Positions 1-64,000 of a stretch of DNA of 64,000 bases are shown piece by piece; within the stretch, counting starts at the first letter, position 1, and each line of letters starts with the position of its first letter. Location: assembly GCA_001950395.1 (NCBI GenBank), contig BDLO01000001.1, forward strand, positions 1,711,979 through 1,775,978, read 5' to 3'. The notes beneath the pieces were generated by a model. That model saw only the letters and a program-made list of their open reading frames with translations. It did not search any database and was not told the origin of the DNA. The DNA comes from Coriobacteriaceae bacterium EMTCatB1. Lineage in GTDB: Bacteria; Actinomycetota; Coriobacteriia; Anaerosomatales; Anaerosomataceae. Position numbers and translations under genes: made by a program.

Positions 1-1
1 C

Positions 2-184
2 GTCGTGCTGTTGGTGCACAATGCTTCTAAGACGCAAGCCACGCTCTCCTTCGGGCGGGTCGTGGCGGCAGTCGCTGACGTCCGCGGAGGCGACGAGGTG
101 GAGGTGGGCGCGACGACATTCGACGTGCCTCTTTCGCCGAACGGCGCCGCCGCGTTGCAAGTCATCTACGCGAAGCAGGGGTGA
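2..184 (+). CDS. 3' end of an unidentified gene, possibly a glycoside hydrolase
   Basis: Only the last 60 codons are inside the window, ending at the TGA at 182-184. The visible part reads as a beta-rich tail (HNASKTQATLSFG, then VEVGATTF and LSPNGAAALQVIY). Such tails resemble the C-terminal beta-sandwich of alpha-amylase-family glycosidases, but no catalytic residue is visible, so the family is a guess. The stop overlaps the GTG start of the next gene, so the two are probably co-transcribed. Confidence 0.4.
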   Translation, partial: VVLLVHNASKTQATLSFGRVVAAVADVRGGDEVEVGATTFDVPLSPNGAAALQVIYAKQG

Positions 185-1551
185 GCGAGCGCATGTACGA
201 CCGCCACGATTTCCACGACTTCCTGCTCGAGTCATGGCTCGAGCTGCACGAGCTTCTCGCGGAGCATCCGGAAGTCAAGCGGCTGCTGTTCGACCCTGTG
301 ACGGGCTTGCCGACCACGCCGCTTCTGTTCCCGCGCATCGAGTCGCTCCTCGAGGAGCGCGGGGAGATCTCGCTTCTGTGCCTGAACGTCGTCAAGTACT
401 CGAAGATCGAGGAGATCTACGGCTGGAAGGTCTTCGACGAGGTGATGCGCGAGGTCGCAGGCGCGCTCGAGCGCATCACCGGCACCGAGCTGCGCGACTC
501 CGACATCGTTGCAGAGCTCATGGTGTCCGGGAACGCATTCGTTGTCCTGCTCTCACCGCCGCGGACGACCCCGCACATGGACCGTGAGGCGCTGATGAAG
601 CTGGCCCGACGCGTCGAGGAGAGAGTGAGGCGCGAGCTCAAGGCCGTGCTCGATCCTGCGCTCTACGTGAAGTTCGGCTGCTACGTGGGAGCTGCCAGCG
701 TGCGTCGCGACCCGAAGCTTCGCATGGAGCGGTTGGTCCACGACGCGCTCGACCGCGCTTTGGCGCAAGCAGACGCGCGCGAAGCGCAGGACGCCGAGGA
801 GCGCGGACGGCGGCTGAAGGAGATCATCGACACGGGAGCCGTCCGAACGCTCGTGCATCCGCTCGTGCGGCTCGATGACCTCTCGGTGAAGGGCTACGAG
901 GCCCTGTCTCGAGGCCCGGAAGCGACGGAGTTCGAGCGGCCCGACAAGCTGTTCAAGGCAGCATACGATTCGGACATGGTCGTGCGGCTGGAGCGGCTGT
1001 GCCGCAAGCGGGCGCTCGAAGCGGCGAAGGGGCTGCCGCAGGGTCGGCTGATGTTCATCAACGTGGAGCCGGAGGCCGTGGCCGACCCGGAGCTTCGCGA
1101 GGTGGTGTTCGCATCCCTTCTCGCTGAGGCGGGACTGAAACCCGAGCACATCGTCCTCGAGATCACCGAGCGTACGGCCATCAGCGACTTTTGCGCGTTC
1201 CGCTCCACCATCGAGTACCTGCGGATGCTGGGGTTCTCCATCGCGATCGACGACGCCGGCGCCGGGTACGGCTCGCTCCAGTGCCTTGCGGAAGTGCGGC
1301 CCGAGTGGGTGAAGATCGACATGTCGCTGGTGCGCGGCGTGGATTCGGACGACGTCCGCCGCCAGCTCATCGAGAGCATGCATTCCTTTGCGGAGAAGGT
1401 GGGAGTGAATCTCGTCGCCGAGGGCATCGAGACGGAAGAGGAGCTCGCAGTGCTCCGGGACATCGGCGTCGAGTACGGCCAGGGCTTCCTGTTCGGGCGG
1501 CCTGCGGACCCATTCCCGGCAGACGACGAGATCGCGTCGAGCCTCCGGTAG
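181..1551 (+). CDS. EAL-domain c-di-GMP phosphodiesterase with degenerate GGDEF domain
   Basis: A 456-residue cytoplasmic protein predicted to hydrolyse cyclic di-GMP. Residues about 35-200 form a GGDEF-like domain whose active-site loop reads VSGNAFVV, so diguanylate cyclase activity is unlikely. Residues about 215-445 are an EAL domain with the catalytic set visible: YEALSRG, NVEPE, EITERT, IDDAGAGYGS, KIDMSLV, AEGIETEEE and GQGFLFG. No signal peptide or membrane segment is seen. The GTG start overlaps the upstream stop (GTGA). It could also be a regulatory c-di-GMP sensor, but the intact EAL motifs favour an active enzyme. Confidence 0.85.
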   Translation: MSERMYDRHDFHDFLLESWLELHELLAEHPEVKRLLFDPVTGLPTTPLLFPRIESLLEERGEISLLCLNVVKYSKIEEIYGWKVFDEVMREVAGALERITGTELRDSDIVAELMVSGNAFVVLLSPPRTTPHMDREALMKLARRVEERVRRELKAVLDPALYVKFGCYVGAASVRRDPKLRMERLVHDALDRALAQADAREAQDAEERGRRLKEIIDTGAVRTLVHPLVRLDDLSVKGYEALSRGPEATEFERPDKLFKAAYDSDMVVRLERLCRKRALEAAKGLPQGRLMFINVEPEAVADPELREVVFASLLAEAGLKPEHIVLEITERTAISDFCAFRSTIEYLRMLGFSIAIDDAGAGYGSLQCLAEVRPEWVKIDMSLVRGVDSDDVRRQLIESMHSFAEKVGVNLVAEGIETEEELAVLRDIGVEYGQGFLFGRPADPFPADDEIASSLR

Positions 1552-1639
1552 CTCCTGGCGTTCTAGCGCGGCTCGCTTCCGAGAATCAGGGTGCGTTATG
1601 CTATGCATGAGCGCATCATGATTGCGAATGGAGCGAGCC

Positions 1640-2668
1640 GTGGAACCGATCCGTCTGACCCAGCTGTCCACCAAGTCCGGTTGAGCCGCCAAGTGGGGTC
1701 CGGGAGACCTCGCGGCGGTGCTCGAGAAGATGGCGCCGGGCAGCTCTGGCGACCTGATGGTCGGATTCGAGACCTCGGACGACGCGGCCGTCTACCGGCT
1801 CGGCGACACGGCAGTGCTGCTCACCGTCGACTTCTTCACCCCGATGGTGGACGACCCGTACGACTTCGGCCGCATCACCGCCGCCAACGCGCTTTCCGAC
1901 ATCTACGCCATGGGTGGCAGGCCGCTCACGGCGATGAACCTGCTCGCCATGCCGTGCTCGACCCCGGCGGAGATCACCGCTCGGGTCCTGCAGGGCGGGG
2001 CTGACAAGGTTCGGGAGGCAGGCGCAGTCATCGTCGGGGGGCACACCATCGACGACAAAGAGCCGAAGTACGGGCTCTCGGTGATGGGCGTCGTCGAGCC
2101 CGACAGGGTCGTCCGCAACGTCGGAGCGAAGCCCGGCGACGTGCTGGTGCTCACCAAGCGGCTGGGCGTCGGCATCCTCAACACCGCGCTCAAGCAGGGC
2201 TTCGAGACCGAGGAGACGCTCTCGGAGGTCATCGAGAGCATGGCGCACCTCAACGCTGCTGCCGCCGAGGCGATGCAGGAGGTCGGCGTGCACGCCGGAA
2301 CCGACATCACGGGCTTCGGGCTCGCCGGCCACGCGCGCGAGATGGCGTTCGGCAGCGGCGTGGCAGTGGAGATCGAGCTGGCGAGCGTGCCCGTGTGGCC
2401 CGGGGTCGTCGAATACGCGGGCCGAGGGGTGCGGCCGGGGCGCACTGCCGACGTGCTGTCGTTCCTCGAAGAGTGGGTGGACTGGGGGCCTGCTGGGTTC
2501 GACTGGAAGGGCGTGCTCGCTGACCCGCAGACGTCGGGCGGGCTGCTCATGGCGCTGGAGGAGGCGAAGGCGGACGCATTGCTTGGGGCGCTCGCTGCTC
2601 GCGGAGAGCAAGGCGTCGTGGTCGGCCGGTGCGTGGAAGGCCGGCCGGGCGCGGTCCGGATCGTGTAA
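1640..2668 (+). CDS. selD: Selenophosphate synthase, selenocysteine-containing
   Basis: Makes selenophosphate, the selenium donor for tRNA-Sec, from selenide and ATP. The frame is interrupted only by a TGA at 1682-1684, exactly where SelD has its catalytic Cys or Sec (KSG-U-AAKWGPGDL; the Lys and the GPGDL run are conserved). UGA is therefore read as selenocysteine, residue 15 from the GTG at 1640. That start has GGAG at 1630-1633; an ATG at 1628 lacks a clear ribosome site. The rest is standard SelD: DDAAVYRL, GGHTIDDKEPKYGL, TGFGLAGHAREM, DPQTSGGLL. A SECIS hairpin follows the UGA, and selA, selB and selC lie downstream. Confidence 0.93.
1682..1719 (+). promoter_or_regulatory. Bacterial SECIS element in selD
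   Basis: The UGA at 1682-1684 is followed at once by a two-part stem-loop. The lower stem pairs GCCGCC (1685-1690) with GGCGGT (1714-1719); the upper stem pairs GGGGTC (1695-1700) with GACCTC (1706-1711). The loop is CGGGA (1701-1705). The loop starts 16 nt after the UGA, within the spacing bacterial SelB needs, and contains the G-rich loop expected of bacterial SECIS elements. It supports Sec insertion rather than termination. Confidence 0.8.
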
Positions 2669-2695
2669 GGGTTCTCAGAGGCAGGAGGTCAGGAC

Positions 2696-3034
2696 ATGGG
2701 CAAGGTCGTCTTCATCTGCACGGACAAGATCGGGCAGGGCGACGAGGAGCTCGGACGGAAGCTCATCGGCTCGTTCCTGTACTCGCTCGCGCGAACCGAG
2801 CCGAAGCCAGAGGCCGTGCTGTTCATGAACGCTGGCGTCCGGTTGGCGTGCGAGGGTTCTCCAGCTCTCGACGATCTGCGGCTGCTCGCCGAGGACGGCG
2901 TGGCGATCAAGTCGTGCGGCACCTGCCTCGACTACCACGCACTCAAGGACAAGCTCGCGATCGGCGAGGTCGGGAACATGAACGACACCGCCGCCACCTT
3001 CATGGCCGCGAGCGACGTCGTGACCATAGCGTAG
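2696..3034 (+). CDS. yedF: YedF-type selenium-metabolism sulfurtransferase-like protein (DsrE domain only)
   Basis: A 112-residue protein matching the C-terminal DsrE/DsrF-like half of YedF proteins that accompany selenium genes, with the conserved KSCGTCLDYH segment near residue 80. The usual N-terminal TusA-like domain is absent. The role is presumed persulfide or selenide handling for SelD; this follows from family and context, not from a mechanism visible here. It lies 27 bp after selD and has GGAGG before the ATG, so it is likely co-transcribed with it. The stop codon lies in the stem of a terminator-like hairpin. Confidence 0.75.
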   Translation: MGKVVFICTDKIGQGDEELGRKLIGSFLYSLARTEPKPEAVLFMNAGVRLACEGSPALDDLRLLAEDGVAIKSCGTCLDYHALKDKLAIGEVGNMNDTAATFMAASDVVTIA

Positions 3035-3060
3035 GCCGCCGACGCGCGACGGCCTACGCT
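3028..3060. terminator. Inverted repeat between convergent genes
   Basis: AGCGTAGGCC (3028-3037) and GGCCTACGCT (3051-3060) form a perfect 10-bp stem with a 13-nt loop, between the convergent yedF and the polyferredoxin gene. No long T-run follows on either side, so it is called from its position and stem alone. Confidence 0.5.
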
Positions 3061-3079
3061 CGCTTCCGTCGTGCCGGTC

Positions 3080-4336
3080 TCAGTGGGCTTCGATCTCGCC
3101 TGAGCCGGGGACGTAGCTGGCCGCTGCAGCTGGATTGCGCAGGTACAGGTCCACGAACGCGCGGACATCTCCCGGGTAGCAGCCGTACATGTCTTTGAGG
3201 ACTTTGAGCTGCTGGCTCTGCTCGGAGGAGGGGACGCCGTACACGGCGGTGAACGCCTCAGCGGGGATGCCGGTCGCCTCCACGATCTCGGAGATGGTCG
3301 TGGATCCTTTGATGAGCGAGACGTCGAACTGGCCGGGTGTCGCGCTGGCGCCCGTCGACTCCATCTGCTGCTTGAGCGTCGGCATCGTCCAGTCGAACGC
3401 TCCGGCTGCGGTGGCGCCCGCTACCAGGGCGGCGAACAGCCCGACCGAGAGCACGCTCGCCGCGACGGGGCTCAGCGAACGCTTCTGGGTGCCGATGGCG
3501 AGGGTGTCGGCCACGGGGCACGCGGCGACGCACTCGCCGCAGTCGATGCACTCGGGGCTCGTGACGACGGTCGTCGTCGAGACCGAGACGTTCGTCGGGC
3601 AGGCTCGATCGCACGCCTTGCAGTCGATGCAGGTGCTGGCATTCCGACGGACTTTGAAGAGGCTGAAGCGGGAGATCAGTCCGAGGAACGCGCCCATCGG
3701 GCACGCGTACTTGCAGAAGAACCGATCGAAGAAGAACGAACCGACGAGCGATATGACGAGCACGGCAAGCCCGATGCCGAACTCGGCCACGACCTCAGGC
3801 GACGTCAGGTGCTGGTAGGCGACCCACGGGTCGTACGGCCGGATCGCCAGAGACGCAGTCGTCCAGGCAAGCCCGACGAACACCACGAGCACGACGTACT
3901 TCAAGAGCCGCGCTGGTTTGTCGATCGCAGCGGGCACGGTCGGCCGGCGTCTGAAGACCCGCCGACCGATTCCCCCGAAAATCTCCTGGAGGAACCCGAG
4001 CGGACAGATGCGTCCGCAGAACGCTCGCCGGAACACGAGCGCGACGACGACGGTCGCGACGAGCAAGAGCACGCTCGAGAGCGCTGCTCTGCGCACGAGG
4101 GCGCCCTGGGAGACCAGCGACCACAGCGTCTCGAGCCCGCCGAACGGGCAGAGCGCATCGACGCCAACCGGTCTGACGACGCCAGCACGCTGGTGGAGGA
4201 TGCCGAGCGTGGTCACGAAAGCGAGCACTGCGGCGAGCACGCTCCACCGCACGAGACGCGCGGTGCGGCGCGGCGCCTTTGGGGAGGGAGCGGGGCGGGG
4301 CTTCGCGGCACTGGAGTCGTGAAGCAGGGCAGGCAT
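3080..4336 (-). CDS. Membrane-bound 4Fe-4S polyferredoxin (NapH/NosR/CcoG-like)
   Basis: A 418-residue integral membrane electron-transfer protein. After a basic N-terminus there are about four hydrophobic segments and two membrane-linked cysteine motifs (FCGRICPLGF and FCKYACPMGAF), then two 4Fe-4S motifs (CIDCKACDRACP and CIDCGECVAACP), another hydrophobic segment and a C-terminal domain of about 100 residues ending in a segment with GCYPGDVRAF. This layout is typical of NapH-like quinol-linked ferredoxins, but no partner reductase is adjacent, so the acceptor is unknown. AGGAG lies just before the ATG at 4336. It is transcribed against the selenium genes. Confidence 0.8.
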   Translation of the reverse strand: MPALLHDSSAAKPRPAPSPKAPRRTARLVRWSVLAAVLAFVTTLGILHQRAGVVRPVGVDALCPFGGLETLWSLVSQGALVRRAALSSVLLLVATVVVALVFRRAFCGRICPLGFLQEIFGGIGRRVFRRRPTVPAAIDKPARLLKYVVLVVFVGLAWTTASLAIRPYDPWVAYQHLTSPEVVAEFGIGLAVLVISLVGSFFFDRFFCKYACPMGAFLGLISRFSLFKVRRNASTCIDCKACDRACPTNVSVSTTTVVTSPECIDCGECVAACPVADTLAIGTQKRSLSPVAASVLSVGLFAALVAGATAAGAFDWTMPTLKQQMESTGASATPGQFDVSLIKGSTTISEIVEATGIPAEAFTAVYGVPSSEQSQQLKVLKDMYGCYPGDVRAFVDLYLRNPAAAASYVPGSGEIEAH

Positions 4337-4530
4337 GGCATCTCCTGTCGTCGCGGCGTCTCGCTTCGTGAGCAGGATAACGGGTAAATCGCGGAGGCAG
4401 TGTGTGCTCGGTGTGCAGAGGTTGTGAAGCGTGTCCTAGGTTTTCGGATGCGTGAAGGACGTAGCGTTCGTTGTCTTCCGTGCTCAACGCAGAGCGTGAG
4501 GGCTGTCAGCCGATGCAGGACGATTGCGGT

Positions 4531-4560
4531 TTGAATTCGGAAAGGCCGCACGGGTAGTAT
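4531..4560 (+). promoter_or_regulatory. Candidate hicBA promoter
   Basis: TTGAAT (4531-4536), an 18-nt spacer and TAGTAT (4555-4560) resemble a housekeeping promoter. The predicted start, near 4567, gives a leader of about 18 nt carrying GGAGG before the hicB ATG at 4585. The 4337-4530 stretch upstream shows nothing else recognisable. Confidence 0.5.
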
Positions 4561-4584
4561 GGAGATGTGGAGCGGAGGTGTTAC

Positions 4585-4797
4585 ATGTCAGTCCTCCTAA
4601 GCATCGAGCTTGAGCGTGAAGTCGACGGCCGCTGGATTGCCGAAGTGCCTGAGCTACCCGGCGTTCTTGCGTACGGGAAGACTCGGGATGAGGCGATAGC
4701 GCATGTCCAGGCCCTCGCGCTCCGTGTTGTAGCTGACCGCCTTGAGCGTGGGGAGGCTGGTCGCGAGTTCCTGAGCATCTCATTCAATGCAGCATGA
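4585..4797 (+). CDS. hicB: HicB-family antitoxin
   Basis: A 70-residue HicB-like fold with the typical start (LSIELEREVDGRWIAEVPELPGV) and the YGKTRDEAIAHVQALAL helix. It is expected to bind and neutralise the HicA toxin encoded next to it. The ATG at 4585 has GGAGG six bases upstream; an earlier in-frame GTG at 4567 has no such site. There is no separate DNA-binding domain, so this is the short type. The stop overlaps the hicA start by four bases. The antitoxin-first order is one of the two known arrangements. Confidence 0.85.
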   Translation: MSVLLSIELEREVDGRWIAEVPELPGVLAYGKTRDEAIAHVQALALRVVADRLERGEAGREFLSISFNAA

Positions 4798-5015
4798 GCG
4801 AGTGGCGAAGCACTCGTGCAGGCCATGTGCTCGCCGCGTTGCGGAAGATCGGCTGGTCTGTGAAAAGACAAGCGGGCTCGCACCGTGTCCTTTGCAGGCA
4901 GGGTTGGCAAGACGTCGTGTTTGCGTTCCATGATGGCGACGAGATCGGACCGCGGATGCTGGCCCGCATTGCGAAACACACCGGTCTTCGCCCAGAAGAC
5001 CTGCGAGACAGATAG
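4794..5015 (+). CDS. hicA: HicA-family mRNA interferase toxin
   Basis: A 73-residue protein of the YcfA/HicA family with a double-stranded-RNA-binding-like fold. The catalytic histidine is in QAGSHRVL, near residue 28, and the C-terminal IGPRMLARIAKHTGLRPEDL segment is typical. It is predicted to cleave mRNA when free of HicB. It overlaps hicB by four bases, giving translational coupling. The pair sits between the selD-yedF block and selA and looks like an insertion into the selenium locus. Confidence 0.85.
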   Translation: MSEWRSTRAGHVLAALRKIGWSVKRQAGSHRVLCRQGWQDVVFAFHDGDEIGPRMLARIAKHTGLRPEDLRDR

Positions 5016-5050
5016 ACGCACAAGTCGCGAAGAACTCCCGTAGGCGTCCG

Positions 5051-5079
5051 TTTGCCCCGCCCTCCTGCTCCGCTAGAAT
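5051..5079 (+). promoter_or_regulatory. selA promoter placing the start of transcription at the ATG
   Basis: TTTGCC (5051-5056), a 17-nt spacer and TAGAAT (5074-5079) form a good promoter. Transcription would begin about seven bases after the -10 box, at the selA ATG at 5086. No ribosome site precedes that ATG, so a leaderless selA mRNA is likely. Confidence 0.55.
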
Positions 5080-5085
5080 GGCCGC

Positions 5086-6477
5086 ATGGACATGCAGACG
5101 CTCTTGCGCTCGCTGCCGAAAGTCAACCGGCTCTTGGAGCGCGATGACCTCAAGGCCCTCGCCGAGGTGTACCCTCGCGTGCTCGTCGCCGATGCGGTCC
5201 GCGAGACGCTTGACGCGCTTCGCGAGGAGATCCGCGCAGGCGGCGAGCCGGACGTCTCGGAGCACGCGGTCGCGGCGCGGGCAGCAGCGCTCGCCGAGCG
5301 GAAGGCCCGCAGGTCGCTTCGGCGGGTTGTCAACGCCACCGGCATCGTCGTCCACACGAACCTCGGCAGGTCGTGTCTCGCGAAGGCTGCCGTCGACGCG
5401 GTCGCGGAGGTCTCCGGCGCGTACTCCACGCTCGAGTACGACGTGGAGGCGGGAGAGCGCGGGAGCCGCCACGTGCACGTCGAGGAGCTCATCTGCCGTC
5501 TGACTGGCGCAGAAGCGGCGATGGCGGTCAACAACAACGCCGCGGCGGTGCTCTTGTCGCTCGCAGGGCTCGCACGCGGCAAGCGAGCGATCGTGAGCCG
5601 CGGGCAGCTGGTGGAGATCGGCGGCTCGTTCCGCGTTCCCGACGTGATGCGCGAAAGCGGCGCGGTGATGGTGGAGGTCGGGACCACCAACAAGACGCAC
5701 CTGCGCGACTACGAGAACGCGATCACGCCCGACACGGGGCTCTTGCTCAAGGTGCACACGAGCAACTACCGCGTGGTGGGCTTCACGCAGGAGGTCTCGC
5801 TCGAGGAGCTGGTCGAGCTCGGCGCGCGTCACGGCGTCCCGGTGATGGAGGACCAGGGCTCCGGCGTGCTCGTCGACCTGCGCGAGTGGGGGCTCCCGTA
5901 CGAGCCGACGATCGGCGAGTCGGTGGCGGCCGGAGCAGACGTCGTGACCTGCTCGGGCGACAAGCTGCTCGGCGGGCCGCAGGCCGGCATCATCGCCGGC
6001 AAGTGGCACGTCGTGCAGGCGCTCAAGAAGCACCCGATGGCGCGCGCCGTGCGGCTCGACAAGATGACGCTCGCAGCGCTCGAGGTGACGCTTCGGCTCT
6101 ATCTCGACCCTGACCGCGCGCGGCGCGAGATCCCCACGCTGAGGATGCTCTCTGCGAGCGTCGAGGAGATGCGCGAGCGGGCAGAGCGGTTCGCGGCGCG
6201 CATCACTGAGGCGTGCGGCGATGCGTACGCCGCTGGCACGGCTCCCGACGTTTCCCGCGCTGGCGGCGGCGCGCTGCCGATGGCCGACATCCCGACGGTG
6301 GTGACGACGGTGGTGCCGTCGCGGATGAGCGTGGCCGAACTCGAGGCGCGGCTGCGCTGCGGAGAGCCGCCGATCGTCGCTCGCATCAGCGACGAGCGGC
6401 TGCTGCTCGATCCGCGGACGCTGCTCGACGGCGACGAGGAAGCGATCGTCTCCGCGCTCGCAGCGCTCGCCAGATAG
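5086..6477 (+). CDS. selA: L-seryl-tRNA(Sec) selenium transferase
   Basis: A PLP enzyme that converts Ser-tRNA(Sec) to Sec-tRNA(Sec) with selenophosphate from SelD. The 463 residues match the usual bacterial length. Visible features are the N-terminal [10 protein letters not shown] tRNA-binding region, [38 protein letters not shown] and [13 protein letters not shown], where the Lys is the PLP-binding residue. It begins at an ATG six bases after a -10 box. selB follows after 36 bases, so selA-selB form an operon ending at the tRNA-Sec gene. Confidence 0.95.
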
Positions 6478-6513
6478 CCGCCGGCGCGCCGCATGGCACC
6501 GACAGGAGGCACG

Positions 6514-8424
6514 ATGTCCGCACCATCTCTCGTGCTCGGCACCGCAGGCCACATCGACCACGGCAAGTCCTCGCTCATCAAGGCGCTCACGGGCACGGAT
6601 CCCGACCGGCTGCCCGAGGAAAAAGAGCGCGGCGTCACCATCGAGCTCGGGTTCGCCCAGCTCAAGCTGCCGAGCGGACGGTCAATGGGGGTCGTCGACG
6701 TGCCGGGGCACGAGCGCTTCGTGCGCCAGATGGTGGCAGGCGCGACCGGCATCGACGTCGTGCTGTTCGTGGTCGCGGCCGACGACGGCATCATGCCGCA
6801 GACACGCGAGCACCTCGCGATCGTCGACCTGCTCGGCATCCCAGCGGGCGTGGTCGCGCTCACGAAGGCCGACCTCGTGGACGAGGAGTGGCTCGAGCTC
6901 GTCGCAGAGGACGTGCGCGAGCTCATCGCCGGCACGAGCATCGCGGGAGCGCCCATCGTGCCGGTGTCGTCCAAGACCGGGCGGGGGCTCGACGACCTGC
7001 TCGCGGCGATCGACGCGGTGGCCTCCGAGACCGCCGCGCGCCACGCCGACCTGCCGATGCGCCTTCCCGTCGACCGCGTGTTCACGATCGCGGGCGCCGG
7101 CACGGTGGTGACCGGCACCCTGTGGAGCGGCGTGGCGGAGCGCGATGCGCAGGTGACTGTGTACCCGAGCGGGCGGCGCGGCCGCATCCGCTCCGTGCAG
7201 GTGCACGGGCAGGGCGTCGAGAAGGCGCGCGCAGGCAACCGGGTGGCACTCAATCTCGCCGGGCTCGAGCGCGACGAGGTCGAGCGCGGCGACGTGGTCG
7301 CGGAGCCAGGGTCGCTCGCCGTCACCGACCGGTTCGACGCATACGTGACCTATCTCGCGTCCGAAGACAAGCCCTTCGAGACCGGCACGCGCGTGCACGT
7401 CCACCACGGCACGCGCGAGGTGCTCGGGCGCGTGCTGCTGATGGACGTGGAGATGCTGCAGCCAGGCGAGAGCGGGTACGCCCAGCTTCGGCTCGAAGAG
7501 CCGCTCATGCCCCGATACGGCGACCGCTTCATCATCCGCCGCTACTCGCCGATGTGGACGATCGGCGGCGGCGTCGTCCTCGACGTGCTGCCGCCGCGCC
7601 GCACGCGGCTCAAGGAGCACGAGCGGGAGCTCCTCGAGGCCTTGCGACTGGGCGACTTGGGCAGCGCAGCGGTGGGGCTGCTCCGCTCGCGAGCAGTGCC
7701 GATGACCTCGACGCAAGTCGCGATGGCGCTCGGGTTGCCGCGCCCGCAGGTGGCCGACCAGCTCAACAAGGCCGCGCTCGAGCGCATCAAGATCGGCAAC
7801 GAGACGTACTTCGTGACCGCCGAGGCGTTGACGGGGCTCGTCGACGCCATCGAATCCGAGCTCGCGTCGTTCCACGAGGAGAACCCCACCGCCACGGGCA
7901 TCTCGGCGCTCGCGTTGCGCGACCACGTGGACCGACGGCTCGAGCCGAAGGTCTTCGACGCGCTCGTCGAGCGTGCGGCGGCAGCAGGCAAGGCGACGGT
8001 CGCAGGCGGCGAGATCCGGCATCCGCAGGCGGCGTCGGCCGCGCTCGCAGAAGAGGAGGCCGTGCGGGAGCGCCTGCTCGCACTGCTCGCGCAGCAAGGG
8101 CTCCAGCCCGACGGCATGGCGGAGCTCGCGGCGGCGGCGAACGCTCCGCTCGACGTGGTGCGCCGCGCGCTCACGAAGCTCGTGGCGAGCGGCGAAGTCG
8201 TGCGCGTGGCTCCCGACCTGCACTTCCATGCGGCTGCGGTGGAGCAGGCGAAGCGCCGCATCGTCGCGTACCTGCACGAGCACGGCACGATGCTCGCGAA
8301 GGACGCGCGCGACATCACCGGGAGCAGCCGCAAGTACGTGGTGCCGCTGCTCGAGTACTTCGACGCGCAGGGCGTGACGAAGCGCGAGGGCGACGTGCGG
8401 ACGCTTGGCAAGCGAGCGGAGTGA
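6514..8424 (+). CDS. selB: Selenocysteine-specific elongation factor
   Basis: A translation GTPase that delivers Sec-tRNA(Sec) to UGA codons bearing a SECIS. The 636 residues show [13 protein letters not shown] (P-loop), [10 protein letters not shown] (switch I), DVPGHERF (switch II) and TKAD (guanine specificity), then beta-barrel domains 2 and 3, then four winged-helix domains in the last ~270 residues that bind the SECIS hairpin. AGGAGG at 6504-6509 fixes the ATG at 6514; an ATG at 6493 is too early. It directly precedes selC and would read the SECIS found in selD. Confidence 0.95.
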
Positions 8425-8486
8425 GCGCGGGGGCTCGACGCGGCGCTCGTTGACACGCGGACGAATCCCCAGGACAATGCGCCCCT

Positions 8487-8583
8487 GGAGGCGGATGGGT
8501 CCTGGTGGGCTCCGCGGTCTTCAAAACCGTCGTGGGGCGTGAAGAGCGTCCCGGGTGCGTTCGATTCGCACACGCCTCCGCCA
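8487..8583 (+). tRNA. selC: tRNA-Sec, anticodon UCA
   Basis: A 97-nt tRNA with a long acceptor arm (GGAGGCGG paired with CGCCTCC and the following G), an anticodon loop CTTCAAA carrying TCA at 8521-8523, a long variable arm and a T-loop TTCGATT. The terminal GCCA is encoded in the DNA. The anticodon reads UGA. The gene lies 62 bases after selB and its 3' end nearly abuts the end of the convergent photolyase gene at 8588. Confidence 0.95.
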
Positions 8584-8587
8584 GCGC

Positions 8588-10012
8588 TCACATCGAGCTT
8601 CTCAGCGCGCGGAACGCCTCGATCGCGCGAGCCCGCGCAACCGCGTGATCCACGAGCGGCAGCGGGTAGGTCTCGCCGAGGCGCACGCCTGCTGCCTCGA
8701 GCTCGTGTGGTGGCGCCACCCACGGCGCGTGGATCCAGCGGCTCGGCACGCGCGCGAGCTCCGGAACCCAGCGGCGCACGTACGCGCCGTCGGGATCGAA
8801 TCGCCGGGACTGCGTGACCGGGTTGAAGACGCGGAAGAAGGGCTGCGCGTCGGCGCCGCACCCGGCGACCCACTGCCAGCCGAGCGTGTTGTTCGCCAAG
8901 TCGGCGTCGACCAGCCGCTCCCAGAACCACACCGCGCCGTCCGCCCACGGCTGCATGAGGTCTTTCGTGAGCAGCGACGCCACCACCATGCGGACGCGGT
9001 TGTGCATCCAGCCGGTAGCGGCGAGCTCTCGTAGCCCCGCGTCTACGAGCGGATAGCCGGTGAGACCCTGCCGCCACGCGCGGAGGACATGCTCGTCGCG
9101 CTCCCACCAGAAGCGCTCGAACTCTGGCTTGAGCGGTCGTGACGGCGTGTGGGGGACGTGGTGGAGCAGGTGGTAGGCGAACTCTCGCCACGCGAGCTGG
9201 CGCAAGAACGCCTGGGCGCCGAAGACCGCACGCGGGTCGGCGCTCTCGCGCGCCACGCGCTCAGCGCGACGGGCGAGCTCGCGCACGGAGATCTCGCCGT
9301 GAGCGAGGTGCGGCGAGAGGCGCGAGGTCCCCTCGACGCTCGGGACGTCGCGGAGGTCCTCGTAGGTGGCGACGAGCTCGGAGAAGAAGCGATCGGCAGC
9401 CGCAAGCGCCCCGGCCTCGCCCTGCGCGAAGGCATCGAGCAGGGCGGGTGGAGCGCCAGCGGGCTCGGGCAGCGGCATGCTCGCTGGTCGCTTGGCGGGG
9501 ACGGCGATGCGCGCCGGCGCTGGCAGCGGCGCCGCGAAAGCGACGCGTGAGACGAGGGCGCGGAAGAAGGGCGTGAAGACCGTGTGGGGCCTGCCCGCTT
9601 GGGTGAGCAACGCCTCTGGCTCGTGCAGCAGGTTCGGCGCGTGCGCGACGAGCGCGACACCCTCGCGCGCAAGCGCCTCTCGTAGCCGACGCTGCCACGC
9701 CGCGCGGTCGGGCTCGATGGCGGCCGCCGCGTGCACTGCGCGTGCGTCGGTCTCGCGCGCGATGGCGGCTGCGTGCTCGGCGGCGTCTCCTGCGCGGTAC
9801 GCGAGCCACGCCCCGCGCTCCTCGAGCGAGCGTGCGAGCGACGCGAGCGACAGCGCGCGCCACGCCCGAGCGGCCGACCCGAGCGGCCAGGCGCCGTGCT
9901 CGCGCGGGTCGTCGACCGCGAGCGGCACCACCGGCCCGGCGGCGATAGCGGCCGCAAGCGCCGGGTTGTCGGCGAGGCGCAGGTCGTTCGTGAACAGGAC
10001 GATCGAGGTCAT
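8588..10012 (-). CDS. phrB: Deoxyribodipyrimidine photolyase (class I, cryptochrome/photolyase family)
   Basis: A FAD enzyme that repairs UV-induced cyclobutane pyrimidine dimers in blue light. The 474 residues begin with the antenna-binding domain (SIVLFTNDLRLADNPAL) and end with the FAD domain (SRLSPHLAHGEIS, TGYPLVDAGLRELAATGWMHNR, and the WQWVAGCGADAQPFFR tail). The start is the ATG at 10012. A 50-residue gene ends 11 bases upstream and is likely in the same transcript. The 3' end stops just short of selC on the other strand. The exact lesion (CPD or 6-4) cannot be settled by eye. Confidence 0.9.
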   Translation of the reverse strand: MTSIVLFTNDLRLADNPALAAAIAAGPVVPLAVDDPREHGAWPLGSAARAWRALSLASLARSLEERGAWLAYRAGDAAEHAAAIARETDARAVHAAAAIEPDRAAWQRRLREALAREGVALVAHAPNLLHEPEALLTQAGRPHTVFTPFFRALVSRVAFAAPLPAPARIAVPAKRPASMPLPEPAGAPPALLDAFAQGEAGALAAADRFFSELVATYEDLRDVPSVEGTSRLSPHLAHGEISVRELARRAERVARESADPRAVFGAQAFLRQLAWREFAYHLLHHVPHTPSRPLKPEFERFWWERDEHVLRAWRQGLTGYPLVDAGLRELAATGWMHNRVRMVVASLLTKDLMQPWADGAVWFWERLVDADLANNTLGWQWVAGCGADAQPFFRVFNPVTQSRRFDPDGAYVRRWVPELARVPSRWIHAPWVAPPHELEAAGVRLGETYPLPLVDHAVARARAIEAFRALRSSM

Positions 10013-10023
10013 GGCGCCGACGC

Positions 10024-10176
10024 TCACAGCGCGTCGCGGGCGCGCTCCAAGCCGCGCTCGTAGTCGGATGGACCGCGCAGCGCCTCGACGTGACCCAAGA
10101 AAAGCTTCATCGACAGGCGGGTCTCGTCGACGGACAGCGCCGCGCCGCGTTCCAGCAACCGCACGGTGCCGCTCAC
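10024..10176 (-). CDS. Small hypothetical protein ahead of photolyase
   Basis: A 50-residue frame starting at GTG 10176 with GGGAGG (10181-10186 on this strand) well placed, and ending 11 bases before the photolyase start. The product is charged (VSGTVRLLERGAALSVDETR, then LFLGHVEALRGPSDYERGL) with no cysteines or membrane segment. I do not recognise a family. The strong ribosome site and tight spacing argue that it is real and co-expressed with photolyase. Confidence 0.55.
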   Translation of the reverse strand: MSGTVRLLERGAALSVDETRLSMKLFLGHVEALRGPSDYERGLERARDAL

Positions 10177-10307
10177 GTCCCCTCCCGAACTTGCTGCTCC
10201 TGTGAGGTTGCAGTATCGCACACAACGGCAGCTCGGATGCTGCACCATCGTGAATCCGGCGACCGTGAAGGGGAAACACCTTGTCGAGCCTCGAAAGGAG
10301 AGTCGCT

Positions 10308-11297
10308 GTGCCCGAGATCCTCACAGAGCGTCCCGTCATCGGCGTGAGTGCCTGCCTCTACGACTGCCCGGTGCGCTACAACGGGAAGCGCTTCGACGCC
10401 GTGTCGCACCTCGGACGCGAGCGGGGCGACTTCCGCTTCATGCCGGTGTGCCCCGAGTGCATGGCTGGCTTTGGCGTGCCGAGAGAGCCCATCCACCTCA
10501 CCGGGCCCGGCCCCGACGTGCTCGACGGCACGGCCCGCGTCGTCACGCGACGGGGACGAGACGTGACCGCGGAGCTCGTCGCGGGCGCGCAGGCGTGCGT
10601 CGACGCGCTCGAGCGCGCCGGCGTGCGCGTCGTCATCCTGAAGGAGGAGTCGCCCTCGTGCGGGCTTCTCAAGACGAAGGTCGGGAACCACCGCGAGAAG
10701 GACGTGAAGGCGTCGGGCGTGTTCGGCGCGCTGCTTCAGCGCAAGCGTTGGTTCCTCGTGCCAGACGCCGCCTTCGACTCGCCGCTCAAGTGGTGGGACT
10801 GGCGGCGCCGGATGCACGCCTGGCTGTGGCTCTCCGATCGCTCGACTGCCACCAATGGCGAGCTCGCCGACGCGTGGCACGTCGTGAAGTTCATCGTGCA
10901 GGAGACCCAGCGCACAGAGGCAGACGCCATCGGGCGCGCCGTCGCGGCGTTGCCGCGCCACGCTGCGGCAGAGGAGCTCGAGGCGCTCCGATCGCGGATG
11001 CTCGATGCGCTCCGCGTCCCGACGACGCACGAGCGGGCGCTGTCAGCGATGTGGAAGTCGTACACCTACCACCGCAAGCGCGGTACTCTAGAAGGCGTCG
11101 ACGTGCACGAGCTTACCGTGCGCTCGCCCGAGGTCAGGCGCAACGCGACCATGCTCGCAGAAGAGCTGCTCACGCTCGAGCGGGTCTCGTTCGAGAACGA
11201 CTTGCTGTTCGCGTCGAGCCCGGTGCTGTACCGGGAGCGCCGCCGCGTGCGAGCGCGCGACGAGGCGCTCGGGAAGGCCGCTGACGAGGAGGAGTGA
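10308..11297 (+). CDS. DUF523 (TudS-like) protein with unassigned C-terminal domain
   Basis: The first ~150 residues are a DUF523 domain with its cysteines: SACLYDCPVRYNGK, PVCPECMAGFGVPREP and EESPSCG. Characterised members (TudS) bind a 4Fe-4S cluster and remove sulfur from thiouracil, so a desulfidase role is plausible. Residues ~160-330 form a mostly helical domain rich in Arg, Glu and His that I cannot place; YbgA-type proteins fuse DUF523 to DUF1722, but I cannot confirm that. GGAG at 10297-10300 fixes the GTG at 10308. The nitroreductase gene follows directly. Confidence 0.7.
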   Translation: MPEILTERPVIGVSACLYDCPVRYNGKRFDAVSHLGRERGDFRFMPVCPECMAGFGVPREPIHLTGPGPDVLDGTARVVTRRGRDVTAELVAGAQACVDALERAGVRVVILKEESPSCGLLKTKVGNHREKDVKASGVFGALLQRKRWFLVPDAAFDSPLKWWDWRRRMHAWLWLSDRSTATNGELADAWHVVKFIVQETQRTEADAIGRAVAALPRHAAAEELEALRSRMLDALRVPTTHERALSAMWKSYTYHRKRGTLEGVDVHELTVRSPEVRRNATMLAEELLTLERVSFENDLLFASSPVLYRERRRVRARDEALGKAADEEE

Positions 11298-11299
11298 CG

Positions 11300-11812
11300 A
11301 TGGACGCCATCGAAGCGATCATGACGCGCAGGAGCATCCGGAAGTACACCGACGAGCCGGTGTCGGCCGAGCAGATCGAGACGCTGCTCCGAGCGGGCAT
11401 GGCCGCGCCGTCTGCGGGCAACCAACAGCCGTGGCGTTTCGTGGTGCTCACCGAGCGCGAGCGCCTGGACGCCGCAGCCGAGACCACGCCGTACGGCGCG
11501 ATGCTGCGCGAGGCGCCGCTCGGCATCGTCGTGTGCGCCGACACGCGCGAGCTGAAGCACCCGCAGATGTGGGAGCAGGACTGCTCGGCTGCCGTTCAGA
11601 ACATCCTGCTTGCGGCGCATGCGCTCGGGCTCGGCGCCGTGTGGCTCGGGTTCTGGCCGAAGATGGAGCGCGTGGAGCCGCTGAAAGAAGTGCTCGGGCT
11701 GCCCGAGGGCATCGAGCCGCTCGCGGTGCTCTCGATCGGGCATCCCGCAGAGACGAAGCCGCCCGCGGACCGGTACGACCCTGCGAAGGTCCGCTACGAG
11801 CGCTGGTCGTGA
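11300..11812 (+). CDS. Nitroreductase-family flavoprotein
   Basis: A 170-residue FMN protein of the nitroreductase superfamily. It shows the opening IEAIMTRRSIRKYTDEPV, the FMN-contacting APSAGNQQPWRF, the central QNILLAAHALGLGAVWLGF and the closing SIGHPAETKPP. The substrate is unknown; relatives reduce nitro compounds, quinones or flavins with NAD(P)H. AGGAGG two to nine bases upstream supports the ATG at 11300, which lies two bases past the previous stop, so the two genes are an operon. Confidence 0.85.
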   Translation: MDAIEAIMTRRSIRKYTDEPVSAEQIETLLRAGMAAPSAGNQQPWRFVVLTERERLDAAAETTPYGAMLREAPLGIVVCADTRELKHPQMWEQDCSAAVQNILLAAHALGLGAVWLGFWPKMERVEPLKEVLGLPEGIEPLAVLSIGHPAETKPPADRYDPAKVRYERWS

Positions 11813-11818
11813 GGCGGC

Positions 11819-12169
11819 GTGGCTGCGCGCGGCGCCTACGGGCGCATCGTCAACAACTTCTTGCACGACATGGCGACCGGCACCTGGGCCGCGTGCATGC
11901 TCGTGATCGCGGTGCTCGACCCGCGAGCAGCTGCGGCGCCTGCCGAGGCGGCAGCGGCGCTCCGCGACGCGATGCTCGCGGTGTTCTGGCTGCTCGTGGG
12001 TGCGCTCGCGGTCATCGGTGCGACGGGCGGCATCCGGCTCGCGTACTGGCGCACGCAGGCGGCTCCAGACGAAGTCGCCGCGAAGCGCAACGCGCTCATC
12101 GTCAAGCACGTCGGCTTCCTGCTCGTCTACGGTGCGGGAACCGTGTGGGCGTGGCTTCAGGTTCGGTGA
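11819..12169 (+). CDS. Small integral membrane protein
   Basis: A 116-residue protein with three predicted membrane helices at residues about 18-34, 48-70 and 92-115. It resembles CopD/DUF2269-like small membrane proteins, with histidines near helix 1 (FLHDMATGTW) and helix 3 (IVKHVGFLLVYG), but I cannot assign a family. The GTG start lies six bases after the nitroreductase stop. Confidence 0.6.
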   Translation: MAARGAYGRIVNNFLHDMATGTWAACMLVIAVLDPRAAAAPAEAAAALRDAMLAVFWLLVGALAVIGATGGIRLAYWRTQAAPDEVAAKRNALIVKHVGFLLVYGAGTVWAWLQVR

Positions 12170-12189
12170 AAGGTGCTGCGGCAGGCAGG

Positions 12190-12218
12190 TTGTGAACCGG
12201 GGGCGTGGCGAATACTAT
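12190..12218 (+). promoter_or_regulatory. Promoter for the polyprenyl synthase gene
   Basis: TTGTGA (12190-12195), a 17-nt spacer and TACTAT (12213-12218) form a near-ideal housekeeping promoter. The predicted leader to the ATG at 12262 is about 37 nt. Confidence 0.6.
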
Positions 12219-12261
12219 ACGTGGGACTGATGCCCGCCTGGCGAGGCCGCCGAGGAGCCGC

Positions 12262-13269
12262 ATGACCGGATTCGAGCGCTATCTGGACCGAACCGCGAAG
12301 AAGTTCGACGAGTACCTGCTCAGCTTCTTCGAGGACGGCTCGCATCCGGACATGACCCGCTACCTGTACGGGCCGTTGCGCCGCTTCTCCGACAACGCCG
12401 GCAAGCGGCACCGGCCGCTCATCTGCCTGCTCGCGTGCGAGGCGGTCGGCGGCGATCCCGAGCGTGCGTGGCCGGCGGCCGCGGCCATCGAGCACTTCCA
12501 CACCGCCGCGCTCATCCACGACGACATCGAGGACTCCTCGCTCACCCGGCGCGACGTGCCGTGCATGCACATCACGGAGGGCGAGGGGCTGGCGATCAAC
12601 GCGGGCGACCTCGCGCTCGCGCTGGTGTGCGGCACGGTCGTGCACGACGAAGGGCTCGACGACGTCACGAAGCTCCGCGTGCTCGACGAGCTCGTGAACA
12701 TGACGACGCGCACGATCGAGGGCCAGGCGCTCGACATCGGCTGGGCGCGCGACGGACGGTTCGACCTGACGATCGAGGACTACCTCGTGATGGCGAACCA
12801 CAAGACCGCGTTCTACTCGGGCGGCGTGCCGCTCGCGGTGGGCGCGATCATCGGCGGGGGGACCGACGAGCAGATCGAGGCGCTGCGATCGTTCGGGATG
12901 GCAGCAGGGCTCGCGTTCCAGATCCAAGACGACGTGCTCAACCTGGTGGGCACGAAGGAGGCCACGAAGAAGGACTTCCGCAGCGACGTCACGGAGGGCA
13001 AGCGCACGCTCGTGGCGATCCACGCGCTTGCGAACTCGCTGGAGCGCGAGCGGCTCGTGGAGCTGCTGAGCGCGCGCACCACCGACCCGGGCGAGCTTGC
13101 CGAAGCGGTCGCGATCATGGAGCGCGCGGGGTCGATCGAGTACGCGAAGCGCTACGCGCGCGAGCTCGTTCAGTCCGCGAAGGCCGGCTTGAAGGCCGCG
13201 CTCCCGCCGTCGCGGGCGCGCACGCTGCTGCTGTCGATGGCGGACTTCTTCGTGAAGCGCGCGGCGTAG
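12262..13269 (+). CDS. Polyprenyl (geranylgeranyl-type) diphosphate synthase
   Basis: A 335-residue trans-prenyltransferase that condenses isopentenyl diphosphate with allylic diphosphates. It shows GKRHRPLICLLACEA, the first aspartate-rich motif DDIEDSSLTRRD and the second motif region QIQDDVLNLVG, whose last acidic position is Asn, as in many relatives. Chain length cannot be read with confidence. GAGGAG precedes the ATG at 12262, and a good promoter lies upstream. The product may feed quinone, carotenoid or glycan-carrier synthesis. Confidence 0.9.
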   Translation: MTGFERYLDRTAKKFDEYLLSFFEDGSHPDMTRYLYGPLRRFSDNAGKRHRPLICLLACEAVGGDPERAWPAAAAIEHFHTAALIHDDIEDSSLTRRDVPCMHITEGEGLAINAGDLALALVCGTVVHDEGLDDVTKLRVLDELVNMTTRTIEGQALDIGWARDGRFDLTIEDYLVMANHKTAFYSGGVPLAVGAIIGGGTDEQIEALRSFGMAAGLAFQIQDDVLNLVGTKEATKKDFRSDVTEGKRTLVAIHALANSLERERLVELLSARTTDPGELAEAVAIMERAGSIEYAKRYARELVQSAKAGLKAALPPSRARTLLLSMADFFVKRAA

Positions 13270-13359
13270 GGACGACGCGCGTTCGGGTACCTACTTCGGA
13301 GCGGAACGGCCGACGCCGCGTCCGCTTCTGTTCCTGCGAAAGCTCACGAGGAGGACGGC

Positions 13360-14550
13360 ATGCGCGCGTATCCGATCGCTGAGGGCATCCACTGGGTCGG
13401 CGCCATCGACTGGAACTTGCGGGACTTCCACGGCTACGAGACGCCGTTCGGCAGCACCTACAACGCGTACCTCGTGCGTGGGTCTGAGAAGACGGCGCTC
13501 ATCGACACCGTGAAGGCGCCGTTCGTGCCGGAGCTCTTGGCGCGCGTATCGAGCGTGATGGATCCCGCGGACGTCGACCTCATCGTCGTCAACCACGTCG
13601 AGCCCGACCACAACGGGGGGCTTCGCGACGTGATGGCCGCTATGCCGGACGCCCGCGTGGTGGCGTCGCCATCTGGCGTCAAAGGCGTGGCCGAGTACCA
13701 CGACGGGCTTGCGGTGGACGCGGTGACTGCCGACGACGTCATCGACCTCGGCGGCCGAACGCTCCGATTCCTGCCGATGCCGATGGTGCACTGGCCGGAT
13801 TCGATGTTCACGTACTGCGCGGAGTCCAAAACGCTCATGCCCAACGACGCTTTCGGGCAGCACTACGCGTGCGAGGAGCGGTTCGCTGACGAGCTGGGGC
13901 TGGATACGGCGCTCGAGCAGCTCGGGATCTACTACGCGAACATCCTGCTGCCGCTCGGCACGCAGGTCGCAAAGGCGGTCGACAAGGTGCTTCAGACCGG
14001 CTGGGAGATCGACGTGATCGCGCCGTCCCACGGCGTGGCGTGGCGCGGGGCCGACATCGCGGTCGCAATCGAGCGCTACCGGCGCTGGACCGCGGGCGAG
14101 AAGCGCGACAAGGCCGTGGTGGTGTACGGGACGATGTGGGGCTCGACGGCCGAGCTCGCGGTGCACGTGGTTGACGGCCTCGCGCAGGCCGGCGTCGAGG
14201 CGGCGATGTACGACGTGGCGGTGACGCCGATCGCGCACATCGCCTACGAGCTTCTGGAGGCCAAGGCGCTCGTGCTCGGCTCGCCGACGCTCCACCACGG
14301 CATGCTGTACCGCGTAAGCGGGCTGCTGACCTACCTCGAGGGCTTGCACCCGGCGGGTCGGCTCGCTGCGGCTTTCGGCTCCTTCGGCTGGGGCGGCGGC
14401 GCAATCAAGCAGATGCGCGAGCGGCTCGAGAAGGCCGGCTTCGAGCTTCTTGCTGACGACTTTGGCGTGAAGTTCCGACCGACGGCGGATGACCTGGCGG
14501 CCGCGGAGCGCTGGGCCCGCGAGATCGGCGAGGCCGTGCGGGCGCGGTAG
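13360..14550 (+). CDS. A-type flavoprotein (FprA-like), oxygen or nitric oxide reductase
   Basis: A 396-residue protein with an N-terminal metallo-beta-lactamase-fold diiron domain and a C-terminal flavodoxin domain from about residue 250. The diiron ligands are seen in HVEPDHNG, the later NDAFGQHY and the PSHGVAWR segment. The flavodoxin part has VVYGTMWGSTAELA and GSPTLHHGML. Family members reduce O2 to water or NO to N2O and protect anaerobes. There is no rubredoxin or flavin-reductase fusion. GAGGAGG precedes the ATG. It ends 105 bases before the integron integrase. Confidence 0.9.
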   Translation: MRAYPIAEGIHWVGAIDWNLRDFHGYETPFGSTYNAYLVRGSEKTALIDTVKAPFVPELLARVSSVMDPADVDLIVVNHVEPDHNGGLRDVMAAMPDARVVASPSGVKGVAEYHDGLAVDAVTADDVIDLGGRTLRFLPMPMVHWPDSMFTYCAESKTLMPNDAFGQHYACEERFADELGLDTALEQLGIYYANILLPLGTQVAKAVDKVLQTGWEIDVIAPSHGVAWRGADIAVAIERYRRWTAGEKRDKAVVVYGTMWGSTAELAVHVVDGLAQAGVEAAMYDVAVTPIAHIAYELLEAKALVLGSPTLHHGMLYRVSGLLTYLEGLHPAGRLAAAFGSFGWGGGAIKQMRERLEKAGFELLADDFGVKFRPTADDLAAAERWAREIGEAVRAR

Positions 14551-14655
14551 GGGCGGGCGCGGTGGGAAGCGCGGCGGTAAGGTCTAGGCGAGCTTCCGTT
14601 CGACGTCGGGTGGCATGCTCCTCTAATGCAAGGACCACTGAGCTAGGGAGGACTC

Positions 14656-15615
14656 GTGCCCGAGCCTCGGCTGCTCGACCGGCTCCGGACCGCGCTTCGG
14701 GCGCGACACTACAGCCCGCGCACCGAGGCGGCGTACTGTCTGTGGGCCGAGCGCTTCATCAGGTACCACGGCATGCGCCACCCGGCGGAGATGGCCGAAG
14801 CGGAGATCAACGCGTTCCTCACGCATCTGGCGATCGACCTGCACGTGAGCGCCTCGACGCAGAATCAGGCGCTCGCCGCCCTGCTGTTCTTGTACCGCCA
14901 CGTCCTCGGTCGCGAGATCGGAACGCTCGACGTGGTGAGGGCCCGGCGGCCGGCGCGTCTGCCCGTCGTGATGACCCGGGCAGAGGTACGTGCGGTGCTC
15001 GACCGCATGCACGGTCGGGAGCAACTGATGGCGTCGCTGCTCTACGGGTCGGGTCTGCGGCTCGCCGAGTGCGTGCGGCTGCGCGTGCTCGACCTCGATT
15101 TCGAACGTGGGGAGATCGCCGTTCGCAGCGGCAAGGGAGCGAAGGACCGCGTGACGATGCTCCCGGCTGCCGTGCGCGACCCGCTTCGTGCGCACCTTCT
15201 GAGCGTGAGGGCGACGCACCAGGCCGACCTCGCGGCGGGCTGGGGCCGGGTTCCGCTGCCCGGAGCGCTCGACCGCAAGTACCCGAACGCGTCGGCGGAG
15301 TGGCGCTGGCAGTGGGTCTTCCCGCAGGCGCGGCGGTGGCGCGACCCGGTGACAGGCGAGCAGGGACGGCACCACGTCGATCCGACGATCCTGCAGCGGG
15401 CGGTCAGACGCGCCGTGCTCGAAGCGGGCATCACCAAGCACGTCGGCTGCCACACCTTCCGGCATTCGTTCGCCACGCACCTGCTTGAGAGCGGCTACGA
15501 CATCCGCACGATCCAGGAGCTGCTCGGCCACAAGGACGTGAAGACGACGATGGTCTACACACACGTGCTCAACACGGGCGCCTGCGGCGTGCGCAGTCCG
15601 ATGGACGCTCTGTGA
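14656..15615 (+). CDS. intI: Integron integrase (tyrosine recombinase)
   Basis: A 319-residue tyrosine recombinase. The catalytic set is visible: [13 protein letters not shown] (Arg), [17 protein letters not shown] (His-x-x-Arg), [17 protein letters not shown] (His and Tyr). It also carries the insertion found only in integron integrases, between the Arg and His motifs: [18 protein letters not shown], then [16 protein letters not shown]. The GTG start has GGGAGGA ten bases upstream. It is expected to excise and insert cassettes at attC sites. Its 3' end faces the array, so attI should lie just downstream, although no clear attI was found. Confidence 0.93.
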
Positions 15616-15667
15616 GCGGCAGACCGACGGCGGTGCCGAGCGCAGGGCGCGAACACCACACGGAACC

Positions 15668-15783
15668 GCATAACAGCCCTGCCTCCAATGCAGCGCCTGC
15701 TTGCAGGGCATGCGGCTGCTACTTATACTGAAGTGGCAAGCCGCGCAAAGGGATTACGCGGTTCCGCAGAAGCAGTGTTAGGC
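15668..15783 (+). other. attC-like site A, next to the integrase
   Basis: A 116-nt imperfect palindrome from GCATAAC (15668-15674) to GTTAGGC (15777-15783). The ends pair as CGCATAACA with TGTTAGGCG, and an inner arm pairs near GCGGCT with AGCCGC around a central TATACTGAAGT. It has no gene between it and the integrase, so it is either the attC of an empty cassette or part of the primary attachment site. Confidence 0.6.
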
Positions 15784-15861
15784 GTGGCCGCAGTGACGCT
15801 GCGAATGACCGCGACAAGGGTTTACAATGTCAGATGCGCGTGGTATCAACTAACCAACATC

Positions 15862-15906
15862 CCCCGGGCTGCGGCTCGGGGCGCGAAGCCGCCGCAAGGC
15901 GGCTTC
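15862..15906 (+). other. Tandem hairpins in the leader of the first cassette gene
   Basis: CCCCG (15862-15866) pairs with CGGGG (15877-15881). Right after it, GAAGCCGCC (15885-15893) pairs perfectly with GGCGGCTTC (15898-15906) around a GCAA tetraloop. They end 21 bases before the ATG at 15928. No T-run follows, so a leader or RNA-stability element is more likely than a terminator. Confidence 0.5.
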
Positions 15907-15927
15907 TGCACATCTTGGGGGAAGAGC

Positions 15928-16602
15928 ATGACGCAGGCCCAGCCACCGACGCGAGTCAACGTCTACTTCGACGGCTTCAACTTCTACTACGCGGCTTTCG
16001 TAGGCGTTGGGGGCGGTCCGGGACCTTACGATGGCTACAAGTGGCTTGACCTCAGGGCATACGTCTCCGCCGTACTCGGCGACTCCTTCGATGTCCGCAC
16101 CATCAGGTACTTCTCGACGAAAGTGAAGCCGACCCCGAACGATCCGGACAAGCATCTCAGACAAGATGCGTACTTCCGTGCGCTGGCGGCACACTCGCAT
16201 GTCGACATCCATTCTGATGGTCAGTTCCGCAAGCGGCAGAAGCGAGGCAGGCTCATCCAGCCGGGCGCGCAGCCCGGCATCGTTCGGGTTGAGGTGTGGG
16301 AGGAGAAGGGCGCAGACGTCAACCTCGCTAGTTGGCTGATTTACGAGGCCTGCCAGGGCGCCTTCGAGGCTGCGGTCGTCGTTTCGGACGACTCAGACTT
16401 GATCGGTCCCGTGAAGATGGTCCAGGAGCGGCTCGGGAAGGATGTCTTCGTCATCCACCTGCGGAATCGCCGGAGCTCTTTCGCGCACACCGCCAAGCAC
16501 GTCTATCGCGGAGATAAGACTCACTTCTTCGCCAAGAACCAGCTCCCGCAAACGGTCGTTCTACCCACTGGGAAGACGGTATCCAAGCCCGCTCCCTGGT
16601 AG
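15928..16602 (+). CDS. Cassette gene 1: NYN-domain (PIN-like) RNase family protein
   Basis: A 224-residue protein with the NYN/LabA-like nuclease fold. It has NVYFDGFNFYYAA near the N-terminus (first acidic site), KGADVNLASWLIYEA in the middle, and VVVSDDSDLIGPVKMV (acidic cluster) near residue 155. These acidic residues normally bind Mg2+ for RNA cleavage. It starts at ATG 15928 with GGGGGAAGAG before it, after a structured leader. It is the first gene-bearing cassette, next to attC site B. A role in defence or RNA decay is inferred from the family only. Confidence 0.8.
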   Translation: MTQAQPPTRVNVYFDGFNFYYAAFVGVGGGPGPYDGYKWLDLRAYVSAVLGDSFDVRTIRYFSTKVKPTPNDPDKHLRQDAYFRALAAHSHVDIHSDGQFRKRQKRGRLIQPGAQPGIVRVEVWEEKGADVNLASWLIYEACQGAFEAAVVVSDDSDLIGPVKMVQERLGKDVFVIHLRNRRSSFAHTAKHVYRGDKTHFFAKNQLPQTVVLPTGKTVSKPAPW

Positions 16603-16625
16603 CGCGACGCAACGACGAGCGGCAC

Positions 16626-16724
16626 GCCTAACCCCGGCATCCACACAGACGCTGCGCCGCGTGTGCTAGACTCAACTGGAGCGGCATCGCGGCGCAGCGC
16701 TGGTGATGCCGAAACACGTTAGGC
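16626..16724 (+). other. attC site B
   Basis: Runs from GCCTAAC (16626) to GTTAGGC (16718-16724), 99 nt. The outer arms CGGCATCC and GATGCCG pair, and the inner arms GCTGCGCCGCG and CGCGGCGCAGC form a long stem. The unpaired middle contains TAGACTCAACT. This is textbook attC architecture. Confidence 0.88.
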
Positions 16725-16762
16725 AGCCATAGGCTCGACCGGCATCGTGGGGAGGGATTCGG

Positions 16763-17104
16763 ATGCAGGCACTTGCCAGTCTGAATCTCGCACTAGCGTT
16801 CGCGCTGGAGCTCGCGATGCTCGCCGCGTTCGCCTTCTTCGGCTTCCGGATCACCGATCATTTGATTGTGCGCTGGGTGCTGGCGATCGGGCTCCCGGTA
16901 CTGGTTGCAGGGTTGTGGGGCATTCTGCTCGCGCCCAAGGCGACGCACCGGCTTCCCATGGTGCCGGGGATCCTGCTCTCGCTAGGCCTGTTCCTTCTCG
17001 CCGCGGTGGCGCTGTACGTCTCAGACCGGCCGGGTCTGGCCATCGCGATGGGGGCCGCTGCGATACTGCACGCTGCGCTCGCGTTCGCATGGGATCAGCG
17101 GTAG
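16763..17104 (+). CDS. Cassette gene 2: YrdB-like (DUF2568) membrane protein
   Basis: A 113-residue protein with four predicted membrane helices (residues about 8-28, 32-54, 67-86 and 90-108). Segments such as ELAMLAAFAFFGFR and WGILLAPKATHRL match the YrdB/DUF2568 family, whose function is unknown. Related genes are common integron cassettes. GGAGGG lies about 13 bases before the ATG. It is flanked by attC sites B and C. Confidence 0.75.
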   Translation: MQALASLNLALAFALELAMLAAFAFFGFRITDHLIVRWVLAIGLPVLVAGLWGILLAPKATHRLPMVPGILLSLGLFLLAAVALYVSDRPGLAIAMGAAAILHAALAFAWDQR

Positions 17105-17139
17105 TGGTGCGGTGAGGTCGGCTCTAGCCCGGGCCTGCT

Positions 17140-17226
17140 GCCTAACAAGCGCATCCAGCTAACGGCCAGGAGCGCTAGACTTGTTGAAGGCGCGTTGGCC
17201 GCAGCCGATGCGCTAATACGTTAGGC
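17140..17226 (+). other. attC site C
   Basis: Runs from GCCTAAC (17140-17146) to GTTAGGC (17220-17226), 87 nt. The outer arms GCGCATCC and GATGCGC pair; the inner arms CGGCCA and TGGCCG pair. The middle holds TAGACTTG. Confidence 0.88.
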
Positions 17227-17243
17227 AGAGCAGGGAGAACACG

Positions 17244-17776
17244 GTGATTCGCTATATCTCGTATCCGCGAACTCAACCACCACCGGACTTCGCTACCCAG
17301 GTGGTGTCGGTCTTCGAAAGCACGAGCATGAGATTGGGACCGTTGCCCTGAATAAGGGGCTAACTAGTGATGAGGTCCTGGCAGTTCTGGCTCAGGACCT
17401 GATTCAACTTGGCTTCGAGGTCGAGCAGGGCAAGACGGCGGTTGACAAGATTGAGCGGCCGGTGTTCTTCGGCGAGAACGGTCAGCCGACCCTTCGCTAC
17501 CAGGTTGATGGATATCATCCTAAGTGGCGCTGCGGTATCGAAGTTGAGGCTGGACGTGCCTGGATGGGTAATGCAGTCTACCGGGACCTCATCCAGGCAC
17601 TTGTCATGGTTGATCTTGATTGTCTGTGTCTTGCAGTCCCGCAACAGTACAAGTACAAGTCTGGTGGTCGTTTGATGCACAGCTGCGACTTTGATAACAC
17701 GCGGGATGTACTCGACGCACTCTACGGACACTCGCGCGTGCAGCTGCCCTACGGCTTGCTGCTAGTCGGCTACTAG
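17244..17776 (+). pseudogene. Cassette gene 3: frameshifted PD-(D/E)XK-like nuclease
   Basis: The frame from GTG 17244 (MIRYISYPRTQPPP when read) carries on to about 17320, then the protein continues in another frame (HEHEIGTVALNKGL) to the stop at 17776. One missing C in AAGC(C)AC near 17320 would join the halves into about 177 residues. The C-terminal half has YQVDGYHPKWRCGIEVEAG followed by NAVYRDLIQAL, spaced like the acidic pair of PD-(D/E)XK or BglII-like nucleases; this assignment is by pattern only. Its G+C is clearly lower than its neighbours'. It may be a dead gene, or a sequencing error may have removed one base. Confidence 0.65.
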
Positions 17777-17785
17777 CTCCTGCCT

Positions 17786-17802
17786 GCCGAACCCGCGCTT
17801 CC
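17786..17802 (+). other. attC site D, left half, split by an IS
   Basis: GCCGAACCCGCGCTTCC follows the cassette 3 stop and matches the left arm of its neighbours (compare AACAAGCGCTTCCAG in site F). It stops where the IS110-group element begins and resumes at 19141. Confidence 0.72.
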
Positions 17803-17826
17803 TCAGTGTCACTCTGCCCCCGTGGG

Positions 17827-18011
17827 CTACCCGATGGGAGTCGGGTAGGCTCGAATCCGGCGGCGGCTGACCCACCGCGCTTCTGTCACCTCTTGAGGGG
17901 TTGACCGTCAGCTGTCACGTCCCCCGCCGCCGGGTACCGAGGGGTCGCCGTCGTGACCTGATAGGTGCCTGGCCAAGAGGCCGCAGCTAAGGCGTGTCCG
18001 CCGCCGACCCC
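17827..18011 (+). ncRNA. Candidate bridge RNA (target- and donor-guiding RNA) of the IS110 element
   Basis: The left-end non-coding region folds into three parts. First, CTACCCGA (17827-17834) pairs with TCGGGTAG (17841-17848). Second, CCGGCGGCGG (17857-17866) pairs with CCGCCGCCGG (17924-17933), enclosing an internal loop and a small hairpin. Third, GGGGTCG (17941-17947) pairs with CGACCCC (18005-18011). In the second part, CCGCGCTTC (17875-17883) equals the attC left of the insertion (17793-17801), and GTCAGCT (17907-17913) is the reverse complement of AGCTGAC on its right (19141-19147). This is how bridge RNA target guides work. The donor guides are not clear. Confidence 0.62.
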
Positions 18012-18042
18012 CACCGCGCAAGACTCGGCGGAAGGGACAGCG

Positions 18043-19128
18043 ATGATCGTGATCGGCATCGACCCGCACATGAAGACCCACACGGCGGTCGCGCTCGAAG
18101 CAGCGACCGGGGGTGCGCGCAGGTGAGCGGACCGTGACGTGCGACGAGGAAGGACAGGGCGAGCTGCCCGCCTGGGCCCGTGGTCTTGGCGATGGGCACG
18201 TCTTCGCCATCGAGGACTGCCGGTACGTATCCGGACGTCTCGAGCGCTGCTTTTCCCCAGGGGCGAGGTCGTCGTGCGTGTCCCGCCCAAGCTGATGGCA
18301 GGAGCGCGCGCCAGTGCCCGCACCTACGGCAAGCCCGACCCGATCGATGCGGAGCGCGTCGCCCGCACCGCGCTTCGTGAGCCGAGCCTCCCCTGGGCAT
18401 CGCTGTCAGGAGCCGAGCACGAGGTCCGGCTGCTCGTCGACTGCTGCGACGATCTCGTTGGAGAGTGCGCACGCACCCAGAAGCGCCCGCGCTGGAACTG
18501 CCACGACCTCGAGCTCGCTCTCGAGATCCCGCCACGCGTGGTAGACCGCTACGTGTGGCTCGACCGTCTTGAGGGTTTGCTGGCGGCGCTTCCGGACACC
18601 ACCAGGAAGCGCAGCGCGCTCCAACAGGTCAGACGCTGTCGCGACCTCGCCACCGAGATCCGTGCTCTCGGGCGCGAGATCCGCGACCGCAAGCGGGCCC
18701 TGGCGCCTGAGCTCATGGAGATCCCGGGCTGCTCGGCTGTCTCAGCTGCTAACCTCTTCGGTCAGACCGCGGGTGCCTCGCGCTTCCGCAGCGAGGCGGC
18801 TTTCGCGATGCACGCGGGCACCGCTCCGCTGCCGGTCTCCTCGGGCAAGAGCGAGCGTTATCGGCTGAACCGTACCGGCAACCGCAAGCTCGACTCGATC
18901 ATCCACGTGATCGCGGTGACCCAGGCGCGTATGCATCCGTCGGCAATCGCCTTCATCGAGCGCAAGCGCGCCGAGGGGGTGAGCAGCCGAGAGGCGCTCC
19001 GGTGCTTGAAGCGTCACATCGGACGAGTGCTCTACAAGACGATGGCGTGGGCCGAGAAGAAGAGATCCACACCCGTTGTCCACGTCGATTTCTGGCCGAG
19101 TCTGATAGCTGTCGCGGTGTGGGATTGA
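18043..19128 (+). pseudogene. IS110-family transposase, disrupted by at least two frameshifts
   Basis: The frame opens at ATG 18043 (MIVIGIDPHMKTHTAVALE, first acidic residue of the DEDD domain) and stops at 18124. The family sequence continues in a second frame (LPAWARGLGD, FAIEDCRYVSGRLER) to about 18250, then in a third from GEVVVRVPPKLMAGAR onward. That part has DPIDAERVART, and a C-terminal transposase_20 domain with IPGCSAVSAANL and SSGKSERYRLNRTGNRKL, which holds the catalytic serine. With two indels, active transposase is unlikely unless ribosomes shift frame. Confidence 0.8.
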
Positions 19129-19140
19129 CACAGGAGCAAC

Positions 19141-19210
19141 AGCTGACTCATGCACGCGCTGTGCTAAGCTCAAGCTGCTCGTTCGCGGCTGAAGCACAGA
19201 GACGTCATGC
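19141..19210 (+). other. attC site D, right half
   Basis: AGCTGACTC resumes the site after the IS. The middle (GCTAAGCTCAAG) and the right arm (GCGGCTGAAGCACAGAGAC) align with site F (GCGCAGCCGAAGCGCAAAGAC). The final box is GTCATGC (19204-19210) instead of GTTRRRY, so the crossover end is degenerate. Confidence 0.65.
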
Positions 19211-19270
19211 ACGCTGCTGTCAGAGGCAGGCGGCAGGATTCGCAACAGCTACTTCGGCGGAAGGCGACGC

Positions 19271-20170
19271 ATGGGTTCTAGCGCCACAGCAGTCATTGAT
19301 CGAATTGTGGCAATGCGGACAGCGGCCACCACAATCGAGAACGCGGATGGGGCATCAGGAGATGTCCGTGAGGTAATCGATTCGATTCGGGCCGCGTACC
19401 ATCGGGACTGGACAAGACAGAAGCTGACCTTTGCCCGGGAGTTCCTCTCGCGGACGTGGGCAGGTATTCCCTTGCCGGTCTTGTCGGTTTGCGGCCACGG
19501 CACTCAGGAAATTCGCTATAGCGCTTATCTCGCCTACTTCCTCGACGGCTCAAAGCCACATGGCCTCGGCACTCGCTACCTTGATGCCCTCCTGGCGTTC
19601 TTGAGGATCACCGGCATCGATACCTATCAGGCAATCGTTGAGACCGAGAAGTGGCTCGGCCAGATTCCCGGGAAGTCGAAGCCGGTGAGCTGCTACTGCG
19701 ACGTCGTCATCACCTGCGGGGACCTCGTCTTGTTCATCGAGAACAAGATTAAGAGCGGCGAAAGCGCAAGTCCGAACAGCGAGGCGAGCCAGCTACGGCG
19801 ATACGACGAAGCTATTCGCGGGAATCCGCTCTTCGCCAACAAGGAGCTGGTGCGCATCTTCCTCACCCCTGGCGGTCGGGAATCCTCCCGGTCACCCAAC
19901 TGGCGTGGTGTCTCCTATGGCGACCTCATTGGAGTTGGAATCGGCGTGCTGCGAGACGGCGGTCTCTCAACTACCGCTCGAGAGAATCTGAAGCGATTCC
20001 TGATCGATCTCTCACTTGGGCCACTGGATAGGGCAGAGGACGAGATCCAAACGATGGTTGAGCTCGCACAAGCGGCGACAGGCTCGGGGGCGCACTTCAC
20101 GGACCGATTGCGCTTCGATCAGGCAGTCGGACGCAATTCGTTGCTCGTGAACTTACTGATGGAGGGATGA
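19271..20170 (+). CDS. Cassette gene 4a: PD-(D/E)XK nuclease superfamily protein
   Basis: A 299-residue protein. Around residues 139-158 it shows CDVVITCGDLVLFIENKIKSGE, which matches the D...(D/E)xK core of PD-(D/E)XK nucleases (PDDEXK_4 type: Asp, then ENK). SQLRRYDEAI follows, as in that family. The N-terminal ~100 residues are helical and unassigned. The ATG at 19271 has GGCGGAAGG upstream. Its TGA overlaps the ATG of gene 4b, so one cassette carries two coupled genes. Such pairs often act as defence or toxin systems; that is inference. Confidence 0.7.
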   Translation: MGSSATAVIDRIVAMRTAATTIENADGASGDVREVIDSIRAAYHRDWTRQKLTFAREFLSRTWAGIPLPVLSVCGHGTQEIRYSAYLAYFLDGSKPHGLGTRYLDALLAFLRITGIDTYQAIVETEKWLGQIPGKSKPVSCYCDVVITCGDLVLFIENKIKSGESASPNSEASQLRRYDEAIRGNPLFANKELVRIFLTPGGRESSRSPNWRGVSYGDLIGVGIGVLRDGGLSTTARENLKRFLIDLSLGPLDRAEDEIQTMVELAQAATGSGAHFTDRLRFDQAVGRNSLLVNLLMEG

Positions 20171-20706
20171 TCGTGGACCTGAGCGAGAGCGGCAGCCACT
20201 ACTTGGCCAACTACTACCTCTTGGAGCAGACGCGAGAAGAGGTTCATCGCTTTCTGGAGGGCATCGCGAAGGACTTCTCTGCACTGGTGGAGGAGCATCT
20301 CAAGCTCAAGTCGGATGGTCTCCTAGAGTTCAGTCTGTACGTACAGAAGGGCGGCGGCTATGTCGAGTTCGGGATCAAGATGAGGCCGGACGTCGTAGCG
20401 CCTCCTGAGATGAAGGACTGGAAGTACTCGATCATCTATCGGGATGCCATGCGAACCCAGAACTTGTCGAGTTCGACGGAGGCCAGAGTCTACGGCTGGA
20501 CACCGAAGGCGCTGTCCCGGCAGAAGGATCAAGTTGAAAGGGTGGCAAAGGTACTCGAACTGCAACGTATGCCCTACGATGAGGTTACAGTCGATCTCGT
20601 GGACTCGCCCGTTGACGAAGTCGTCGACGCCATAGCGCGGCTGTTCGTTGGCTACTACGATGACTACGTGAGAATCATTCAAGAGCTGCTGAAGGAAGCA
20701 CCGTAG
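20167..20706 (+). CDS. Cassette gene 4b: unrecognised partner protein
   Basis: A 179-residue acidic protein, starting at an ATG that overlaps the stop of gene 4a by four bases. It has an N-terminal helical part (YLLEQTREEVHRFLEGIAKDF), a beta-rich middle (SLYVQKGGGYVEFGIKMRP) and a C-terminal helical part with aromatic residues (ARLFVGYYDDYVRIIQELL). I recognise no family. Overlap and shared cassette suggest that it works with the nuclease, as regulator, inhibitor or sensor. Confidence 0.65.
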   Translation: MIVDLSESGSHYLANYYLLEQTREEVHRFLEGIAKDFSALVEEHLKLKSDGLLEFSLYVQKGGGYVEFGIKMRPDVVAPPEMKDWKYSIIYRDAMRTQNLSSSTEARVYGWTPKALSRQKDQVERVAKVLELQRMPYDEVTVDLVDSPVDEVVDAIARLFVGYYDDYVRIIQELLKEAP

Positions 20707-20711
20707 CAGGT

Positions 20712-20774
20712 GCCCAACCCTGGCTTCCAGCGGACGCCGCTTCGCGGCGCAGCTGAGGCCAAGACACGTTAGCT
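20712..20774 (+). other. attC site E
   Basis: A short 63-nt site from GCCCAAC (20712) to GTTAGCT (20768-20774). Outer arms GGCTTCCAGC and GCTGAGGCC pair, and inner arms CGCCGC and GCGGCG form the hairpin. Its core is almost the same as the truncated site J at 23901. Confidence 0.82.
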
Positions 20775-20789
20775 GGACGGGGTGTTCAG

Positions 20790-21197
20790 TTGGGCTTCCT
20801 CTGGTCTGACGCATGGATTCTGTCCGCCATTGCCTGCGCGCAGGCCAACGGCGGGTCTACTTTGGCGGAGGTCCTTCTCTTCGCAGACGGGTTGAACCAC
20901 ACGCTGCCGCTAGATGGCGAGCTGCACGGGGCGCTCTCTCGACTGACGGAAGCAGGCTACGTGTCAGAGGACGCGGGGGAGTTCCGGGTAACGGACCGGG
21001 TTCCGGTTGATGTGAGGGATCCGGCTGATGCGGCGGAGTTCCTCAGATCGGAGCCTTGGACTCAGGAGGTCAACGTGCGCGATTCCCGCAATGATCGAGT
21101 CTATCCGGGTCTGACGGACGAGCGGATTCGCGCTGCTTATGTACAGTACGAACGTGCCTGGCGCGCGCTGATGCGCGGGCAGCGAGACACCAGCTAA
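20790..21197 (+). CDS. Cassette gene 5: hypothetical, winged-helix-like
   Basis: A 135-residue product starting at TTG 20790 (GGACGGGG upstream). The first 60 residues (SDAWILSAIACAQANGGSTL, then DGELHGALSRLTEAGYV and FRVTD) have the helix pattern and beta-wing of a winged-helix domain; the rest is unassigned. Similar short proteins occur as integron cassettes, but I cannot name the family. The stop codon overlaps the left box of attC site F, which is common in compact cassettes. Confidence 0.6.
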   Translation: MGFLWSDAWILSAIACAQANGGSTLAEVLLFADGLNHTLPLDGELHGALSRLTEAGYVSEDAGEFRVTDRVPVDVRDPADAAEFLRSEPWTQEVNVRDSRNDRVYPGLTDERIRAAYVQYERAWRALMRGQRDTS

Positions 21198-21280
21198 CAA
21201 GCGCTTCCAGCCGACGCGCAGGAGTCGTCGGCTAGACTGAGAAGTAGTTGGCGCGCAGCCGAAGCGCAAAGACGTTAGAG
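21192..21280 (+). other. attC site F
   Basis: Runs from AGCTAAC (21192-21198) to GTTAGAG (21274-21280). Outer arms GCGCTTCC and GAAGCGC pair; the middle includes GCTAGACTGAG. Confidence 0.83.
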
Positions 21281-21300
21281 CCACCGTCGCGAGGAGAAGC

Positions 21301-21987
21301 ATGAAGCGCATCGTCGCCCCCACGAAGGGTGCGAAGGACTGGAGGCGACTTCTCGCCAGGCCGGGTCTGCACTGGCGCGAGGGCCGCTCTGCGATGACCC
21401 TGGCTCAGTCGTGGGAGGCGGCGCATCCGTCCGCGCCGCCGGAGGTCGAGCGAGCCCTGCAATCCTCCGGCGACCCGCTTCTGATGGACCTGTCCCTGCT
21501 GCTCGCTATCCCGGAGTACCAAGTCGACCTGCCCGGCGGACAGCGCCCCAGCCAGACAGACGTCCTCGCGCTGATGCGCGGACGGCAAGGCGTGGTCGCC
21601 GTCGCCGTCGAGGGCAAGGTCGATGAGCCGTTCGGGCCGACCGTCGGCGAGAAGCGATCAGAGCGCTCCGCGGGGGTCGATGAACGACTCGAGTGGCTGA
21701 TCGGCTTCCTCGGCCTCGGGGAGTGCCCGGATGCGATCAGGTACCAGCTGCTGCACCGCACCGCATCAGCGCTGCTGATCGCCCAGCAGTTCGACGCCAA
21801 GGCGGCCGTGATGCTGGTCCACTCCTTCAGCCCGAGTGGTCTGTGGTTCGATGACTTCAGCGCCTTCGCCGCTCTCCTCGGCGCTGACGCGGCGGTGGGC
21901 ACCGTGTCGCGCGTGGAGCGGGAGGACGGAGTCCCGTTGTTCATCGGGTGGTGCAGGGGCGACGAGCGCTTCCGGACGAGGCTCTGA
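21301..21987 (+). CDS. Cassette gene 6: putative PD-(D/E)XK-like protein
   Basis: A 228-residue protein with GAGGAG before the ATG. The segment PSQTDVLALMRG, then VVAVAVEGKVDEPFG (residues about 83-112), has the D...E-x-K spacing of PD-(D/E)XK nucleases. The start (IVAPTKGAKDWRRLLARP) resembles uncharacterised DUF6946-like cassette proteins. A conserved-looking RLEWLIGFLGL follows. The stop TGA overlaps the left box of attC site G. Function unknown; nuclease-like fold is inferred from the motif only. Confidence 0.62.
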   Translation: MKRIVAPTKGAKDWRRLLARPGLHWREGRSAMTLAQSWEAAHPSAPPEVERALQSSGDPLLMDLSLLLAIPEYQVDLPGGQRPSQTDVLALMRGRQGVVAVAVEGKVDEPFGPTVGEKRSERSAGVDERLEWLIGFLGLGECPDAIRYQLLHRTASALLIAQQFDAKAAVMLVHSFSPSGLWFDDFSAFAALLGADAAVGTVSRVEREDGVPLFIGWCRGDERFRTRL

Positions 21988-22074
21988 CAACGGCCAGCGG
22001 TAGCGCGTCTCGGTGCTAGAATCGGGCAAGGCGACGGAGCGCGGGCGCTCCGCTTAAACCGAAGAACGTTAGAT
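21985..22074 (+). other. attC site G
   Basis: Runs from TGACAAC (21985) to GTTAGAT (22068-22074). AGCGGTAGCGC on the left pairs with GCGCTCCGCT on the right; the middle holds GCTAGAATCGGG. Confidence 0.78.
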
Positions 22075-22086
22075 GGAGCCGCAGAC

Positions 22087-22575
22087 TTGGCGATTGGAGC
22101 AGGAGTGACCCCGGCTGACTGGGAGTGTCCGAGCTGCGGCGAAACCAACTCTACCAAGCGCACCGGCCGCGCGCGCTTCTGCGACGACTGCAAGACGGCG
22201 CGGTCGCTCTATCGGACTACAGCCGCCAATCTCAGGAGCGGCTTCAATCGCACAAACAAGGGCTCGTGTGAACTCGAAATGGACATCGACGAATTCTGCA
22301 AGTGGCGCAAGGAGCAGATACTCAAGTGCCACTACTGCGGAATCACGGAGGCGCAGATTCCACAGGTCCGCATGAAGAGTCAGATTCAGCGCGACGTTCG
22401 TGTGATGGGCGTTGATCGGCTGGACAGCTCGAAGGGTTACACGGCAGACAACCTAGCTCCGTGCTGTTTCGTCTGCAACCAGATCAAGGGGGATCGCTTC
22501 TCTGAGGAGGAGATGAAGCAGATTGGGGCCGGCATCACCGCTGTCTGGGAGAAGCGACTCGAGGAGCTCGGCTAG
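22087..22575 (+). CDS. Cassette gene 7: HNH endonuclease
   Basis: About 162 residues. It has an N-terminal zinc-binding knuckle (WECPSCGETN, RFCDDCK) and a C-terminal HNH-type core: KCHYCGI, GVDRLDSSKGYTADNLAPCC and FVCNQIKGD. The pattern CxxC...GVDR...YTxDNL..CC..CNxxKGD is characteristic of HNH nucleases with paired cysteines for zinc. Start is uncertain: TTG 22087 and GTG 22105 both have GGAG sites in range. It lies between attC sites G and H and may act on invading DNA (inference). Confidence 0.82.
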   Translation: MAIGAGVTPADWECPSCGETNSTKRTGRARFCDDCKTARSLYRTTAANLRSGFNRTNKGSCELEMDIDEFCKWRKEQILKCHYCGITEAQIPQVRMKSQIQRDVRVMGVDRLDSSKGYTADNLAPCCFVCNQIKGDRFSEEEMKQIGAGITAVWEKRLEELG

Positions 22576-22589
22576 ACCGGCATCGGCCC

Positions 22590-22694
22590 ATCTAACCCCG
22601 GCTTCGAGCAGAAAGCGCGCCCCGCGAAGCGGTAGACTGAACTGCACAGAAGCGCGCGGGGGCGCGCTTCAGCTCAAGCCGAAACACGTTAGAA
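22590..22694 (+). other. attC site H
   Basis: Runs from ATCTAAC (22590-22596) to GTTAGAA (22688-22694). CGGCTTCGAGC pairs with GCTCAAGCCG with one extra C, the extrahelical base typical of attC; GAAAGCGCGCCCC pairs with GGGGCGCGCTTC. Confidence 0.88.
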
Positions 22695-22722
22695 CCACCG
22701 CTACAACGTTTAGGGAGGTTGC

Positions 22723-23403
22723 ATGGGGACGGACGCGAATGAGAACCCCGGATGTCTGGGGTTGGTCTTGCGACTCTTTGGAATCGGGGCTGAGGTACCT
22801 CCCTCGGACAAGTCGCTCCCATATCGCAGGCGCGATGACTTCCTGTCTCCGGCGGAGCTGTCCTTCTATCGGGCATTGAGCGCTGCCGTGGGAGCGCAGG
22901 TTCATATCTGCCCCAAAGTGAATCTCGCCGATATCTTCTTCGTGGTGAAGCCCAACGAGAACAAGGGCGCCCGGGGGCGCATCGCTCAGAAGCATGTCGA
23001 CTTCCTCTTGTGCGACTCGCAGTCGATGAAGCCGCTGGCCGGCATCGAGTTGGACGATTCCAGCCACGCACGAGCGGCCCGCCAGGAGCGGGACGCATTT
23101 GTCGATGGGGTCTTTGCCGCAGCGGCGCTTCCGCTGGTGCGTATTCCTGCCGCTGCGAGTTACAGTCCGGCAGATCTGGCTCAGAAACTTGCGGCACATC
23201 TGCCAGGAACGACTTCGGCGGTCTCATCGGCGACCGGGGCGCCCGCGGCCGAAGCCGCTGTCCCGGCTGGTAGCGATCCGATGTGTCCGAAATGCGGAGT
23301 GCCCATGGTGCTTCGGACCGCGGGCAAAGGCGAGCAGGCCGGTCGACAGTTCTATGGCTGTCCGAATTATCCGAAGTGTCGGGAGACCCGACCAGTCGGA
23401 TAG
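22723..23403 (+). CDS. Cassette gene 8: DUF2726 protein with topoisomerase-type zinc finger
   Basis: A 226-residue protein with AGGGAGG before the ATG. Residues about 36-150 form a DUF2726 domain (FLSPAELSFYRALSAAV, then VDFLLCDSQSMKPLAGIELDD), which has a PD-(D/E)XK-like core. A linker rich in Ala leads to a C-terminal C4 zinc finger (MCPKCGVPMVLRT...FYGCPNYPKCRET) like those of bacterial topoisomerase I. The combination suggests nucleic-acid binding and perhaps cleavage. It lies between attC sites H and I. Confidence 0.8.
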   Translation: MGTDANENPGCLGLVLRLFGIGAEVPPSDKSLPYRRRDDFLSPAELSFYRALSAAVGAQVHICPKVNLADIFFVVKPNENKGARGRIAQKHVDFLLCDSQSMKPLAGIELDDSSHARAARQERDAFVDGVFAAAALPLVRIPAAASYSPADLAQKLAAHLPGTTSAVSSATGAPAAEAAVPAGSDPMCPKCGVPMVLRTAGKGEQAGRQFYGCPNYPKCRETRPVG

Positions 23404-23416
23404 ACTACGAGCGCGG

Positions 23417-23477
23417 TTCTAACCCGGGCTTCGACTCGACTCGCTTCGCTCGCGGCCCATCTCGCACGCGTTAGAAC
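23417..23477 (+). other. attC site I
   Basis: Perfectly matched ends GTTCTAAC and GTTAGAAC (ending at 23477) enclose a short, partly degenerate hairpin with CTCGCTTCGCTCGCGG. Confidence 0.7.
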
Positions 23478-23479
23478 GA

Positions 23480-23698
23480 ACGCCAAGACCCATCACAGCA
23501 ACCGAGGCCTGCAAGTCGCTGTACCGCCTCGTCGACGAAGTCCAGGAATCGCACGAGCCCGTCCAGATCAAGGGCAAGCGCGGCACAGCCGTTCTCGTGA
23601 GCGAGGACGACCGGTCCGCCATTCAGGAGACGCTCTATCTGGTCTCCATCCCCGGCATGCGCGACTCGATCCTCGAGGGCATGGCCGTGCCGGTCTAA
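23480..23698 (+). CDS. Cassette gene 9a: YefM/Phd-type antitoxin lacking a standard start codon
   Basis: The frame reads PRPITATEACKSLYRLVDEV, then HEPVQIKGKRGTAVLVSEDD and ETLYLVSIPGM, a complete YefM-like antitoxin of about 72 residues. No ATG, GTG or TTG lies in frame upstream; the codon where Met is expected is ACG (23480), three bases after attC site I. It may use ACG or be silent. Its normal role is to bind the YoeB toxin and repress the pair's promoter. Confidence 0.65.
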   Translation, partial: TPRPITATEACKSLYRLVDEVQESHEPVQIKGKRGTAVLVSEDDRSAIQETLYLVSIPGMRDSILEGMAVPV

Positions 23699-23892
23699 AG
23701 CCCAAAGCCGCCCAGCTGCTCTCGTTGCTCGAGAAGGACGCGTTCGCCACGCCCCCGCGCTATGAGAAGCTCGTGGGCGACTTGAGCGGCGCGTACTCGA
23801 GACGCGTCAACATCCAGCACCGGCTGGTCTACCAGGTGATAGAGGACAAGAAGGTCGTCAAGGTGCTGCGGATGTGGAGCCACTACGAGTGA
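23699..23892 (+). pseudogene. Cassette gene 9b: YoeB/Txe toxin, 5'-truncated
   Basis: The sequence PKAAQLLSLLEKDAFATPPRYEKLVGDL and the end QHRLVYQVIEDKKVVKVLRMWSHYE match the C-terminal two thirds of YoeB-family mRNA interferases, with the catalytic His and Tyr at the end. The first ~20 residues (usually M-x-x-I-x-Y-T and a helix) are missing: the frame begins right after the antitoxin stop with no start codon. A deletion has probably killed the toxin. Confidence 0.75.
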
Positions 23893-23900
23893 GGGAGTCG

Positions 23901-23955
23901 TTCTAACAGCCGCATCCAGCGGACGGCGCTTCGCGGCGTAGCTGAAGCCAAAGAT
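23901..23955 (+). other. Truncated attC site J, right edge of the array
   Basis: Starts with TTCTAAC (23901-23907) and matches site E through CCAGCGGACGGCGCTTCGCGGCG and GAAGCCAAAGA, but the expected ACGTTAG is replaced by TGCCGACC. The right box is lost, so this is the decayed end of the integron. Confidence 0.75.
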
Positions 23956-23998
23956 GCCGACCGCTTCCCACATCGCCCTGGCTCCGCCGACGTCGCGC

Positions 23999-24027
23999 TT
24001 GTCATACGCCTCGTGCATCGATACAGT
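23999..24027 (+). promoter_or_regulatory. Promoter of the vapBC pair
   Basis: TTGTCA (23999-24004), 17 nt, TACAGT (24022-24027). The predicted start of transcription coincides with an in-frame ATG at 24034, so a leaderless start is possible. Confidence 0.55.
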
Positions 24028-24054
24028 AATCGTATGTCGACGGAAGGCTTCGCT

Positions 24055-24264
24055 ATGGAGACAGTAACCATCTCTCCCAAGTATCAGGTCGTCATCCCTA
24101 AGTCGGTGCGCAGACAGCTGCGCCTCGTCCCGGGGCAGAAGGTGCAGGTCATCGCATACGGCGACCGGATCGAGTTCATCCCCCTCAAACCGGCGCGGGA
24201 GCTTCGCGGCATGCTGCGCGGGCTTGACACCACCTTCGAGCGCGACCGGGAGGACCGGGTGTGA
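24055..24264 (+). CDS. vapB: AbrB/MazE-type antitoxin (VapB)
   Basis: A 69-residue swapped-hairpin DNA-binding protein (VTISPKYQVVIPKSVRRQL, then PGQKVQVIAYGDRIEFIP) followed by a C-terminal tail (RELRGMLRGLDTTFERD) that would wrap the toxin. ATG 24055 has GGAAGG upstream. An in-frame ATG at 24034 sits where transcription is predicted to begin and could add seven residues. It overlaps vapC by four bases and lies just outside the integron. Confidence 0.85.
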   Translation: METVTISPKYQVVIPKSVRRQLRLVPGQKVQVIAYGDRIEFIPLKPARELRGMLRGLDTTFERDREDRV

Positions 24265-24635
24265 ACGTCGTCGACTCTTCGGCGTGGCTCGAGTACTTCG
24301 GAGACGGCCCCAACGCTGCGGAGTTCGCGCCAGCGATCGAGGATCCGGAAAGCCTGGTCGTGCCCACGCTGACCCTGTTCGAGGTGTTCAAGCGAACGTC
24401 CCAGATTGCAGACGAGAGTGCGGCGCTTCATGCCGTCGGCGTGATGATGCAAGGCACGGTCGTCGAGCTCTCTGCCTCGCTCGCATTGGATGCAGCACGG
24501 CTGTCGCTGGCGTCGGGGCTTCCGATGGCGGACGCGATCATCCTTGCCACAGCGCGCTCACACGAGGCCGTGCTGTGGACGCAGGACGCTCACTTCGATG
24601 GAATGGACGGGGTGGAGTTCCGACCCGCGCGGTAG
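24261..24635 (+). CDS. vapC: PIN-domain ribonuclease toxin (VapC)
   Basis: A 124-residue PIN-domain protein with the acidic sites in NVVDSSAWLEYF (Asp5), TLFEVFKR (Glu near residue 43), MADAIILATA (Asp near residue 91) and WTQDAHFD (Asp near 109). These four bind Mg2+ for RNA cleavage. GTG start, overlapping vapB. It is a standard VapBC pair and may stabilise the neighbouring array (inference). Confidence 0.88.
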   Translation: MNVVDSSAWLEYFGDGPNAAEFAPAIEDPESLVVPTLTLFEVFKRTSQIADESAALHAVGVMMQGTVVELSASLALDAARLSLASGLPMADAIILATARSHEAVLWTQDAHFDGMDGVEFRPAR

Positions 24636-24823
24636 GGACGGCCTGACCCGTGAGCGCATGCGGGCTGCGCAGAGCCTCGCATGGTCGGAGTGCCCGCCGT
24701 CTCGCAAAGGACGTCGTTGGGTGCTTCCGCGCCGCATGCCCGCACGCAACGCTCTGCACAGACTGTTGTCGGTTTGCTCCGCCGCCGCACGCCGTCGCAA
24801 GGTGAGCGAGAAAGAGGTACCGC

Positions 24824-25366
24824 ATGCGGCCTGAGGAGCTCAGGCGCTTCGTCAAGGTGACCGAGCCACGGCTGTGCGCGATCGTGAGCGCCTTCAACGT
24901 GCGGACGAACGTGTTCTGGGGCAGCCGCGTGGAGTTCTGCCTCATCGCCGAGAACCAGCAGACAGGCCTGCTCTCGTGGGTGATTAGGGAGTGCGAGAGC
25001 AACGCCCTGAGCTACGATCCCAAACGCGGCTTCACGATGCCGAGCTCGCGTGCCTCGATCAGCGCCTGTGGGTGGAAGGCAACCTCTCTGTCGACTACAG
25101 GGGCGAGCTGCAGGAGGCGACGAGGCCGTTCAGTCTCATCTTCAATCCGGGCGAGATGGCGCAGGCGCTCAAGCTCCCGCCCGACGCGATCTCTCTGTGC
25201 ACGAGCACCTTCGGGTGCGGTATGCTCGACCCGCGGCCGTTCGAGGTCGCGGTGTTCCCGTACGCGCAGCACTTCATCACCACGAGCTTTCCGACGGGCA
25301 CGTCGCTCCGGACGCCCGAGGACCTCGAGAAGCCGTCCGAGTCCTCAGCGACAAGCTCGGGATGTA
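24824..25366 (+). pseudogene. Frameshifted gene of unknown family
   Basis: A protein of about 180 residues can be followed through three frames: MRPEELRRFVKVTEPRLCAI to KRGFT, then AELACLDQRLWVEGNLSVDY to RTPEDLEK, then AVRVLSDKLGM and TAG at 25364-25366. Restoring one G near 25038 and one A near 25331 rejoins it. I do not recognise the family; no signal peptide or membrane helix is seen. Probably dead. The 188 bases before it hold nothing recognisable. Confidence 0.65.
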
Positions 25367-25383
25367 GAGGAGAGGAGGGCGAT

Positions 25384-25815
25384 GTGCTCGGCTTCGTTCG
25401 CGTCAAACCACTCGCTGTAGCTCTGGCTGCGCTGGTGTTGCTCGCCGCCTTCGGCTGCAGCGCGGGCGTGACCGAGCGCGCGGATCCGCCTCGTCCGGCC
25501 ACGGAGGAGCAGGCCGATACCGTCGTCGTGCCGGACTTCGTGCAAGAAGGCGGCGAGAGCGAGTTCTCCAAGATGAACGCGGAAGCTTCGGAATACGCCC
25601 CGCGCTATGGGAGCCCGAAGTACGTGGCCGCCTACGAGGCCATCGCGCGGCGTTCTGGCCTGCGCTTGGAGTACGCGCGGATGTCGCAGGAGGACGAGGT
25701 GTTCGCGCACGGCATGGCGGGGTTTCCCGCAGGCCAACGGCCGGAGCCCGGAACCCGCGTGAAGCGTGGCAGCGTGGTTCGGCTGGTGCTGATCGTCGAC
25801 GACGCGAAGCGCTAG
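25384..25815 (+). CDS. Lipoprotein with PASTA-like C-terminal segment
   Basis: A 143-residue secreted lipoprotein. The N-terminus has a hydrophobic stretch and a lipobox (LLAAFGC-SAG, Cys near residue 24). After an acidic linker there is one PASTA-like repeat (YEAIARRSGLRLEYARM, then GQRPEPGTRVKRGSVVRLVL), the type that binds peptidoglycan fragments or muropeptides. AGGAGGG supports the GTG at 25384. It begins 17 bases after the stop of the broken gene upstream. Confidence 0.7.
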   Translation: MLGFVRVKPLAVALAALVLLAAFGCSAGVTERADPPRPATEEQADTVVVPDFVQEGGESEFSKMNAEASEYAPRYGSPKYVAAYEAIARRSGLRLEYARMSQEDEVFAHGMAGFPAGQRPEPGTRVKRGSVVRLVLIVDDAKR

Positions 25816-25880
25816 CGTGGCGAGAGCGGAGACGGCGCTCCGGCACTGCGGGGCGTCTCCGCGCAGAGATGGGAGATGGC

Positions 25881-26396
25881 ATGAGCAACGTGTTGGTAGT
25901 GTACGCGACGGGGAGCGGCTGCACGGCGGGCGTGGCCGAGCAGATCGCGCGGTCGCTTGCCGAGGCCGGAGCGACCGTCGAGCTCGCTCCTGTCGAAGAC
26001 GATCCCGTGGCGGCCGATATCGATGCAGTCGTGGTGGGCAGCGGCATCCGAGCGGGGCAGTGGCACGGGAACGCCAAGCGGTGGGTGCTCGCGAACAGAG
26101 AGGCTCTGAAGGGCCGGCCCACGGCGTTCTTCACCTGCTGTCTGACGATGGCGACGGACGCTGAAGACCCGCAGAAGGTGGCGCAGGTGCGCGCCTACAC
26201 CGATCCGATCATCGCGGAATCCGGCGTGGAGCCCGTCGACGTGGGTCTGTTCGCGGGCTGGAACGAGCTAAAGAGCTTCAGCTTGCCAGAGCGCCTCATC
26301 CTCAAGGCGATGAAAGCTCCCGTGGGCGACTTCCGCGACTTCAGCGCGGTCGCCGCGTGGTCAGAAGCCGTCGCGCGCAAGCTGGGGCTGTCGTGA
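25881..26396 (+). CDS. Flavodoxin-domain protein (HemG/flavodoxin_5-like)
   Basis: A 171-residue FMN-binding protein with the phosphate loop in LVVYATGSGCTAGVAE, the flavin loop GSGIRAGQWHGNAKRW and FFTCCLTMATD. It resembles the flavodoxin domain of HemG-type protoporphyrinogen oxidases, but could serve another redox role. GGGAGA precedes the ATG at 25881. No partner gene is adjacent. Confidence 0.75.
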   Translation: MSNVLVVYATGSGCTAGVAEQIARSLAEAGATVELAPVEDDPVAADIDAVVVGSGIRAGQWHGNAKRWVLANREALKGRPTAFFTCCLTMATDAEDPQKVAQVRAYTDPIIAESGVEPVDVGLFAGWNELKSFSLPERLILKAMKAPVGDFRDFSAVAAWSEAVARKLGLS

Positions 26397-26538
26397 CATT
26401 CGAGCGGGTCGGGGGTGTCCGTGCGATCGTCTGCGTGGCGCTGAGTCATGGGTGGCTACGTGCCGCTTTCGGGGCGTGCGGACGTACCAGATCCCAGTCA
26501 GTGCTCGGACACGTGGGGAAGGTGTGAAGGGGGGAGTG

Positions 26539-26874
26539 ATGGACGGAATGAGACGCGAGGACGAACCGGTCCTCGAACGCAGTAGCGCTCAACGGCCGGC
26601 TGCTCGTTCGCGGGCAGCGCGGAATCTCACGCTAGCGGGTCTTGCCCTCGCAGTCGCGGGTCCTGCGCTCGCACTCGGGACTCTGTTAGTGAGCGTCGAT
26701 GTGGAGAAAGCGTCTTCGTTCTGGAACACCGTGCTCGCCACAGCGCACATGGGGGGCCTGTTTGCGGGCGTGCTCGGCGGCGTTCTCGTGGTCGCCGGGG
26801 TCGTGTGGTGGGCGTGCAGCGCGATGACCGCGGCGTGGTCGAGGCGACGCCAGCCGCCTGCGATCGTGCGCTGA
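26539..26874 (+). CDS. Hypothetical membrane protein
   Basis: A 111-residue protein with a charged N-terminal tail and two membrane helices (residues about 29-52 and 71-93), ending in a basic tail. GGGGGGAG sits directly before the ATG at 26539, which is preferred to the earlier in-frame ATG at 26452. No family recognised. Confidence 0.55.
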   Translation: MDGMRREDEPVLERSSAQRPAARSRAARNLTLAGLALAVAGPALALGTLLVSVDVEKASSFWNTVLATAHMGGLFAGVLGGVLVVAGVVWWACSAMTAAWSRRRQPPAIVR

Positions 26875-26991
26875 GGCGGCCCGATCCGTGCTCTACGAAA
26901 CGCGCTAGACTGAGCGGCGCGGGTGTCGCCGCACAACCGGCACCACCGAAGTCGACAGGCAAGGCCGCGCCGCTCCTGACAGGGGGTCGCT

Positions 26992-27915
26992 GTGGAAGAC
27001 GAGCATCTCGCGCGCACGAGTCCGTCGGCCGTCAGAATCGAGGCCGTCACGCCACGGAATCGGGACGCCTTCGTTGAGTGGGCGATCGCGCACGGGGCGG
27101 AGCACGACGACTCGTACACCCAAGAGCTCGACCTCGACATGTTCCCGACCCCGGGCGAGATCGCGGCGCTTGCAGTCAGCGACAATCGCACGGTCGGCGT
27201 AGCGTCCCTGATGGTCGACGGCTTCGGAGAGTCGGGTCTCGGAAGGTTCCGCATCCTGCACGCTGCGCGATTCGAGGCGTACGCCGCGCTCCTTGAATGG
27301 GTGCTCGCCCGTGTTCCAGCAGCGGTGCGCCATGTGTACCTGTTCCTGCCTGACGGGTCTGCGCTCGGCGAGACCTTAGAGCAGCTCGGATTCGTGCCGA
27401 CTCGCTACGCGGTAATCCTCGAGCGCGCGCCGGCGCCGGTTCCGAGCGTGGTGGCGCCGCCGACCGGCGAGATCAGGCGGGCTGAGGCCGAGGACGCGCA
27501 GGCATGGGCGAAAGTCGTGAACAGCGCCTTCGCGCACGAACCTGGGCACTACCCTATGACTGCGGAGCGAGCGGCCGAAGTGCTGGGCGATCCGCGCGCG
27601 ATTGCCTCGTTCGTGGCGTGGTGCGGCAGTGAGCCGGTCGGGGTGTCGACGGTGTGGAGGGACGACGAGGAGCAGGGGTCAGCCGAGGTGGTCACCCTCG
27701 GGGTCGTTCCGAGCGCGCAGGGTCAGGGATTCGGCCGCGCCCTGCTCAGGCGCGCACTTGCCGCAGCGGCCGAAGCGGGTTGGCCGACCGCGAGTCTCTC
27801 GACGGGCTCTGCGAACAAGCCGGCGCTCACGCTCTACACATCCGAGAGCTTTCGTGTGGTCGACAAGAGGGTGTGCTGGGGGCTCGACGTGGCACCGCGC
27901 GCGGAGGCGGGATAG
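26992..27915 (+). CDS. Two-domain GNAT acetyltransferase
   Basis: A 307-residue protein made of two GNAT folds. The second (from about residue 160) has a full acetyl-CoA motif: VVTLGVVPSAQGQGFGRALLRRAL; the first (residues ~10-145) is degenerate. Such tandem proteins acylate small molecules, amino sugars or protein N-termini; the substrate is not evident. The GTG start has AGGGGG upstream. Nearby genes (FRG protein, ADP-ribosylglycohydrolase) are also accessory. Confidence 0.8.
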   Translation: MEDEHLARTSPSAVRIEAVTPRNRDAFVEWAIAHGAEHDDSYTQELDLDMFPTPGEIAALAVSDNRTVGVASLMVDGFGESGLGRFRILHAARFEAYAALLEWVLARVPAAVRHVYLFLPDGSALGETLEQLGFVPTRYAVILERAPAPVPSVVAPPTGEIRRAEAEDAQAWAKVVNSAFAHEPGHYPMTAERAAEVLGDPRAIASFVAWCGSEPVGVSTVWRDDEEQGSAEVVTLGVVPSAQGQGFGRALLRRALAAAAEAGWPTASLSTGSANKPALTLYTSESFRVVDKRVCWGLDVAPRAEAG

Positions 27916-27945
27916 CGCGGGTTCGGCGCGAATGGGGGAGGAGCT

Positions 27946-28905
27946 GTGGACGTCTCGGCATTCTGGTCGCCGTGGGAGGTCGTCGTAGACAGCTTCGAGG
28001 CTGTCGAGGCGCAGGTCTACGGCGTGTTCGAGAAGTGGTCGAAGCGCGGTTCGGTCTTCGCGTGGCGCGGACAGATGGACGCCTCGTGGCCGCTGCACAG
28101 CTCGCTCTATCGGCGGCTGCTGTGGTCGTCGAGCGCGGCAGAGGCCCCCAAGGAGTCCGACGTGGCGAACGCGGAGCGCGAGATTCTCGCCAGCGTGCAG
28201 CGGTGGGGCCTGCACATGGGCGAGTACGGGCGTCTGTCGGTGATGAACCAGATGGCCATGCTCCAGCACTACGGAGCGCCGACCCGCCTCATCGACATCA
28301 CCTTCAACCCGTGGATCGGTCTGTGGTTCGCGGTCCAGGAGCGCAGGGCGGACGAAGACGGCGCGCCTCGCGACGCGAGGTTGTTCGCCTTCGACGTCAC
28401 GCACCGGCTCATCAACGGGCGCGAATCGCAGCTCCGAGACTGGGAGGACAGCCTCACCATCCCGTGGCCGAGACCTGTGGCCCCGACGGCCTCTCCGGAG
28501 GAACGCGAGGCGTATCGCCAGTGGATCACGAACACGTACGCGTGGCGTCCGCCAAGGTTCCACCCTCGGTTGGCGGCGCAAAACGGCGGCTTCCTCCTGG
28601 GCGGCGTCCCCTCCACAGGGGCCATGACCTGGCCTAAGACGAGCGACCCTGCAGACGGCGTCTGGACCATCGATGAGGTGCGGCGCGCCACCTCGGTGGC
28701 GATGCGGGTGCAGAAGGTCGGTGCCGATCCTGACGATTCGGGATCCGACGTCATGTACACGCTGCGCATCTCCGCCTCGGCCGTGCCGGCGATTCGCCGA
28801 AGGCTCCAGGAGCTGTTCGGGTACGAGCCGCTGACGATGTACCCCGACTATCCTGGCTTCGCCGACTATGGCACGCCTCGGCTGCGCCGGACGCCGCCGG
28901 CTTGA
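27946..28905 (+). CDS. FRG-domain protein
   Basis: A 319-residue protein. The FRG signature is at residues ~38-56 (VFAWRGQMDASWPLHSSLYR), followed by LQHYGAPTRLIDITFNPWIGLWFAV, the most conserved part of this family. FRG proteins are often found among phage-defence and mobile genes, but their activity is unclear. GGGGAGGAG directly precedes the GTG start. It is probably co-transcribed with the GNAT gene 30 bases upstream. Confidence 0.8.
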   Translation: MDVSAFWSPWEVVVDSFEAVEAQVYGVFEKWSKRGSVFAWRGQMDASWPLHSSLYRRLLWSSSAAEAPKESDVANAEREILASVQRWGLHMGEYGRLSVMNQMAMLQHYGAPTRLIDITFNPWIGLWFAVQERRADEDGAPRDARLFAFDVTHRLINGRESQLRDWEDSLTIPWPRPVAPTASPEEREAYRQWITNTYAWRPPRFHPRLAAQNGGFLLGGVPSTGAMTWPKTSDPADGVWTIDEVRRATSVAMRVQKVGADPDDSGSDVMYTLRISASAVPAIRRRLQELFGYEPLTMYPDYPGFADYGTPRLRRTPPA

Positions 28906-28939
28906 CGGACGAGCACTCAGCGTGCCGCCGCCGCCAGCC

Positions 28940-29554
28940 TCACCGCTCGTCAGGGAGCACGACGTGCCGGAAGGTGACGATTGTGCCAGGAGCTTGGGCG
29001 AAGTCGCTCGTAAGGGGATAGACGGTCACGGCTTTCGGCTGCCCCGGGCTGCCGGTGCCGATCACCCAGCCGTCACCGATGTACATCGTGACGTGCCCCA
29101 CGCCTTTGCTGCCGGGCCACCGGTAGAACAGCAGGTCGCCCGGTGTGAGGTCCGCGAGCGAGGAAAGCGGCCGCTCGCCTTCTGCCTGGTTGAAGGAGCC
29201 GTCGGGTATCTTCACGCCGATCGAAGCGTAGGCGGCCTTCGTGAACCCGCTGCAGTCGAACGCCTCGGGGCCCTTCGCGCCCCATTCGTACGGTATGCCG
29301 AGCAGCCGGTGAGCGTTCGCTGCCAGGCGCTCGCGGTCGGTGCGAGGGGATGCGGCTGGACGAGGCGGGGTGGAAGCGGTGCCCGTAAGATCCACGTGCG
29401 CTGATGCGGCGCGCATGGCGTCTGTGGGCGGGCGCGTGGCACGAAGGAGCGCTTGGACGGTGGGGGCTGCGGCCCACGCGACGGCGATGACGGCCGCGAG
29501 CGCGATCGCGCCGACGACGGCTGCCGCACGTATCGTATCGCGTGAGGAGCGCAT
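28940..29554 (-). CDS. NlpC/P60-family cell-wall hydrolase
   Basis: A 204-residue exported enzyme. An N-terminal membrane anchor or signal (residues ~8-35) precedes a Thr/Pro-rich linker and an NlpC/P60 domain with the catalytic Cys in EAFDCSGFTKAAY, His in GVGHVTMYIGDG and a Trp/His region near the end. It should cleave D-Glu/meso-DAP-type bonds in peptidoglycan stems. The start at 29554 is chosen because the anchor follows it; a clear ribosome site is lacking. Confidence 0.82.
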   Translation of the reverse strand: MRSSRDTIRAAAVVGAIALAAVIAVAWAAAPTVQALLRATRPPTDAMRAASAHVDLTGTASTPPRPAASPRTDRERLAANAHRLLGIPYEWGAKGPEAFDCSGFTKAAYASIGVKIPDGSFNQAEGERPLSSLADLTPGDLLFYRWPGSKGVGHVTMYIGDGWVIGTGSPGQPKAVTVYPLTSDFAQAPGTIVTFRHVVLPDER

Positions 29555-29713
29555 GGCCCGATTGTGACGTACGTACGAACGCGGCGCCGGCACGGTTTCC
29601 GAAGCGTTTCTGACTCGGCGAGCGCGCGCTCGGGATTCCCTCAGTGCCGCAGACTCGGGGCGGTCATCGTGTCAGACGCCCGCGGTAGGATGAGCGCGAA
29701 GAGGGGAGGACGC

Positions 29714-31042
29714 ATGGAGACGCTGCAGAGGTTCCATGGGTGCCTGCTCGGCCTGGCGACCGGAGACGCGCTCGGCGCGAGCGTCGAGTTCTCGCCGCGC
29801 GGGACGTTCGAGCCCGTCAGGGACATGATCGGCGGCGGGGCGTTTCGCCTGCAGCCCGGGCAGTGGACGGACGACACGTCGATGGCGTTGTGCCTCGGGA
29901 TGAGCCTCATCAGGTGCCGCGGGTTCGACGCGCGCGACCAGATGCGCCGGTACCTGCGGTGGATGGACACCGGCTACCTGAGCAGCACAGGCTACTGCTT
30001 CGACCTGGGCCACACGGTCGCAACAGCGCTCGAGCGCTTCCGCGCCACGAACCGCCCCATCGCCGGCTCCGACGACCCCCATACGGCCGGCAACGGCTGC
30101 ATCATGCGCCTCGCGCCCGTGCCGATGTTCTACTTCCCGGACATCGATCAGGCCGAGCTGCTCGCGGCGGAGAGCTCTCGGACCACGCACGGCGCAGAGG
30201 AATGCGTAGACGCCAGCCGGCTTCTCGCGCGCATCATCTGCCGGGCGCTCGCTGGGCGGCCGAAGGAGGAGATGCTGCTGGGCGACCGAGGCTGGTTCGA
30301 TGGCGCCGAGCGTATCGTGGCGATCGCGGATGGCGCCTATCTCGAGAAGGAGCGAGACGAGATCCGCGGCTCCGGATACGTGGTCGAGAGCTTGGAAGCG
30401 GCGCTCTGGTGCTTCGCGCGCACCGAGAGCTTCGAGGACGCGGTCCTCGCGGCGGTTGACCTGGGCGACGATGCGGATACGACCGCTGCGGTGTGCGGCC
30501 AAGTCGCTGGGGCCTTCTACGGAGAATCGGCCATCCCGGAACGGTGGCGCGAGCGCCTGGCGAAGCGGGACCTCATCGAGTGGATGGTCGAGAAGCTGTT
30601 CTTGATGGGCAACGCGGGAAGAGCGAAGCGGCGGGCCGCCTCGACCCTGCCAAGGGGGCATCCCGGGCGCGCAAACGAGTTCTGGTGCGAGGAGATCGAG
30701 AACGACGAGATTACGCTGGAGGACATACCTGATCCGGACACGAGCATCATGCACGACGTGCTGCTGTTCGGGTTGTCCCACGACGGCTACCCTCGGTACG
30801 GATTCGAAGTGTGCGGCCAGATCGCGAACCGTGCGAAGGACCGCTATATGGCGACGGGAGAGCTGCCGAAGATGTTGGAGGAGCTCCGGGTGTGCCTGTT
30901 CTTCGAGCATCGTCGGCACCACCACTTCGGGCGCGCGCCGGAGGGGGAGTACGCAGTCTACGTGAGGAACCTCTTGCGGGCGATCCGTGAGCACGTGAAG
31001 CGGCGCGAGGAGAGGCGTCGAGAAGCAGGCGCGTCACCGTGA
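29714..31042 (+). CDS. ADP-ribosylglycohydrolase with C-terminal extension
   Basis: A 442-residue protein. Residues ~1-300 match the DraG/ARH family: GCLLGLATGDALGASVEF, the Mg2+-binding GQWTDDTSMALCL and DLGDDADTTAAVCGQVAGAFYG. It should remove ADP-ribose from proteins or nucleic acids. The last ~130 residues (from about HPGRANEFWCEEIEND to CLFFEHRRHHHFGR) are an extra acidic then His-rich region that I cannot assign. GGGGAGGA fixes the ATG at 29714. Confidence 0.82.
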   Translation: METLQRFHGCLLGLATGDALGASVEFSPRGTFEPVRDMIGGGAFRLQPGQWTDDTSMALCLGMSLIRCRGFDARDQMRRYLRWMDTGYLSSTGYCFDLGHTVATALERFRATNRPIAGSDDPHTAGNGCIMRLAPVPMFYFPDIDQAELLAAESSRTTHGAEECVDASRLLARIICRALAGRPKEEMLLGDRGWFDGAERIVAIADGAYLEKERDEIRGSGYVVESLEAALWCFARTESFEDAVLAAVDLGDDADTTAAVCGQVAGAFYGESAIPERWRERLAKRDLIEWMVEKLFLMGNAGRAKRRAASTLPRGHPGRANEFWCEEIENDEITLEDIPDPDTSIMHDVLLFGLSHDGYPRYGFEVCGQIANRAKDRYMATGELPKMLEELRVCLFFEHRRHHHFGRAPEGEYAVYVRNLLRAIREHVKRREERRREAGASP

Positions 31043-31128
31043 CGGTTGCCGCCCGTCATCGAGCGCGCTCGGGCCGTGTCTGGGGGTATGATGGGTCCGT
31101 CGGTGCTTCGTGAGACAGGGGGGCGAAG

Positions 31129-31521
31129 ATGCTCAAGGAGTTCAAGGCGTTCGCAATGCGGGGCAATGTCGTCGATCTGGCCGTAGGCATCGTCATCGGC
31201 GGAGCGTTCGGGAAGATCGTCTCCTCCTTCGTCGCCGACGTGCTCATGCCGCCGATCGGCCTTCTAATGGGTGGCGTGAACTTCTCAAGCCTCGCGATCA
31301 CGCTGAAGGAGGCAGCAGGAGACACGCCGGCGGTCACGATCAACTACGGGGTGTTCATCCAATCGATCGTCGACTTCGTGATCATCGCGTTCGCGATCTT
31401 CCTCGTGGTGAAGGCCGTCAACGCGATGCGCAAGCAGGAGGAGGAAGCGCCGCCTGCGCCCTCGCCCGAAGAGGTGCTGCTCACCGAAATCCGCGACGCG
31501 TTGCTGCAGAAGCAAGCGTGA
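31129..31521 (+). CDS. mscL: Large-conductance mechanosensitive channel
   Basis: A 130-residue membrane channel that opens under turgor stress. It has the N-terminal [29 protein letters not shown] helix, the periplasmic loop and the second helix ([20 protein letters not shown]), then an acidic C-terminal helix ([16 protein letters not shown]). Normal length. An inverted repeat follows. Confidence 0.95.
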
Positions 31522-31522
31522 C

Positions 31523-31548
31523 GCGACCCGCGACCACGGCGGGGTCGC
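31523..31548. terminator. Inverted repeat between mscL and the convergent gene
   Basis: GCGACCC (31523-31529) and GGGTCGC (31542-31548) form a 7-bp stem between convergent genes. There is no T-run. Confidence 0.4.
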
Positions 31549-31559
31549 TCCGAGCGCAG

Positions 31560-33470
31560 CTACTCTCCTCCGATGCCTTCGATGCGGTACATGATGGTGA
31601 GACGGCCTGTCGCGCCGTCGGGAAGCCCGAGGAAGCTCGTGTAGCCGTCTGCGGCTCGCTTCATCGCGTCCGTGAGCGCCTCGCCCCGGTCGATGTCCTT
31701 CACGCCGCCGCGCAGCCCGTCTGAGAGCGCCTTGAGCCCGCTGGCGGAAGTGTCGAGCCCGGGCAGTTCGTGCCCCTGCACCGTCCCGCCCGAAGCGAGC
31801 GCAGAGAGCGCGGCCTTGAGCTCGTCGAGCATGGCCGCCGCGCCAGCAAGCTCGCTCAAGGTGCCCGCGCTGCTCTCAAGCCCGCTCGACATCTGGCCCA
31901 GCCCGTCGGCGAGCTGCAGCGCGGAGTCGCGCGTCGTGACCAGCCCCGGCATCTGCTGGCCTTGCACGACCCCGCCGTCGCGCAGCACGAGAAGCGCCGC
32001 TTTCAGCTGCGCGAACGCCGCCGGCACCTGCGCGAGCGCCCCGGCTTGCTGAGCGACGGCCGCAAGCCCGTCTTCTGTCTGCTGCAGCCCTGCTGCCAGT
32101 TGCGCAACAGCTGCCCGCGTGTCCGAAAGCCCGGGGATGGGCTGGCCGCCCACGACGCCGCCCGAGCGGAGCGCGTCCAGGAGCGCCTGCTGCTGCGCGA
32201 GCCCTTGCGCGAGAGCGGCGAGCTGCGGGTCCGTCGGGTACGCGGCCGCGCGGTCTTGCGCGAGCGCGAGCAGCGAGGCGTTCGATGTCCTGATCTGGTC
32301 GAGCACCGCGATCTGCCCGTCGAGGAGCGACACCACCTGCTCGGCGCCGTCGTGCGCTTGAGCGACCCCTTGCGCGAGCTGCTGGAGCGCTGCTTGCAGC
32401 TGCGTGAGGTCGTCGAACGCACCGGTGTCGATGCCCGCGATGACGCCGTCGAGGTACTGCACCTGCGCGGCCGCCAGCGCTCCGACGCCGTTCGCGCCTT
32501 CGGCGAGCTTCTGAAGCCCGGAACGCATCGCGTCCAGACCGCTCGCGGCGCCGCTGATCGCTGAGGTGTCGAAGCCCTCCATGCCGTCGAGGATGCCCGT
32601 CACCACCTGGCGCTGGCCGTCAGAGAGCTGCGCAAGGCCGTCGAGCGCGTCGACCACCTTTGCAAGCTCGCTCGCGACGGAGAAGTCGGGGGACGCCGGC
32701 AGCTTCGGGAACACGGAGATGATGAGCGGCTGAAGCTCGATGTCGCGGGCATCGAGCACGATCGTCATCGACGCATCCGGGGAGGGCATCACCGGCACCG
32801 CGTAGGTGGAGGTCGAGCCCGTCACGGCGACCTGCGCCGCCTCGGGCGCCTCCACGACCGTCATGCGCGTCCCGTCGATCTTGAACTGCGGGATGCACAG
32901 GAGCGGCACGCTGTAGGTGACCTCTTCGGAGCGGGCAGCGCCGAAGCTGTCGGTGTACGAGATCGTCTCGCGTCGCTCGAGCCGGTTGTGGAACGAGAGC
33001 GTGATCGCCAGCCGCCCGCTCTTGCCGGCAAGGTCAGCGGGAGCCATCTCGACGCCGTCGAGCTCGTAACGCGCAGAAATGTCGAGCGGGAGCTCCCTCT
33101 TCGTCTCGACGCGGTAGAAGACATCCGTCACACCGGTCGACTCGACGCTGCCGCGCACGCGCCCGCCTTCGAGACGCGGCGCGAAGCCGTTGCTGAGCGA
33201 CTGGAGCGCGCTCGCATCCGGTGCCGGGTCTGAGAACTCCAGCTGACCCTCGCCGGTCAGGTGCAGCCAGTCGACGACCACGGTCTTCTTCACCGCACCG
33301 CTCGCGTCGCAGATCGCGTAGACGGTCTCGGAGTCAGCGATCGAGCCCGGCTTCTTCGGGCTGGGCGCGGACGCCGCGGTGCCGGTGCCGAGCACGGCTG
33401 CGACGAGCGCGACTGTGGTAGCAAGCGCGAGGAAGCGGCGTGAGCGGACGTGTGTGAAACGCATCGTCAT
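31560..33470 (-). CDS. Secreted coiled-coil repeat protein, partner of the MMPL exporter
   Basis: A 636-residue protein with a signal peptide (FLALATTVALVAAVLGTGTAASA), a beta-rich domain to about residue 250, then a long heptad-rich region like the extracellular part of YhgE/Pip-type proteins. Three degenerate repeats of about 55 residues each contain a segment like GGVV(Q/G)GQ-PGL followed by SxxQLADGL. The start overlaps the stop of the upstream MMPL gene, so they are coupled. It probably works outside the membrane with that transporter. Confidence 0.65.
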   Translation of the reverse strand: MTMRFTHVRSRRFLALATTVALVAAVLGTGTAASAPSPKKPGSIADSETVYAICDASGAVKKTVVVDWLHLTGEGQLEFSDPAPDASALQSLSNGFAPRLEGGRVRGSVESTGVTDVFYRVETKRELPLDISARYELDGVEMAPADLAGKSGRLAITLSFHNRLERRETISYTDSFGAARSEEVTYSVPLLCIPQFKIDGTRMTVVEAPEAAQVAVTGSTSTYAVPVMPSPDASMTIVLDARDIELQPLIISVFPKLPASPDFSVASELAKVVDALDGLAQLSDGQRQVVTGILDGMEGFDTSAISGAASGLDAMRSGLQKLAEGANGVGALAAAQVQYLDGVIAGIDTGAFDDLTQLQAALQQLAQGVAQAHDGAEQVVSLLDGQIAVLDQIRTSNASLLALAQDRAAAYPTDPQLAALAQGLAQQQALLDALRSGGVVGGQPIPGLSDTRAAVAQLAAGLQQTEDGLAAVAQQAGALAQVPAAFAQLKAALLVLRDGGVVQGQQMPGLVTTRDSALQLADGLGQMSSGLESSAGTLSELAGAAAMLDELKAALSALASGGTVQGHELPGLDTSASGLKALSDGLRGGVKDIDRGEALTDAMKRAADGYTSFLGLPDGATGRLTIMYRIEGIGGE

Positions 33471-35578
33471 CGACCTCTCTTCACGTGCTTCGGCCAGCCG
33501 ATGCTCAGGCGTTCGTAGAGCGGCTGGCCGACGACGAGAACGGCTGGCAACACAAGGAGGATCACCGCGAAGCTCGTGACGGCGCCGCGCGCGAGCAGCT
33601 CAGCAAGCTTGCTCACGATGCCGACACGCGACAGAAACGCAAGCGAGACGGTGGCTGCGAACATGACCGACGCGCTCACGAGGATCGACTGGCTGGACTC
33701 GGCGACAGACGTGTGGATCGAGCGGATGCGGTCGCCGGTCTTCGCGAGCTCCTCCTCGTAGCGGGTCGTAAGCAGGATGGCGTAGTCCACGGTGGCCCCG
33801 AGCTGGATCGCCCCGATGGCGAGCGCCGCGACGAAGATCATCGTGCCGCCCGAAAGCGCCTCGAAGGCCTGGTTCGCGACGATTGCGAGCTCGATGCACC
33901 CCACGAGCGCGATCGGCACTGCAAGCGACCGGAACGTGAGCGCCACGATCAGGAAGATCGCCGCGATCGACAGCAGGTTGATGCGGTCGGCATCGCCTTG
34001 CGACACGCGCTCCATGTCGCGCATGAGCACCACTTGCCCCGTCAGGTAGGTCGGGCGAGGCCACGTCTCTGCCGCGGTCGAACGGATGGCGGCAAGCGTC
34101 TCGTCCAGCCGAGCGGTGTCGTCGAGTCCGTAGGCAAGGTCGAGAGCCAGGTAGGTGCGGCCTTGCGAGAAGAACGCCTCCCGTGCCGATGCAGGCACGA
34201 ACTCACCGGGCAGCCGCGGGTCGACGAGGGAGGTGTACGCGAACACGCGCTTGACGCCGGGAACCGCTCCCAGGCGTTTGGCAAGCCCGTCGAGTGCGGC
34301 GAGGTCTTCGGCGTCCTCGACGATGAGGTACGCGCTCGACTCCCGTCCGAACGTCTTTGCGATGCGATCGTTGGCGACCACCGACGGCAGGTCTTTCGGA
34401 AGTCCCTGGTCGAGGTCGTACGAGAGCTTCACGTGGGCGTACCCGTTCCACGCCACCACGCCCGCGATGGCGGCGACGACGAGAATCGTCCACGCGTGTC
34501 GCGCCACCGCTTCACCCAACGGCGAGAAGTCGAAGCGGGGAGCGCGGTGCTGCACGCGCTCGATGAGCGGGCGGAAGTCGATGAGCAAGCCGGGCAGCAA
34601 GGTGACCACGGCGATCATCGCCAGCGGCACGCCACGGGCGAGCGCGAGCCCCATGTCCTTCCCGAACCCGAGGTGCATGACGGTCAGGGCGAGGAAGCCC
34701 GCGATCGTGGTCGCGGCGGCCGAGACGATCGACTTGAACGTGGCCGCCGTCGCGACCGCCATCGCCTCGTCCTCGGGAAGCCGCCTGCGTTCCTCCTCGA
34801 ACCGGTGGTACAAGAACAGCGCGTAGTCCATCGTCACGGCGAACTGCACGGCGAAGACGATGACGCCGGTAAGGTACGAGATCTCCTGGCCCAGGTAGAA
34901 GGACAGCCCGAGGTTCACGAAGACCGATGCCGCGATGGTGGCTACGAACAGCACCGGTATGACGATCGAGGGCACGGTCAGCAGAAGCACGATGGTGACA
35001 AGGACGAGCACCGCGATGGCGATCCTGATCCGGTCGCGTGCCATCACCTCGGAAAGCTCGACCTGTTGCGTTCCGGTCATCGCGGCGTCGTGACCCGCCA
35101 GCACGCTCCTGAGCTCGCGGACCGCCCGCTCGGTGCGCGGATCGTTCTGAGCGTGTGCGAAGCTCACTTGGAGCAGCGTCGCGTCGCCTGCGTAGTAGTT
35201 GCGAGCGAGGTTCGGGTCCAGGAACTCCCGTGGCTGCTCGATAGGGGCGAGGTCGGTGACCCAGTGCACCGCCTTCACGCCGTCGATCGCCTCGATCTCC
35301 TTGGCGATCGCCTCGACCTGCGCGTCGTCGGCGCCCGCGATCATCACCTGCGCGGTGTTGCCGAGCGAGAAGTCCTCAGTGAGGATCCGGTATCCCTCGA
35401 CTGACGGCAGGTCTTTGGGCAGGTAGGAAAGCAGGTCGTAGTTGACCTTGACGTTCATAGTCCCGAAAGCGCCGAGCACCAGCAGCAGCCCCGCCACCGC
35501 CTGGATGTGCCGGCGTCGGCGCACCACGAAGCGGCCGAACCGGAGCAAGACGCCTTCGCTCGCTCGCGCCGCGCTCAT
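33467..35578 (-). CDS. MMPL-family RND transporter
   Basis: A 703-residue protein with 12 predicted membrane helices in two repeats, each with a large outward loop (after helices 1 and 7). The second and fourth helices carry MMPL signatures (QFAVTMDYALFLYHRFEEER and QLGATVDYAILLTTRYEEEL, with the proton-relay Asp). MMPL pumps export lipids or drugs. The operon is tetR-MMPL-coiled coil, with start/stop overlaps throughout. Confidence 0.88.
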   Translation of the reverse strand: MSAARASEGVLLRFGRFVVRRRRHIQAVAGLLLVLGAFGTMNVKVNYDLLSYLPKDLPSVEGYRILTEDFSLGNTAQVMIAGADDAQVEAIAKEIEAIDGVKAVHWVTDLAPIEQPREFLDPNLARNYYAGDATLLQVSFAHAQNDPRTERAVRELRSVLAGHDAAMTGTQQVELSEVMARDRIRIAIAVLVLVTIVLLLTVPSIVIPVLFVATIAASVFVNLGLSFYLGQEISYLTGVIVFAVQFAVTMDYALFLYHRFEEERRRLPEDEAMAVATAATFKSIVSAAATTIAGFLALTVMHLGFGKDMGLALARGVPLAMIAVVTLLPGLLIDFRPLIERVQHRAPRFDFSPLGEAVARHAWTILVVAAIAGVVAWNGYAHVKLSYDLDQGLPKDLPSVVANDRIAKTFGRESSAYLIVEDAEDLAALDGLAKRLGAVPGVKRVFAYTSLVDPRLPGEFVPASAREAFFSQGRTYLALDLAYGLDDTARLDETLAAIRSTAAETWPRPTYLTGQVVLMRDMERVSQGDADRINLLSIAAIFLIVALTFRSLAVPIALVGCIELAIVANQAFEALSGGTMIFVAALAIGAIQLGATVDYAILLTTRYEEELAKTGDRIRSIHTSVAESSQSILVSASVMFAATVSLAFLSRVGIVSKLAELLARGAVTSFAVILLVLPAVLVVGQPLYERLSIGWPKHVKRGR

Positions 35579-36183
35579 GCTCGTATCCCCCGCAAGAACA
35601 GGTCGGCCATCCGCTCTCCGAGGTCTGCGTGCGAGGTCTCGGCAAGACCGTCGGCCACCGCGAGGGCGCGCGCGGTCACCGGCGCGTTCGTCATCGCGAA
35701 GAGCGCGGCCGCGGCCGGCTTGGGATCCACCGCGCGGAAGACGCCCGAGGCGATGCCCTCGGCGATGGTCTCGGCGATGGCGTCGACGATCGCGGATGCG
35801 CGCTCCAACACCTGTTGCGGCAGTCGTCCCTCGAGGCTCGCGACGCTTAAGATGAGCACCCGCATCGTGTCCGGGTGGCTGCCCAGAAGCTCGCTGTAGG
35901 CACGGGCGAAGGCGACGAGCCGCTCGGCGGGCTCGCCCGGTTGCGCAAGGGCGGCGCTCGCAACCGACTCCATGAGGTCGGCGGCTTCCAGCACGGCAGT
36001 CTCGAACAGCGCCTGCTTGTCGGCGAAGTGGTAGTAGATGAGGCTCGTGGAGGTGCCGCTCGCCTGCGCGATGTCTGCCACGGAGACCGCGTCGAACCCG
36101 CGGCGCGCGAACAGCGCGCTCGCAGAGGCGAGTATGCGGTCGCGCGCGGTGTCTTGGTTTCCGTGCGCTTCGGTCGGAGCCAT
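35575..36183 (-). CDS. TetR-family repressor
   Basis: A 202-residue regulator. The N-terminal helix-turn-helix (RDRILASASALFARRGFDAVSVADIAQASGTSTSLIYYHF) is standard; the C-terminal ligand domain is unassigned. AGGAGG lies just before the ATG at 36183. A perfect 24-bp palindrome starts nine bases upstream, so the protein likely represses its own operon, including the MMPL pump. Its stop overlaps the MMPL start. Confidence 0.88.
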   Translation of the reverse strand: MAPTEAHGNQDTARDRILASASALFARRGFDAVSVADIAQASGTSTSLIYYHFADKQALFETAVLEAADLMESVASAALAQPGEPAERLVAFARAYSELLGSHPDTMRVLILSVASLEGRLPQQVLERASAIVDAIAETIAEGIASGVFRAVDPKPAAAALFAMTNAPVTARALAVADGLAETSHADLGERMADLFLRGIRA

Positions 36184-36191
36184 GCGGAACC

Positions 36192-36215
36192 TCCTGACTG
36201 AACGTTCAGTCAGGA
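36192..36215. promoter_or_regulatory. TetR operator palindrome
   Basis: A perfect 24-bp inverted repeat, TCCTGACTGAAC and its reverse complement, centred on AACGTT between the tetR start and the divergent membrane gene. The GACTGAACGTTCAGTC core is typical of TetR-family operators. Confidence 0.75.
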
Positions 36216-36308
36216 TGATGCCCGCAGCAGATTGCCGCGTCAAGGCCGTTCGCCTACACTTGTGACGAGATTCACACGAGAATCGACTGCACGAGGGGAG
36301 GCGGGCAG

Positions 36309-37115
36309 ATGGGGAGCTGGAGCCGACGCACCGTCGTGACGGGCCTCGTCCTAGCGCTTGTAGCCGCGACGGCGTTCTTCGCGATGCGGCTTGCGAGCGG
36401 AAACGAGGACGCGGCGGGAGCCATCTCCACGGCAGGCGCGGTGGCGTTCGCGCTGTTCGCAGCAGGCTCAGCGTTCGATGTGGCGCGGCGCCTCAAGCCG
36501 GGCGAACCGCTTCGAGCGCAGGTGGTGTTGATCGGCCTGGGGATGGCAGCGCTCGTGATGGGTGACTTCCTGTACTGGCTGCTGGAATCCGTCCTCGGGC
36601 TGTCGCCGTACCCATCGGTCGCCGACGTGTTCTACGTCGCGTCGTTCCCGCTCCTCGGCGGCGGTCTGATGCTGGCTCTGCGGGCGTTCAGCCGCGGGAA
36701 CAAGCAGCCGATGCCGCTCGCCGCCGCCGCCGCCGCCTCGCTTCTCGCCACGCTCGCCGTCTGGGGCACGGTGCTGGCGCCGGTCTTCGGCGACAGCGAG
36801 ATCTCGATCGTCGAGAAGGTTCTCGGCACGCTGTACCCCGTCGGCGACCTGTGGCTGCTGCTGTTGCCGGCGCTCGCGCTCGCGATCGCGCTCGGGCGGT
36901 TCGCGGGCGGGCGGCTCGCCGTCCCGTGGGTGATCGTAGCTGTCGGCGCGGTGTTGATGGCAGCCACCGACACCGCCTACACCTGGATGGACTACGCAGG
37001 CACGTACGTGAGCGGCTCGTTCATCGACGCCGGATGGTGGCTCGCGTACGCTGCGATCGGCGTGGGGATGATCGCCCTCGCAGACGCGCAGGGATTGAGG
37101 GGAGGACGCCGATGA
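36309..37115 (+). CDS. Multi-pass membrane protein, MASE-like
   Basis: A 268-residue protein with about eight predicted helices and few charged residues (for example QVVLIGLGMAALVMGDFLYWLL and ADVFYVASFPLLGGGLMLAL). It resembles the membrane-sensor halves of signalling proteins but has no output domain. GGGGAGG precedes the ATG. Its stop overlaps the next start (ATGA). No clear family. Confidence 0.55.
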   Translation: MGSWSRRTVVTGLVLALVAATAFFAMRLASGNEDAAGAISTAGAVAFALFAAGSAFDVARRLKPGEPLRAQVVLIGLGMAALVMGDFLYWLLESVLGLSPYPSVADVFYVASFPLLGGGLMLALRAFSRGNKQPMPLAAAAAASLLATLAVWGTVLAPVFGDSEISIVEKVLGTLYPVGDLWLLLLPALALAIALGRFAGGRLAVPWVIVAVGAVLMAATDTAYTWMDYAGTYVSGSFIDAGWWLAYAAIGVGMIALADAQGLRGGRR

Positions 37116-37360
37116 GCGCTGAAGTCGCGCACGCCGCGATCGGCGTGCTCCGTTCGCTGGTGGGGCCGGCCATGGCAGTCGTATACGTGTCGCAGGCGGC
37201 TCACGCGCTCGGCAAGGACCTCGAGTCCCTGGAGCCCTCGGACGCGGACCTGCTGTGCGTCGAGCTCCGCAAGATCATGGGCGGGCACTGCTCGATCGCC
37301 ATGCTCGAGACGCTGTGCGACGACGTGCGTCGTGAGATGACGGCGGCTGCCTCACGCTGA
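37112..37360 (+). CDS. Small hypothetical protein coupled to the membrane gene
   Basis: An 82-residue helical protein (IGVLRSLVGPAMAVVYVSQA, then CVELRKIMGGHCSIAMLETLCDDV) with three cysteines and a His. The ATGA overlap with the upstream gene implies translational coupling. It ends nine bases inside the convergent cbiO gene. Family unknown. Confidence 0.55.
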   Translation: MSAEVAHAAIGVLRSLVGPAMAVVYVSQAAHALGKDLESLEPSDADLLCVELRKIMGGHCSIAMLETLCDDVRREMTAAASR

Positions 37361-38248
37361 CGTGCCGCCACGCCAGCGCGCGAGCGCCTTGGCGGCGTCT
37401 TCGACGGTGAGCACCGGCTCGGGCGCGTCTGACGCTTCCGAGCGCAGTCGCTCGAACAGCTCAGCGAGGATCGGCGGCCGGATGTTGCTTGCCCGAAGCG
37501 CGCTCGCGTTCTCGAAGACCTCCGCGGGCGTGCCACGCACCGCGATCGTGCCGCCCGGAGCCAGCACGTACGCATAGTCGGCGAACTCAGGGACCGCGTC
37601 GATGTCGTGCGTGGTCAGCACGATCGTCATGCCGCGCTCTTTGGAGAGCTGCTCGAGCAGGTCGAGCACGTGCGCGCGGGACTCAGGGTCGAGACCCTCG
37701 AACGGCTCGTCGAGCACGAGGAGCTCCGGCTCCATGACGATAGCGCCTGCGAGGGCGACTTTGCGCTTCTCGCCGCCAGACAGGTTGTGCGGCACGCGGT
37801 CAGCGAGGTGCGCGATGCCGAGCTCGGAAAGCGCGCGCTCGACGCGCGTGCGCACGTCGCTTTCGGCAAGCCCGTACTGCCGGGGCGCGAACGCGACGTC
37901 GTCGAAGACGGTCGGCATCAACAGCTGCTCGTCCACGTTCTGCAGGACGACCCCGATGCGCGACCGGATCTCCGTCCACCTGTCAGCGGGCGGGACGCCG
38001 AAGACGGTGACGACGCCGTCGCTCGGCTTGAGCAGACCAAGGACGTGGTAGAGCATCGTGGTCTTGCCTGCGCCGTTCGGTCCGAGCACCGCCACGCGAC
38101 GGCCGCGGTGCGCCACGAAGTCCAAGCCGCACAGGTGCACCGACGCTCCGCCCTCGTAGGTGTGGCGGGCGCACGAGATGTGCACGACCGCTTCCGCGTC
38201 TGGGTCTTCCGGGTGCGTGTGGTCGAGCGGGTGAGCATGCGCGTCCAT
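37352..38248 (-). CDS. cbiO: ECF transporter ATPase (cobalt/nickel)
   Basis: A 298-residue ABC ATPase with the Walker A motif in LGPNGAGKTTMLYHVLG, signature LSGGEKRKVALAGAIVM, Walker B LLVLDEPFEGLDP and H-loop LTTHDID. A His- and Asp-rich N-terminal tail (MDAHAHPLDHTHPEDPD) may sense or chelate metal. It energises CbiM/CbiQ for uptake of Co2+ or Ni2+. It overlaps cbiQ by one base. C-terminal ~50 residues are an extension common in this subfamily. Confidence 0.88.
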   Translation of the reverse strand: MDAHAHPLDHTHPEDPDAEAVVHISCARHTYEGGASVHLCGLDFVAHRGRRVAVLGPNGAGKTTMLYHVLGLLKPSDGVVTVFGVPPADRWTEIRSRIGVVLQNVDEQLLMPTVFDDVAFAPRQYGLAESDVRTRVERALSELGIAHLADRVPHNLSGGEKRKVALAGAIVMEPELLVLDEPFEGLDPESRAHVLDLLEQLSKERGMTIVLTTHDIDAVPEFADYAYVLAPGGTIAVRGTPAEVFENASALRASNIRPPILAELFERLRSEASDAPEPVLTVEDAAKALARWRGGTSA

Positions 38249-39057
38249 CAGGATGCTCCTTCCTTGGCTGCGGCACTCCAGGCGATCGCTGCGGCGAGCA
38301 CCGCGAGCGTGAACGCGGGCGGCAGCCAGCTGTACGGCAGAAGCTCGCGCCACGCGACGCGCCATGCGACTGCCGCGACGAGACAGGCGATCCCGCCTGC
38401 GACAAGCGCTGCGTCGGCGAGCGGCGCTGCGCTCCGCCGCACCGGGACGCTCAAGCGGCCTGAGTAGCCGCGCAGCGCGAGGACGTCGTACTCGCGTTCG
38501 GCGAGGTCGAACGCGTACAGGACGAGGTTGCCGAGCGCCCGCACGGTCGCCAGCGCGCTTCGGAGGGGATGACGTCCGGCGCCCGAGCGCAGCCGTGCGG
38601 CGACGACCAGGTCGTCGAGCTTGTCGCCGAGGATGAAGATCGCGCGGTAGGTCATGAACAGCGCGTCGCCCACGAGGCCAGGAAGCACCCGCTGGATCGT
38701 CGCGAAGACCTGCGGGTACGGGGTGGTGAACAGCACCAGCACCACCGCAAGCGCTGCGGTCACCGCCTTGGCGACGACGAGCGCACCGGCGAGCAGATCG
38801 GGAGCCGAGGCCCACGCGAAGAGCGCCGCGAAGATTGCAGGATAGCCGGCGAGCGCGAGATAGGGTCGCATCGGCACACGGGCGGCCACGGCAGCTGCGA
38901 TCGCCGTCAGGGCGACGGCGGCACACACGAGCACGTTCGTGGTCACGGCCGCCGCGGCGATGGCGAGCGCTGCCACGGCGAGCTTCGTCCTTGGTGATGC
39001 GGCGTGCACCGGTGAGCGTCCGCTGACGGCTATCGTGTCGACCAGCCGTACGTTCAT
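38248..39057 (-). CDS. cbiQ: ECF transporter transmembrane T-component
   Basis: A 269-residue protein with about six membrane helices and the T-component coupling motifs (RLRSGAGRHP near residue 165, then ALRGYSGRL), which contact the ATPase. It follows cbiM with an ATGA overlap; the ATG at 39057 is taken because of this overlap. Confidence 0.85.
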   Translation of the reverse strand: MNVRLVDTIAVSGRSPVHAASPRTKLAVAALAIAAAAVTTNVLVCAAVALTAIAAAVAARVPMRPYLALAGYPAIFAALFAWASAPDLLAGALVVAKAVTAALAVVLVLFTTPYPQVFATIQRVLPGLVGDALFMTYRAIFILGDKLDDLVVAARLRSGAGRHPLRSALATVRALGNLVLYAFDLAEREYDVLALRGYSGRLSVPVRRSAAPLADAALVAGGIACLVAAVAWRVAWRELLPYSWLPPAFTLAVLAAAIAWSAAAKEGAS

Positions 39058-39869
39058 CACGCGCCTCCGTGATGCTCCGCTGGCGCGGGCCGGACTGGGG
39101 CGAGGGCTCGCGGCTGCACGAGCAGCGAGGGGCGTACGCGCGCGAGGTACGAGACGATCGCAGCCGTGACGAGCGCTTCGAGCACCCAGCCGATCGAGCC
39201 GAGCGTGTACACGACGGTCGCGAACCGCTTGAGCCCGAGCCCGCCGCCGGTTTCAGGAGGCTCTTCGTGGCTCTCGCCTCCTGAGAAGAGTCCGACGTGC
39301 ACGACGCCTTCCGAGAACGGGGAAGCGAACGTCAGGTTCTGCGGGTCGAGGGCGCCCGTCTCTCGCTCCGTCGCTTGCGTCACGCCGGAGAGCGCGACGA
39401 GCCCGACGAGCAGCGTAGTCGTCACGAACAGGGTGAGCACTGTCGCCGCCGCTGCGACTCGTCCCGCCCGAGGCAACCCGAACAGGCGGATGCCACCTTG
39501 CAAGAGCGCCCATCCGAGGCACATCTCCGCGGCGGTCAGGAGGGTGTTCAAGCCGACGATGGTCACGCCGCCATGCCCGAGCGCCGCCAACACCACCTGC
39601 ACGACGAACGCCGAGACCACCGCGAGCGCAGGACCGAGCAGCGCACCGGCCAGCACCGTGAGGTTCATGTGGTAGGCGATGGGCACGACCTCGCTCGACA
39701 TCGCCACGATCACGAGGGCCGAGACGATGCCGACGAGCGGCAGGCGCCGCCGGGTCTCGTAGCGGCGAGACGCCCGGTCGGCGACGAGAAGCGCAAGGAT
39801 CGCCAACATCCAGCCGCCTCCCCAGAGCCACACCGGCAGCACGCCGTCCGGGATGTGGATGTGGGTCAC
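39057..39869 (-). CDS. cbiM: ECF transporter substrate-binding component (CbiM/NikM)
   Basis: A 270-residue membrane protein. The N-terminal THIHIPDGVLP carries the metal-binding HIPDG motif typical of CbiM/NikM; several His residues follow (AYHMNLT, GHGGVT). A loop with GGESHEEPPE precedes the last helices. GGAGG before GTG 39869 sets the start, which overlaps the fur stop. There is no separate cbiN; the C-terminal helix may replace it. Cobalt or nickel cannot be decided by eye. Confidence 0.85.
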   Translation of the reverse strand: MTHIHIPDGVLPVWLWGGGWMLAILALLVADRASRRYETRRRLPLVGIVSALVIVAMSSEVVPIAYHMNLTVLAGALLGPALAVVSAFVVQVVLAALGHGGVTIVGLNTLLTAAEMCLGWALLQGGIRLFGLPRAGRVAAAATVLTLFVTTTLLVGLVALSGVTQATERETGALDPQNLTFASPFSEGVVHVGLFSGGESHEEPPETGGGLGLKRFATVVYTLGSIGWVLEALVTAAIVSYLARVRPSLLVQPRALAPVRPAPAEHHGGA

Positions 39870-40306
39870 GCGCCCACCTCCCCGGATCTGCGCGCGCAAT
39901 CGGCGCACATCCCGTATATCGCGAGCTCGTGATGCGTGACGGCGAAGCCAGGCGGCAGTGCGGCGCGCACGAGCGTGCACGCGACCGGCGCCACGGCGCC
40001 GCACGACTCGCACACCGCGTGGTGGTGATGCTCCTCCGAAGCGCACACCGCGTACAGCGCCGCTCCGTCGCGCGCTCCGACCCGCGCGAGGTATCCGGCC
40101 TCGGTCATGGCCGCGACGGCGCGGTAGACGGTGGCGAGCCCGATGCCGGGGTGCTCGCGAGCCACGCGCTCGTGCAGCCGCTCCGCGGTGAACGCACCGC
40201 GCATCTCAGACGCGGCCTCGGCGATCGCCGCTCGCGCACGGCTGACCCTCCGCGTTCCGTACGGCAGGCGGGCGGCTGCGCTGAAGTCAGGGGGGTGCGC
40301 ACTCAC
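39866..40306 (-). CDS. fur: Fur-family metalloregulator
   Basis: A 146-residue regulator with the Fur winged helix (HPGIGLATVYRAVAAMTEAGYL), metal-binding His cluster (ASEEHHHHAVCESCG) and second CxxC (YGMCADC). It could be Fur, Zur or a nickel-responsive Nur type. GGAG before the GTG at 40306 decides that start. It heads the cbiMQO operon with overlapping ends, so it likely controls it, with a Fur-like box just upstream. Confidence 0.85.
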   Translation of the reverse strand: MSAHPPDFSAAARLPYGTRRVSRARAAIAEAASEMRGAFTAERLHERVAREHPGIGLATVYRAVAAMTEAGYLARVGARDGAALYAVCASEEHHHHAVCESCGAVAPVACTLVRAALPPGFAVTHHELAIYGMCADCARRSGEVGA

Positions 40307-40319
40307 GATACGCTCCAAG

Positions 40320-40334
40320 TGAGAGTCATTCTCA
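40320..40334. promoter_or_regulatory. Fur-type box between fur and lysR
   Basis: TGAGAGT-C-ATTCTCA is a 7-1-7 inverted repeat (six of seven pairs) agreeing at 11 of 14 arm bases with the Fur consensus TGATAAT-n-ATTATCA. It lies just downstream of a reverse-strand -10 box (TATAGT, 40346-40351). Confidence 0.65.
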
Positions 40335-40407
40335 GTTACGCGGAGACTATATACCCGCTGAGCGTGGGGTACAATCGCTGCAGTCACCTCGTGCGAAAGG
40401 CGATGGC

Positions 40408-41295
40408 ATGAACCTTCAGCAGCTGCGGACGTTCGTCGCAGTCGTCGAGCACGGCTCATTCTCTGAAGCCGCGCGGGTGCTCGGCATAACCCAGCCAGCG
40501 GTCACCATGCAGATCCAGTCCCTGGAGTCCGAGCTCGGCGTGACGCTCCTCGACCGTCGCTACCGCCGGGTCGACCTCACGGAGGCCGGCGCAGCGCTCT
40601 TGCCGTACGCGCGACGGGTGCTGGAAGAGCTCGAAGAAGCCCGGTCGGAGATCGAGACGATGTCGGGGCGCGTCACCGGCCACCTGGAGATCGCCGCGAG
40701 CACGACGCCAGGCCAGTACGTCCTGCCGCTGCAGCTTGGCAGCTTCCTCAAGCAGTATCCCGAGGTGAGCGTGTCGCTTCGCGTGTACGACACTGCGGAG
40801 GTCGTCGAGCGCGTGGAGCAAGGCGACGCGCACATCGGCATGACGGGCGCGGAGGTCGCGGGGGCGCGCGTGCTCCAAGAGCGGCTCGGCCGGGACGACC
40901 TCGTCATGGTGTGTCCGCCTGAGCACCCGCTGGCGGACAAGCACGGCATCATCATGGAGGACCTCGTGGAGGAGCCGTTCGTCATGCGCGAGGCCGGCTC
41001 CGGAACCAGGATGGTCGCCGAAGAGGAGATGCGGCGCCACGGGGTCGACCCTCAGGAGCTCGACGTGGTTCTCGAGCTCGGCACCAACGAGGCCGTGCTG
41101 TCGGCTGTGGAAGGCGGGCTGGGCATCGGCGTGGTGAGCACGTGGGTCGCAGACAAGGCGTTGAAGCTGGGGACGGTCGCGCAGATCGACGTCGGCGGCT
41201 TCCCGCTCCGTCGCCCGCTCTACCTGGTGATGCCGCGCACGACGCCGACTCGCGCAGCCCACGCGCTCGCGGACTTCTTGCGCGAGCGGCTGTGA
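40408..41295 (+). CDS. LysR-family regulator
   Basis: A 295-residue regulator with the N-terminal winged HTH (FVAVVEHGSFSEAARVLGITQPAVTMQIQSLE) and a C-terminal LysR effector domain (TTPGQYVLPLQLGSFLKQYPEVSV). It resembles the CysB/selenium-linked LysR branch, and would suit control of the adjacent tungstate/molybdopterin operon; that is inference. A TACAAT -10 box is at 40370-40375. Confidence 0.85.
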   Translation: MNLQQLRTFVAVVEHGSFSEAARVLGITQPAVTMQIQSLESELGVTLLDRRYRRVDLTEAGAALLPYARRVLEELEEARSEIETMSGRVTGHLEIAASTTPGQYVLPLQLGSFLKQYPEVSVSLRVYDTAEVVERVEQGDAHIGMTGAEVAGARVLQERLGRDDLVMVCPPEHPLADKHGIIMEDLVEEPFVMREAGSGTRMVAEEEMRRHGVDPQELDVVLELGTNEAVLSAVEGGLGIGVVSTWVADKALKLGTVAQIDVGGFPLRRPLYLVMPRTTPTRAAHALADFLRERL

Positions 41296-41348
41296 TGCGC
41301 CTCGGCGCCTCTTGAGCGCTCGGCGGCGCCGGTGTATGCTCGAACGCG

Positions 41349-41456
41349 TCCGCGGATGCGGACGGCCTCCGAGTCCCGGAGTCCTACGGCGGCTGGTCAC
41401 CGCTAGGGAGTCGGGACCGATAGGGTCGAGGCAGGAAACTCCTCGGCCTCCCGTGT
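41349..41456 (+). promoter_or_regulatory. Moco/Tuco-type riboswitch
   Basis: The leader before tupA contains the conserved Moco RNA blocks in order: CTCCGAGTC, GGCGGCTGGTCACCGCT, AGTCGGGACCGATAGGGTC, and GAGGCAGGAAACTCCTCGG followed by CCTCCCG. The CCGC/GCGG arms and the GAGG/CCTC arms pair. The motif is known to control molybdenum and tungsten cofactor genes, which is what follows. Confidence 0.85.
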
Positions 41457-41472
41457 TCGGAAAGGAGTCGAC

Positions 41473-42372
41473 ATGACAGACCGCCGCATTTGGCTTGCCA
41501 AAAGGCAAGCCCCCGTTCTCGTCGCCGTGCTGCTGGCCGTGCTGCTTGCCGTTCTGCTTGCCGTTCTTGGGGGCTGCTCGTCCACGCGAACAGAGAGCAA
41601 GCCGCCGCAGCAGCCCAAGCCGCCGCAACGGATCGTTCTCGCCACCACCACCTCGACGCAAGACTCCGGCCTGCTCGACGTGCTGGTGCCGGCCTTCGAG
41701 AAGGCCTACCCGGCGTACACGGTGGACGTCGTCGCCGTGGGGACGGGCGAGGCGCTGCGCCTAGGCGAGCAGAAGGACGCGGACGTGCTGCTCGTGCACG
41801 CGCGCGCAGACGAAGAGGCGTTCGTCGCCAAGGGTTTCGGGATCGAGCGCCGGGACGTCTGCTACAACCGCTTCGTGCTGGTGGGGCCGGCGGCCGATCC
41901 TGCGGACGTGGCGCACGCGTCTGGCGCCGCCGACGCGCTCGCTCGTATCGCGAAGAAAGGATCGCCGTTCGTGTCTCGCGGCGACGATTCGGGGACGCAC
42001 AAGAAGGAGAAGTCGCTGTGGGCTGCCTCAGGCGTGAAGCCGGGCGGCGCGTGGTACATCGTCACCGGGCAGGGCATGGGTGAGACGCTGAAGGTAGCCT
42101 CGGAAAAGCAGGCGTACACGCTCACTGATGAGGCCACGTACCTCACGATGAAAGACTCGCTCGACCTCTCGCTGCTCCTTGGAGACGACCCGTCGCTCTA
42201 CAACCAATACGGCGTCATCCCGGTGACTGGCGCACGCAATGAGGAAGGTGCGCGCGCGTTCGCGGACTGGATCTGCGGACCAGAAGGACAGCGACTCATC
42301 GGTTCGTTCGGTGTCGATCGTTTCGGGCGCCCGCTGTTCACGCCGAATGCGCCAGGAGGCGAGAAGTCCTGA
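41473..42372 (+). CDS. tupA: Tungstate-binding lipoprotein
   Basis: A 299-residue periplasmic binding lipoprotein. The signal (VLVAVLLAVLLAVLLAVLGGC) contains a fourfold LLAV-type repeat before the lipobox Cys near residue 36. The mature protein opens with ATTTSTQDSGLLDVL, the anion-binding motif of TupA, and has PFVSRGDDSGTHKKE and GAWYIVTGQGMGETL. The ATG follows AAAGGAG right after the riboswitch. It should bind tungstate tightly and hand it to TupBC. A perfect hairpin lies within its first codons. Confidence 0.92.
   Translation: MTDRRIWLAKRQAPVLVAVLLAVLLAVLLAVLGGCSSTRTESKPPQQPKPPQRIVLATTTSTQDSGLLDVLVPAFEKAYPAYTVDVVAVGTGEALRLGEQKDADVLLVHARADEEAFVAKGFGIERRDVCYNRFVLVGPAADPADVAHASGAADALARIAKKGSPFVSRGDDSGTHKKEKSLWAASGVKPGGAWYIVTGQGMGETLKVASEKQAYTLTDEATYLTMKDSLDLSLLLGDDPSLYNQYGVIPVTGARNEEGARAFADWICGPEGQRLIGSFGVDRFGRPLFTPNAPGGEKS
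41492..41511 (+). other. Perfect hairpin within the first codons of tupA
   Basis: GGCTTGCC (41492-41499) pairs with GGCAAGCC (41504-41511) around an AAAA loop, about 20 bases into the coding sequence and close to the riboswitch. It might affect ribosome loading. Confidence 0.45.
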
Positions 42373-43076
42373 GCCTGTTCGTCGAGGCGTTCGCTGAAGG
42401 CTTTGCCGCGCTCCTTTCTGGGAGCGTGGACGTGTGGGCGGTGGTCGCCACGTCGCTTCGCGTCTCGGTCGTCGCGGTGGCGATCGCCGTCCTCGCGGGC
42501 GTCCCTGCCGGGCTCTACCTCGGGATGCGCCGGTCGGTCGTGCGCAACGCGCTGCTCGTGCTCGCCAACGCCGGCATGGGTCTGCCTCCGGTCGTCGTCG
42601 GTCTCGTCACCGCCATGGCGCTCTCCCGGCGCGGCCCGCTCGGTTCGCTCGATCTGCTCTACACGCGCCCGGCGATGGTGATCGCGCAGGTTATCATCGC
42701 AGTTCCGGTCGTCGCAGCAGTGACTGCTGCCGCGGCCGCCTCGGTGCCGTTCGAGCTTCGCTTGCAGGCCCGCTCGCTCGGCGCGTCGCAGCTGCACGAG
42801 GCGATGCTCGTGCTCAAAGAGGCGCGCATGGGGCTAGTCGCTGCGGTGGCGGCCGGATTCGGCGCGGTGATTTCGGAGGTCGGCGCCGTGATGATGGTCG
42901 GCGGCAACCTGGAGGGCTCCACGCGGGTGATGACGACGGCGATCGTGCAGTACACCCGCATGGGGCGGTACGGGCCAGCACTCGCGCTGTCGGCCGTGCT
43001 GCTGGCGCTGATCGTCGTGGTGAACACGGTGCTGGCGCAGGTCCAGCGCTCGGCTGAGAGGTTCGAGCGGTCATGA
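42369..43076 (+). CDS. tupB: Tungstate ABC transporter permease, apparent CTG start
   Basis: A permease of about 235 residues with six helices and the coupling loop PFELRLQARSLGASQLHEAML. The N-terminal helix segment (SLFVEAFAEGFAALLSG), needed in this family, begins at CTG 42369, which overlaps the tupA stop; AGGAGG is at 42354-42359, nine bases before. The first GTG, at 42426, would remove that segment. CTG is a rare start, so this is flagged. Operates with TupA and TupC. Confidence 0.8.
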   Translation: MSLFVEAFAEGFAALLSGSVDVWAVVATSLRVSVVAVAIAVLAGVPAGLYLGMRRSVVRNALLVLANAGMGLPPVVVGLVTAMALSRRGPLGSLDLLYTRPAMVIAQVIIAVPVVAAVTAAAAASVPFELRLQARSLGASQLHEAMLVLKEARMGLVAAVAAGFGAVISEVGAVMMVGGNLEGSTRVMTTAIVQYTRMGRYGPALALSAVLLALIVVVNTVLAQVQRSAERFERS

Positions 43077-44182
43077 GCGCGGTGCTGGAAGCCACCCAGA
43101 TCCGCAAGTCCTACCGCCGCCGCGAGGTGCTCGACGTCGAGCGCGTCGCCCTCGCGCCCGAGCGGACGCTCGCGCTGCTCGGACCCTCGGGAGCGGGCAA
43201 GTCGACGCTGCTCGCGATCCTCGGGCTGCTCGAGCGGCCGGACGCCGGACGCATCGTGCTGGACGGTCGCGAGGTCACGGCTGCGGACCGCTCGGCGCGT
43301 ATGCAGGTCGCGGCGGCGTTCCAGCGGCCATGGCTGTTCAAAGGAACGGTCGGCGCGAACGTCGCGTACGGGCTTGCGCTTCGCGGCGTCCCGGCTTCCG
43401 AGCGGCGCGAGCGGGTTGCAGAGGCGCTCGCGCGGGTCGGGCTGGCCGGCTGGGAGGAGCGCTCTGCGCTCACGCTGTCGGGCGGCGAGGCGCAGCGCGT
43501 GGCGCTCGCTCGCGCGCTTGCGGTGCGGCCGCGCGTGCTTCTGCTCGACGAGCCGCTCGCCTCGCTCGACCCCGTCGTGAAGTGGCGTCTCGCGCGCGAG
43601 TTCGCAGAGCTGCTGCACGAGGACGGCATGGCGGTACTGTGGGTGACGCACGACCAGGACGAGGCAGCGGTCGTGGCAGACGAAGTCGCGGTGATGCGCG
43701 ACGGTCGCATCGTGGCAAGCGGACCTGCCGACGAGGTGTTTCTCGTGCCCGGCGACCCGTGGGCCGCCGGGTTCCTCGGGCTGGAGGAGCCTGCGGCAGG
43801 CGTGGTCGCTGAGGTCACGGACGGTGTGGCCCGGGTCGCGTGCGAGGGAGCGGACGTCTTCGCGGTTGCGGACGTGCGCCCAGGCGAGCGCGTGCGGATC
43901 GGTGTGCGACCCGAAGACGTCGTGCTGTTCGAAGCGACCGCGGACGTCCCAGCGAGCTCTGCTCGCAACAGGCTTCGCTGCTCGGTGACTGCGCTCGAGC
44001 ACACCGGGACGACCTTCCGAGTCGTGCTCGCGTGCGGCGGCGTGCGGCTTGCTGCGCGCGTCTCCAAAGCGGCGGTCCGCGAGCTTTCTCTTGCGCCCGG
44101 CGCGCAGGTGCTGGCAGTCTTCAAAGCCACGGCGGTGCGGCTGGCCCGCGAGCGAAGCGAGAGCGAAGGAGCGTCCAGATGA
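43073..44182 (+). CDS. tupC: Tungstate ABC transporter ATPase
   Basis: A 369-residue ABC ATPase: Walker A LLGPSGAGKSTLLAILG, Q-loop FQRPWLF, signature LSGGEAQRVALARALA, Walker B LLLDEPLASLDP. Residues after ~235 form a TOBE/Mop-like domain (RIGVRPEDVVLFEA, then RLRCSVTALEHTG) that may bind oxyanion for feedback. The ATGA overlap links it to tupB and to the following gene. Confidence 0.92.
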   Translation: MSAVLEATQIRKSYRRREVLDVERVALAPERTLALLGPSGAGKSTLLAILGLLERPDAGRIVLDGREVTAADRSARMQVAAAFQRPWLFKGTVGANVAYGLALRGVPASERRERVAEALARVGLAGWEERSALTLSGGEAQRVALARALAVRPRVLLLDEPLASLDPVVKWRLAREFAELLHEDGMAVLWVTHDQDEAAVVADEVAVMRDGRIVASGPADEVFLVPGDPWAAGFLGLEEPAAGVVAEVTDGVARVACEGADVFAVADVRPGERVRIGVRPEDVVLFEATADVPASSARNRLRCSVTALEHTGTTFRVVLACGGVRLAARVSKAAVRELSLAPGAQVLAVFKATAVRLARERSESEGASR

Positions 44183-45588
44183 GCGCAAGCGACCGTGAGA
44201 GGATCCCAGTGACCGCGGCGGTGCTCGCGGGCGGGCGCTCGATGCGCATGGGCGTCGACAAGACGCTCCTGCTCGTCGACGGGGAGCCGCTCATCGCTCG
44301 CGTGGCCGAAGCCGCGCTTCAGGTGTGCGAACGCGCGGCGGTGGTGACCAACCGTCCGGAGGCGATGGCCGACGCGGGGCTGCCTGAGGGCGTCGCCGTG
44401 TGGGTCGACGAGGTGGCCTACCAAGGTCCGCTCGGCGGCCTGGCGACGGCGCTCAAGAACGCTGCCGACGAGTGGGTGCTCGCGCTCGCGGCGGACATGC
44501 CGTGGCTGAACCCCGACGTCATCCGTGCGCTGTGGGAGGCCCGCGAAGGCGCGCAGGTGGTCGTCCCGCGCACAGAGAAGGGCGTCGAGCCGCTGCTCGC
44601 GCTCTACCACCGCGACTGCCTGCCGGAGGCGAGGCGCGTGCTGGAGAGCGGACGGCGGCGGCTCGTGGCCATGTTCCCGGCGCTTGCGGTGCGCGAGGTC
44701 GACGCCGAGACGCTGCGCGTCGTCGACCCAGAGCTGCGCAGCTTCGTGAACGTGAACACCCCAGAAGACCTCGCCGAAGTCCGTGAGGCCACGACAGAGG
44801 AGCCCCCTTCTGCGCTCGCCCAGGCCGCGGTCATCGAGGTCGGGGCGCGTCGCGGCCGTCGGATGCCTGCCGAGCGAGCGGTGACGATCCACATGAACGA
44901 CACCGAAATCGCGACGGTGCAAGCCACGCCGGAGGACCTGGAGGAGCTGGCTGCGGGATTCCTGGTCTCTGAGGGTCTGCTGTCCGATCGCGACGCCCTC
45001 GAGGCCATCGACGTCGACCACAAGCGCGGGCTCGTGTACGTGCGCAGCGCCGAGCCGGTCCCCGAGGACCTCGTGTACCGGCGTCGATACATCACGGCGG
45101 GTTGCGGCAAGGGCATCACCTTCGCATCGCTCGGCCACACGCTCGGTTTGGATGCCGTGACCGACGACAGCGCCGTGAGCGCGGACGCGCTCTACGACAT
45201 GGTGGGGCAGATGGCTCGCGCCGCCGCCAAGTACCGCGACACCGGCGGCGTGCACGCGTGCGCGCTCGCGCGGCACGGCCGGGTAGAGATCGTGCGCGAG
45301 GACGTGGGGCGCCACAACGCCGTCGACAAGGTGCTGGGCCGTGCGTGGCTCGACCGCGTCAGCACCGAGGGCGCCGTGCTGCTCACCACTGGGCGCATCT
45401 CTTACGAGATGGCCGTGAAGGCCGCCAAGGCGCGCGTGCCGGTGGTGGTGTCTCGCACGGCGGTGACCGAGCTCGCCGCGGAGGTCGCCGAGGCCGTCGG
45501 GCTCACGCTCGTCGGCTACGCCCGCGCAGGCAAGCTCGTCGTGTACACGAATCCGCAGCGCGTCGTCGAAGGGAAGGGAGCGCGATGA
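44179..45588 (+). CDS. MobA-FdhD fusion protein
   Basis: A 469-residue fusion. Residues ~10-200 are MobA (AAVLAGGRSMRMGVDKTLLLV; ALAADMPWLNPD), which attaches GMP to molybdopterin. Residues ~225-465 are FdhD (ELAAGFLVSEGLL; YRRRYITAGCGKG; TGGVHACALARHG; EDVGRHNAVDK), which sulfurates the Mo/W-bis-MGD cofactor of formate dehydrogenase. The FdhD CGxC motif is CGKG here, with only the first Cys. It overlaps tupC (ATGA). Confidence 0.88.
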   Translation: MSASDRERIPVTAAVLAGGRSMRMGVDKTLLLVDGEPLIARVAEAALQVCERAAVVTNRPEAMADAGLPEGVAVWVDEVAYQGPLGGLATALKNAADEWVLALAADMPWLNPDVIRALWEAREGAQVVVPRTEKGVEPLLALYHRDCLPEARRVLESGRRRLVAMFPALAVREVDAETLRVVDPELRSFVNVNTPEDLAEVREATTEEPPSALAQAAVIEVGARRGRRMPAERAVTIHMNDTEIATVQATPEDLEELAAGFLVSEGLLSDRDALEAIDVDHKRGLVYVRSAEPVPEDLVYRRRYITAGCGKGITFASLGHTLGLDAVTDDSAVSADALYDMVGQMARAAAKYRDTGGVHACALARHGRVEIVREDVGRHNAVDKVLGRAWLDRVSTEGAVLLTTGRISYEMAVKAAKARVPVVVSRTAVTELAAEVAEAVGLTLVGYARAGKLVVYTNPQRVVEGKGAR

Positions 45589-46814
45589 TCACGGTCGAGG
45601 AAGCGCGCGAGCGCGTGCTTTCGCAGATCCAGCGGCTCGATACGGAGCGCGTCGGCATCATCGAGGCGCTCGGCAGGGTGCTTGCCGAAGACGTGGTCTC
45701 CGACATCGACGTGGCGCCGTTCGACAACTCCGCCATGGACGGCTATGCGGTGCGTGCCGAAGACGTCGCGTCTGCGAGCGAGGACGCGCCGGTGCGCCTG
45801 GCAGTCGTCGAGCACGTGCCCGCGGGCGCGTTCCCGACCCGGGCGGTTGGCCCCGGCCAGGCGACCCGCATCATGACGGGCGCTCCGATGCCGGAGGGCG
45901 CAGACGCGGTGGTGATGGTGGAGCGCACGCGCGAGGAGGACGGCGGGGCGATCGCGGCGATCCTCGCGCCGGTGCGACCCGGCGAGAACGTCCGGCGCAA
46001 GGGCGAAGACGTGCGCGCGGGCGAGGTCGTGCTGAGCGCAGGCGAGGTGGTCGGGCCGGCCGCCGTCGGGCTTCTGGCGTCTGTGGGCTGCGATCGGCCG
46101 CTCGTGTACCGGAGGCCGCGCGTCGCGATCGTCGCGACCGGCGACGAGCTCGTCGACGTCACCGAGAAGCCCGGGCCCGGCAAGATCCGCAACTCCAACT
46201 CGTACTCGCTCTCGGCCCAGGTCCTCGCCGCCGGCGGCGAGCCGCACGTGCTCGGCGTGGCGCGTGACGACGTGGCATCCACCGAAGCGCTGCTCTCGCG
46301 CGCTCCCGAGTTCGACGTCATGGTGACCACGGGCGGCGTGAGCATGGGCGACTACGACGTCGTGAAAGGCGTGCTCGAACGGTTGGGAGAGATGGACTTC
46401 TGGAAGGTCGCGATGCGCCCTGGCGCTCCCCAGACGCACGGGCGGATCGGCGGCACGCCGTTCTTCGGGCTGCCCGGCAACCCCACGTCGACGATGGTCG
46501 GGTTCGAGCTGTTCGTGCGGCCCGTGCTCCGGAAGATGGCGGGCCACAGCGCGCTCGACAGGCCGCGTCATCCGGTGACGCTCGCGCACGACGTCAAGAA
46601 GAAGCCAGACCGCCGGTACTTCTTGCGCGCCCGCGTCGAGCGTGACGGCGACGGCGGGTACGTGGCGCGGCTTTCGGGCGGCCAGTCCTCGGCGATGCTC
46701 ACCTCGATGCACCGCGCGAACGCGCTTCTGGTCTTGAAGGAAGGGGAGTCGCACTTCGCGGCGGGGAGCGTCGTGGAGTGCATACGTCTGGACATGGAAG
46801 AAGGGACGCCATGA
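45585..46814 (+). CDS. moeA: Molybdopterin molybdenum/tungsten transferase
   Basis: A 409-residue MoeA that inserts Mo or W into adenylylated molybdopterin. Shows PFDNSAMDGYAVRAED, RIMTGAPMPEGADAVV, RRKGEDVRAGE, TGDELVD, TTGGVSMGDYDVV and FGLPGNPTSTMVGF. The ATG overlaps the fusion gene stop. Full length; substrate metal here is probably tungsten, given tupABC. Confidence 0.94.
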   Translation: MITVEEARERVLSQIQRLDTERVGIIEALGRVLAEDVVSDIDVAPFDNSAMDGYAVRAEDVASASEDAPVRLAVVEHVPAGAFPTRAVGPGQATRIMTGAPMPEGADAVVMVERTREEDGGAIAAILAPVRPGENVRRKGEDVRAGEVVLSAGEVVGPAAVGLLASVGCDRPLVYRRPRVAIVATGDELVDVTEKPGPGKIRNSNSYSLSAQVLAAGGEPHVLGVARDDVASTEALLSRAPEFDVMVTTGGVSMGDYDVVKGVLERLGEMDFWKVAMRPGAPQTHGRIGGTPFFGLPGNPTSTMVGFELFVRPVLRKMAGHSALDRPRHPVTLAHDVKKKPDRRYFLRARVERDGDGGYVARLSGGQSSAMLTSMHRANALLVLKEGESHFAAGSVVECIRLDMEEGTP

Positions 46815-47032
46815 GCACGAGCGGACAGCCCAAGCAGGTCGATCCCCGGTGGGCGAGCCAGGTGACGCCTGAGCTCGAGCAGGCGGTGAGAGCGAAAGGC
46901 GCTGACGGCAGCATCACATGCCCCGTGCTGCGCAAGCTCGCCGAAGACTTCGGCGTGCCGTACAAGGTGGCCGGCGCGGCGGCCGACATCGTGGGCGTGA
47001 AGGTCAAGAACTGCGACCTCGGGTGCTTCTAG
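46811..47032 (+). CDS. Small protein with C-terminal CDLGCF motif
   Basis: A 73-residue protein with helix-turn-helix-like text (LRKLAEDFGVPYKVAGAAADIVGVKVKNCDLGCF) and three Cys (ITCPVL, NCDLGCF). It overlaps moeA by four bases and mobB follows one base later. The name and function are unknown to me; the position in the middle of the Moco operon suggests a cofactor or metal role, or a small regulator. Confidence 0.65.
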   Translation: MSTSGQPKQVDPRWASQVTPELEQAVRAKGADGSITCPVLRKLAEDFGVPYKVAGAAADIVGVKVKNCDLGCF

Positions 47033-47033
47033 C

Positions 47034-47564
47034 GTGCACGCGAGCGGCCGCATACCGATCGTCTCGATCGTCGGGAAGAGCGACGCAGGCAAGACGACCC
47101 TGCTCGAGGGCGTCGTGAGCGAGCTTGCGGCGCGCGGCTACGTCGTCGCGACCTGCAAGCATCACGCGCACGAGGTGGACATCGACGTGCCCGGCAAGGA
47201 CTCGTGGCGTCACGCGCGCGCGGGCGCTCGCGTCGTGATGGTCGCGTTGCCTGCCCAGCTCGTCACGATCCGGCGATTGGAGCGCGAGCTCACGCTCGAC
47301 GAGATCGCTGACGAGGCGGCACGGGAGGGTTGCGACGTGCTCGTGACCGAAGGCTTCAAGCGCACTGCGAAGGCGCGCATCGAGGTCGTCCGGCGGGCGC
47401 GCTCGCGCGAGCTCATCAGCGAGCCCGACGAGCTCGTGGCGCTCGTCACGGACGACGACGGCATCGAAGCGCCGGGCGTGCCGCGATTCGCGCTCGACGA
47501 CCACCGCGGCGTGGCGGACTTCGTCGAGCGCACGTTCCTTGGAGGAGCACGAGATGGCGACTGA
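47034..47564 (+). CDS. mobB: MobB molybdopterin-guanine dinucleotide adaptor
   Basis: A 176-residue GTP-binding protein with the P-loop VGKSDAGKTTLLEGV and KHHAHEVDIDVPGKDSWRHA and VTEGFKR motifs. It assists MobA in MGD formation. The GTG start is one base after the previous stop. The end overlaps the moaA start. Confidence 0.9.
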   Translation: MHASGRIPIVSIVGKSDAGKTTLLEGVVSELAARGYVVATCKHHAHEVDIDVPGKDSWRHARAGARVVMVALPAQLVTIRRLERELTLDEIADEAAREGCDVLVTEGFKRTAKARIEVVRRARSRELISEPDELVALVTDDDGIEAPGVPRFALDDHRGVADFVERTFLGGARDGD

Positions 47565-48579
47565 CGGGTTCGGCAGGCGGATCGACTACCTGCGCATCAG
47601 CGTGACGGACCGCTGCAACCTCAGGTGCGTGTACTGCATGCCGCCCGAGGGCGTCGCGTGGAAGCCGCACGAGGAGCTGCTCACCTACGAGGAGATCGAG
47701 CGGTTCGCCACGGTCGCGGCCTCGCAGGGCATCTCGAAGATCCGCCTGACGGGAGGCGAGCCGCTCGTGCGACGCGGCCTGGTCGATCACGTGCGGCGTC
47801 TGCTCGCGGTCACCGGCATCGAGGCCATCGCGCTCACCACGAACGGGACCTTGCTCGCGCGCTACGCCCACGACCTCGCTGCGGCGGGGCTCAAGCGCGT
47901 CAACATCTCGCTCGACACGCTCGACGCGGAGACCTTCGCGCGCATCACGCGCGGCGGGCGGCTCTCAGACGTGCTCGCGGGGCTGGATGCCGCCTTCGAC
48001 GCGGGCATGGACCCGGTGAAGATCAACGTCGTCGTGGTTCGGCGGCTCAACCAGGACCTTCTCGGTTTCGCGCAGATGACCTTCGAGCGGCCTGTGCACG
48101 TGCGCTTCATCGAGTACATGCCGGTCGGCGGCGCCGACGACGGGACCGTGTGCGGCGGAGCTGAGGCGGAAGGCTGGACAGCAGACGACGAGGTCCCCTC
48201 CGACGAGATCCTCGCGCGCCTGGCCGCGGAAGGCGCGGCCGCCGGATTCGGCGAGCTCGCGCCGGTGGCTCGGGACAGCGCACCCGGCGGGTGGGGTCCT
48301 GCGCGCTACTACCGTTTCCCGGGTGCGAAAGGCACGCTCGGCGTGATCTCGCCGCTGTCGCACCACTTCTGCGGCGAGTGCAACCGCCTGCGGCTGACGG
48401 CCGACGGCCGGCTCCGCACGTGCCTGTTCAGCGACGAGGAGCTCGACGCGCGCGCGGTGCTCAGAAGCGGGACGGACGACGACGTGCGCGAGCTCATCGA
48501 GCGCGCGCTCGCGGCGAAGCCAGCCAGCCACAACATGCGCGTGGGCACGGTGCGCCGCATGTCTCAGATCGGAGGGTGA
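47554..48579 (+). CDS. moaA: GTP 3',8-cyclase
   Basis: A radical SAM enzyme of 341 residues that starts molybdopterin synthesis by rearranging GTP with MoaC. The SAM cluster motif is [15 protein letters not shown]; the C-terminal second cluster has [10 protein letters not shown] and LRTCLFS. GGAGGAG precedes ATG 47554. It overlaps the mobB end by eleven bases. Confidence 0.95.
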
Positions 48580-48583
48580 CCAG

Positions 48584-49069
48584 GTGGCAGAGAAGAAGTT
48601 GACGCACATCGACGAGCGCGGAGCGGCGCGCATGGTGGACGTCTCGGGCAAGCCGGTGACGCACCGGCGTGCGGTCGCTCGCGCGCGAGTCCTCATGGAG
48701 CCCTCGACGCTCGAGATGATCGTCGGAGGAACGGCGCCGAAGGGCGACGTGCTTGCCACCGCCCGCATCGCGGGCATCATGGCGGCCAAGCAGACCGCCT
48801 CGCTCATCCCGATGTGCCATCCGCTCCCGCTCACGCACGTCGCGATCGACCTCGAGCCCGAGTACTCGGCGATCGTCATCACAGCGACGGCTGAGACTGA
48901 CGGGAAGACGGGCGTCGAGATGGAGGCGCTCACCGCGGCGGCCGTCGCGGGTCTCACGATCTACGACATGTGCAAGGCGGTGGACCGCAGCATGGTCATC
49001 ACTGACGTGATGCTGCTGGAGAAGGAGGGCGGCGCGTCAGGGCGCTTCGTCCGAGAGGAGTCGAAGTGA
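48584..49069 (+). CDS. moaC: Cyclic pyranopterin monophosphate synthase
   Basis: A 161-residue enzyme that converts the MoaA product to cPMP. Contains [35 protein letters not shown] (active-site region) and [31 protein letters not shown] overlaps the moaA stop and precedes the GTG. Its stop overlaps the next GTG. Confidence 0.95.
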
Positions 49070-49539
49070 GCGAGCACGACAGCGCGCTTCCGCAGGGCAG
49101 AGTCGTGTCGGTGAACCTCTCGGAGCGCAAGACCGTGCGCAAGACGCGCGGCTCGGAAGGCGTGCTCGTCGAAGGGCACGGCTTCGAGGGAGATGCGCAC
49201 GCCGGGGATTGGCACCGGCAGGTGAGCCTGCTTGCGCGCGAGTCGATAGACATGATGGTCGCCAAGGGGCTTGCGGTCGACGCGGGCGACTTCGCCGAGA
49301 ACATCACGACCGAAGGCATCGCGCTGGTGTCGCTGCCCGTGGGCACGGTGCTGCGGGTGGGCGACGAAGCGGTGCTCGAGGTGAGCCAGATCGGCAAGGT
49401 GTGCCACACCAAGTGCGCCATTTACTACCAGGCCGGGGATTGCGTGATGCCTCGCGAGGGCATCTTCGCAGTCGTGCGGCGGGGTGGTAGGGTACGGGCA
49501 GGCGACCCCATCGTGGTCGAATCGCTTGGGGAGGCGTAG
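49066..49539 (+). CDS. MOSC-domain protein
   Basis: A 157-residue protein with a MOSC fold: [26 protein letters not shown], and the conserved Cys in [31 protein letters not shown] proteins handle Moco sulfur or bind the cofactor. It lies between moaC and mogA with an overlapping start. Such fused-to-mog or adjacent MOSC proteins are common in anaerobes. Confidence 0.88.
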
Positions 49540-50019
49540 GTGCTGAGGATCGGCGTGCTCACATGCTCTGACACGCGTTCACGCGGCGAGACCGAGGACA
49601 CGGCGGGCAAGGCGCTCATCGCGCTGTGCGAGGAGCGAGGCTGGATGGTGGCCGCGTACCACGTGGTGCCGGACGACGCGGAAGCGATCGCGCTCGCGAT
49701 CACCGAGATGTGCGACGTCGACCAGGTGGACGTGCTGCTGTCCACCGGTGGGACGGGCCTGGGCCCACGCGACGTGTGCCCCGAGGTGACGCTCTCGCTC
49801 GCGGAGCGCGAGGTCCCCGGCATCGCTGAGGCGATACGCGCCGAGAGTCTCGCGAAGACCCGCCGCGCGATGCTCTCACGGGGGGTCGCCGTCCAGCGGG
49901 GAAAGACGCTCGTCGTCAACTTCCCGGGCAGCGAGAAGGGCGCCCGCGAGGCGTTCGAGATCATCGCCGACCAGCTGGAGCACGCCGCCGAGATGATGGC
50001 GGGCGGAGGGCACGGCTAG
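49540..50019 (+). CDS. mogA: Molybdopterin adenylyltransferase
   Basis: A 159-residue MogA/MoaB-type enzyme that adenylylates molybdopterin before metal insertion by MoeA. Motifs: VLTCSDTRSRGETEDTAG, LLSTGGTGLGPRDVCPE and VVNFPGSEKGARE. The GTG start directly follows the MOSC stop. moaD, moaE and moeB, needed for molybdopterin itself, are not in the window. Confidence 0.92.
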   Translation: MLRIGVLTCSDTRSRGETEDTAGKALIALCEERGWMVAAYHVVPDDAEAIALAITEMCDVDQVDVLLSTGGTGLGPRDVCPEVTLSLAEREVPGIAEAIRAESLAKTRRAMLSRGVAVQRGKTLVVNFPGSEKGAREAFEIIADQLEHAAEMMAGGGHG

Positions 50020-50022
50020 CCG

Positions 50023-51177
50023 ATGCCTCACGACGGCATCATCTACCTCGACCACGCCGCGACCTCCTGGCCCAAGCCGCCTGAGGTGCTCGAGGCGATC
50101 GCGTACGCGCTCGGCCCTGCGGGCGGGAACCCGAATCGCAGCGCGCACCGTCTGGCGCTCGCTGCCGCGCGGCTCATGCTCGAGTCGCGCTCCACGGTCG
50201 CGTCGTTCTTCGGCGTGCCCGACGCGCGCGACTTGCTGTTCGTGCCGGGGTGCACCTTCGGGCTGAACATGGCGCTCAAGGGGCTGCTCGAACCGGGTGA
50301 CCGAGCGGTGGTCTCCAGCGTCGAGCACAACGCCGTCGTTCGCCCGCTCGCCGTGCTGGAGAAGGCGGGCGTCGAGGTCGTCCGGATACCGACAGACCGT
50401 TCGGGGCGCATAGATCTCGACGCTGCGGAGGCGCTGGTCGCCGCTCGGCCCACGAAGGCGGTCGTCTGTCAGCACGCCTCGAACGTCACGGGCGCCATCC
50501 AGCCGATAGGCGACCTCGCGGACATCGCACACGACCACGGAGCGATCCTCGTCGTCGACGGCGCGCAGGCCGCGGGGCACCTGAAAGTCGACGTCACAGC
50601 GCTGGGAGCCGACGTGTACGTCGCATCAGGCCACAAGGGGCTTCTCGGGCCGCAAGGCATCGGCGTCGTCTACCTTGCGCCCGTGATCGAGGTGCGCGAG
50701 CTCGTGCAGGGTGGGAGCGGAGGAGACTCCGGCTCGCTCACCATGCCGGCTGCGCGCCCGGACCGCTACGAGGCCGGCACGCCGCCGGTCCCGGCGATCG
50801 CGGGCCTCGGGGCGGCGGTAGAGGTGCTTTCGCGAGAGATCGACGCGCTCGTCGTGCAGGAGCAGCGGCTCGTGCAGCGGCTGGTCGCGGGGCTGGCCGC
50901 CATCGACGGCGTCAGGGTCCTCGGTCCTGCGCCAGGCGAAGAGCGCGCGCCGGTCGCGAGCATCGTGCACGCCTCTGTCGAGCCGGATCGGTTGGCATAC
51001 GAGCTCGACTCACGGTACGGCATCGCCGTGCGGGCGGGGCTCCACTGCGCTCCCGCTGCGCACGCTGCTGCCGGCACGCTTGAGACGGGCGCCGTGCGGT
51101 TCAGCATCGGCCGCGGGGTGACGGAGGCCGACGTCGACCTCGCGCTCGAGGCCGTGCGGGAGGTGTGCTCGAAGTGA
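50023..51177 (+). CDS. Cysteine desulfurase family aminotransferase
   Basis: A 384-residue class V PLP enzyme. Residues: YLDHAATSWPKPPEV at the start, ASNVTGAIQPI, VDGAQAAGHLKVDV and the PLP lysine in ASGHKGLLGPQGIGV; the reactive Cys is likely in RAGLHCAPAAH. This subfamily is found with selenium and molybdenum hydroxylase genes and may supply S or Se to Moco. It ends overlapping the DUF3343 gene. Confidence 0.88.
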   Translation: MPHDGIIYLDHAATSWPKPPEVLEAIAYALGPAGGNPNRSAHRLALAAARLMLESRSTVASFFGVPDARDLLFVPGCTFGLNMALKGLLEPGDRAVVSSVEHNAVVRPLAVLEKAGVEVVRIPTDRSGRIDLDAAEALVAARPTKAVVCQHASNVTGAIQPIGDLADIAHDHGAILVVDGAQAAGHLKVDVTALGADVYVASGHKGLLGPQGIGVVYLAPVIEVRELVQGGSGGDSGSLTMPAARPDRYEAGTPPVPAIAGLGAAVEVLSREIDALVVQEQRLVQRLVAGLAAIDGVRVLGPAPGEERAPVASIVHASVEPDRLAYELDSRYGIAVRAGLHCAPAAHAAAGTLETGAVRFSIGRGVTEADVDLALEAVREVCSK

Positions 51178-51428
51178 TCGAGCGCTACGCCGTCTACGGC
51201 TTCGAAACGACACACGATGCGCTCTCGGCGGAGCGCGCCCTTGCCAAAGCGGGCGTCCCGTTCACCACGATCCCGACGCCGAAGTCGCTCGGGGAGCTGT
51301 GCGGCATCGCGCTGCGCGTGCCGATCGCCGTGGCTCCAGACGCCGAGGGAGCGCTCGAGGCAGCCGGTCTTGCGTGGAAGGCCCGAGCCGAGATCGACGA
51401 TCGGACGCCGAGCGGTCTCAGTCGATGA
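51174..51428 (+). CDS. DUF3343 (putative Se/S carrier-like) protein
   Basis: An 84-residue protein of the DUF3343 family, which is described as a likely Se/S carrier linked to selenium-dependent molybdenum hydroxylase maturation. It has YGFETTHDALSAERALAKAGVPFTTIPTP and LGELCGIALRV, with one Cys. GTGA overlap with the desulfurase suggests that they act as a pair. Its 3' end overlaps the convergent L,D-transpeptidase gene by 11 bases. Confidence 0.82.
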   Translation: MIERYAVYGFETTHDALSAERALAKAGVPFTTIPTPKSLGELCGIALRVPIAVAPDAEGALEAAGLAWKARAEIDDRTPSGLSR

Positions 51429-52455
51429 TGAAGACCGGCGTGCCGACGCTCACGCGCTCGTAGAGGTCCTCGATGTCCCATCGGTGCATGCGCATGCACC
51501 CGTGGGACGCGGCCGTGCCGATGGAGTAGTCCTTGTTCGTTCCGTGGATGCGGATCCCTGGCGCGTCCAGGTCGAGGGCTCGGGTCCCGAGCGGGTTGTT
51601 CGGGCCAGGCGGGATCATCTTCGGCATGTCAGCCGCCCACGCGGAGCCGGGATTGCCCCACGTCGGCATGTAGCGCTTGCGAACGATCTTGAAACGGCCA
51701 CGAGGCGTCGGGAAGCTCGGGGCGCCGACGGCCACGCGGTAGGTCTTCACCAGGCGCCCGTCCTCGTATAGGAACAGTCTCCGGTCGGCTCTCCTCACGA
51801 GGATCGCCGTGCCGAGGTCGTCGCGCGTCACACGCGGCTCGATGCGCACCACGGGAAGCTCCACGCGCTTCTGGCCGTCGGCGAGAGCGATCGCGAGCGC
51901 ATCGGCCGCACGCCGCGGATCGACGGTGAAGCCCGGCCGCTCAGGCACTGCGACCAACTGCCGTGACTGCACCACGAGCGTCGCATCGACGGCAGGCGTG
52001 CCGACGCGCGACGCGAGCTCTGCCGCCCAGGAGTCGAGGGCGCTGCGGTCGACGCTCATCTGCGGAGGCACCGCTGCACCGTACGGTTCTCGGGAGATAC
52101 GAGCAGCGAGCCTGCGAGCGAGTCCGGCCTCCGCCTTCGTCCGGGCAAGATGCTGCAGCGCCCTGTCGAGGTCGACCCGCACGAACTGCGAGGGGCGGAT
52201 CTCGACGCTCGTCTCGCCGCACACCACCGTCACGGGTTCATCGAGAGGCGCGAGCAGGTCTCGCTGCAACGTCTGACGAGCCGCGCCGATGGGGGCGCCT
52301 CCGAGGCGGACGTCGGCTACGGCGGAACCGGGCGGCAGGGCGTCGCGTTCGACGAAATCTTGGGCCACCGCTACGGCAGCGCCGGCGCTCAGCAGGAACG
52401 CGACGCACGCTATCGCGCACGCGATGACGCGGACGTGCTTGGGCGCCTTGTGCAC
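51418..52455 (-). CDS. L,D-transpeptidase (YkuD) with peptidoglycan-binding domain
   Basis: A 345-residue exported enzyme. Signal peptide (IACAIACVAFLLSAGAAVAVA), a YoaR-like putative peptidoglycan-binding region (residues ~40-210) and a YkuD domain (ILVRRADRRLFLYEDGRLVKTYRVAVG). Catalytic Cys and His in IRIHGTNKD and ASHGCMRMHRWD. It should form 3-3 cross-links in peptidoglycan. It is divergent from cheR. Confidence 0.9.
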   Translation of the reverse strand: MHKAPKHVRVIACAIACVAFLLSAGAAVAVAQDFVERDALPPGSAVADVRLGGAPIGAARQTLQRDLLAPLDEPVTVVCGETSVEIRPSQFVRVDLDRALQHLARTKAEAGLARRLAARISREPYGAAVPPQMSVDRSALDSWAAELASRVGTPAVDATLVVQSRQLVAVPERPGFTVDPRRAADALAIALADGQKRVELPVVRIEPRVTRDDLGTAILVRRADRRLFLYEDGRLVKTYRVAVGAPSFPTPRGRFKIVRKRYMPTWGNPGSAWAADMPKMIPPGPNNPLGTRALDLDAPGIRIHGTNKDYSIGTAASHGCMRMHRWDIEDLYERVSVGTPVFIID

Positions 52456-52491
52456 GAAGCCTCCTCGTGAACCGGTGTCGTGAGCGTATTC

Positions 52492-52497
52492 TACAAT
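52492..52497 (+). promoter_or_regulatory. -10 box of the chemotaxis operon
   Basis: TACAAT at 52492-52497 overlaps an earlier ATG (52496) and puts the start of transcription near 52504, which rules out that ATG and supports the cheR ATG at 52529. Confidence 0.45.
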
Positions 52498-52528
52498 GGA
52501 GCGCGCACGCCGTTCGACCTGGAGACAG

Positions 52529-53374
52529 ATGGACTCGCACTCGACCGAGGCAGTCTACCGCGGCAACCTGGATCGCATCGTCGCGAAAATCCGCGACGAG
52601 CGTGGGCTCGACCTCGCTCAGTACCGGCGGCGCTACGTGGAGCGGCGGCTCGCGAGCCGTCTCAACGCGTTGGGTCTCCACAGCTACCGGCAGTACTCCG
52701 CATACCTCGACGAGCATCCGGAGGAGTACGCGAAGCTCATCGACACGCTGACCATCAATGTCACCCAGTTCTTCCGCGACCCGACAGTGTTCGACGTGTT
52801 CCGGAAACAGATCATCCCGGAACTGCTTGAAGAGAAGCGCCGGAGGCATCAGCGGATGGTGCGAGTGTGGTCCGCAGGGTGCTCCACCGGTCAAGAGGCG
52901 TACTCGATCGCCATGTCGTTCCTCGCGGGGATGGGCGCCGCCAAGAGCGACTTTTTGCTGTCGATACTCGGCACAGACATCGATCCGAAGGCGCTGGAGA
53001 TCGCTCGGCGGGCTCGCTACCCCATCGACCAGCTCGCGCACATCCCTCCGGCAGACAGACGGATGTTCGTCGACGAGATGGGCGACACGTTCCAGATCAA
53101 GCCAGAGGTCACGCGGCTCTGCAGGTTCCAGCGGCTCAACTTGTTCACGGATCCGCCGATACACGTAGTCGATGTGGTCTTCTGCCGCAACGTGTTCATC
53201 TACTTCAACAGGGAGGAGCAAGATCGGCTGCTCGGCGTGTTCTGGTCGGCCCTCACACGAGGCGGGTACCTCGTGCTGGGCAGGAGCGAGCGGATACCGC
53301 CGGGCAGCGAGCCGAGGTTCGAGCTCGTCAACGGCCGGGAGCGGATTTACCGGAAGCCGCACGCACGACCGTAA
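52529..53374 (+). CDS. cheR: Chemoreceptor methyltransferase
   Basis: A 281-residue SAM-dependent methyltransferase that methylates glutamates of chemoreceptors. Shows VERRLASRLNALGLHSYRQY in the N-terminal helical domain, TQFFRDPTVFDVF, VWSAGCSTGQEAYSIAM (SAM site) and VVFCRNVFIYFNREEQDRLL. GGAG is five bases before the ATG. First gene of the operon. Confidence 0.93.
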   Translation: MDSHSTEAVYRGNLDRIVAKIRDERGLDLAQYRRRYVERRLASRLNALGLHSYRQYSAYLDEHPEEYAKLIDTLTINVTQFFRDPTVFDVFRKQIIPELLEEKRRRHQRMVRVWSAGCSTGQEAYSIAMSFLAGMGAAKSDFLLSILGTDIDPKALEIARRARYPIDQLAHIPPADRRMFVDEMGDTFQIKPEVTRLCRFQRLNLFTDPPIHVVDVVFCRNVFIYFNREEQDRLLGVFWSALTRGGYLVLGRSERIPPGSEPRFELVNGRERIYRKPHARP

Positions 53375-53395
53375 AGTCTGTGTGAAGAGGGGCTG

Positions 53396-53401
53396 TAGTA
53401 T
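53396..53401 (+). promoter_or_regulatory. Candidate -10 box before the chemoreceptor gene
   Basis: TAGTAT sits 46 bases before the chemoreceptor ATG (53447), after a 72-nt gap from cheR. A -35 box is not convincing. Confidence 0.35.
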
Positions 53402-53446
53402 CCTAGAGGCGTGAGGGCGAGACGCCATTCCGAGGAGGGGTTGCAG

Positions 53447-54775
53447 ATGGCACGAGACGGCGCGTTCCAGCCGGGTCGCGATGCTCGCAAAGGTCTGTTG
53501 TTCACGTTCACGCTCTGGACTTGGGCCACGATCGGCCCGGCCGTGGCGATAGGGCTGACGATCACCGGCATCTTCGCAGTCGTCGTCTTGGGCATCCACG
53601 GCGAGAAGCTGTTCTATACCGCCATTTTCGGTGCGATAGCCATGCTCCTGTGCGCAGTGCCCGGACAGATCGCGTGGTGGCGTGCGTTCAGACGCCGCGT
53701 GCTCGATCCGCTGCGTGACCTGGGGGGAGTCATGGCGCTGGCATCCGAAGGCGACCTGACAGTGCGTGCTGCAGCGCCGCACGACGACGAGATCGGCGTG
53801 CTTGCGGAAGACTGCAACCACCTCATCGAGTCTCTCGGCGAGATCGCGGGAGAAGTGCGGCGCTCCTCTGAGCAGGTGACGAACGCTGCGACGCAGCTGT
53901 CAGCTTCCTCAGAAGAGATCAACTCCTCGTCTATGGAGATTTCCTCCTCTGTCCAGCAGATCGCGCACGGCGCCGAGCTGCAGTCGCGCAAGGTCGAGGA
54001 GACGACGTCGGCCATGGAGTCCATCACCGACACGGTGAATGCCGTCGCTCGTCGTGCAGAGGAAGCGAGCAAGACGAGCGAGGAGGCGGCGAAGGCCGCG
54101 ATCCAGGGCGAACAGGCCACTGCGGAGGCCATCCAGAAGATCAACGATGTGCGGGAGGCTATCGAGACGCTCGCGGAGTCGGTCGAGATGCTTGGAAAGC
54201 GTTCAGAGCAGATCGGCCAGATCGTCGACGTGATCACCTCCATTGCGGACCAGACCAACCTGCTGTCGCTCAATGCCGCCATCGAAGCGGCTCGTGCCGG
54301 CGAGTCAGGACGCGGCTTCTCCGTGGTCGCCGAGGAGGTGCGGAAGCTTGCTGAAGGGTCCGGCAAGGCGGCCGAGCAGATCGGAGAGCTCATCAAGGAG
54401 GTCCAGGCCGAGACGGCTAAGGCCCTCAAGTACATGGAGCGCGGCGCGAGCGAGGTCGTCGTCGGCAGCGAGGTCGTCGGCAGGACGGGCGAGGCGCTTC
54501 GAAGCATCACCGAGGCCGTGACGCGCACGGCGACCTTGGCGGAGGAGATCGCCTCGGCGATGGCCGATCAGGCCCAGCGCACCGTAGAGGTAGACAAGGC
54601 CATGCACGACATCGCGGCAGTCGTCGAGGAGAATGCCGCCTCTGCCGAGGAGACCGCCGCGGCAGCGCAACAGCAGACTGCCTGCATGCAGGAGATCTCG
54701 TCTTCGGCGCAAGAGCTCGCCGAGATGGCTCGCCGGCTCGAGGAGTCCGTCCGTCGCTTCAAGGTGGAGCAGTGA
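53447..54775 (+). CDS. Methyl-accepting chemotaxis protein
   Basis: A 442-residue receptor. Two membrane helices (residues ~23-52 and ~56-75) with almost no periplasmic loop, then HAMP (residues ~80-130) and a signalling domain with the tip [35 protein letters not shown]. It therefore senses something within the membrane or cytoplasm. GAGGAGGGG precedes the ATG at 53447. Operon partner of cheW. Confidence 0.92.
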
Positions 54776-55273
54776 TTGGAGATGGAAGGCCTCTCCAGCG
54801 ACGCCGTGCGGCAGTTCGTGCTCTTCACGCTCGGTGAGGAGGAATACGGGCTGCCCGTCGAGCGTGTCACCAGCATCATCCGCTACGAAGACCCGACGCC
54901 GGTTCCGCACGCGCCGGAGTACATCGAGGGTGTCATCAACCTGCGCGGAAGGATCGTCCCCGTGATCGATCTGAGACGTCGGCTCTATGGGGTTCAGGTG
55001 GACCGTTCTCACGGCGCGCGGGTCATCGTGACCGAGACCTCGGCCGGCCTCGTAGGATTCGCAGTGGAGTCCGCGCACGAAGTCGCTCGGATACCGTCTC
55101 AAGCGGTGATGGAGCCGCCGCAGTCGGTTTCGGCAAGCGACCTTGCCGAAGCGTTCGAAGGGGTTGCGGATCACGAGGGTCGGCTCGTCATACTGCTGAT
55201 ACCAGACAATCTGGTTCCGAGCACGTCGTTCGTCGCCACGGACGAGCTGGAAGGGGCGAGCGTCGATGTCTAG
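54776..55273 (+). CDS. cheW: CheW coupling protein
   Basis: A 165-residue adaptor between receptors and CheA (QFVLFTLGEEEYGLPVERV, VINLRGRIVPVIDLRRRLYG). TTG 54776 follows AAGGTGGAG; ATG 54782 is an alternative two codons later. Its stop overlaps the cheY start. Confidence 0.92.
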   Translation: MEMEGLSSDAVRQFVLFTLGEEEYGLPVERVTSIIRYEDPTPVPHAPEYIEGVINLRGRIVPVIDLRRRLYGVQVDRSHGARVIVTETSAGLVGFAVESAHEVARIPSQAVMEPPQSVSASDLAEAFEGVADHEGRLVILLIPDNLVPSTSFVATDELEGASVDV

Positions 55274-55637
55274 GTCCGTGCTGGTCGTGGACGACGCGGC
55301 CTTCATGCGCATGATGATCAGGGACATCCTGGCCAAAGAGGGCTACGTCATCCACGAGGCGGTCAACGGAAGGGACGCTGTCGAGAAGTACCTCGAGGTG
55401 CGGCCTGACCTCACCACGATGGACATCACCATGCCGGAGATGGACGGCATCGAGGCGCTCAAGAAGATCCGGGAGCACGACCCCCACGCCAGAGTGCTCA
55501 TGGTGAGCGCGATGGGTCAGCAAAAGCTCATCGTGGAGGCGCTTGAGGCAGGCGCGATGGACTTCCTCGTGAAGCCTTTCCAACCCACGAAGGTGCTTGA
55601 GACCGTCAAGAAGTGTCTCCAAGCGTCGCCACGGTGA
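55266..55637 (+). CDS. cheY: CheY response regulator
   Basis: A 123-residue single-domain receiver. Acidic pocket SVLVVDDAAFMRM, phosphorylated Asp in LTTMDITMPEMDG (near residue 54), Thr/Ser switch in MVSAMGQQ and Lys in FLVKPFQPTK. Regulates the motor when phosphorylated by CheA. The motor genes are not in the window. Confidence 0.93.
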   Translation: MSRSVLVVDDAAFMRMMIRDILAKEGYVIHEAVNGRDAVEKYLEVRPDLTTMDITMPEMDGIEALKKIREHDPHARVLMVSAMGQQKLIVEALEAGAMDFLVKPFQPTKVLETVKKCLQASPR

Positions 55638-55646
55638 TGATCGCCG

Positions 55647-56714
55647 ATGCTGCCGACGATCAAGGTCCTCATCGTCGACGACTCAGCGCTCATCCGGCAG
55701 ATGTTGTCGCGGGCGCTGTCGGTCGATCCACGCATCGAGATCGTCGGCACGGCCAAGACGGGCGTCGAAGCCATCGAGCGCGCTATGGAGCTAAGCCCCG
55801 ACGTCATCACGCTCGACATAGAGATGCCCGAGCTTACGGGACTCGAGGCGCTGCCGGTCTTGATGCGGTCGACGCCGGCACGCGTAGTGATGCTGTCGAG
55901 CGTCGATGATCCGGACACGACGTATCAAGCGCTCTCTTCGGGAGCGTCAGACTTCGTCGTGAAGCCCAGGCAAGGCGTCGCAACCTCGCTCACGGAGCTT
56001 TCCGAGCTCATGCTCAAGAAGATCAAGACTGCGTATCGCATCGATCCCGCTCGGCGCCTGCCGTCGAATGCAGCACGGGAAGGTGGACCATCGACCGCTA
56101 AGCCAGCGATCAAGCCCTCCGGTTCTGGCCGGATGCGCAACCTCGTGGCAATCGCCGCCTCGACGGGAGGACCTCCAGCGCTTGAGCGGCTGTTCTGCGA
56201 CATCGACGCGGGGCTGCCGTGCGCATACGTCGTCGTCCAGCACCTGCCCGCCGGCTTCTCTGCCTCTCTCGCCGCCCGGCTCACGAAAGCGTCGGGCCTG
56301 GAGTTCGCCGAAGCCGAGGATGGGATGCCCATCACGGCAGGGAGAGGCTACCTGGCGCCGTACGGATCTCACATGGTGGTCGAGGGTGGCGCTCTGCCAC
56401 GGCTTCGCCTCGTCGACGGGCCTCCCCTGCACGGTGTCCGTCCGGCCGCCGACCCGCTGTTCGAGAGCGTCGCGAGGACATTCGGAGAGAACGCCGTGGG
56501 GGTCGTGTTGACCGGGATGGGCTCTGATGGAGCGCTGGGCTTGAAAGCGATCAAGCAGCACGGCGGCGTGACGATCGCCCAGGACGAGGCGACGAGCGTG
56601 GTGTGGGGCATGCCGAAAGCCGCGCTCAAGGCCGGCGCAGTGAGCAAGGTGGCGCCGCTCGACAAGATTCCCGCGGAGATACGCCGTTCAGTGCGACAGG
56701 GGGTGAGCGCATGA
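55647..56714 (+). CDS. cheB: CheB methylesterase
   Basis: A 355-residue receptor methylesterase/deamidase: N-terminal receiver (VLIVDDSALIRQML; Asp in VITLDIEMPELTG) and C-terminal domain with catalytic Ser (AASTGGPPAL), His (VQHLPAGFSASLA) and Asp (TGMGSDGALG). Counteracts CheR. Stop overlaps cheA. Confidence 0.95.
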   Translation: MLPTIKVLIVDDSALIRQMLSRALSVDPRIEIVGTAKTGVEAIERAMELSPDVITLDIEMPELTGLEALPVLMRSTPARVVMLSSVDDPDTTYQALSSGASDFVVKPRQGVATSLTELSELMLKKIKTAYRIDPARRLPSNAAREGGPSTAKPAIKPSGSGRMRNLVAIAASTGGPPALERLFCDIDAGLPCAYVVVQHLPAGFSASLAARLTKASGLEFAEAEDGMPITAGRGYLAPYGSHMVVEGGALPRLRLVDGPPLHGVRPAADPLFESVARTFGENAVGVVLTGMGSDGALGLKAIKQHGGVTIAQDEATSVVWGMPKAALKAGAVSKVAPLDKIPAEIRRSVRQGVSA

Positions 56715-58669
56715 GCGACGACATGTCCGCTTATCGCGACGTGTTCCTGTCGGAAAGCGCGGAGTACCTGCAGGCGATCACTGAGGGCCTGCTCTCTTTG
56801 GAGGCGGACCCGCACGATCTCGAGCCGGTCGAGACGATCTTCCGTGGGGCGCACAGCCTCAAGGGCATGGCGGCCGCCATGGGATACGAGCGGACTGCGG
56901 ACCTCACGCACAAGATGGAAAGTCTGATGGACACGGTGCGGAAGCGCGAGCAGCCCGTGGATTCGGAGCTCATCGACCTCATGCTCCGCGCAGTGGATGC
57001 CGTCCGCGAGCTCATTGCAGACGAGAGCGAAGGGCGTACGGCCTACGACTCGACTCAAATCGTCGCGGACCTCATTGCGCGCACCGATCGCCGCTCGAAC
57101 GTGGCCGCAGAGGCCGTTCCCGAGTCGCCTGCAGCCGAGGCGCGGGCCGACGTGGGAGCCGCTGGGAACGCGTACCGAGTGTCCGTGACCATCGACCGAA
57201 CGAGCGTGCTGAAGTCGGTGCGTGCGTACATGGCGCTGAAGCGGCTCGGTCACATGGGCACCGTCTTGGACACCGAGCCGAGCGCTCGAGACATCGAAGA
57301 CGAGCGGTTCGACCGGACCTTCGTCGCGATCGTGCAGACAGTCGAACCCCCTGAAGCCGTCGAACGCGCGTTGCTCGGCATCAGCGAGATCGAGTCGGTC
57401 GAGGTGGCGCTCGACGAATCACGCAAACCCGTCCAAAGCGAGCGCTCTCGCGACGCGAACGAGGGGCGAAAACGCGTCGTGCCGAAGCTCGCCGAGACCC
57501 AGACGGTGAGGATCTCCATCGGGCATCTCGACGCGATGGTCAACCTGGTCGGAGAGCTCGTCATACTGCGGGCGCGGCTGGAGCGCATCGCTCGGGAACG
57601 AGACGACCACGAGCTCTCTGAGGCCGTTTCGGGGCTCCAGCAGATAAGCGCCGAGCTGCAGCACGAGGTCATGCAGACGAGGATGGTGCCCGTGGGCAAC
57701 ATCTTCAACCGTTTTCCACGGATGGTGCGCGACCTTGCGAGGGATCTCGGCAAGCAGGTCGACTTCGAGATGACTGGGCTCGACATCGAGCTCGACAGGA
57801 CGGTGCTCGACGAGATCGGCGACCCGATAGTCCATCTGCTCAGGAATGCGATCGACCACGGCATCGAGAGCCCGGAGGAGCGGCAGGTGCTCGGGAAACC
57901 GCCGCACGGCCTCGTACGTCTGTGCGCAGAGCGCGACCGTGATCAAGTGCGGATCTCGGTGTCTGACGACGGCCGCGGCATGGACGTCGACCGTATATGG
58001 CAGAAAGCGGTCGAGCGTGGTCTCGTCGCGCCTGAAGACAGAGACAGCTACTCAGAAGAAGACATACTGATGCTCACCTGTTCCCCCGGATTCTCGACTG
58101 CAGAGAAGGCCACGGCGGTCTCTGGTCGCGGTGTCGGGATGGACGTCGTCAAAGGCAAGATCGAGTACCTCGGCGGGACGGTCTCGATCAGGTCCGAGCT
58201 CGGCAAGGGGCTTGAGATCGCACTCAGTCTGCCGCTCACCCTCGCGATCGTGCCAGCGCTGCTTGTTGGCACGGGTCGACAGATCTACGCGCTGCCGCTG
58301 TCCGCAGTCTCAGAGGTGCTCTCGACCGACGAAGTCCGCTCGACGACAGTCGATTCGGTCCCGTGCGTGGTGCTGCGGGACGGCGCTGTCGTACCCGTCT
58401 GGAGGCTCGATCAGCTGCTGTCCGGGAGCGGAGAGCCACGAAAGCGTCCCGGGAAGAAGGATCACATCGTTCTCGTGGACATCGCCGGAGCCCGTAATGC
58501 GCTCGCGGTGGAGCGGCTCGTGGCTCGACAAGAGATCGTCATCAAACCGCTGTCCCCTCTTTTCAAGCGCATCAGCGGGCTTGGCGGCGCGACCGTGCTC
58601 GGGGACGGCAGCGTCGCACTGATACTCGACCCACGAACGCTGTTCGCCGCAGGAGGTGTCCGGACATGA
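56711..58669 (+). CDS. cheA: CheA sensor kinase
   Basis: A 652-residue histidine kinase. Hpt domain with His in FRGAHSLKGMAAAMG (residue ~48), a P2 domain (~residues 155-235), dimerisation helix (DAMVNLVGELVILRARL), kinase N box HLLRNAIDHGIESPEER, G boxes DDGRGMD and GRGVGMDVV, and a CheW-like regulatory domain at the C-terminus. Phosphorylates CheY and CheB. ATGA overlap with cheB. Confidence 0.95.
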   Translation: MSDDMSAYRDVFLSESAEYLQAITEGLLSLEADPHDLEPVETIFRGAHSLKGMAAAMGYERTADLTHKMESLMDTVRKREQPVDSELIDLMLRAVDAVRELIADESEGRTAYDSTQIVADLIARTDRRSNVAAEAVPESPAAEARADVGAAGNAYRVSVTIDRTSVLKSVRAYMALKRLGHMGTVLDTEPSARDIEDERFDRTFVAIVQTVEPPEAVERALLGISEIESVEVALDESRKPVQSERSRDANEGRKRVVPKLAETQTVRISIGHLDAMVNLVGELVILRARLERIARERDDHELSEAVSGLQQISAELQHEVMQTRMVPVGNIFNRFPRMVRDLARDLGKQVDFEMTGLDIELDRTVLDEIGDPIVHLLRNAIDHGIESPEERQVLGKPPHGLVRLCAERDRDQVRISVSDDGRGMDVDRIWQKAVERGLVAPEDRDSYSEEDILMLTCSPGFSTAEKATAVSGRGVGMDVVKGKIEYLGGTVSIRSELGKGLEIALSLPLTLAIVPALLVGTGRQIYALPLSAVSEVLSTDEVRSTTVDSVPCVVLRDGAVVPVWRLDQLLSGSGEPRKRPGKKDHIVLVDIAGARNALAVERLVARQEIVIKPLSPLFKRISGLGGATVLGDGSVALILDPRTLFAAGGVRT

Positions 58670-59277
58670 GGCCGGATTCGCTGTCAGACCTTCAGCTGGA
58701 CGCCATCCGCGAGATGGGGAGCATCGGGGCCGGTCACGCAGCCACTGCGCTCGCTCAAATCACGGGAAGGCCAGTGGCGATCGACGTACCGGAGATCCGG
58801 CTCGTTCCAGTGACTGAAGTCCCAGGAGCGCTTGGCGGCCCCGAGACGCTGGTAGGGGCGGTCTTCTCTCGTCTCCTCGGCGACGTCGCAGGGAGCGTCC
58901 TGTTCATGGGGGTGCGTGACGCTCTGCTCGGCCTGATCGACATTCTGCACAACCGTCCGGTCGGCTCCACCAAGTCGCTTGGTCCTGCCGAGGAGAGCAT
59001 CGTCACGCAGACGGGGTTCGTGCTGATCACCGCCTATCTCACGGCCATCGGCAGGCTTGCGGATCTGACCATCCTGCCGTCGAGGCCAGCGTTCGCGTTC
59101 GACATGTCCGGAGCGGTGCTCGACACGGTCGCCGCCGACGTCGGGATGAAGGCCGACACGGCGATCCTCGTGCAGACCGCCTTCTCGACGGAGGAAGATC
59201 GCATCGACGCGGTGGTGCTGTACATGCCCGACCCCGACAGCCTCGAGGTCATGCTCGGCAAGCTCGGCGTCGTGTGA
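58666..59277 (+). CDS. cheC: CheC phosphatase
   Basis: A 203-residue CheC family CheY-P phosphatase with the two-fold helix motifs (DAIREMGSIGAGHAATAL and EESIVTQTGFVLITAYLTAI, the D/E-xxN-like pattern partly changed). It overlaps cheA by four bases. With CheD it forms the gram-positive/thermotogal type of adaptation system. Confidence 0.88.
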   Translation: MRPDSLSDLQLDAIREMGSIGAGHAATALAQITGRPVAIDVPEIRLVPVTEVPGALGGPETLVGAVFSRLLGDVAGSVLFMGVRDALLGLIDILHNRPVGSTKSLGPAEESIVTQTGFVLITAYLTAIGRLADLTILPSRPAFAFDMSGAVLDTVAADVGMKADTAILVQTAFSTEEDRIDAVVLYMPDPDSLEVMLGKLGVV

Positions 59278-59289
59278 CTGGGGGGACGC

Positions 59290-59805
59290 GTGCTTCAGAA
59301 CGAGACAGCGAGAGGTATCGGGGGCGAAGACCCCCCGGTGGTCCTGGTGAGCACGGGGGAGTTCGCGATCGCGGATCACCCGTCGGTGCTCCTGACGCCC
59401 GCACTCGGCTCATGCGTCGGAGTGGCGATCTGGGACGCGGTGCGGATGCGTGGAGCCCTCGCCCACGTGATGCTGCCGTCGCCAGGCGTGGCGCTGAAGG
59501 ATGGCAACCCAGACCGTTTCGCCACGGTGGTGCTGCCGAAGATGGTCGCCTTGCTCGGCGAGGGCCTCGTCTTGAAGCGGTTCGTCGCGAAGATCGCCGG
59601 CGGAGCAGCGATGTTCAAGGGCGACACGCAGATGGCGTCTATCGGCGACCGTAACGTCGAGGAAGTCAAGAAGCAGCTCGCACTCTTGAGAGTGCCCGTG
59701 ATTGCCGAAGATACAGGCGGGAGCCATGCTCGTACAATGGAGTTCCACCTCGACACGGGGCTCGTCGTCGTGAGGAGCTATCTGTACGGGATACGAGAGC
59801 TGTGA
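59290..59805 (+). CDS. cheD: CheD receptor deamidase
   Basis: A 171-residue deamidase acting on receptor glutamines. Catalytic Cys and His in TPALGSCVGVAIWD and ALAHVMLP; Thr region GSHARTMEFHLDTG. GGGGGA precedes the GTG. Binds CheC to boost phosphatase. Confidence 0.93.
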   Translation: MLQNETARGIGGEDPPVVLVSTGEFAIADHPSVLLTPALGSCVGVAIWDAVRMRGALAHVMLPSPGVALKDGNPDRFATVVLPKMVALLGEGLVLKRFVAKIAGGAAMFKGDTQMASIGDRNVEEVKKQLALLRVPVIAEDTGGSHARTMEFHLDTGLVVVRSYLYGIREL

Positions 59806-59818
59806 GGTCGGCAGGCGG

Positions 59819-61315
59819 ATGATGGTCGACGGCATAGACGCAGTAGGCGCACAGAGCCGGCGTCGCTCTGGGCCGGTCGGCGTCGCCATCGCGGGAGGCG
59901 GTCTCCGGGCGACGTCCGTTCTGCGGCTGCTCTCCGAGGTCGCGGATCTTCGGGTCGTCGGCGTATACGACTCCAGCTCCAGCGCTCCGGCTGTGCGCCT
60001 GGCCGAAGACCTGGGCATCTTCGTGACCACTGAGGTCGACGACCTCGCCCAGATCGACGGGCTCGACCTCATCCTCGATCTCTCCGAGGACCCGAACGTC
60101 TCGCGGAACCTCGCCGAGCGGCGGCTTCCCGGCGTCGACATCATCACGGGCGCTGGCGCCGAGCTCGTGTGGGACCTCCTCGTCGCCAAGAAGCGCAGCG
60201 AGGAGCAGGAGAAGATCTTCGTCGAGCTCCAGGTGGCGTACGACAAGATCCGGAGCCACGAGAGGAAGCTTCAGGCGAGCAAAGAGGCGCTGGAGCGAGC
60301 AAATGTCGAGCTCGAGAACCGGCTCGCCGAGATCTTCTTCACGCACGAGTTCTTCAAGGCCCTCACCGTGTTCTCGACCGTCGACGACGTCGCCTCGCTC
60401 GTCGTCGACGGAGCAAACGGCATCCTCGGTGCGGAGATCTCGTGCGTCTACCTTTTCGACCAGGAGACGTGGACCCTGCACCTGCGGGCATGCCAGGGTC
60501 GTCCGGAGGAGTGGTTCCGACCGGTGGTGCCCGTCTCGCAGACGATCCTCGGCGCCGCTTTCCGAGACGGCTTCACACAGCAGGCGGACGTGCCGCAGGG
60601 CAGCGAGCTCGCCGAGTGGGTGATGGATCCTGACGAGATCCGGTCGCAGACGGCGGTTCCTCTCAGAACGGGCGACTCGATCCTCGGCGTGCTCGCGGTC
60701 GCGTGGGCGACGCCGCGGGAGCTGGACGTTGCAGAGCGTGATCGGCTGCAGGTCATCGCCAACCAGTCCTCCCTGACGTTGCAAAACGCGCTGCTGCACG
60801 AGGAGCTCGAGCGGTTGTCCGTGACCGACCGGTTGACCGAGCTGTACAACCACGGGTACCTGCTCCAGCGCTTGGATGAGGAGCTTGGCCGTGCCGCGCG
60901 TTTCGGCCATCGGCTATCTGTCATCATGATGGACATCGACGACTTCAAGCAGTTCAACGACACCTACGGGCATCCCCGTGGCGACCAGGTCTTGAAAGTC
61001 GTGAGCGGCATCATACGGCAGAACCTGCGCGAGATCGACGTGGCCGCTCGCTACGGCGGCGAGGAATTCGTGCTGGTGCTGCCCGAGACAGATGCAGAGG
61101 GCGCCGTGCGCGTCGCAGAACGCATACGGCAGTCGATGGAGTCGTACGAGATCGAGGTCGATCATACGGGTGCACGCGACCGTAGGACTGTCTCGCTCGG
61201 CGTCGCGACGTACCCGCTCCACGGCCAGACGGTCGCTCGGCTCATCGACGCGGCGGACCGAGCGATGTACGAGGCCAAGCGTCAGGGGAAGAACAAGGTG
61301 GTCGTGGCGCGGTGA
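59819..61315 (+). CDS. Diguanylate cyclase with Rossmann-like, coiled-coil and GAF domains
   Basis: A 498-residue protein. N-terminal ~130 residues look like a dinucleotide-binding Rossmann fold (VGVAIAGGGLRATSVLRLLSE, then VVGVYDSS), followed by a coiled coil (~145-185), a GAF domain (~190-330) and a GGDEF domain with YGGEEFVLVLPETDAEG, so active. Makes c-di-GMP, perhaps in response to a nucleotide. Follows cheD and may be the last chemotaxis-linked gene. Confidence 0.85.
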   Translation: MMVDGIDAVGAQSRRRSGPVGVAIAGGGLRATSVLRLLSEVADLRVVGVYDSSSSAPAVRLAEDLGIFVTTEVDDLAQIDGLDLILDLSEDPNVSRNLAERRLPGVDIITGAGAELVWDLLVAKKRSEEQEKIFVELQVAYDKIRSHERKLQASKEALERANVELENRLAEIFFTHEFFKALTVFSTVDDVASLVVDGANGILGAEISCVYLFDQETWTLHLRACQGRPEEWFRPVVPVSQTILGAAFRDGFTQQADVPQGSELAEWVMDPDEIRSQTAVPLRTGDSILGVLAVAWATPRELDVAERDRLQVIANQSSLTLQNALLHEELERLSVTDRLTELYNHGYLLQRLDEELGRAARFGHRLSVIMMDIDDFKQFNDTYGHPRGDQVLKVVSGIIRQNLREIDVAARYGGEEFVLVLPETDAEGAVRVAERIRQSMESYEIEVDHTGARDRRTVSLGVATYPLHGQTVARLIDAADRAMYEAKRQGKNKVVVAR

Positions 61316-61316
61316 C

Positions 61317-61682
61317 GTGGTCGAAGACGAGGTCGGGGACGCACTCGTGACGCTGGCACGAGCGTTGGCCGGTCTTATGGGCCCGTACGGTGAGCAGGAC
61401 GTCGTCGCCGTCATGTCGGTGTTCTCGAGCCGCGCCGGCACGGCGCTGGGTCTGGAAGAGCTCAGCCGTCTGTCAGGGGTCCCGGTCGAGCGCGTGCGCC
61501 GGGTCGCTGACGCGCTCGTAGAAGCCCTCGTGCTAGACTTCGAGGGCGGGGATGCGTATTGCTACGAGCGCGATGTCGCCGTGGAGCTGGAGTTGCGGAT
61601 GCTCCTCGAGAGGACGTACGCGCACAGAGAGCACTTGCAAGACAACGTTGCGCGTTTCCGCTCCCGAAGGGAACAGTGGTAA
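61317..61682 (+). CDS. Small HTH-like protein
   Basis: A 121-residue protein with a winged-helix-like region (LGLEELSRLSGVPVERVRRVADALVEALVLDFEG) and a C-terminal helix (LLERTYAHREHLQDNVARF). Starts at GTG 61317, two bases after the GGDEF gene stop. Family not recognised; perhaps a regulator. Confidence 0.55.
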   Translation: MVEDEVGDALVTLARALAGLMGPYGEQDVVAVMSVFSSRAGTALGLEELSRLSGVPVERVRRVADALVEALVLDFEGGDAYCYERDVAVELELRMLLERTYAHREHLQDNVARFRSRREQW

Positions 61683-61716
61683 GGAGCCCCGCCGAGGCGT
61701 GGGCCTGGAGAGTGCG

Positions 61717-62625
61717 ATGACCCTCAGGATCGAGCGGGGCGCGCGCGGCCCCGCAGTCGAAGACGTCCAGAAGCGCCTGGCGAAGCTGGGGTACGACCTC
61801 GGACCATCGGGTGTCGACGGGGTGTTCCTTGGTGCGACGCTCGAGGCCCTGCGTGCGTTCCAACGCGAGCACGGCCTCGTGGACGACGGCGTGGTCGGGC
61901 CGAAGACGTGGGCCGCGCTGGTGGATGCCACGTTCTCGCTGGGAGACAGGATCCTCTACCTTCGCTACCCATTCCTGCACGGAGCCGACGTCGCGGCGCT
62001 GCAGACCGCCCTGAACGTGCTCGGCTTCCCGTGCGGCGAGATCGACGGGATCTTCGGTCCGAGCACGGAACAAGCGGTGCGTGAGTTCCAATTCAACGTC
62101 GGGCTGCCGGCAGACGGCGTCGCCGGCGACGAGACCCTCCGCGCGATCCAGCGGCTGCGCCACGCTTGGCAGGGCAGAGACCCCGCCGTGCCGACCGAGC
62201 TCAGGCGCGCCTCTGTGGCTGCAGCGTCTGCGATGACGGGGCGTGCCGTGCGGTTCGAGTGGCGCGACCGCTCGCTTCGAGCGGTGTGCGAGCGCGCGGC
62301 CAACCTCGTGCAGGCCATCACTGAGGGAGCGCGGGCGACCGCGGCGGAGCCGGAGGACCCGGACGAGGGCTTCGATGCGATCGTGGCGCTGGCGGCCGCT
62401 GCGGGGGACGACAAAGGGCTGCCCGTGGCGCGGCTCGACCTGAGCGATGCGGCACGGTCTGCATCCAGGCTGACGATGGCGCTTGCGTCGGCGAGCCATC
62501 GCCCCGCGCGCGTGATCGCTCTCGCCGACGAGCCTCGAAACGAAGAAGAGATGCAGCGCCTCGCCGTACTCGTGGTAGACGCGCTGGCCGCCGCGTTTGG
62601 GAGAGCCGACCGCCCGGTGGTATAA
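61717..62625 (+). CDS. Peptidoglycan-binding protein with unassigned C-terminal domain
   Basis: A 302-residue protein with two PG_binding_1 repeats (VEDVQKRLAKLGYD, GVVGPKTWAAL; VAALQTALNVLGFPCG, TEQAVREFQFNVGL) and a C-terminal ~150 residues in an alpha/beta pattern like N-acetylmuramoyl amidase folds but lacking visible His or Glu Zn-ligands. There is no signal peptide. GGAG precedes the ATG at 61717. It may be a CwlM-like regulator that lost activity. Confidence 0.65.
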   Translation: MTLRIERGARGPAVEDVQKRLAKLGYDLGPSGVDGVFLGATLEALRAFQREHGLVDDGVVGPKTWAALVDATFSLGDRILYLRYPFLHGADVAALQTALNVLGFPCGEIDGIFGPSTEQAVREFQFNVGLPADGVAGDETLRAIQRLRHAWQGRDPAVPTELRRASVAAASAMTGRAVRFEWRDRSLRAVCERAANLVQAITEGARATAAEPEDPDEGFDAIVALAAAAGDDKGLPVARLDLSDAARSASRLTMALASASHRPARVIALADEPRNEEEMQRLAVLVVDALAAAFGRADRPVV

Positions 62626-62666
62626 TCTGCAGGTTGTTGCCGCATACCCGATGGTGGAGTCACGCA

Positions 62667-63683
62667 GTGTTGTCTTGCTCATACCGCTCTCGCTCGCTCG
62701 TCGCGCTGCTCATAGTGCTCGTGGCTGCTTCCCGACCGATCGCGGCCACGGCTGCCCCTGCTGACTCGAAGCGTGCTCAGGCAGAGGCCGTTCGCGCGCA
62801 GATCGCCGAGCTCGACGAGAAGATCGAGATCGCGTCTGAAGACTACAACGACGCTCAGATCGCGTACGCGTCGGTCACGGCGAAGCTCACCAAGACCGAG
62901 CGGCGCCTGAAGGACCTTTCGTCGAAGCAGGAGTCACTCGAGAAGAGGCTGAGCGTGCGTGCGCAAGAGATGTACCGGAAGGGACCGCTCGGCACCCTCG
63001 ACCTCCTGTTCGGCGCGACCACGTTCGAGGAGTTCGTCACGGCGTGGGACCTGCTCAAGTCGATGAACCAGCAGGACGCCGACGCCGTTGCAGCAATCAA
63101 AGCGACGAGAGCGGAGGTTTCAAAGGCCCGTGCGGAGCTGAAGCGCCAGCAGGCGGAGGCCAAGAAGCAGCGCGACCTCATGCTCGCTCGCAAACGCACC
63201 ATCGAGCATCAGCTTGCGGAGCGCAAACGTCGGCTTGCGGGCCTGGAAGACGAGATCGCGCGGCTCGAGGCGGAGGAGCGCGAGCGGGAGCGACGGGCGT
63301 GGACGCCCCCGCCCGACCTCGGCGACCCCGTCCGTGCACCGCGAGGGTCGGTCGTGCAGATCGCGCTCAGCAAGCTCGGGACGCCGTACCGGTGGGGCGC
63401 ATCAGGTCCTGACGCGTTCGACTGCAGCGGCTTCACGATGTGGGTGTACGCGCAAGTCGGCGTGAGCCTGCCGCACAGTTCGCGGGCGCAGTACGACTGC
63501 GGGGAGCGGGTGTCGCGTGCGAACCTGAGGCCCGGCGACTTGGTCTTCTTCGGGCGTAGCAGGATCCACCACGTCGGCATCTACATCGGTGGCAACCGCT
63601 ACGTCCACGCACCGCACACAGGCGACGTCGTGCGCATCTCCAGTCTCGACCGGGCCGACTACGTGGGCGCGTGTCGTCCATGA
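62667..63683 (+). CDS. Secreted NlpC/P60 hydrolase with coiled coil
   Basis: A 338-residue cell-wall hydrolase: signal (LVALLIVLVAASRPIAATA), a long coiled coil (residues ~35-215, in which KGPLGTLDLLFGATTFEEF is a typical CwlO-like break), Pro-rich linker and NlpC/P60 domain with Cys in DAFDCSGFTMWVYAQ, His in RIHHVGIYIGGN and a final His. GGAG precedes the GTG at 62667. CwlO/RipA type. Confidence 0.88.
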   Translation: MLSCSYRSRSLVALLIVLVAASRPIAATAAPADSKRAQAEAVRAQIAELDEKIEIASEDYNDAQIAYASVTAKLTKTERRLKDLSSKQESLEKRLSVRAQEMYRKGPLGTLDLLFGATTFEEFVTAWDLLKSMNQQDADAVAAIKATRAEVSKARAELKRQQAEAKKQRDLMLARKRTIEHQLAERKRRLAGLEDEIARLEAEERERERRAWTPPPDLGDPVRAPRGSVVQIALSKLGTPYRWGASGPDAFDCSGFTMWVYAQVGVSLPHSSRAQYDCGERVSRANLRPGDLVFFGRSRIHHVGIYIGGNRYVHAPHTGDVVRISSLDRADYVGACRP

Positions 63684-63745
63684 TCTGCGCGCGGAGCTGG
63701 TGTATCTGAAGATGTGACGGGCCGGGGGGCTTGGAGGGGGCTGGA

Positions 63746-64000
63746 ATGGGCGTTCTTGGTCCGCTGAGGAACCGCGAGTACCGCAAGCTTTGGTTCGCTC
63801 AGCTCGTGTCGGTTCTCGGCGACAAGATCCATCAGATCGCCGCGAGCATCCTGGTCTACAAGATAACGGGCTCGCTCGTGCACGTCGGCGCGATGCTTGC
63901 GGTTACGACGCTGCCCGCGGTCCTGTTCGGCATCCCGGCAGGGGCGGCCGTCGACCGTGCGGAGCGGAAGCGCGTCATGGTCACGGCCGACGTAGTGAGG
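63746..64000 (+). CDS. MFS transporter, 5' part
   Basis: The first 85 codons run off the window end. The start LGPLRNREYRKLWFAQLVSVLGDKIHQIAA and the motif-A-like loop GAAVDRAERKRVMV mark a major facilitator family exporter of the MefA/enterobactin-exporter type. GGAGG precedes the ATG. Confidence 0.82.
   Translation, partial: MGVLGPLRNREYRKLWFAQLVSVLGDKIHQIAASILVYKITGSLVHVGAMLAVTTLPAVLFGIPAGAAVDRAERKRVMVTADVVR

What the first reader, a model, noticed from the sequence alone, without database searches (positions are those of the whole stretch)
17793..19147. IS110-group element whose bridge RNA guides match the attC it sits in
In the non-coding left end, CCGCGCTTC (17875-17883) equals the target left of the insertion (17793-17801), and GTCAGCT (17907-17913) is the reverse complement of AGCTGAC right of it (19141-19147). 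They sit on opposite sides of an internal loop closed by a 10-bp stem, as bridge-RNA target guides do. It suggests an RNA-guided element programmed for attC sites. Known attC-targeting elements belong to the IS1111 branch, while this layout is the IS110 branch.
Basis: partly seen in the sequence, partly recalled or inferred. Interest (0 to 1): 0.85.

Follow-up and report, generated by a model that had tools for sequence, protein, structure and literature searches.

The report
Bridge-RNA insertion sequences aimed at attC
This is a broken copy of a mobile DNA element whose own guide RNA is spelled to match the recombination sites (attC) between integron gene cassettes, and at least 19 relatives in other Actinomycetota sit at the same spot of attC-like sites, each with guides that tend to match its own site.

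Summary
CCGCGCTTC and GTCAGCTG lie unpaired on opposite sides of an internal loop and match the two sides of the insertion; 0 of 58,400 other window positions match both. The element (17803-19140) splits an attC in an integron array that has its own intI. Joining the flanks gives a sequence that aligns without a break to intact attC sites of family members.

I collected 19 further distinct copies (65-77% transposase identity, one clade, 100/99 support). All 14 readable left flanks are the R''-side arm of an attC-like site. Fifteen of 18 right flanks carry the matching L'/R' arm; the other three are decayed or lack it. Where the restored attC folds canonically, the insertion lies at or beside the unpaired base in the L'' arm that IntI reads. 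Target guides co-vary with each copy's own site (joint p = 2e-4), the right donor guide with the element's own left end (p = 8e-4), and the stems show compensatory changes.

By transposase tree, layout and guide order the clade belongs to the IS110 branch, not the IS1111 branch that holds the known attC-targeting IS. I found no report of this. The window copy is dead: two frameshifts, eroded donor pairing, decayed attC. RNA expression and transposition are untested.

The parts
17803..19140 (+). IS110-group insertion sequence, 1338 bp, in an attC site (ends ambiguous by 1 bp: 17802-19139 equally possible)
   Evidence: Joined flanks align without a break to intact attC sites in L158, L160, L161, L162; ends conserved in the copies
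17787..17802 (+). left part of the interrupted attC: decayed R'' (CGAAC for CTAAC) plus first half of L'' (CCGCGCTTCC)
19141..19210 (+). right part of the interrupted attC: rest of L'', central region, L', decayed R' (GTCATGC in place of GTTRRRY)
   Evidence: (65-bp match to about 30 attC sites in the family)
17803..18042 (+). left end carrying the predicted bridge RNA
   Evidence: consensus fold of 14 copies
17830..17845 (+). 5' hairpin of the predicted bridge RNA
   Evidence: helix 1, 100% of cells paired
17855..17935 (+). target-binding loop: outer stem 17855-17866 with 17924-17935, inner hairpin 17885-17905
   Evidence: compensatory changes at 4 pairs of the outer stem and 4 of the inner hairpin
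17875..17883 (+). left target guide CCGCGCTTC (same as target top strand left of the insertion)
17907..17914 (+). right target guide GTCAGCTG (reverse complement of CAGCTGAC right of the insertion)
17961..17968 (+). left donor guide ATAGGTGC (clade ATAGGAGC = right end ATAGGAGC; here eroded against ACAGGAGC)
17987..17991 (+). right donor guide CTAAG (reverse complement of CTTAG at the left end; here the end reads CTCAG)
   Evidence: p = 8e-4 across 14 copies
18043..19128 (+). IS110 transposase (DEDD plus Transposase_20), inactivated by two frameshifts: frame of 18043 to about 18123, next frame to about 18260, then back
   Evidence: NF033542 7.8e-31; PF02371 7e-17; intact homologue P0001 carries PF01548 and PF02371
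19129..19140 (+). short right end; TGACA (19126-19130) is a 5-bp sub-terminal inverted repeat with TGTCA (17807-17811)
   Evidence: read
14656..15615 (+). integron integrase intI of the array the IS has entered
   Evidence: TIGR02249 2.3e-141, over cut-off
16628..16722 (+). intact attC
17142..17224 (+). intact attC, the last before the interrupted one
20714..20772 (+). attC, the first after the IS
21194..21278 (+). attC; one of the two best genome matches to the guides (one mismatch in 15)
22592..22692 (+). attC

Best explanation
This is a decayed member of a clade of IS110-group insertion sequences of Coriobacteriia/Anaerosomatales and relatives that specialise on integron attC sites. Proposed mechanism: the left end is transcribed as a bridge RNA; its 5'-side guide pairs with the bottom strand of the R''-L'' arm up to the TTC before the extrahelical base, its 3'-side guide pairs with the top strand beyond it, and the donor loop pairs with the joined RE-LE ends of the excised circle; the DEDD/serine recombinase then inserts the circle at the extrahelical base of L'', always in the same orientation, without target duplication. 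Insertion splits the R''/L'' arm and probably locks the cassette in place. Guide sequences change along with the attC sequence that a lineage meets. Shown here: guide-target matches, their co-variation, the conserved RNA fold, the attC location of the copies, the branch placement. Inferred: transcription, RNA-guided strand exchange, circular intermediate, cassette locking.
For: Loop match 9+8 nt, 0/58,400 by chance in the window. Twenty copies with attC-like flanks. Joined flanks restore scored attC sites at the junction in 9 of 13 copies, 8 of them at scores 14-20, against 29 hits of at least 14 in 606 kb of related-IS loci. Continuity with intact attC sites in family members. Guide-site co-variation: left 104 against 93.2 expected (p = 4e-4), right 90 against 81.3 (p = 0.004), joint 172 against 155.9 (p = 2e-4), still p = 0.003 without L004. 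Donor guide/left end co-variation p = 8e-4. RNA helices with compensatory changes. L004, outside the class, sits in a different attC (CAGCGGCTC/AACCGAC) with guides changed to match. L034 and L116, 96.3% identical with the same guides, sit in two different attC sites. Model of the L033 transposase matches IS621 and ISCro4 bridge-RNA complexes best (2e-12). intI in 46 of 69 genomes of the order.
Against: No expression or activity data. Some right guides match their site weakly beyond the first 3-4 nt (L035, L041, L116: 4 of 8). The window genome has 13 sites within 2 mismatches of the 15-nt guide core and only 3-4 are attC, the other 9 lying in open frames, so complementarity alone is not unique to attC. 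The permutation tests do not correct for relatedness. The right flank of L033 lacks an attC arm. Most copies are in draft MAGs.
Confidence: 0.9

Rival explanations
1. Bridge RNA sets the register, but attC specificity comes mainly from the folded single-stranded attC hairpin (or a host factor at attC), with the guides of secondary weight.
For: Guides also fit 9 non-attC sites in the window genome within 2 mismatches, yet no copy is at such a site; right guides of L035, L041, L116 match only 4 of 8; the insertion point coincides with the base that marks the folded form.
Against: Guides co-vary with the individual attC sequence; the known relatives IS621 and ISEc21 act on linear double-stranded targets (PMC11208160, PMC11187229); the non-attC near matches all lie in open frames, where insertions would often be lost by selection.
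Confidence: 0.12
2. One ancient chance insertion in an attC, spread afterwards by the integron integrase as part of a cassette, so that all copies are in attC by descent.
For: Copies form a single clade in hosts where integrons are common.
Against: Neighbouring attC halves differ from copy to copy and belong together at each junction; near-identical elements L034 and L116 sit in different attC sites; guides track the site.
Confidence: 0.03
3. The guide-target match is coincidence and the element is an ordinary IS110.
For: attC arms and this loop are both GC-rich.
Against: 0/58,400 positions; same register in L004 with different sequence; permutation p = 2e-4.
Confidence: 0.01

Closest known systems
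IS1111-attC group (ISKpn4, ISPst6, ISPa21, ISPa25; Tetu & Holmes 2008, Post & Hall 2009, cited in PMC11187229 and PMC11616780)
   Same: Insertion into one arm of attC sites of gene cassettes, guided by an NCR-derived RNA (seekRNA).
   Different: Those are IS1111 branch with the NCR downstream of tnp and long sub-terminal repeats; here the NCR is upstream, the repeats are 5 bp, the guide order is the IS110 one, the transposase groups with ISEc21, and hosts are Actinomycetota. Their exact insertion base could not be compared here.
IS110 group with bridge RNA: IS621 (PMC11208160) and ISEc21 (PMC11187229)
   Same: RNA in the left end, target loop with left guide 5' and right guide 3', donor loop matching the element's ends, DEDD plus PF02371 transposase, no target duplication needed; transposase length 359 aa fits the ISEc21 cluster (345-385 aa).
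   Different: IS621 targets REP elements and ISEc21 a conserved part of IS3-family tnp genes; neither targets attC.
Actinobacterial IS110 relatives (L005, L042 and others; IS900/IS116-like by my recollection)
   Same: Same right end TTGACATAGGAGNAAC and 46-57% transposase identity.
   Different: 25 of 59 with this right end sit just before a start codon, 22 of them with exactly 6 nt between AGGAG and ATG/GTG, not in attC.

Membership tests
IS110/IS1111 family | DEDD_Tnp_IS110 plus Transposase_20 transposase with a G--P----SG motif | tested here: met
   PF01548 9e-20 and PF02371 4e-18 in the intact homologue P0001; GTAPLPVSSG present in L004 and window; the window copy itself is frameshifted
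IS110 group | longer non-coding end upstream of tnp, short right end | tested here: met
   LE 240 bp against RE 12 bp; same layout in the copies
IS110 group | transposase on the IS110 side of the family tree | tested here: met
   branch 100/98 separates the clade and ISEc21 from IS4321; long branches, so depth is uncertain
IS110 group | guide that matches the top strand 5', guide complementary to the top strand 3' | tested here: met
   17875-17883 and 17907-17914, the order described for ISEc21
IS1111-attC group | sub-terminal inverted repeats of 7-17 bp and NCR downstream of tnp | tested here: not met
   5-bp repeat TGACA/TGTCA; NCR upstream
IS1111-attC group | insertion into attC sites | tested here: met
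bridge RNA | target loop whose two guides match the element's own target | tested here: met
bridge RNA | donor loop whose guides match the element's own ends | tested here: met
   left donor guide ATAGGAGC = right end in the clade; right donor guide co-varies with the left end, p = 8e-4
bridge RNA | RNA is made, bound by the transposase and directs insertion | not testable with these tools
   needs RNA sequencing and a transposition assay
bridge RNA | match to the published covariance model | not tested
   model not at hand; no Rfam match in the region
integron | intI plus array of attC sites | tested here: met
   TIGR02249 2.3e-141 and five intact attC sites; attI not tested

The most novel reading that the evidence does not exclude
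The clade recognises attC by more than base pairing: bridge-RNA guides plus the folded attC hairpin (or its extrahelical base), that is, an RNA-guided recombinase adapted to a structured, transiently single-stranded target.
Probability: 0.12. Interest if true: 0.85.

Novelty: new variant of a known kind. Interest (0 to 1): 0.68.

Why it matters
It indicates that attC targeting arose separately in the IS110 and IS1111 branches of bridge-RNA elements, and that in this lineage the guides change along with host attC sequences. The 12-14 natural guide/site pairs are a ready data set on guide tolerance (the left guide nearly full length, the right guide often only its first 3-4 nt). It also offers compact recombinases aimed by nature at integron cassettes, and suggests a way in which cassette arrays become frozen: by insertion at the base that IntI needs.

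Tried and rejected
Viral contigs: no relatives. Own genome: a single copy. Rfam: no match in the region. Single-sequence folding of the left end: only z = -1.75, replaced by the comparative fold. First attC scan with end-to-end complementarity found nothing because of the spacer between R and L boxes, rescored. First guide extraction by pattern missed most copies, corrected; only one search is used for statistics. Plasmid searches for a named IS1111-attC element found none by name; IS4321 of R751 was used as the IS1111 reference. Orthologous empty cassette in the same genus: not found; family-level attC sites used instead. Pattern search in G306 for further attC sites that fit the L004 guides gave mostly non-attC matches and no test. 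IS carriage against intI presence in the order: 11 of 15 carriers and 36 of 54 non-carriers have intI, not informative (counted). Tetu & Holmes 2008 is not in the library.

Full report
WHAT IS THERE. The right match is one base longer than stated. The element occupies 17803-19140 and splits an attC of an integron array that begins with intI at 14656-15615 (TIGR02249, 2.3e-141). Five intact attC sites flank it (no hits in four shuffles of the same stretch or outside the array). If the flanks are joined, the sequence aligns without a break over about 80 bp to intact attC sites in L158, L160, L161 and L162 (up to 86% identity). The empty site therefore reads TTC-C-AGC, and the ends of the IS are ambiguous by one base. 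No target duplication is needed.

CHANCE. With the loop fixed, 58,400 positions of the window were tested as mock insertion points: 28 had a left match of at least 9, 47 a right match of at least 8, none both.

OTHER COPIES. Searches with the window transposase fragment and the intact homologue P0001 in genome contigs and in 398 genomes of the class, 69 of the order and 396 of the phylum gave 19 further distinct copies with readable ends, at 65-77% transposase identity, with a clear gap to the next IS110 elements at 57% or less. Hosts, where named, are Coriobacteriia, Anaerosomatales or undetermined Actinomycetota; L004 lies in a genome of the same phylum but another class. All 14 readable left flanks end in AAC, then a short arm closing in TTC, ATC or CTC, then in most copies one C or G before the element. 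Of 18 right flanks, 15 continue with the complementary arm and GTTRRRY-like R'. The exceptions are the window copy (GTCATGC), L113 (ATTAG) and L033 (no arm). Joined flanks were scored as attC across the junction in 9 of 13 copies with both flanks, 8 at 14-20 and L113 at 10. The window and L037 fail the finder's box patterns but carry the arms, and L033 fails. As a control, 71 loci of more distant IS110 relatives (606 kb) had 29 hits of at least 14.

GUIDES TRACK SITES. For 13 copies with left guide and left flank the matches sum to 104 of 117, against 93.2 +/- 2.5 when guides and sites are dealt out anew (p = 4e-4). For 14 right pairs the sum is 90 of 112 against 81.3 (p = 0.004). For 12 complete pairs it is 172 against 155.9 (p = 2e-4), and p = 0.003 without the most divergent copy L004. 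This is co-variation within a set that is attC throughout, so it is not explained by all sites being attC; relatedness is not corrected. L004 is the clearest case: another attC type, other guides, matched 9 of 9 and 7 of 8. L034 and L116 (96.3% identical over 1342 bp, same guides) sit in two different attC sites. The mismatches are instructive: the left guide fits 7-9 of 9 everywhere, the right guide in L035, L041 and L116 only 4 of 8, mostly at the core side. IS621 likewise uses only 4 bp on the right by default (PMC11208160).

RNA. The alignment of 14 left ends folds into a 5' hairpin, an outer stem, a loop holding the left guide, an inner hairpin, the right guide, and the closing strand. 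In 26 pairs of this part 96.4% of cells pair, 9 pairs have changes on both sides, 20 cells have double changes (shuffles 6.5 +/- 2.0, 0 of 500 as high), and sliding the partner by 1-3 columns drops pairing to 22-50%. Downstream, ATAGGAGC equals the right end of the element, and CTAAG-type segments are the reverse complement of the left end, changing with it (TTAG, TTGG, TTAA; 53 matches of 56, p = 8e-4). These are the left and right donor guides of a bridge RNA. The consensus program folds the donor loop in another way than the canonical one, so its stem is not settled.

WHERE IN attC. Folding the bottom strand of the ten restored sites puts the insertion immediately beside the single unpaired base of the R''-L'' arm in six sites (L004, L035, L037, L038, L041, L116) and one or two bases from it in L039 and L126; L034 and the decayed window site do not fold canonically. 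Two intact attC sites of the window array (16628, 22592) show the unpaired base at the same place and the other three do not show it cleanly. This base corresponds to the conserved extrahelical G of the L'' box that guides IntI strand choice (PMC2727003). Insertion there must break the arm, so locking of the cassette is expected but not shown.

WHICH BRANCH. In a 62-row tree the attC copies form one clade (100/99), with L005 as nearest relative (95/89). ISEc21 (IS110) falls on their side and IS4321 (IS1111) on the other (100/98); long branches make depth uncertain. Non-coding end upstream, 5-bp sub-terminal repeat and guide order agree with IS110. The AlphaFold model of L033 (pLDDT 86) has ISCro4 and IS621 bridge-RNA complexes as best matches (E 2e-12 and 6e-12).

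STATE OF THIS COPY. The transposase has two compensating frameshifts, its donor guides mismatch its ends at 3 positions, and R'' and R' of its attC are eroded. It is a relic; intact relatives exist.

SPECIFICITY PUZZLE. In the window genome 13 sites lie within 2 mismatches of the 15-nt guide core. Two are attC sites of this array, one is an attC at 383 kb and one an attC-like site at 387 kb; the other nine lie in long open frames. Selection against gene disruption may be enough to explain why copies are seen in attC only; recognition of the folded site is not excluded.

LITERATURE. Known attC-targeting IS are IS1111 group (PMC11187229, PMC11616780, PMC11089894). Full-text searches for IS110-group attC targeting found none. 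This library lacks most subscription papers and ISfinder could not be searched, so absence of a report is not proof.

Noticed in passing
window 14656-22692: A complete integron (intI plus attC array) in an Actinomycetota chromosome; 46 of 69 genomes of the order pass the intI cut-off, whereas IntegronFinder 2.0 reported no complete integron in Actinobacteria (PMC9024848).
   Followed up: partly
L042-L112, right ends: 25 of 59 related IS110 elements with right end TTGACANAGGAG end just before ATG/GTG of an open frame, 22 of them with exactly 6 nt after AGGAG, so the element would supply a ribosome-binding site to the gene.
   Followed up: partly
L166 and L168 (own genome, 383-387 kb): A second group of attC or attC-like sites far from the intI of the window.
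   Followed up: no
window 19271-20170, 21301-21987, 22723-23403: Cassette genes include a PDDEXK_4 nuclease-like protein, DUF6946, and DUF2726 with zinc ribbons.
   Followed up: no
window 15688-16602: Open frame between intI and the first strong attC has a weak NYN-domain match, below the cut-off.
   Followed up: no
window 8487-8579 and 41355-41484: Selenocysteine tRNA and a molybdenum-cofactor riboswitch.
   Followed up: no
L033 right flank: The only full copy whose right flank carries no attC arm; may be a later rearrangement or an assembly fault.
   Followed up: no
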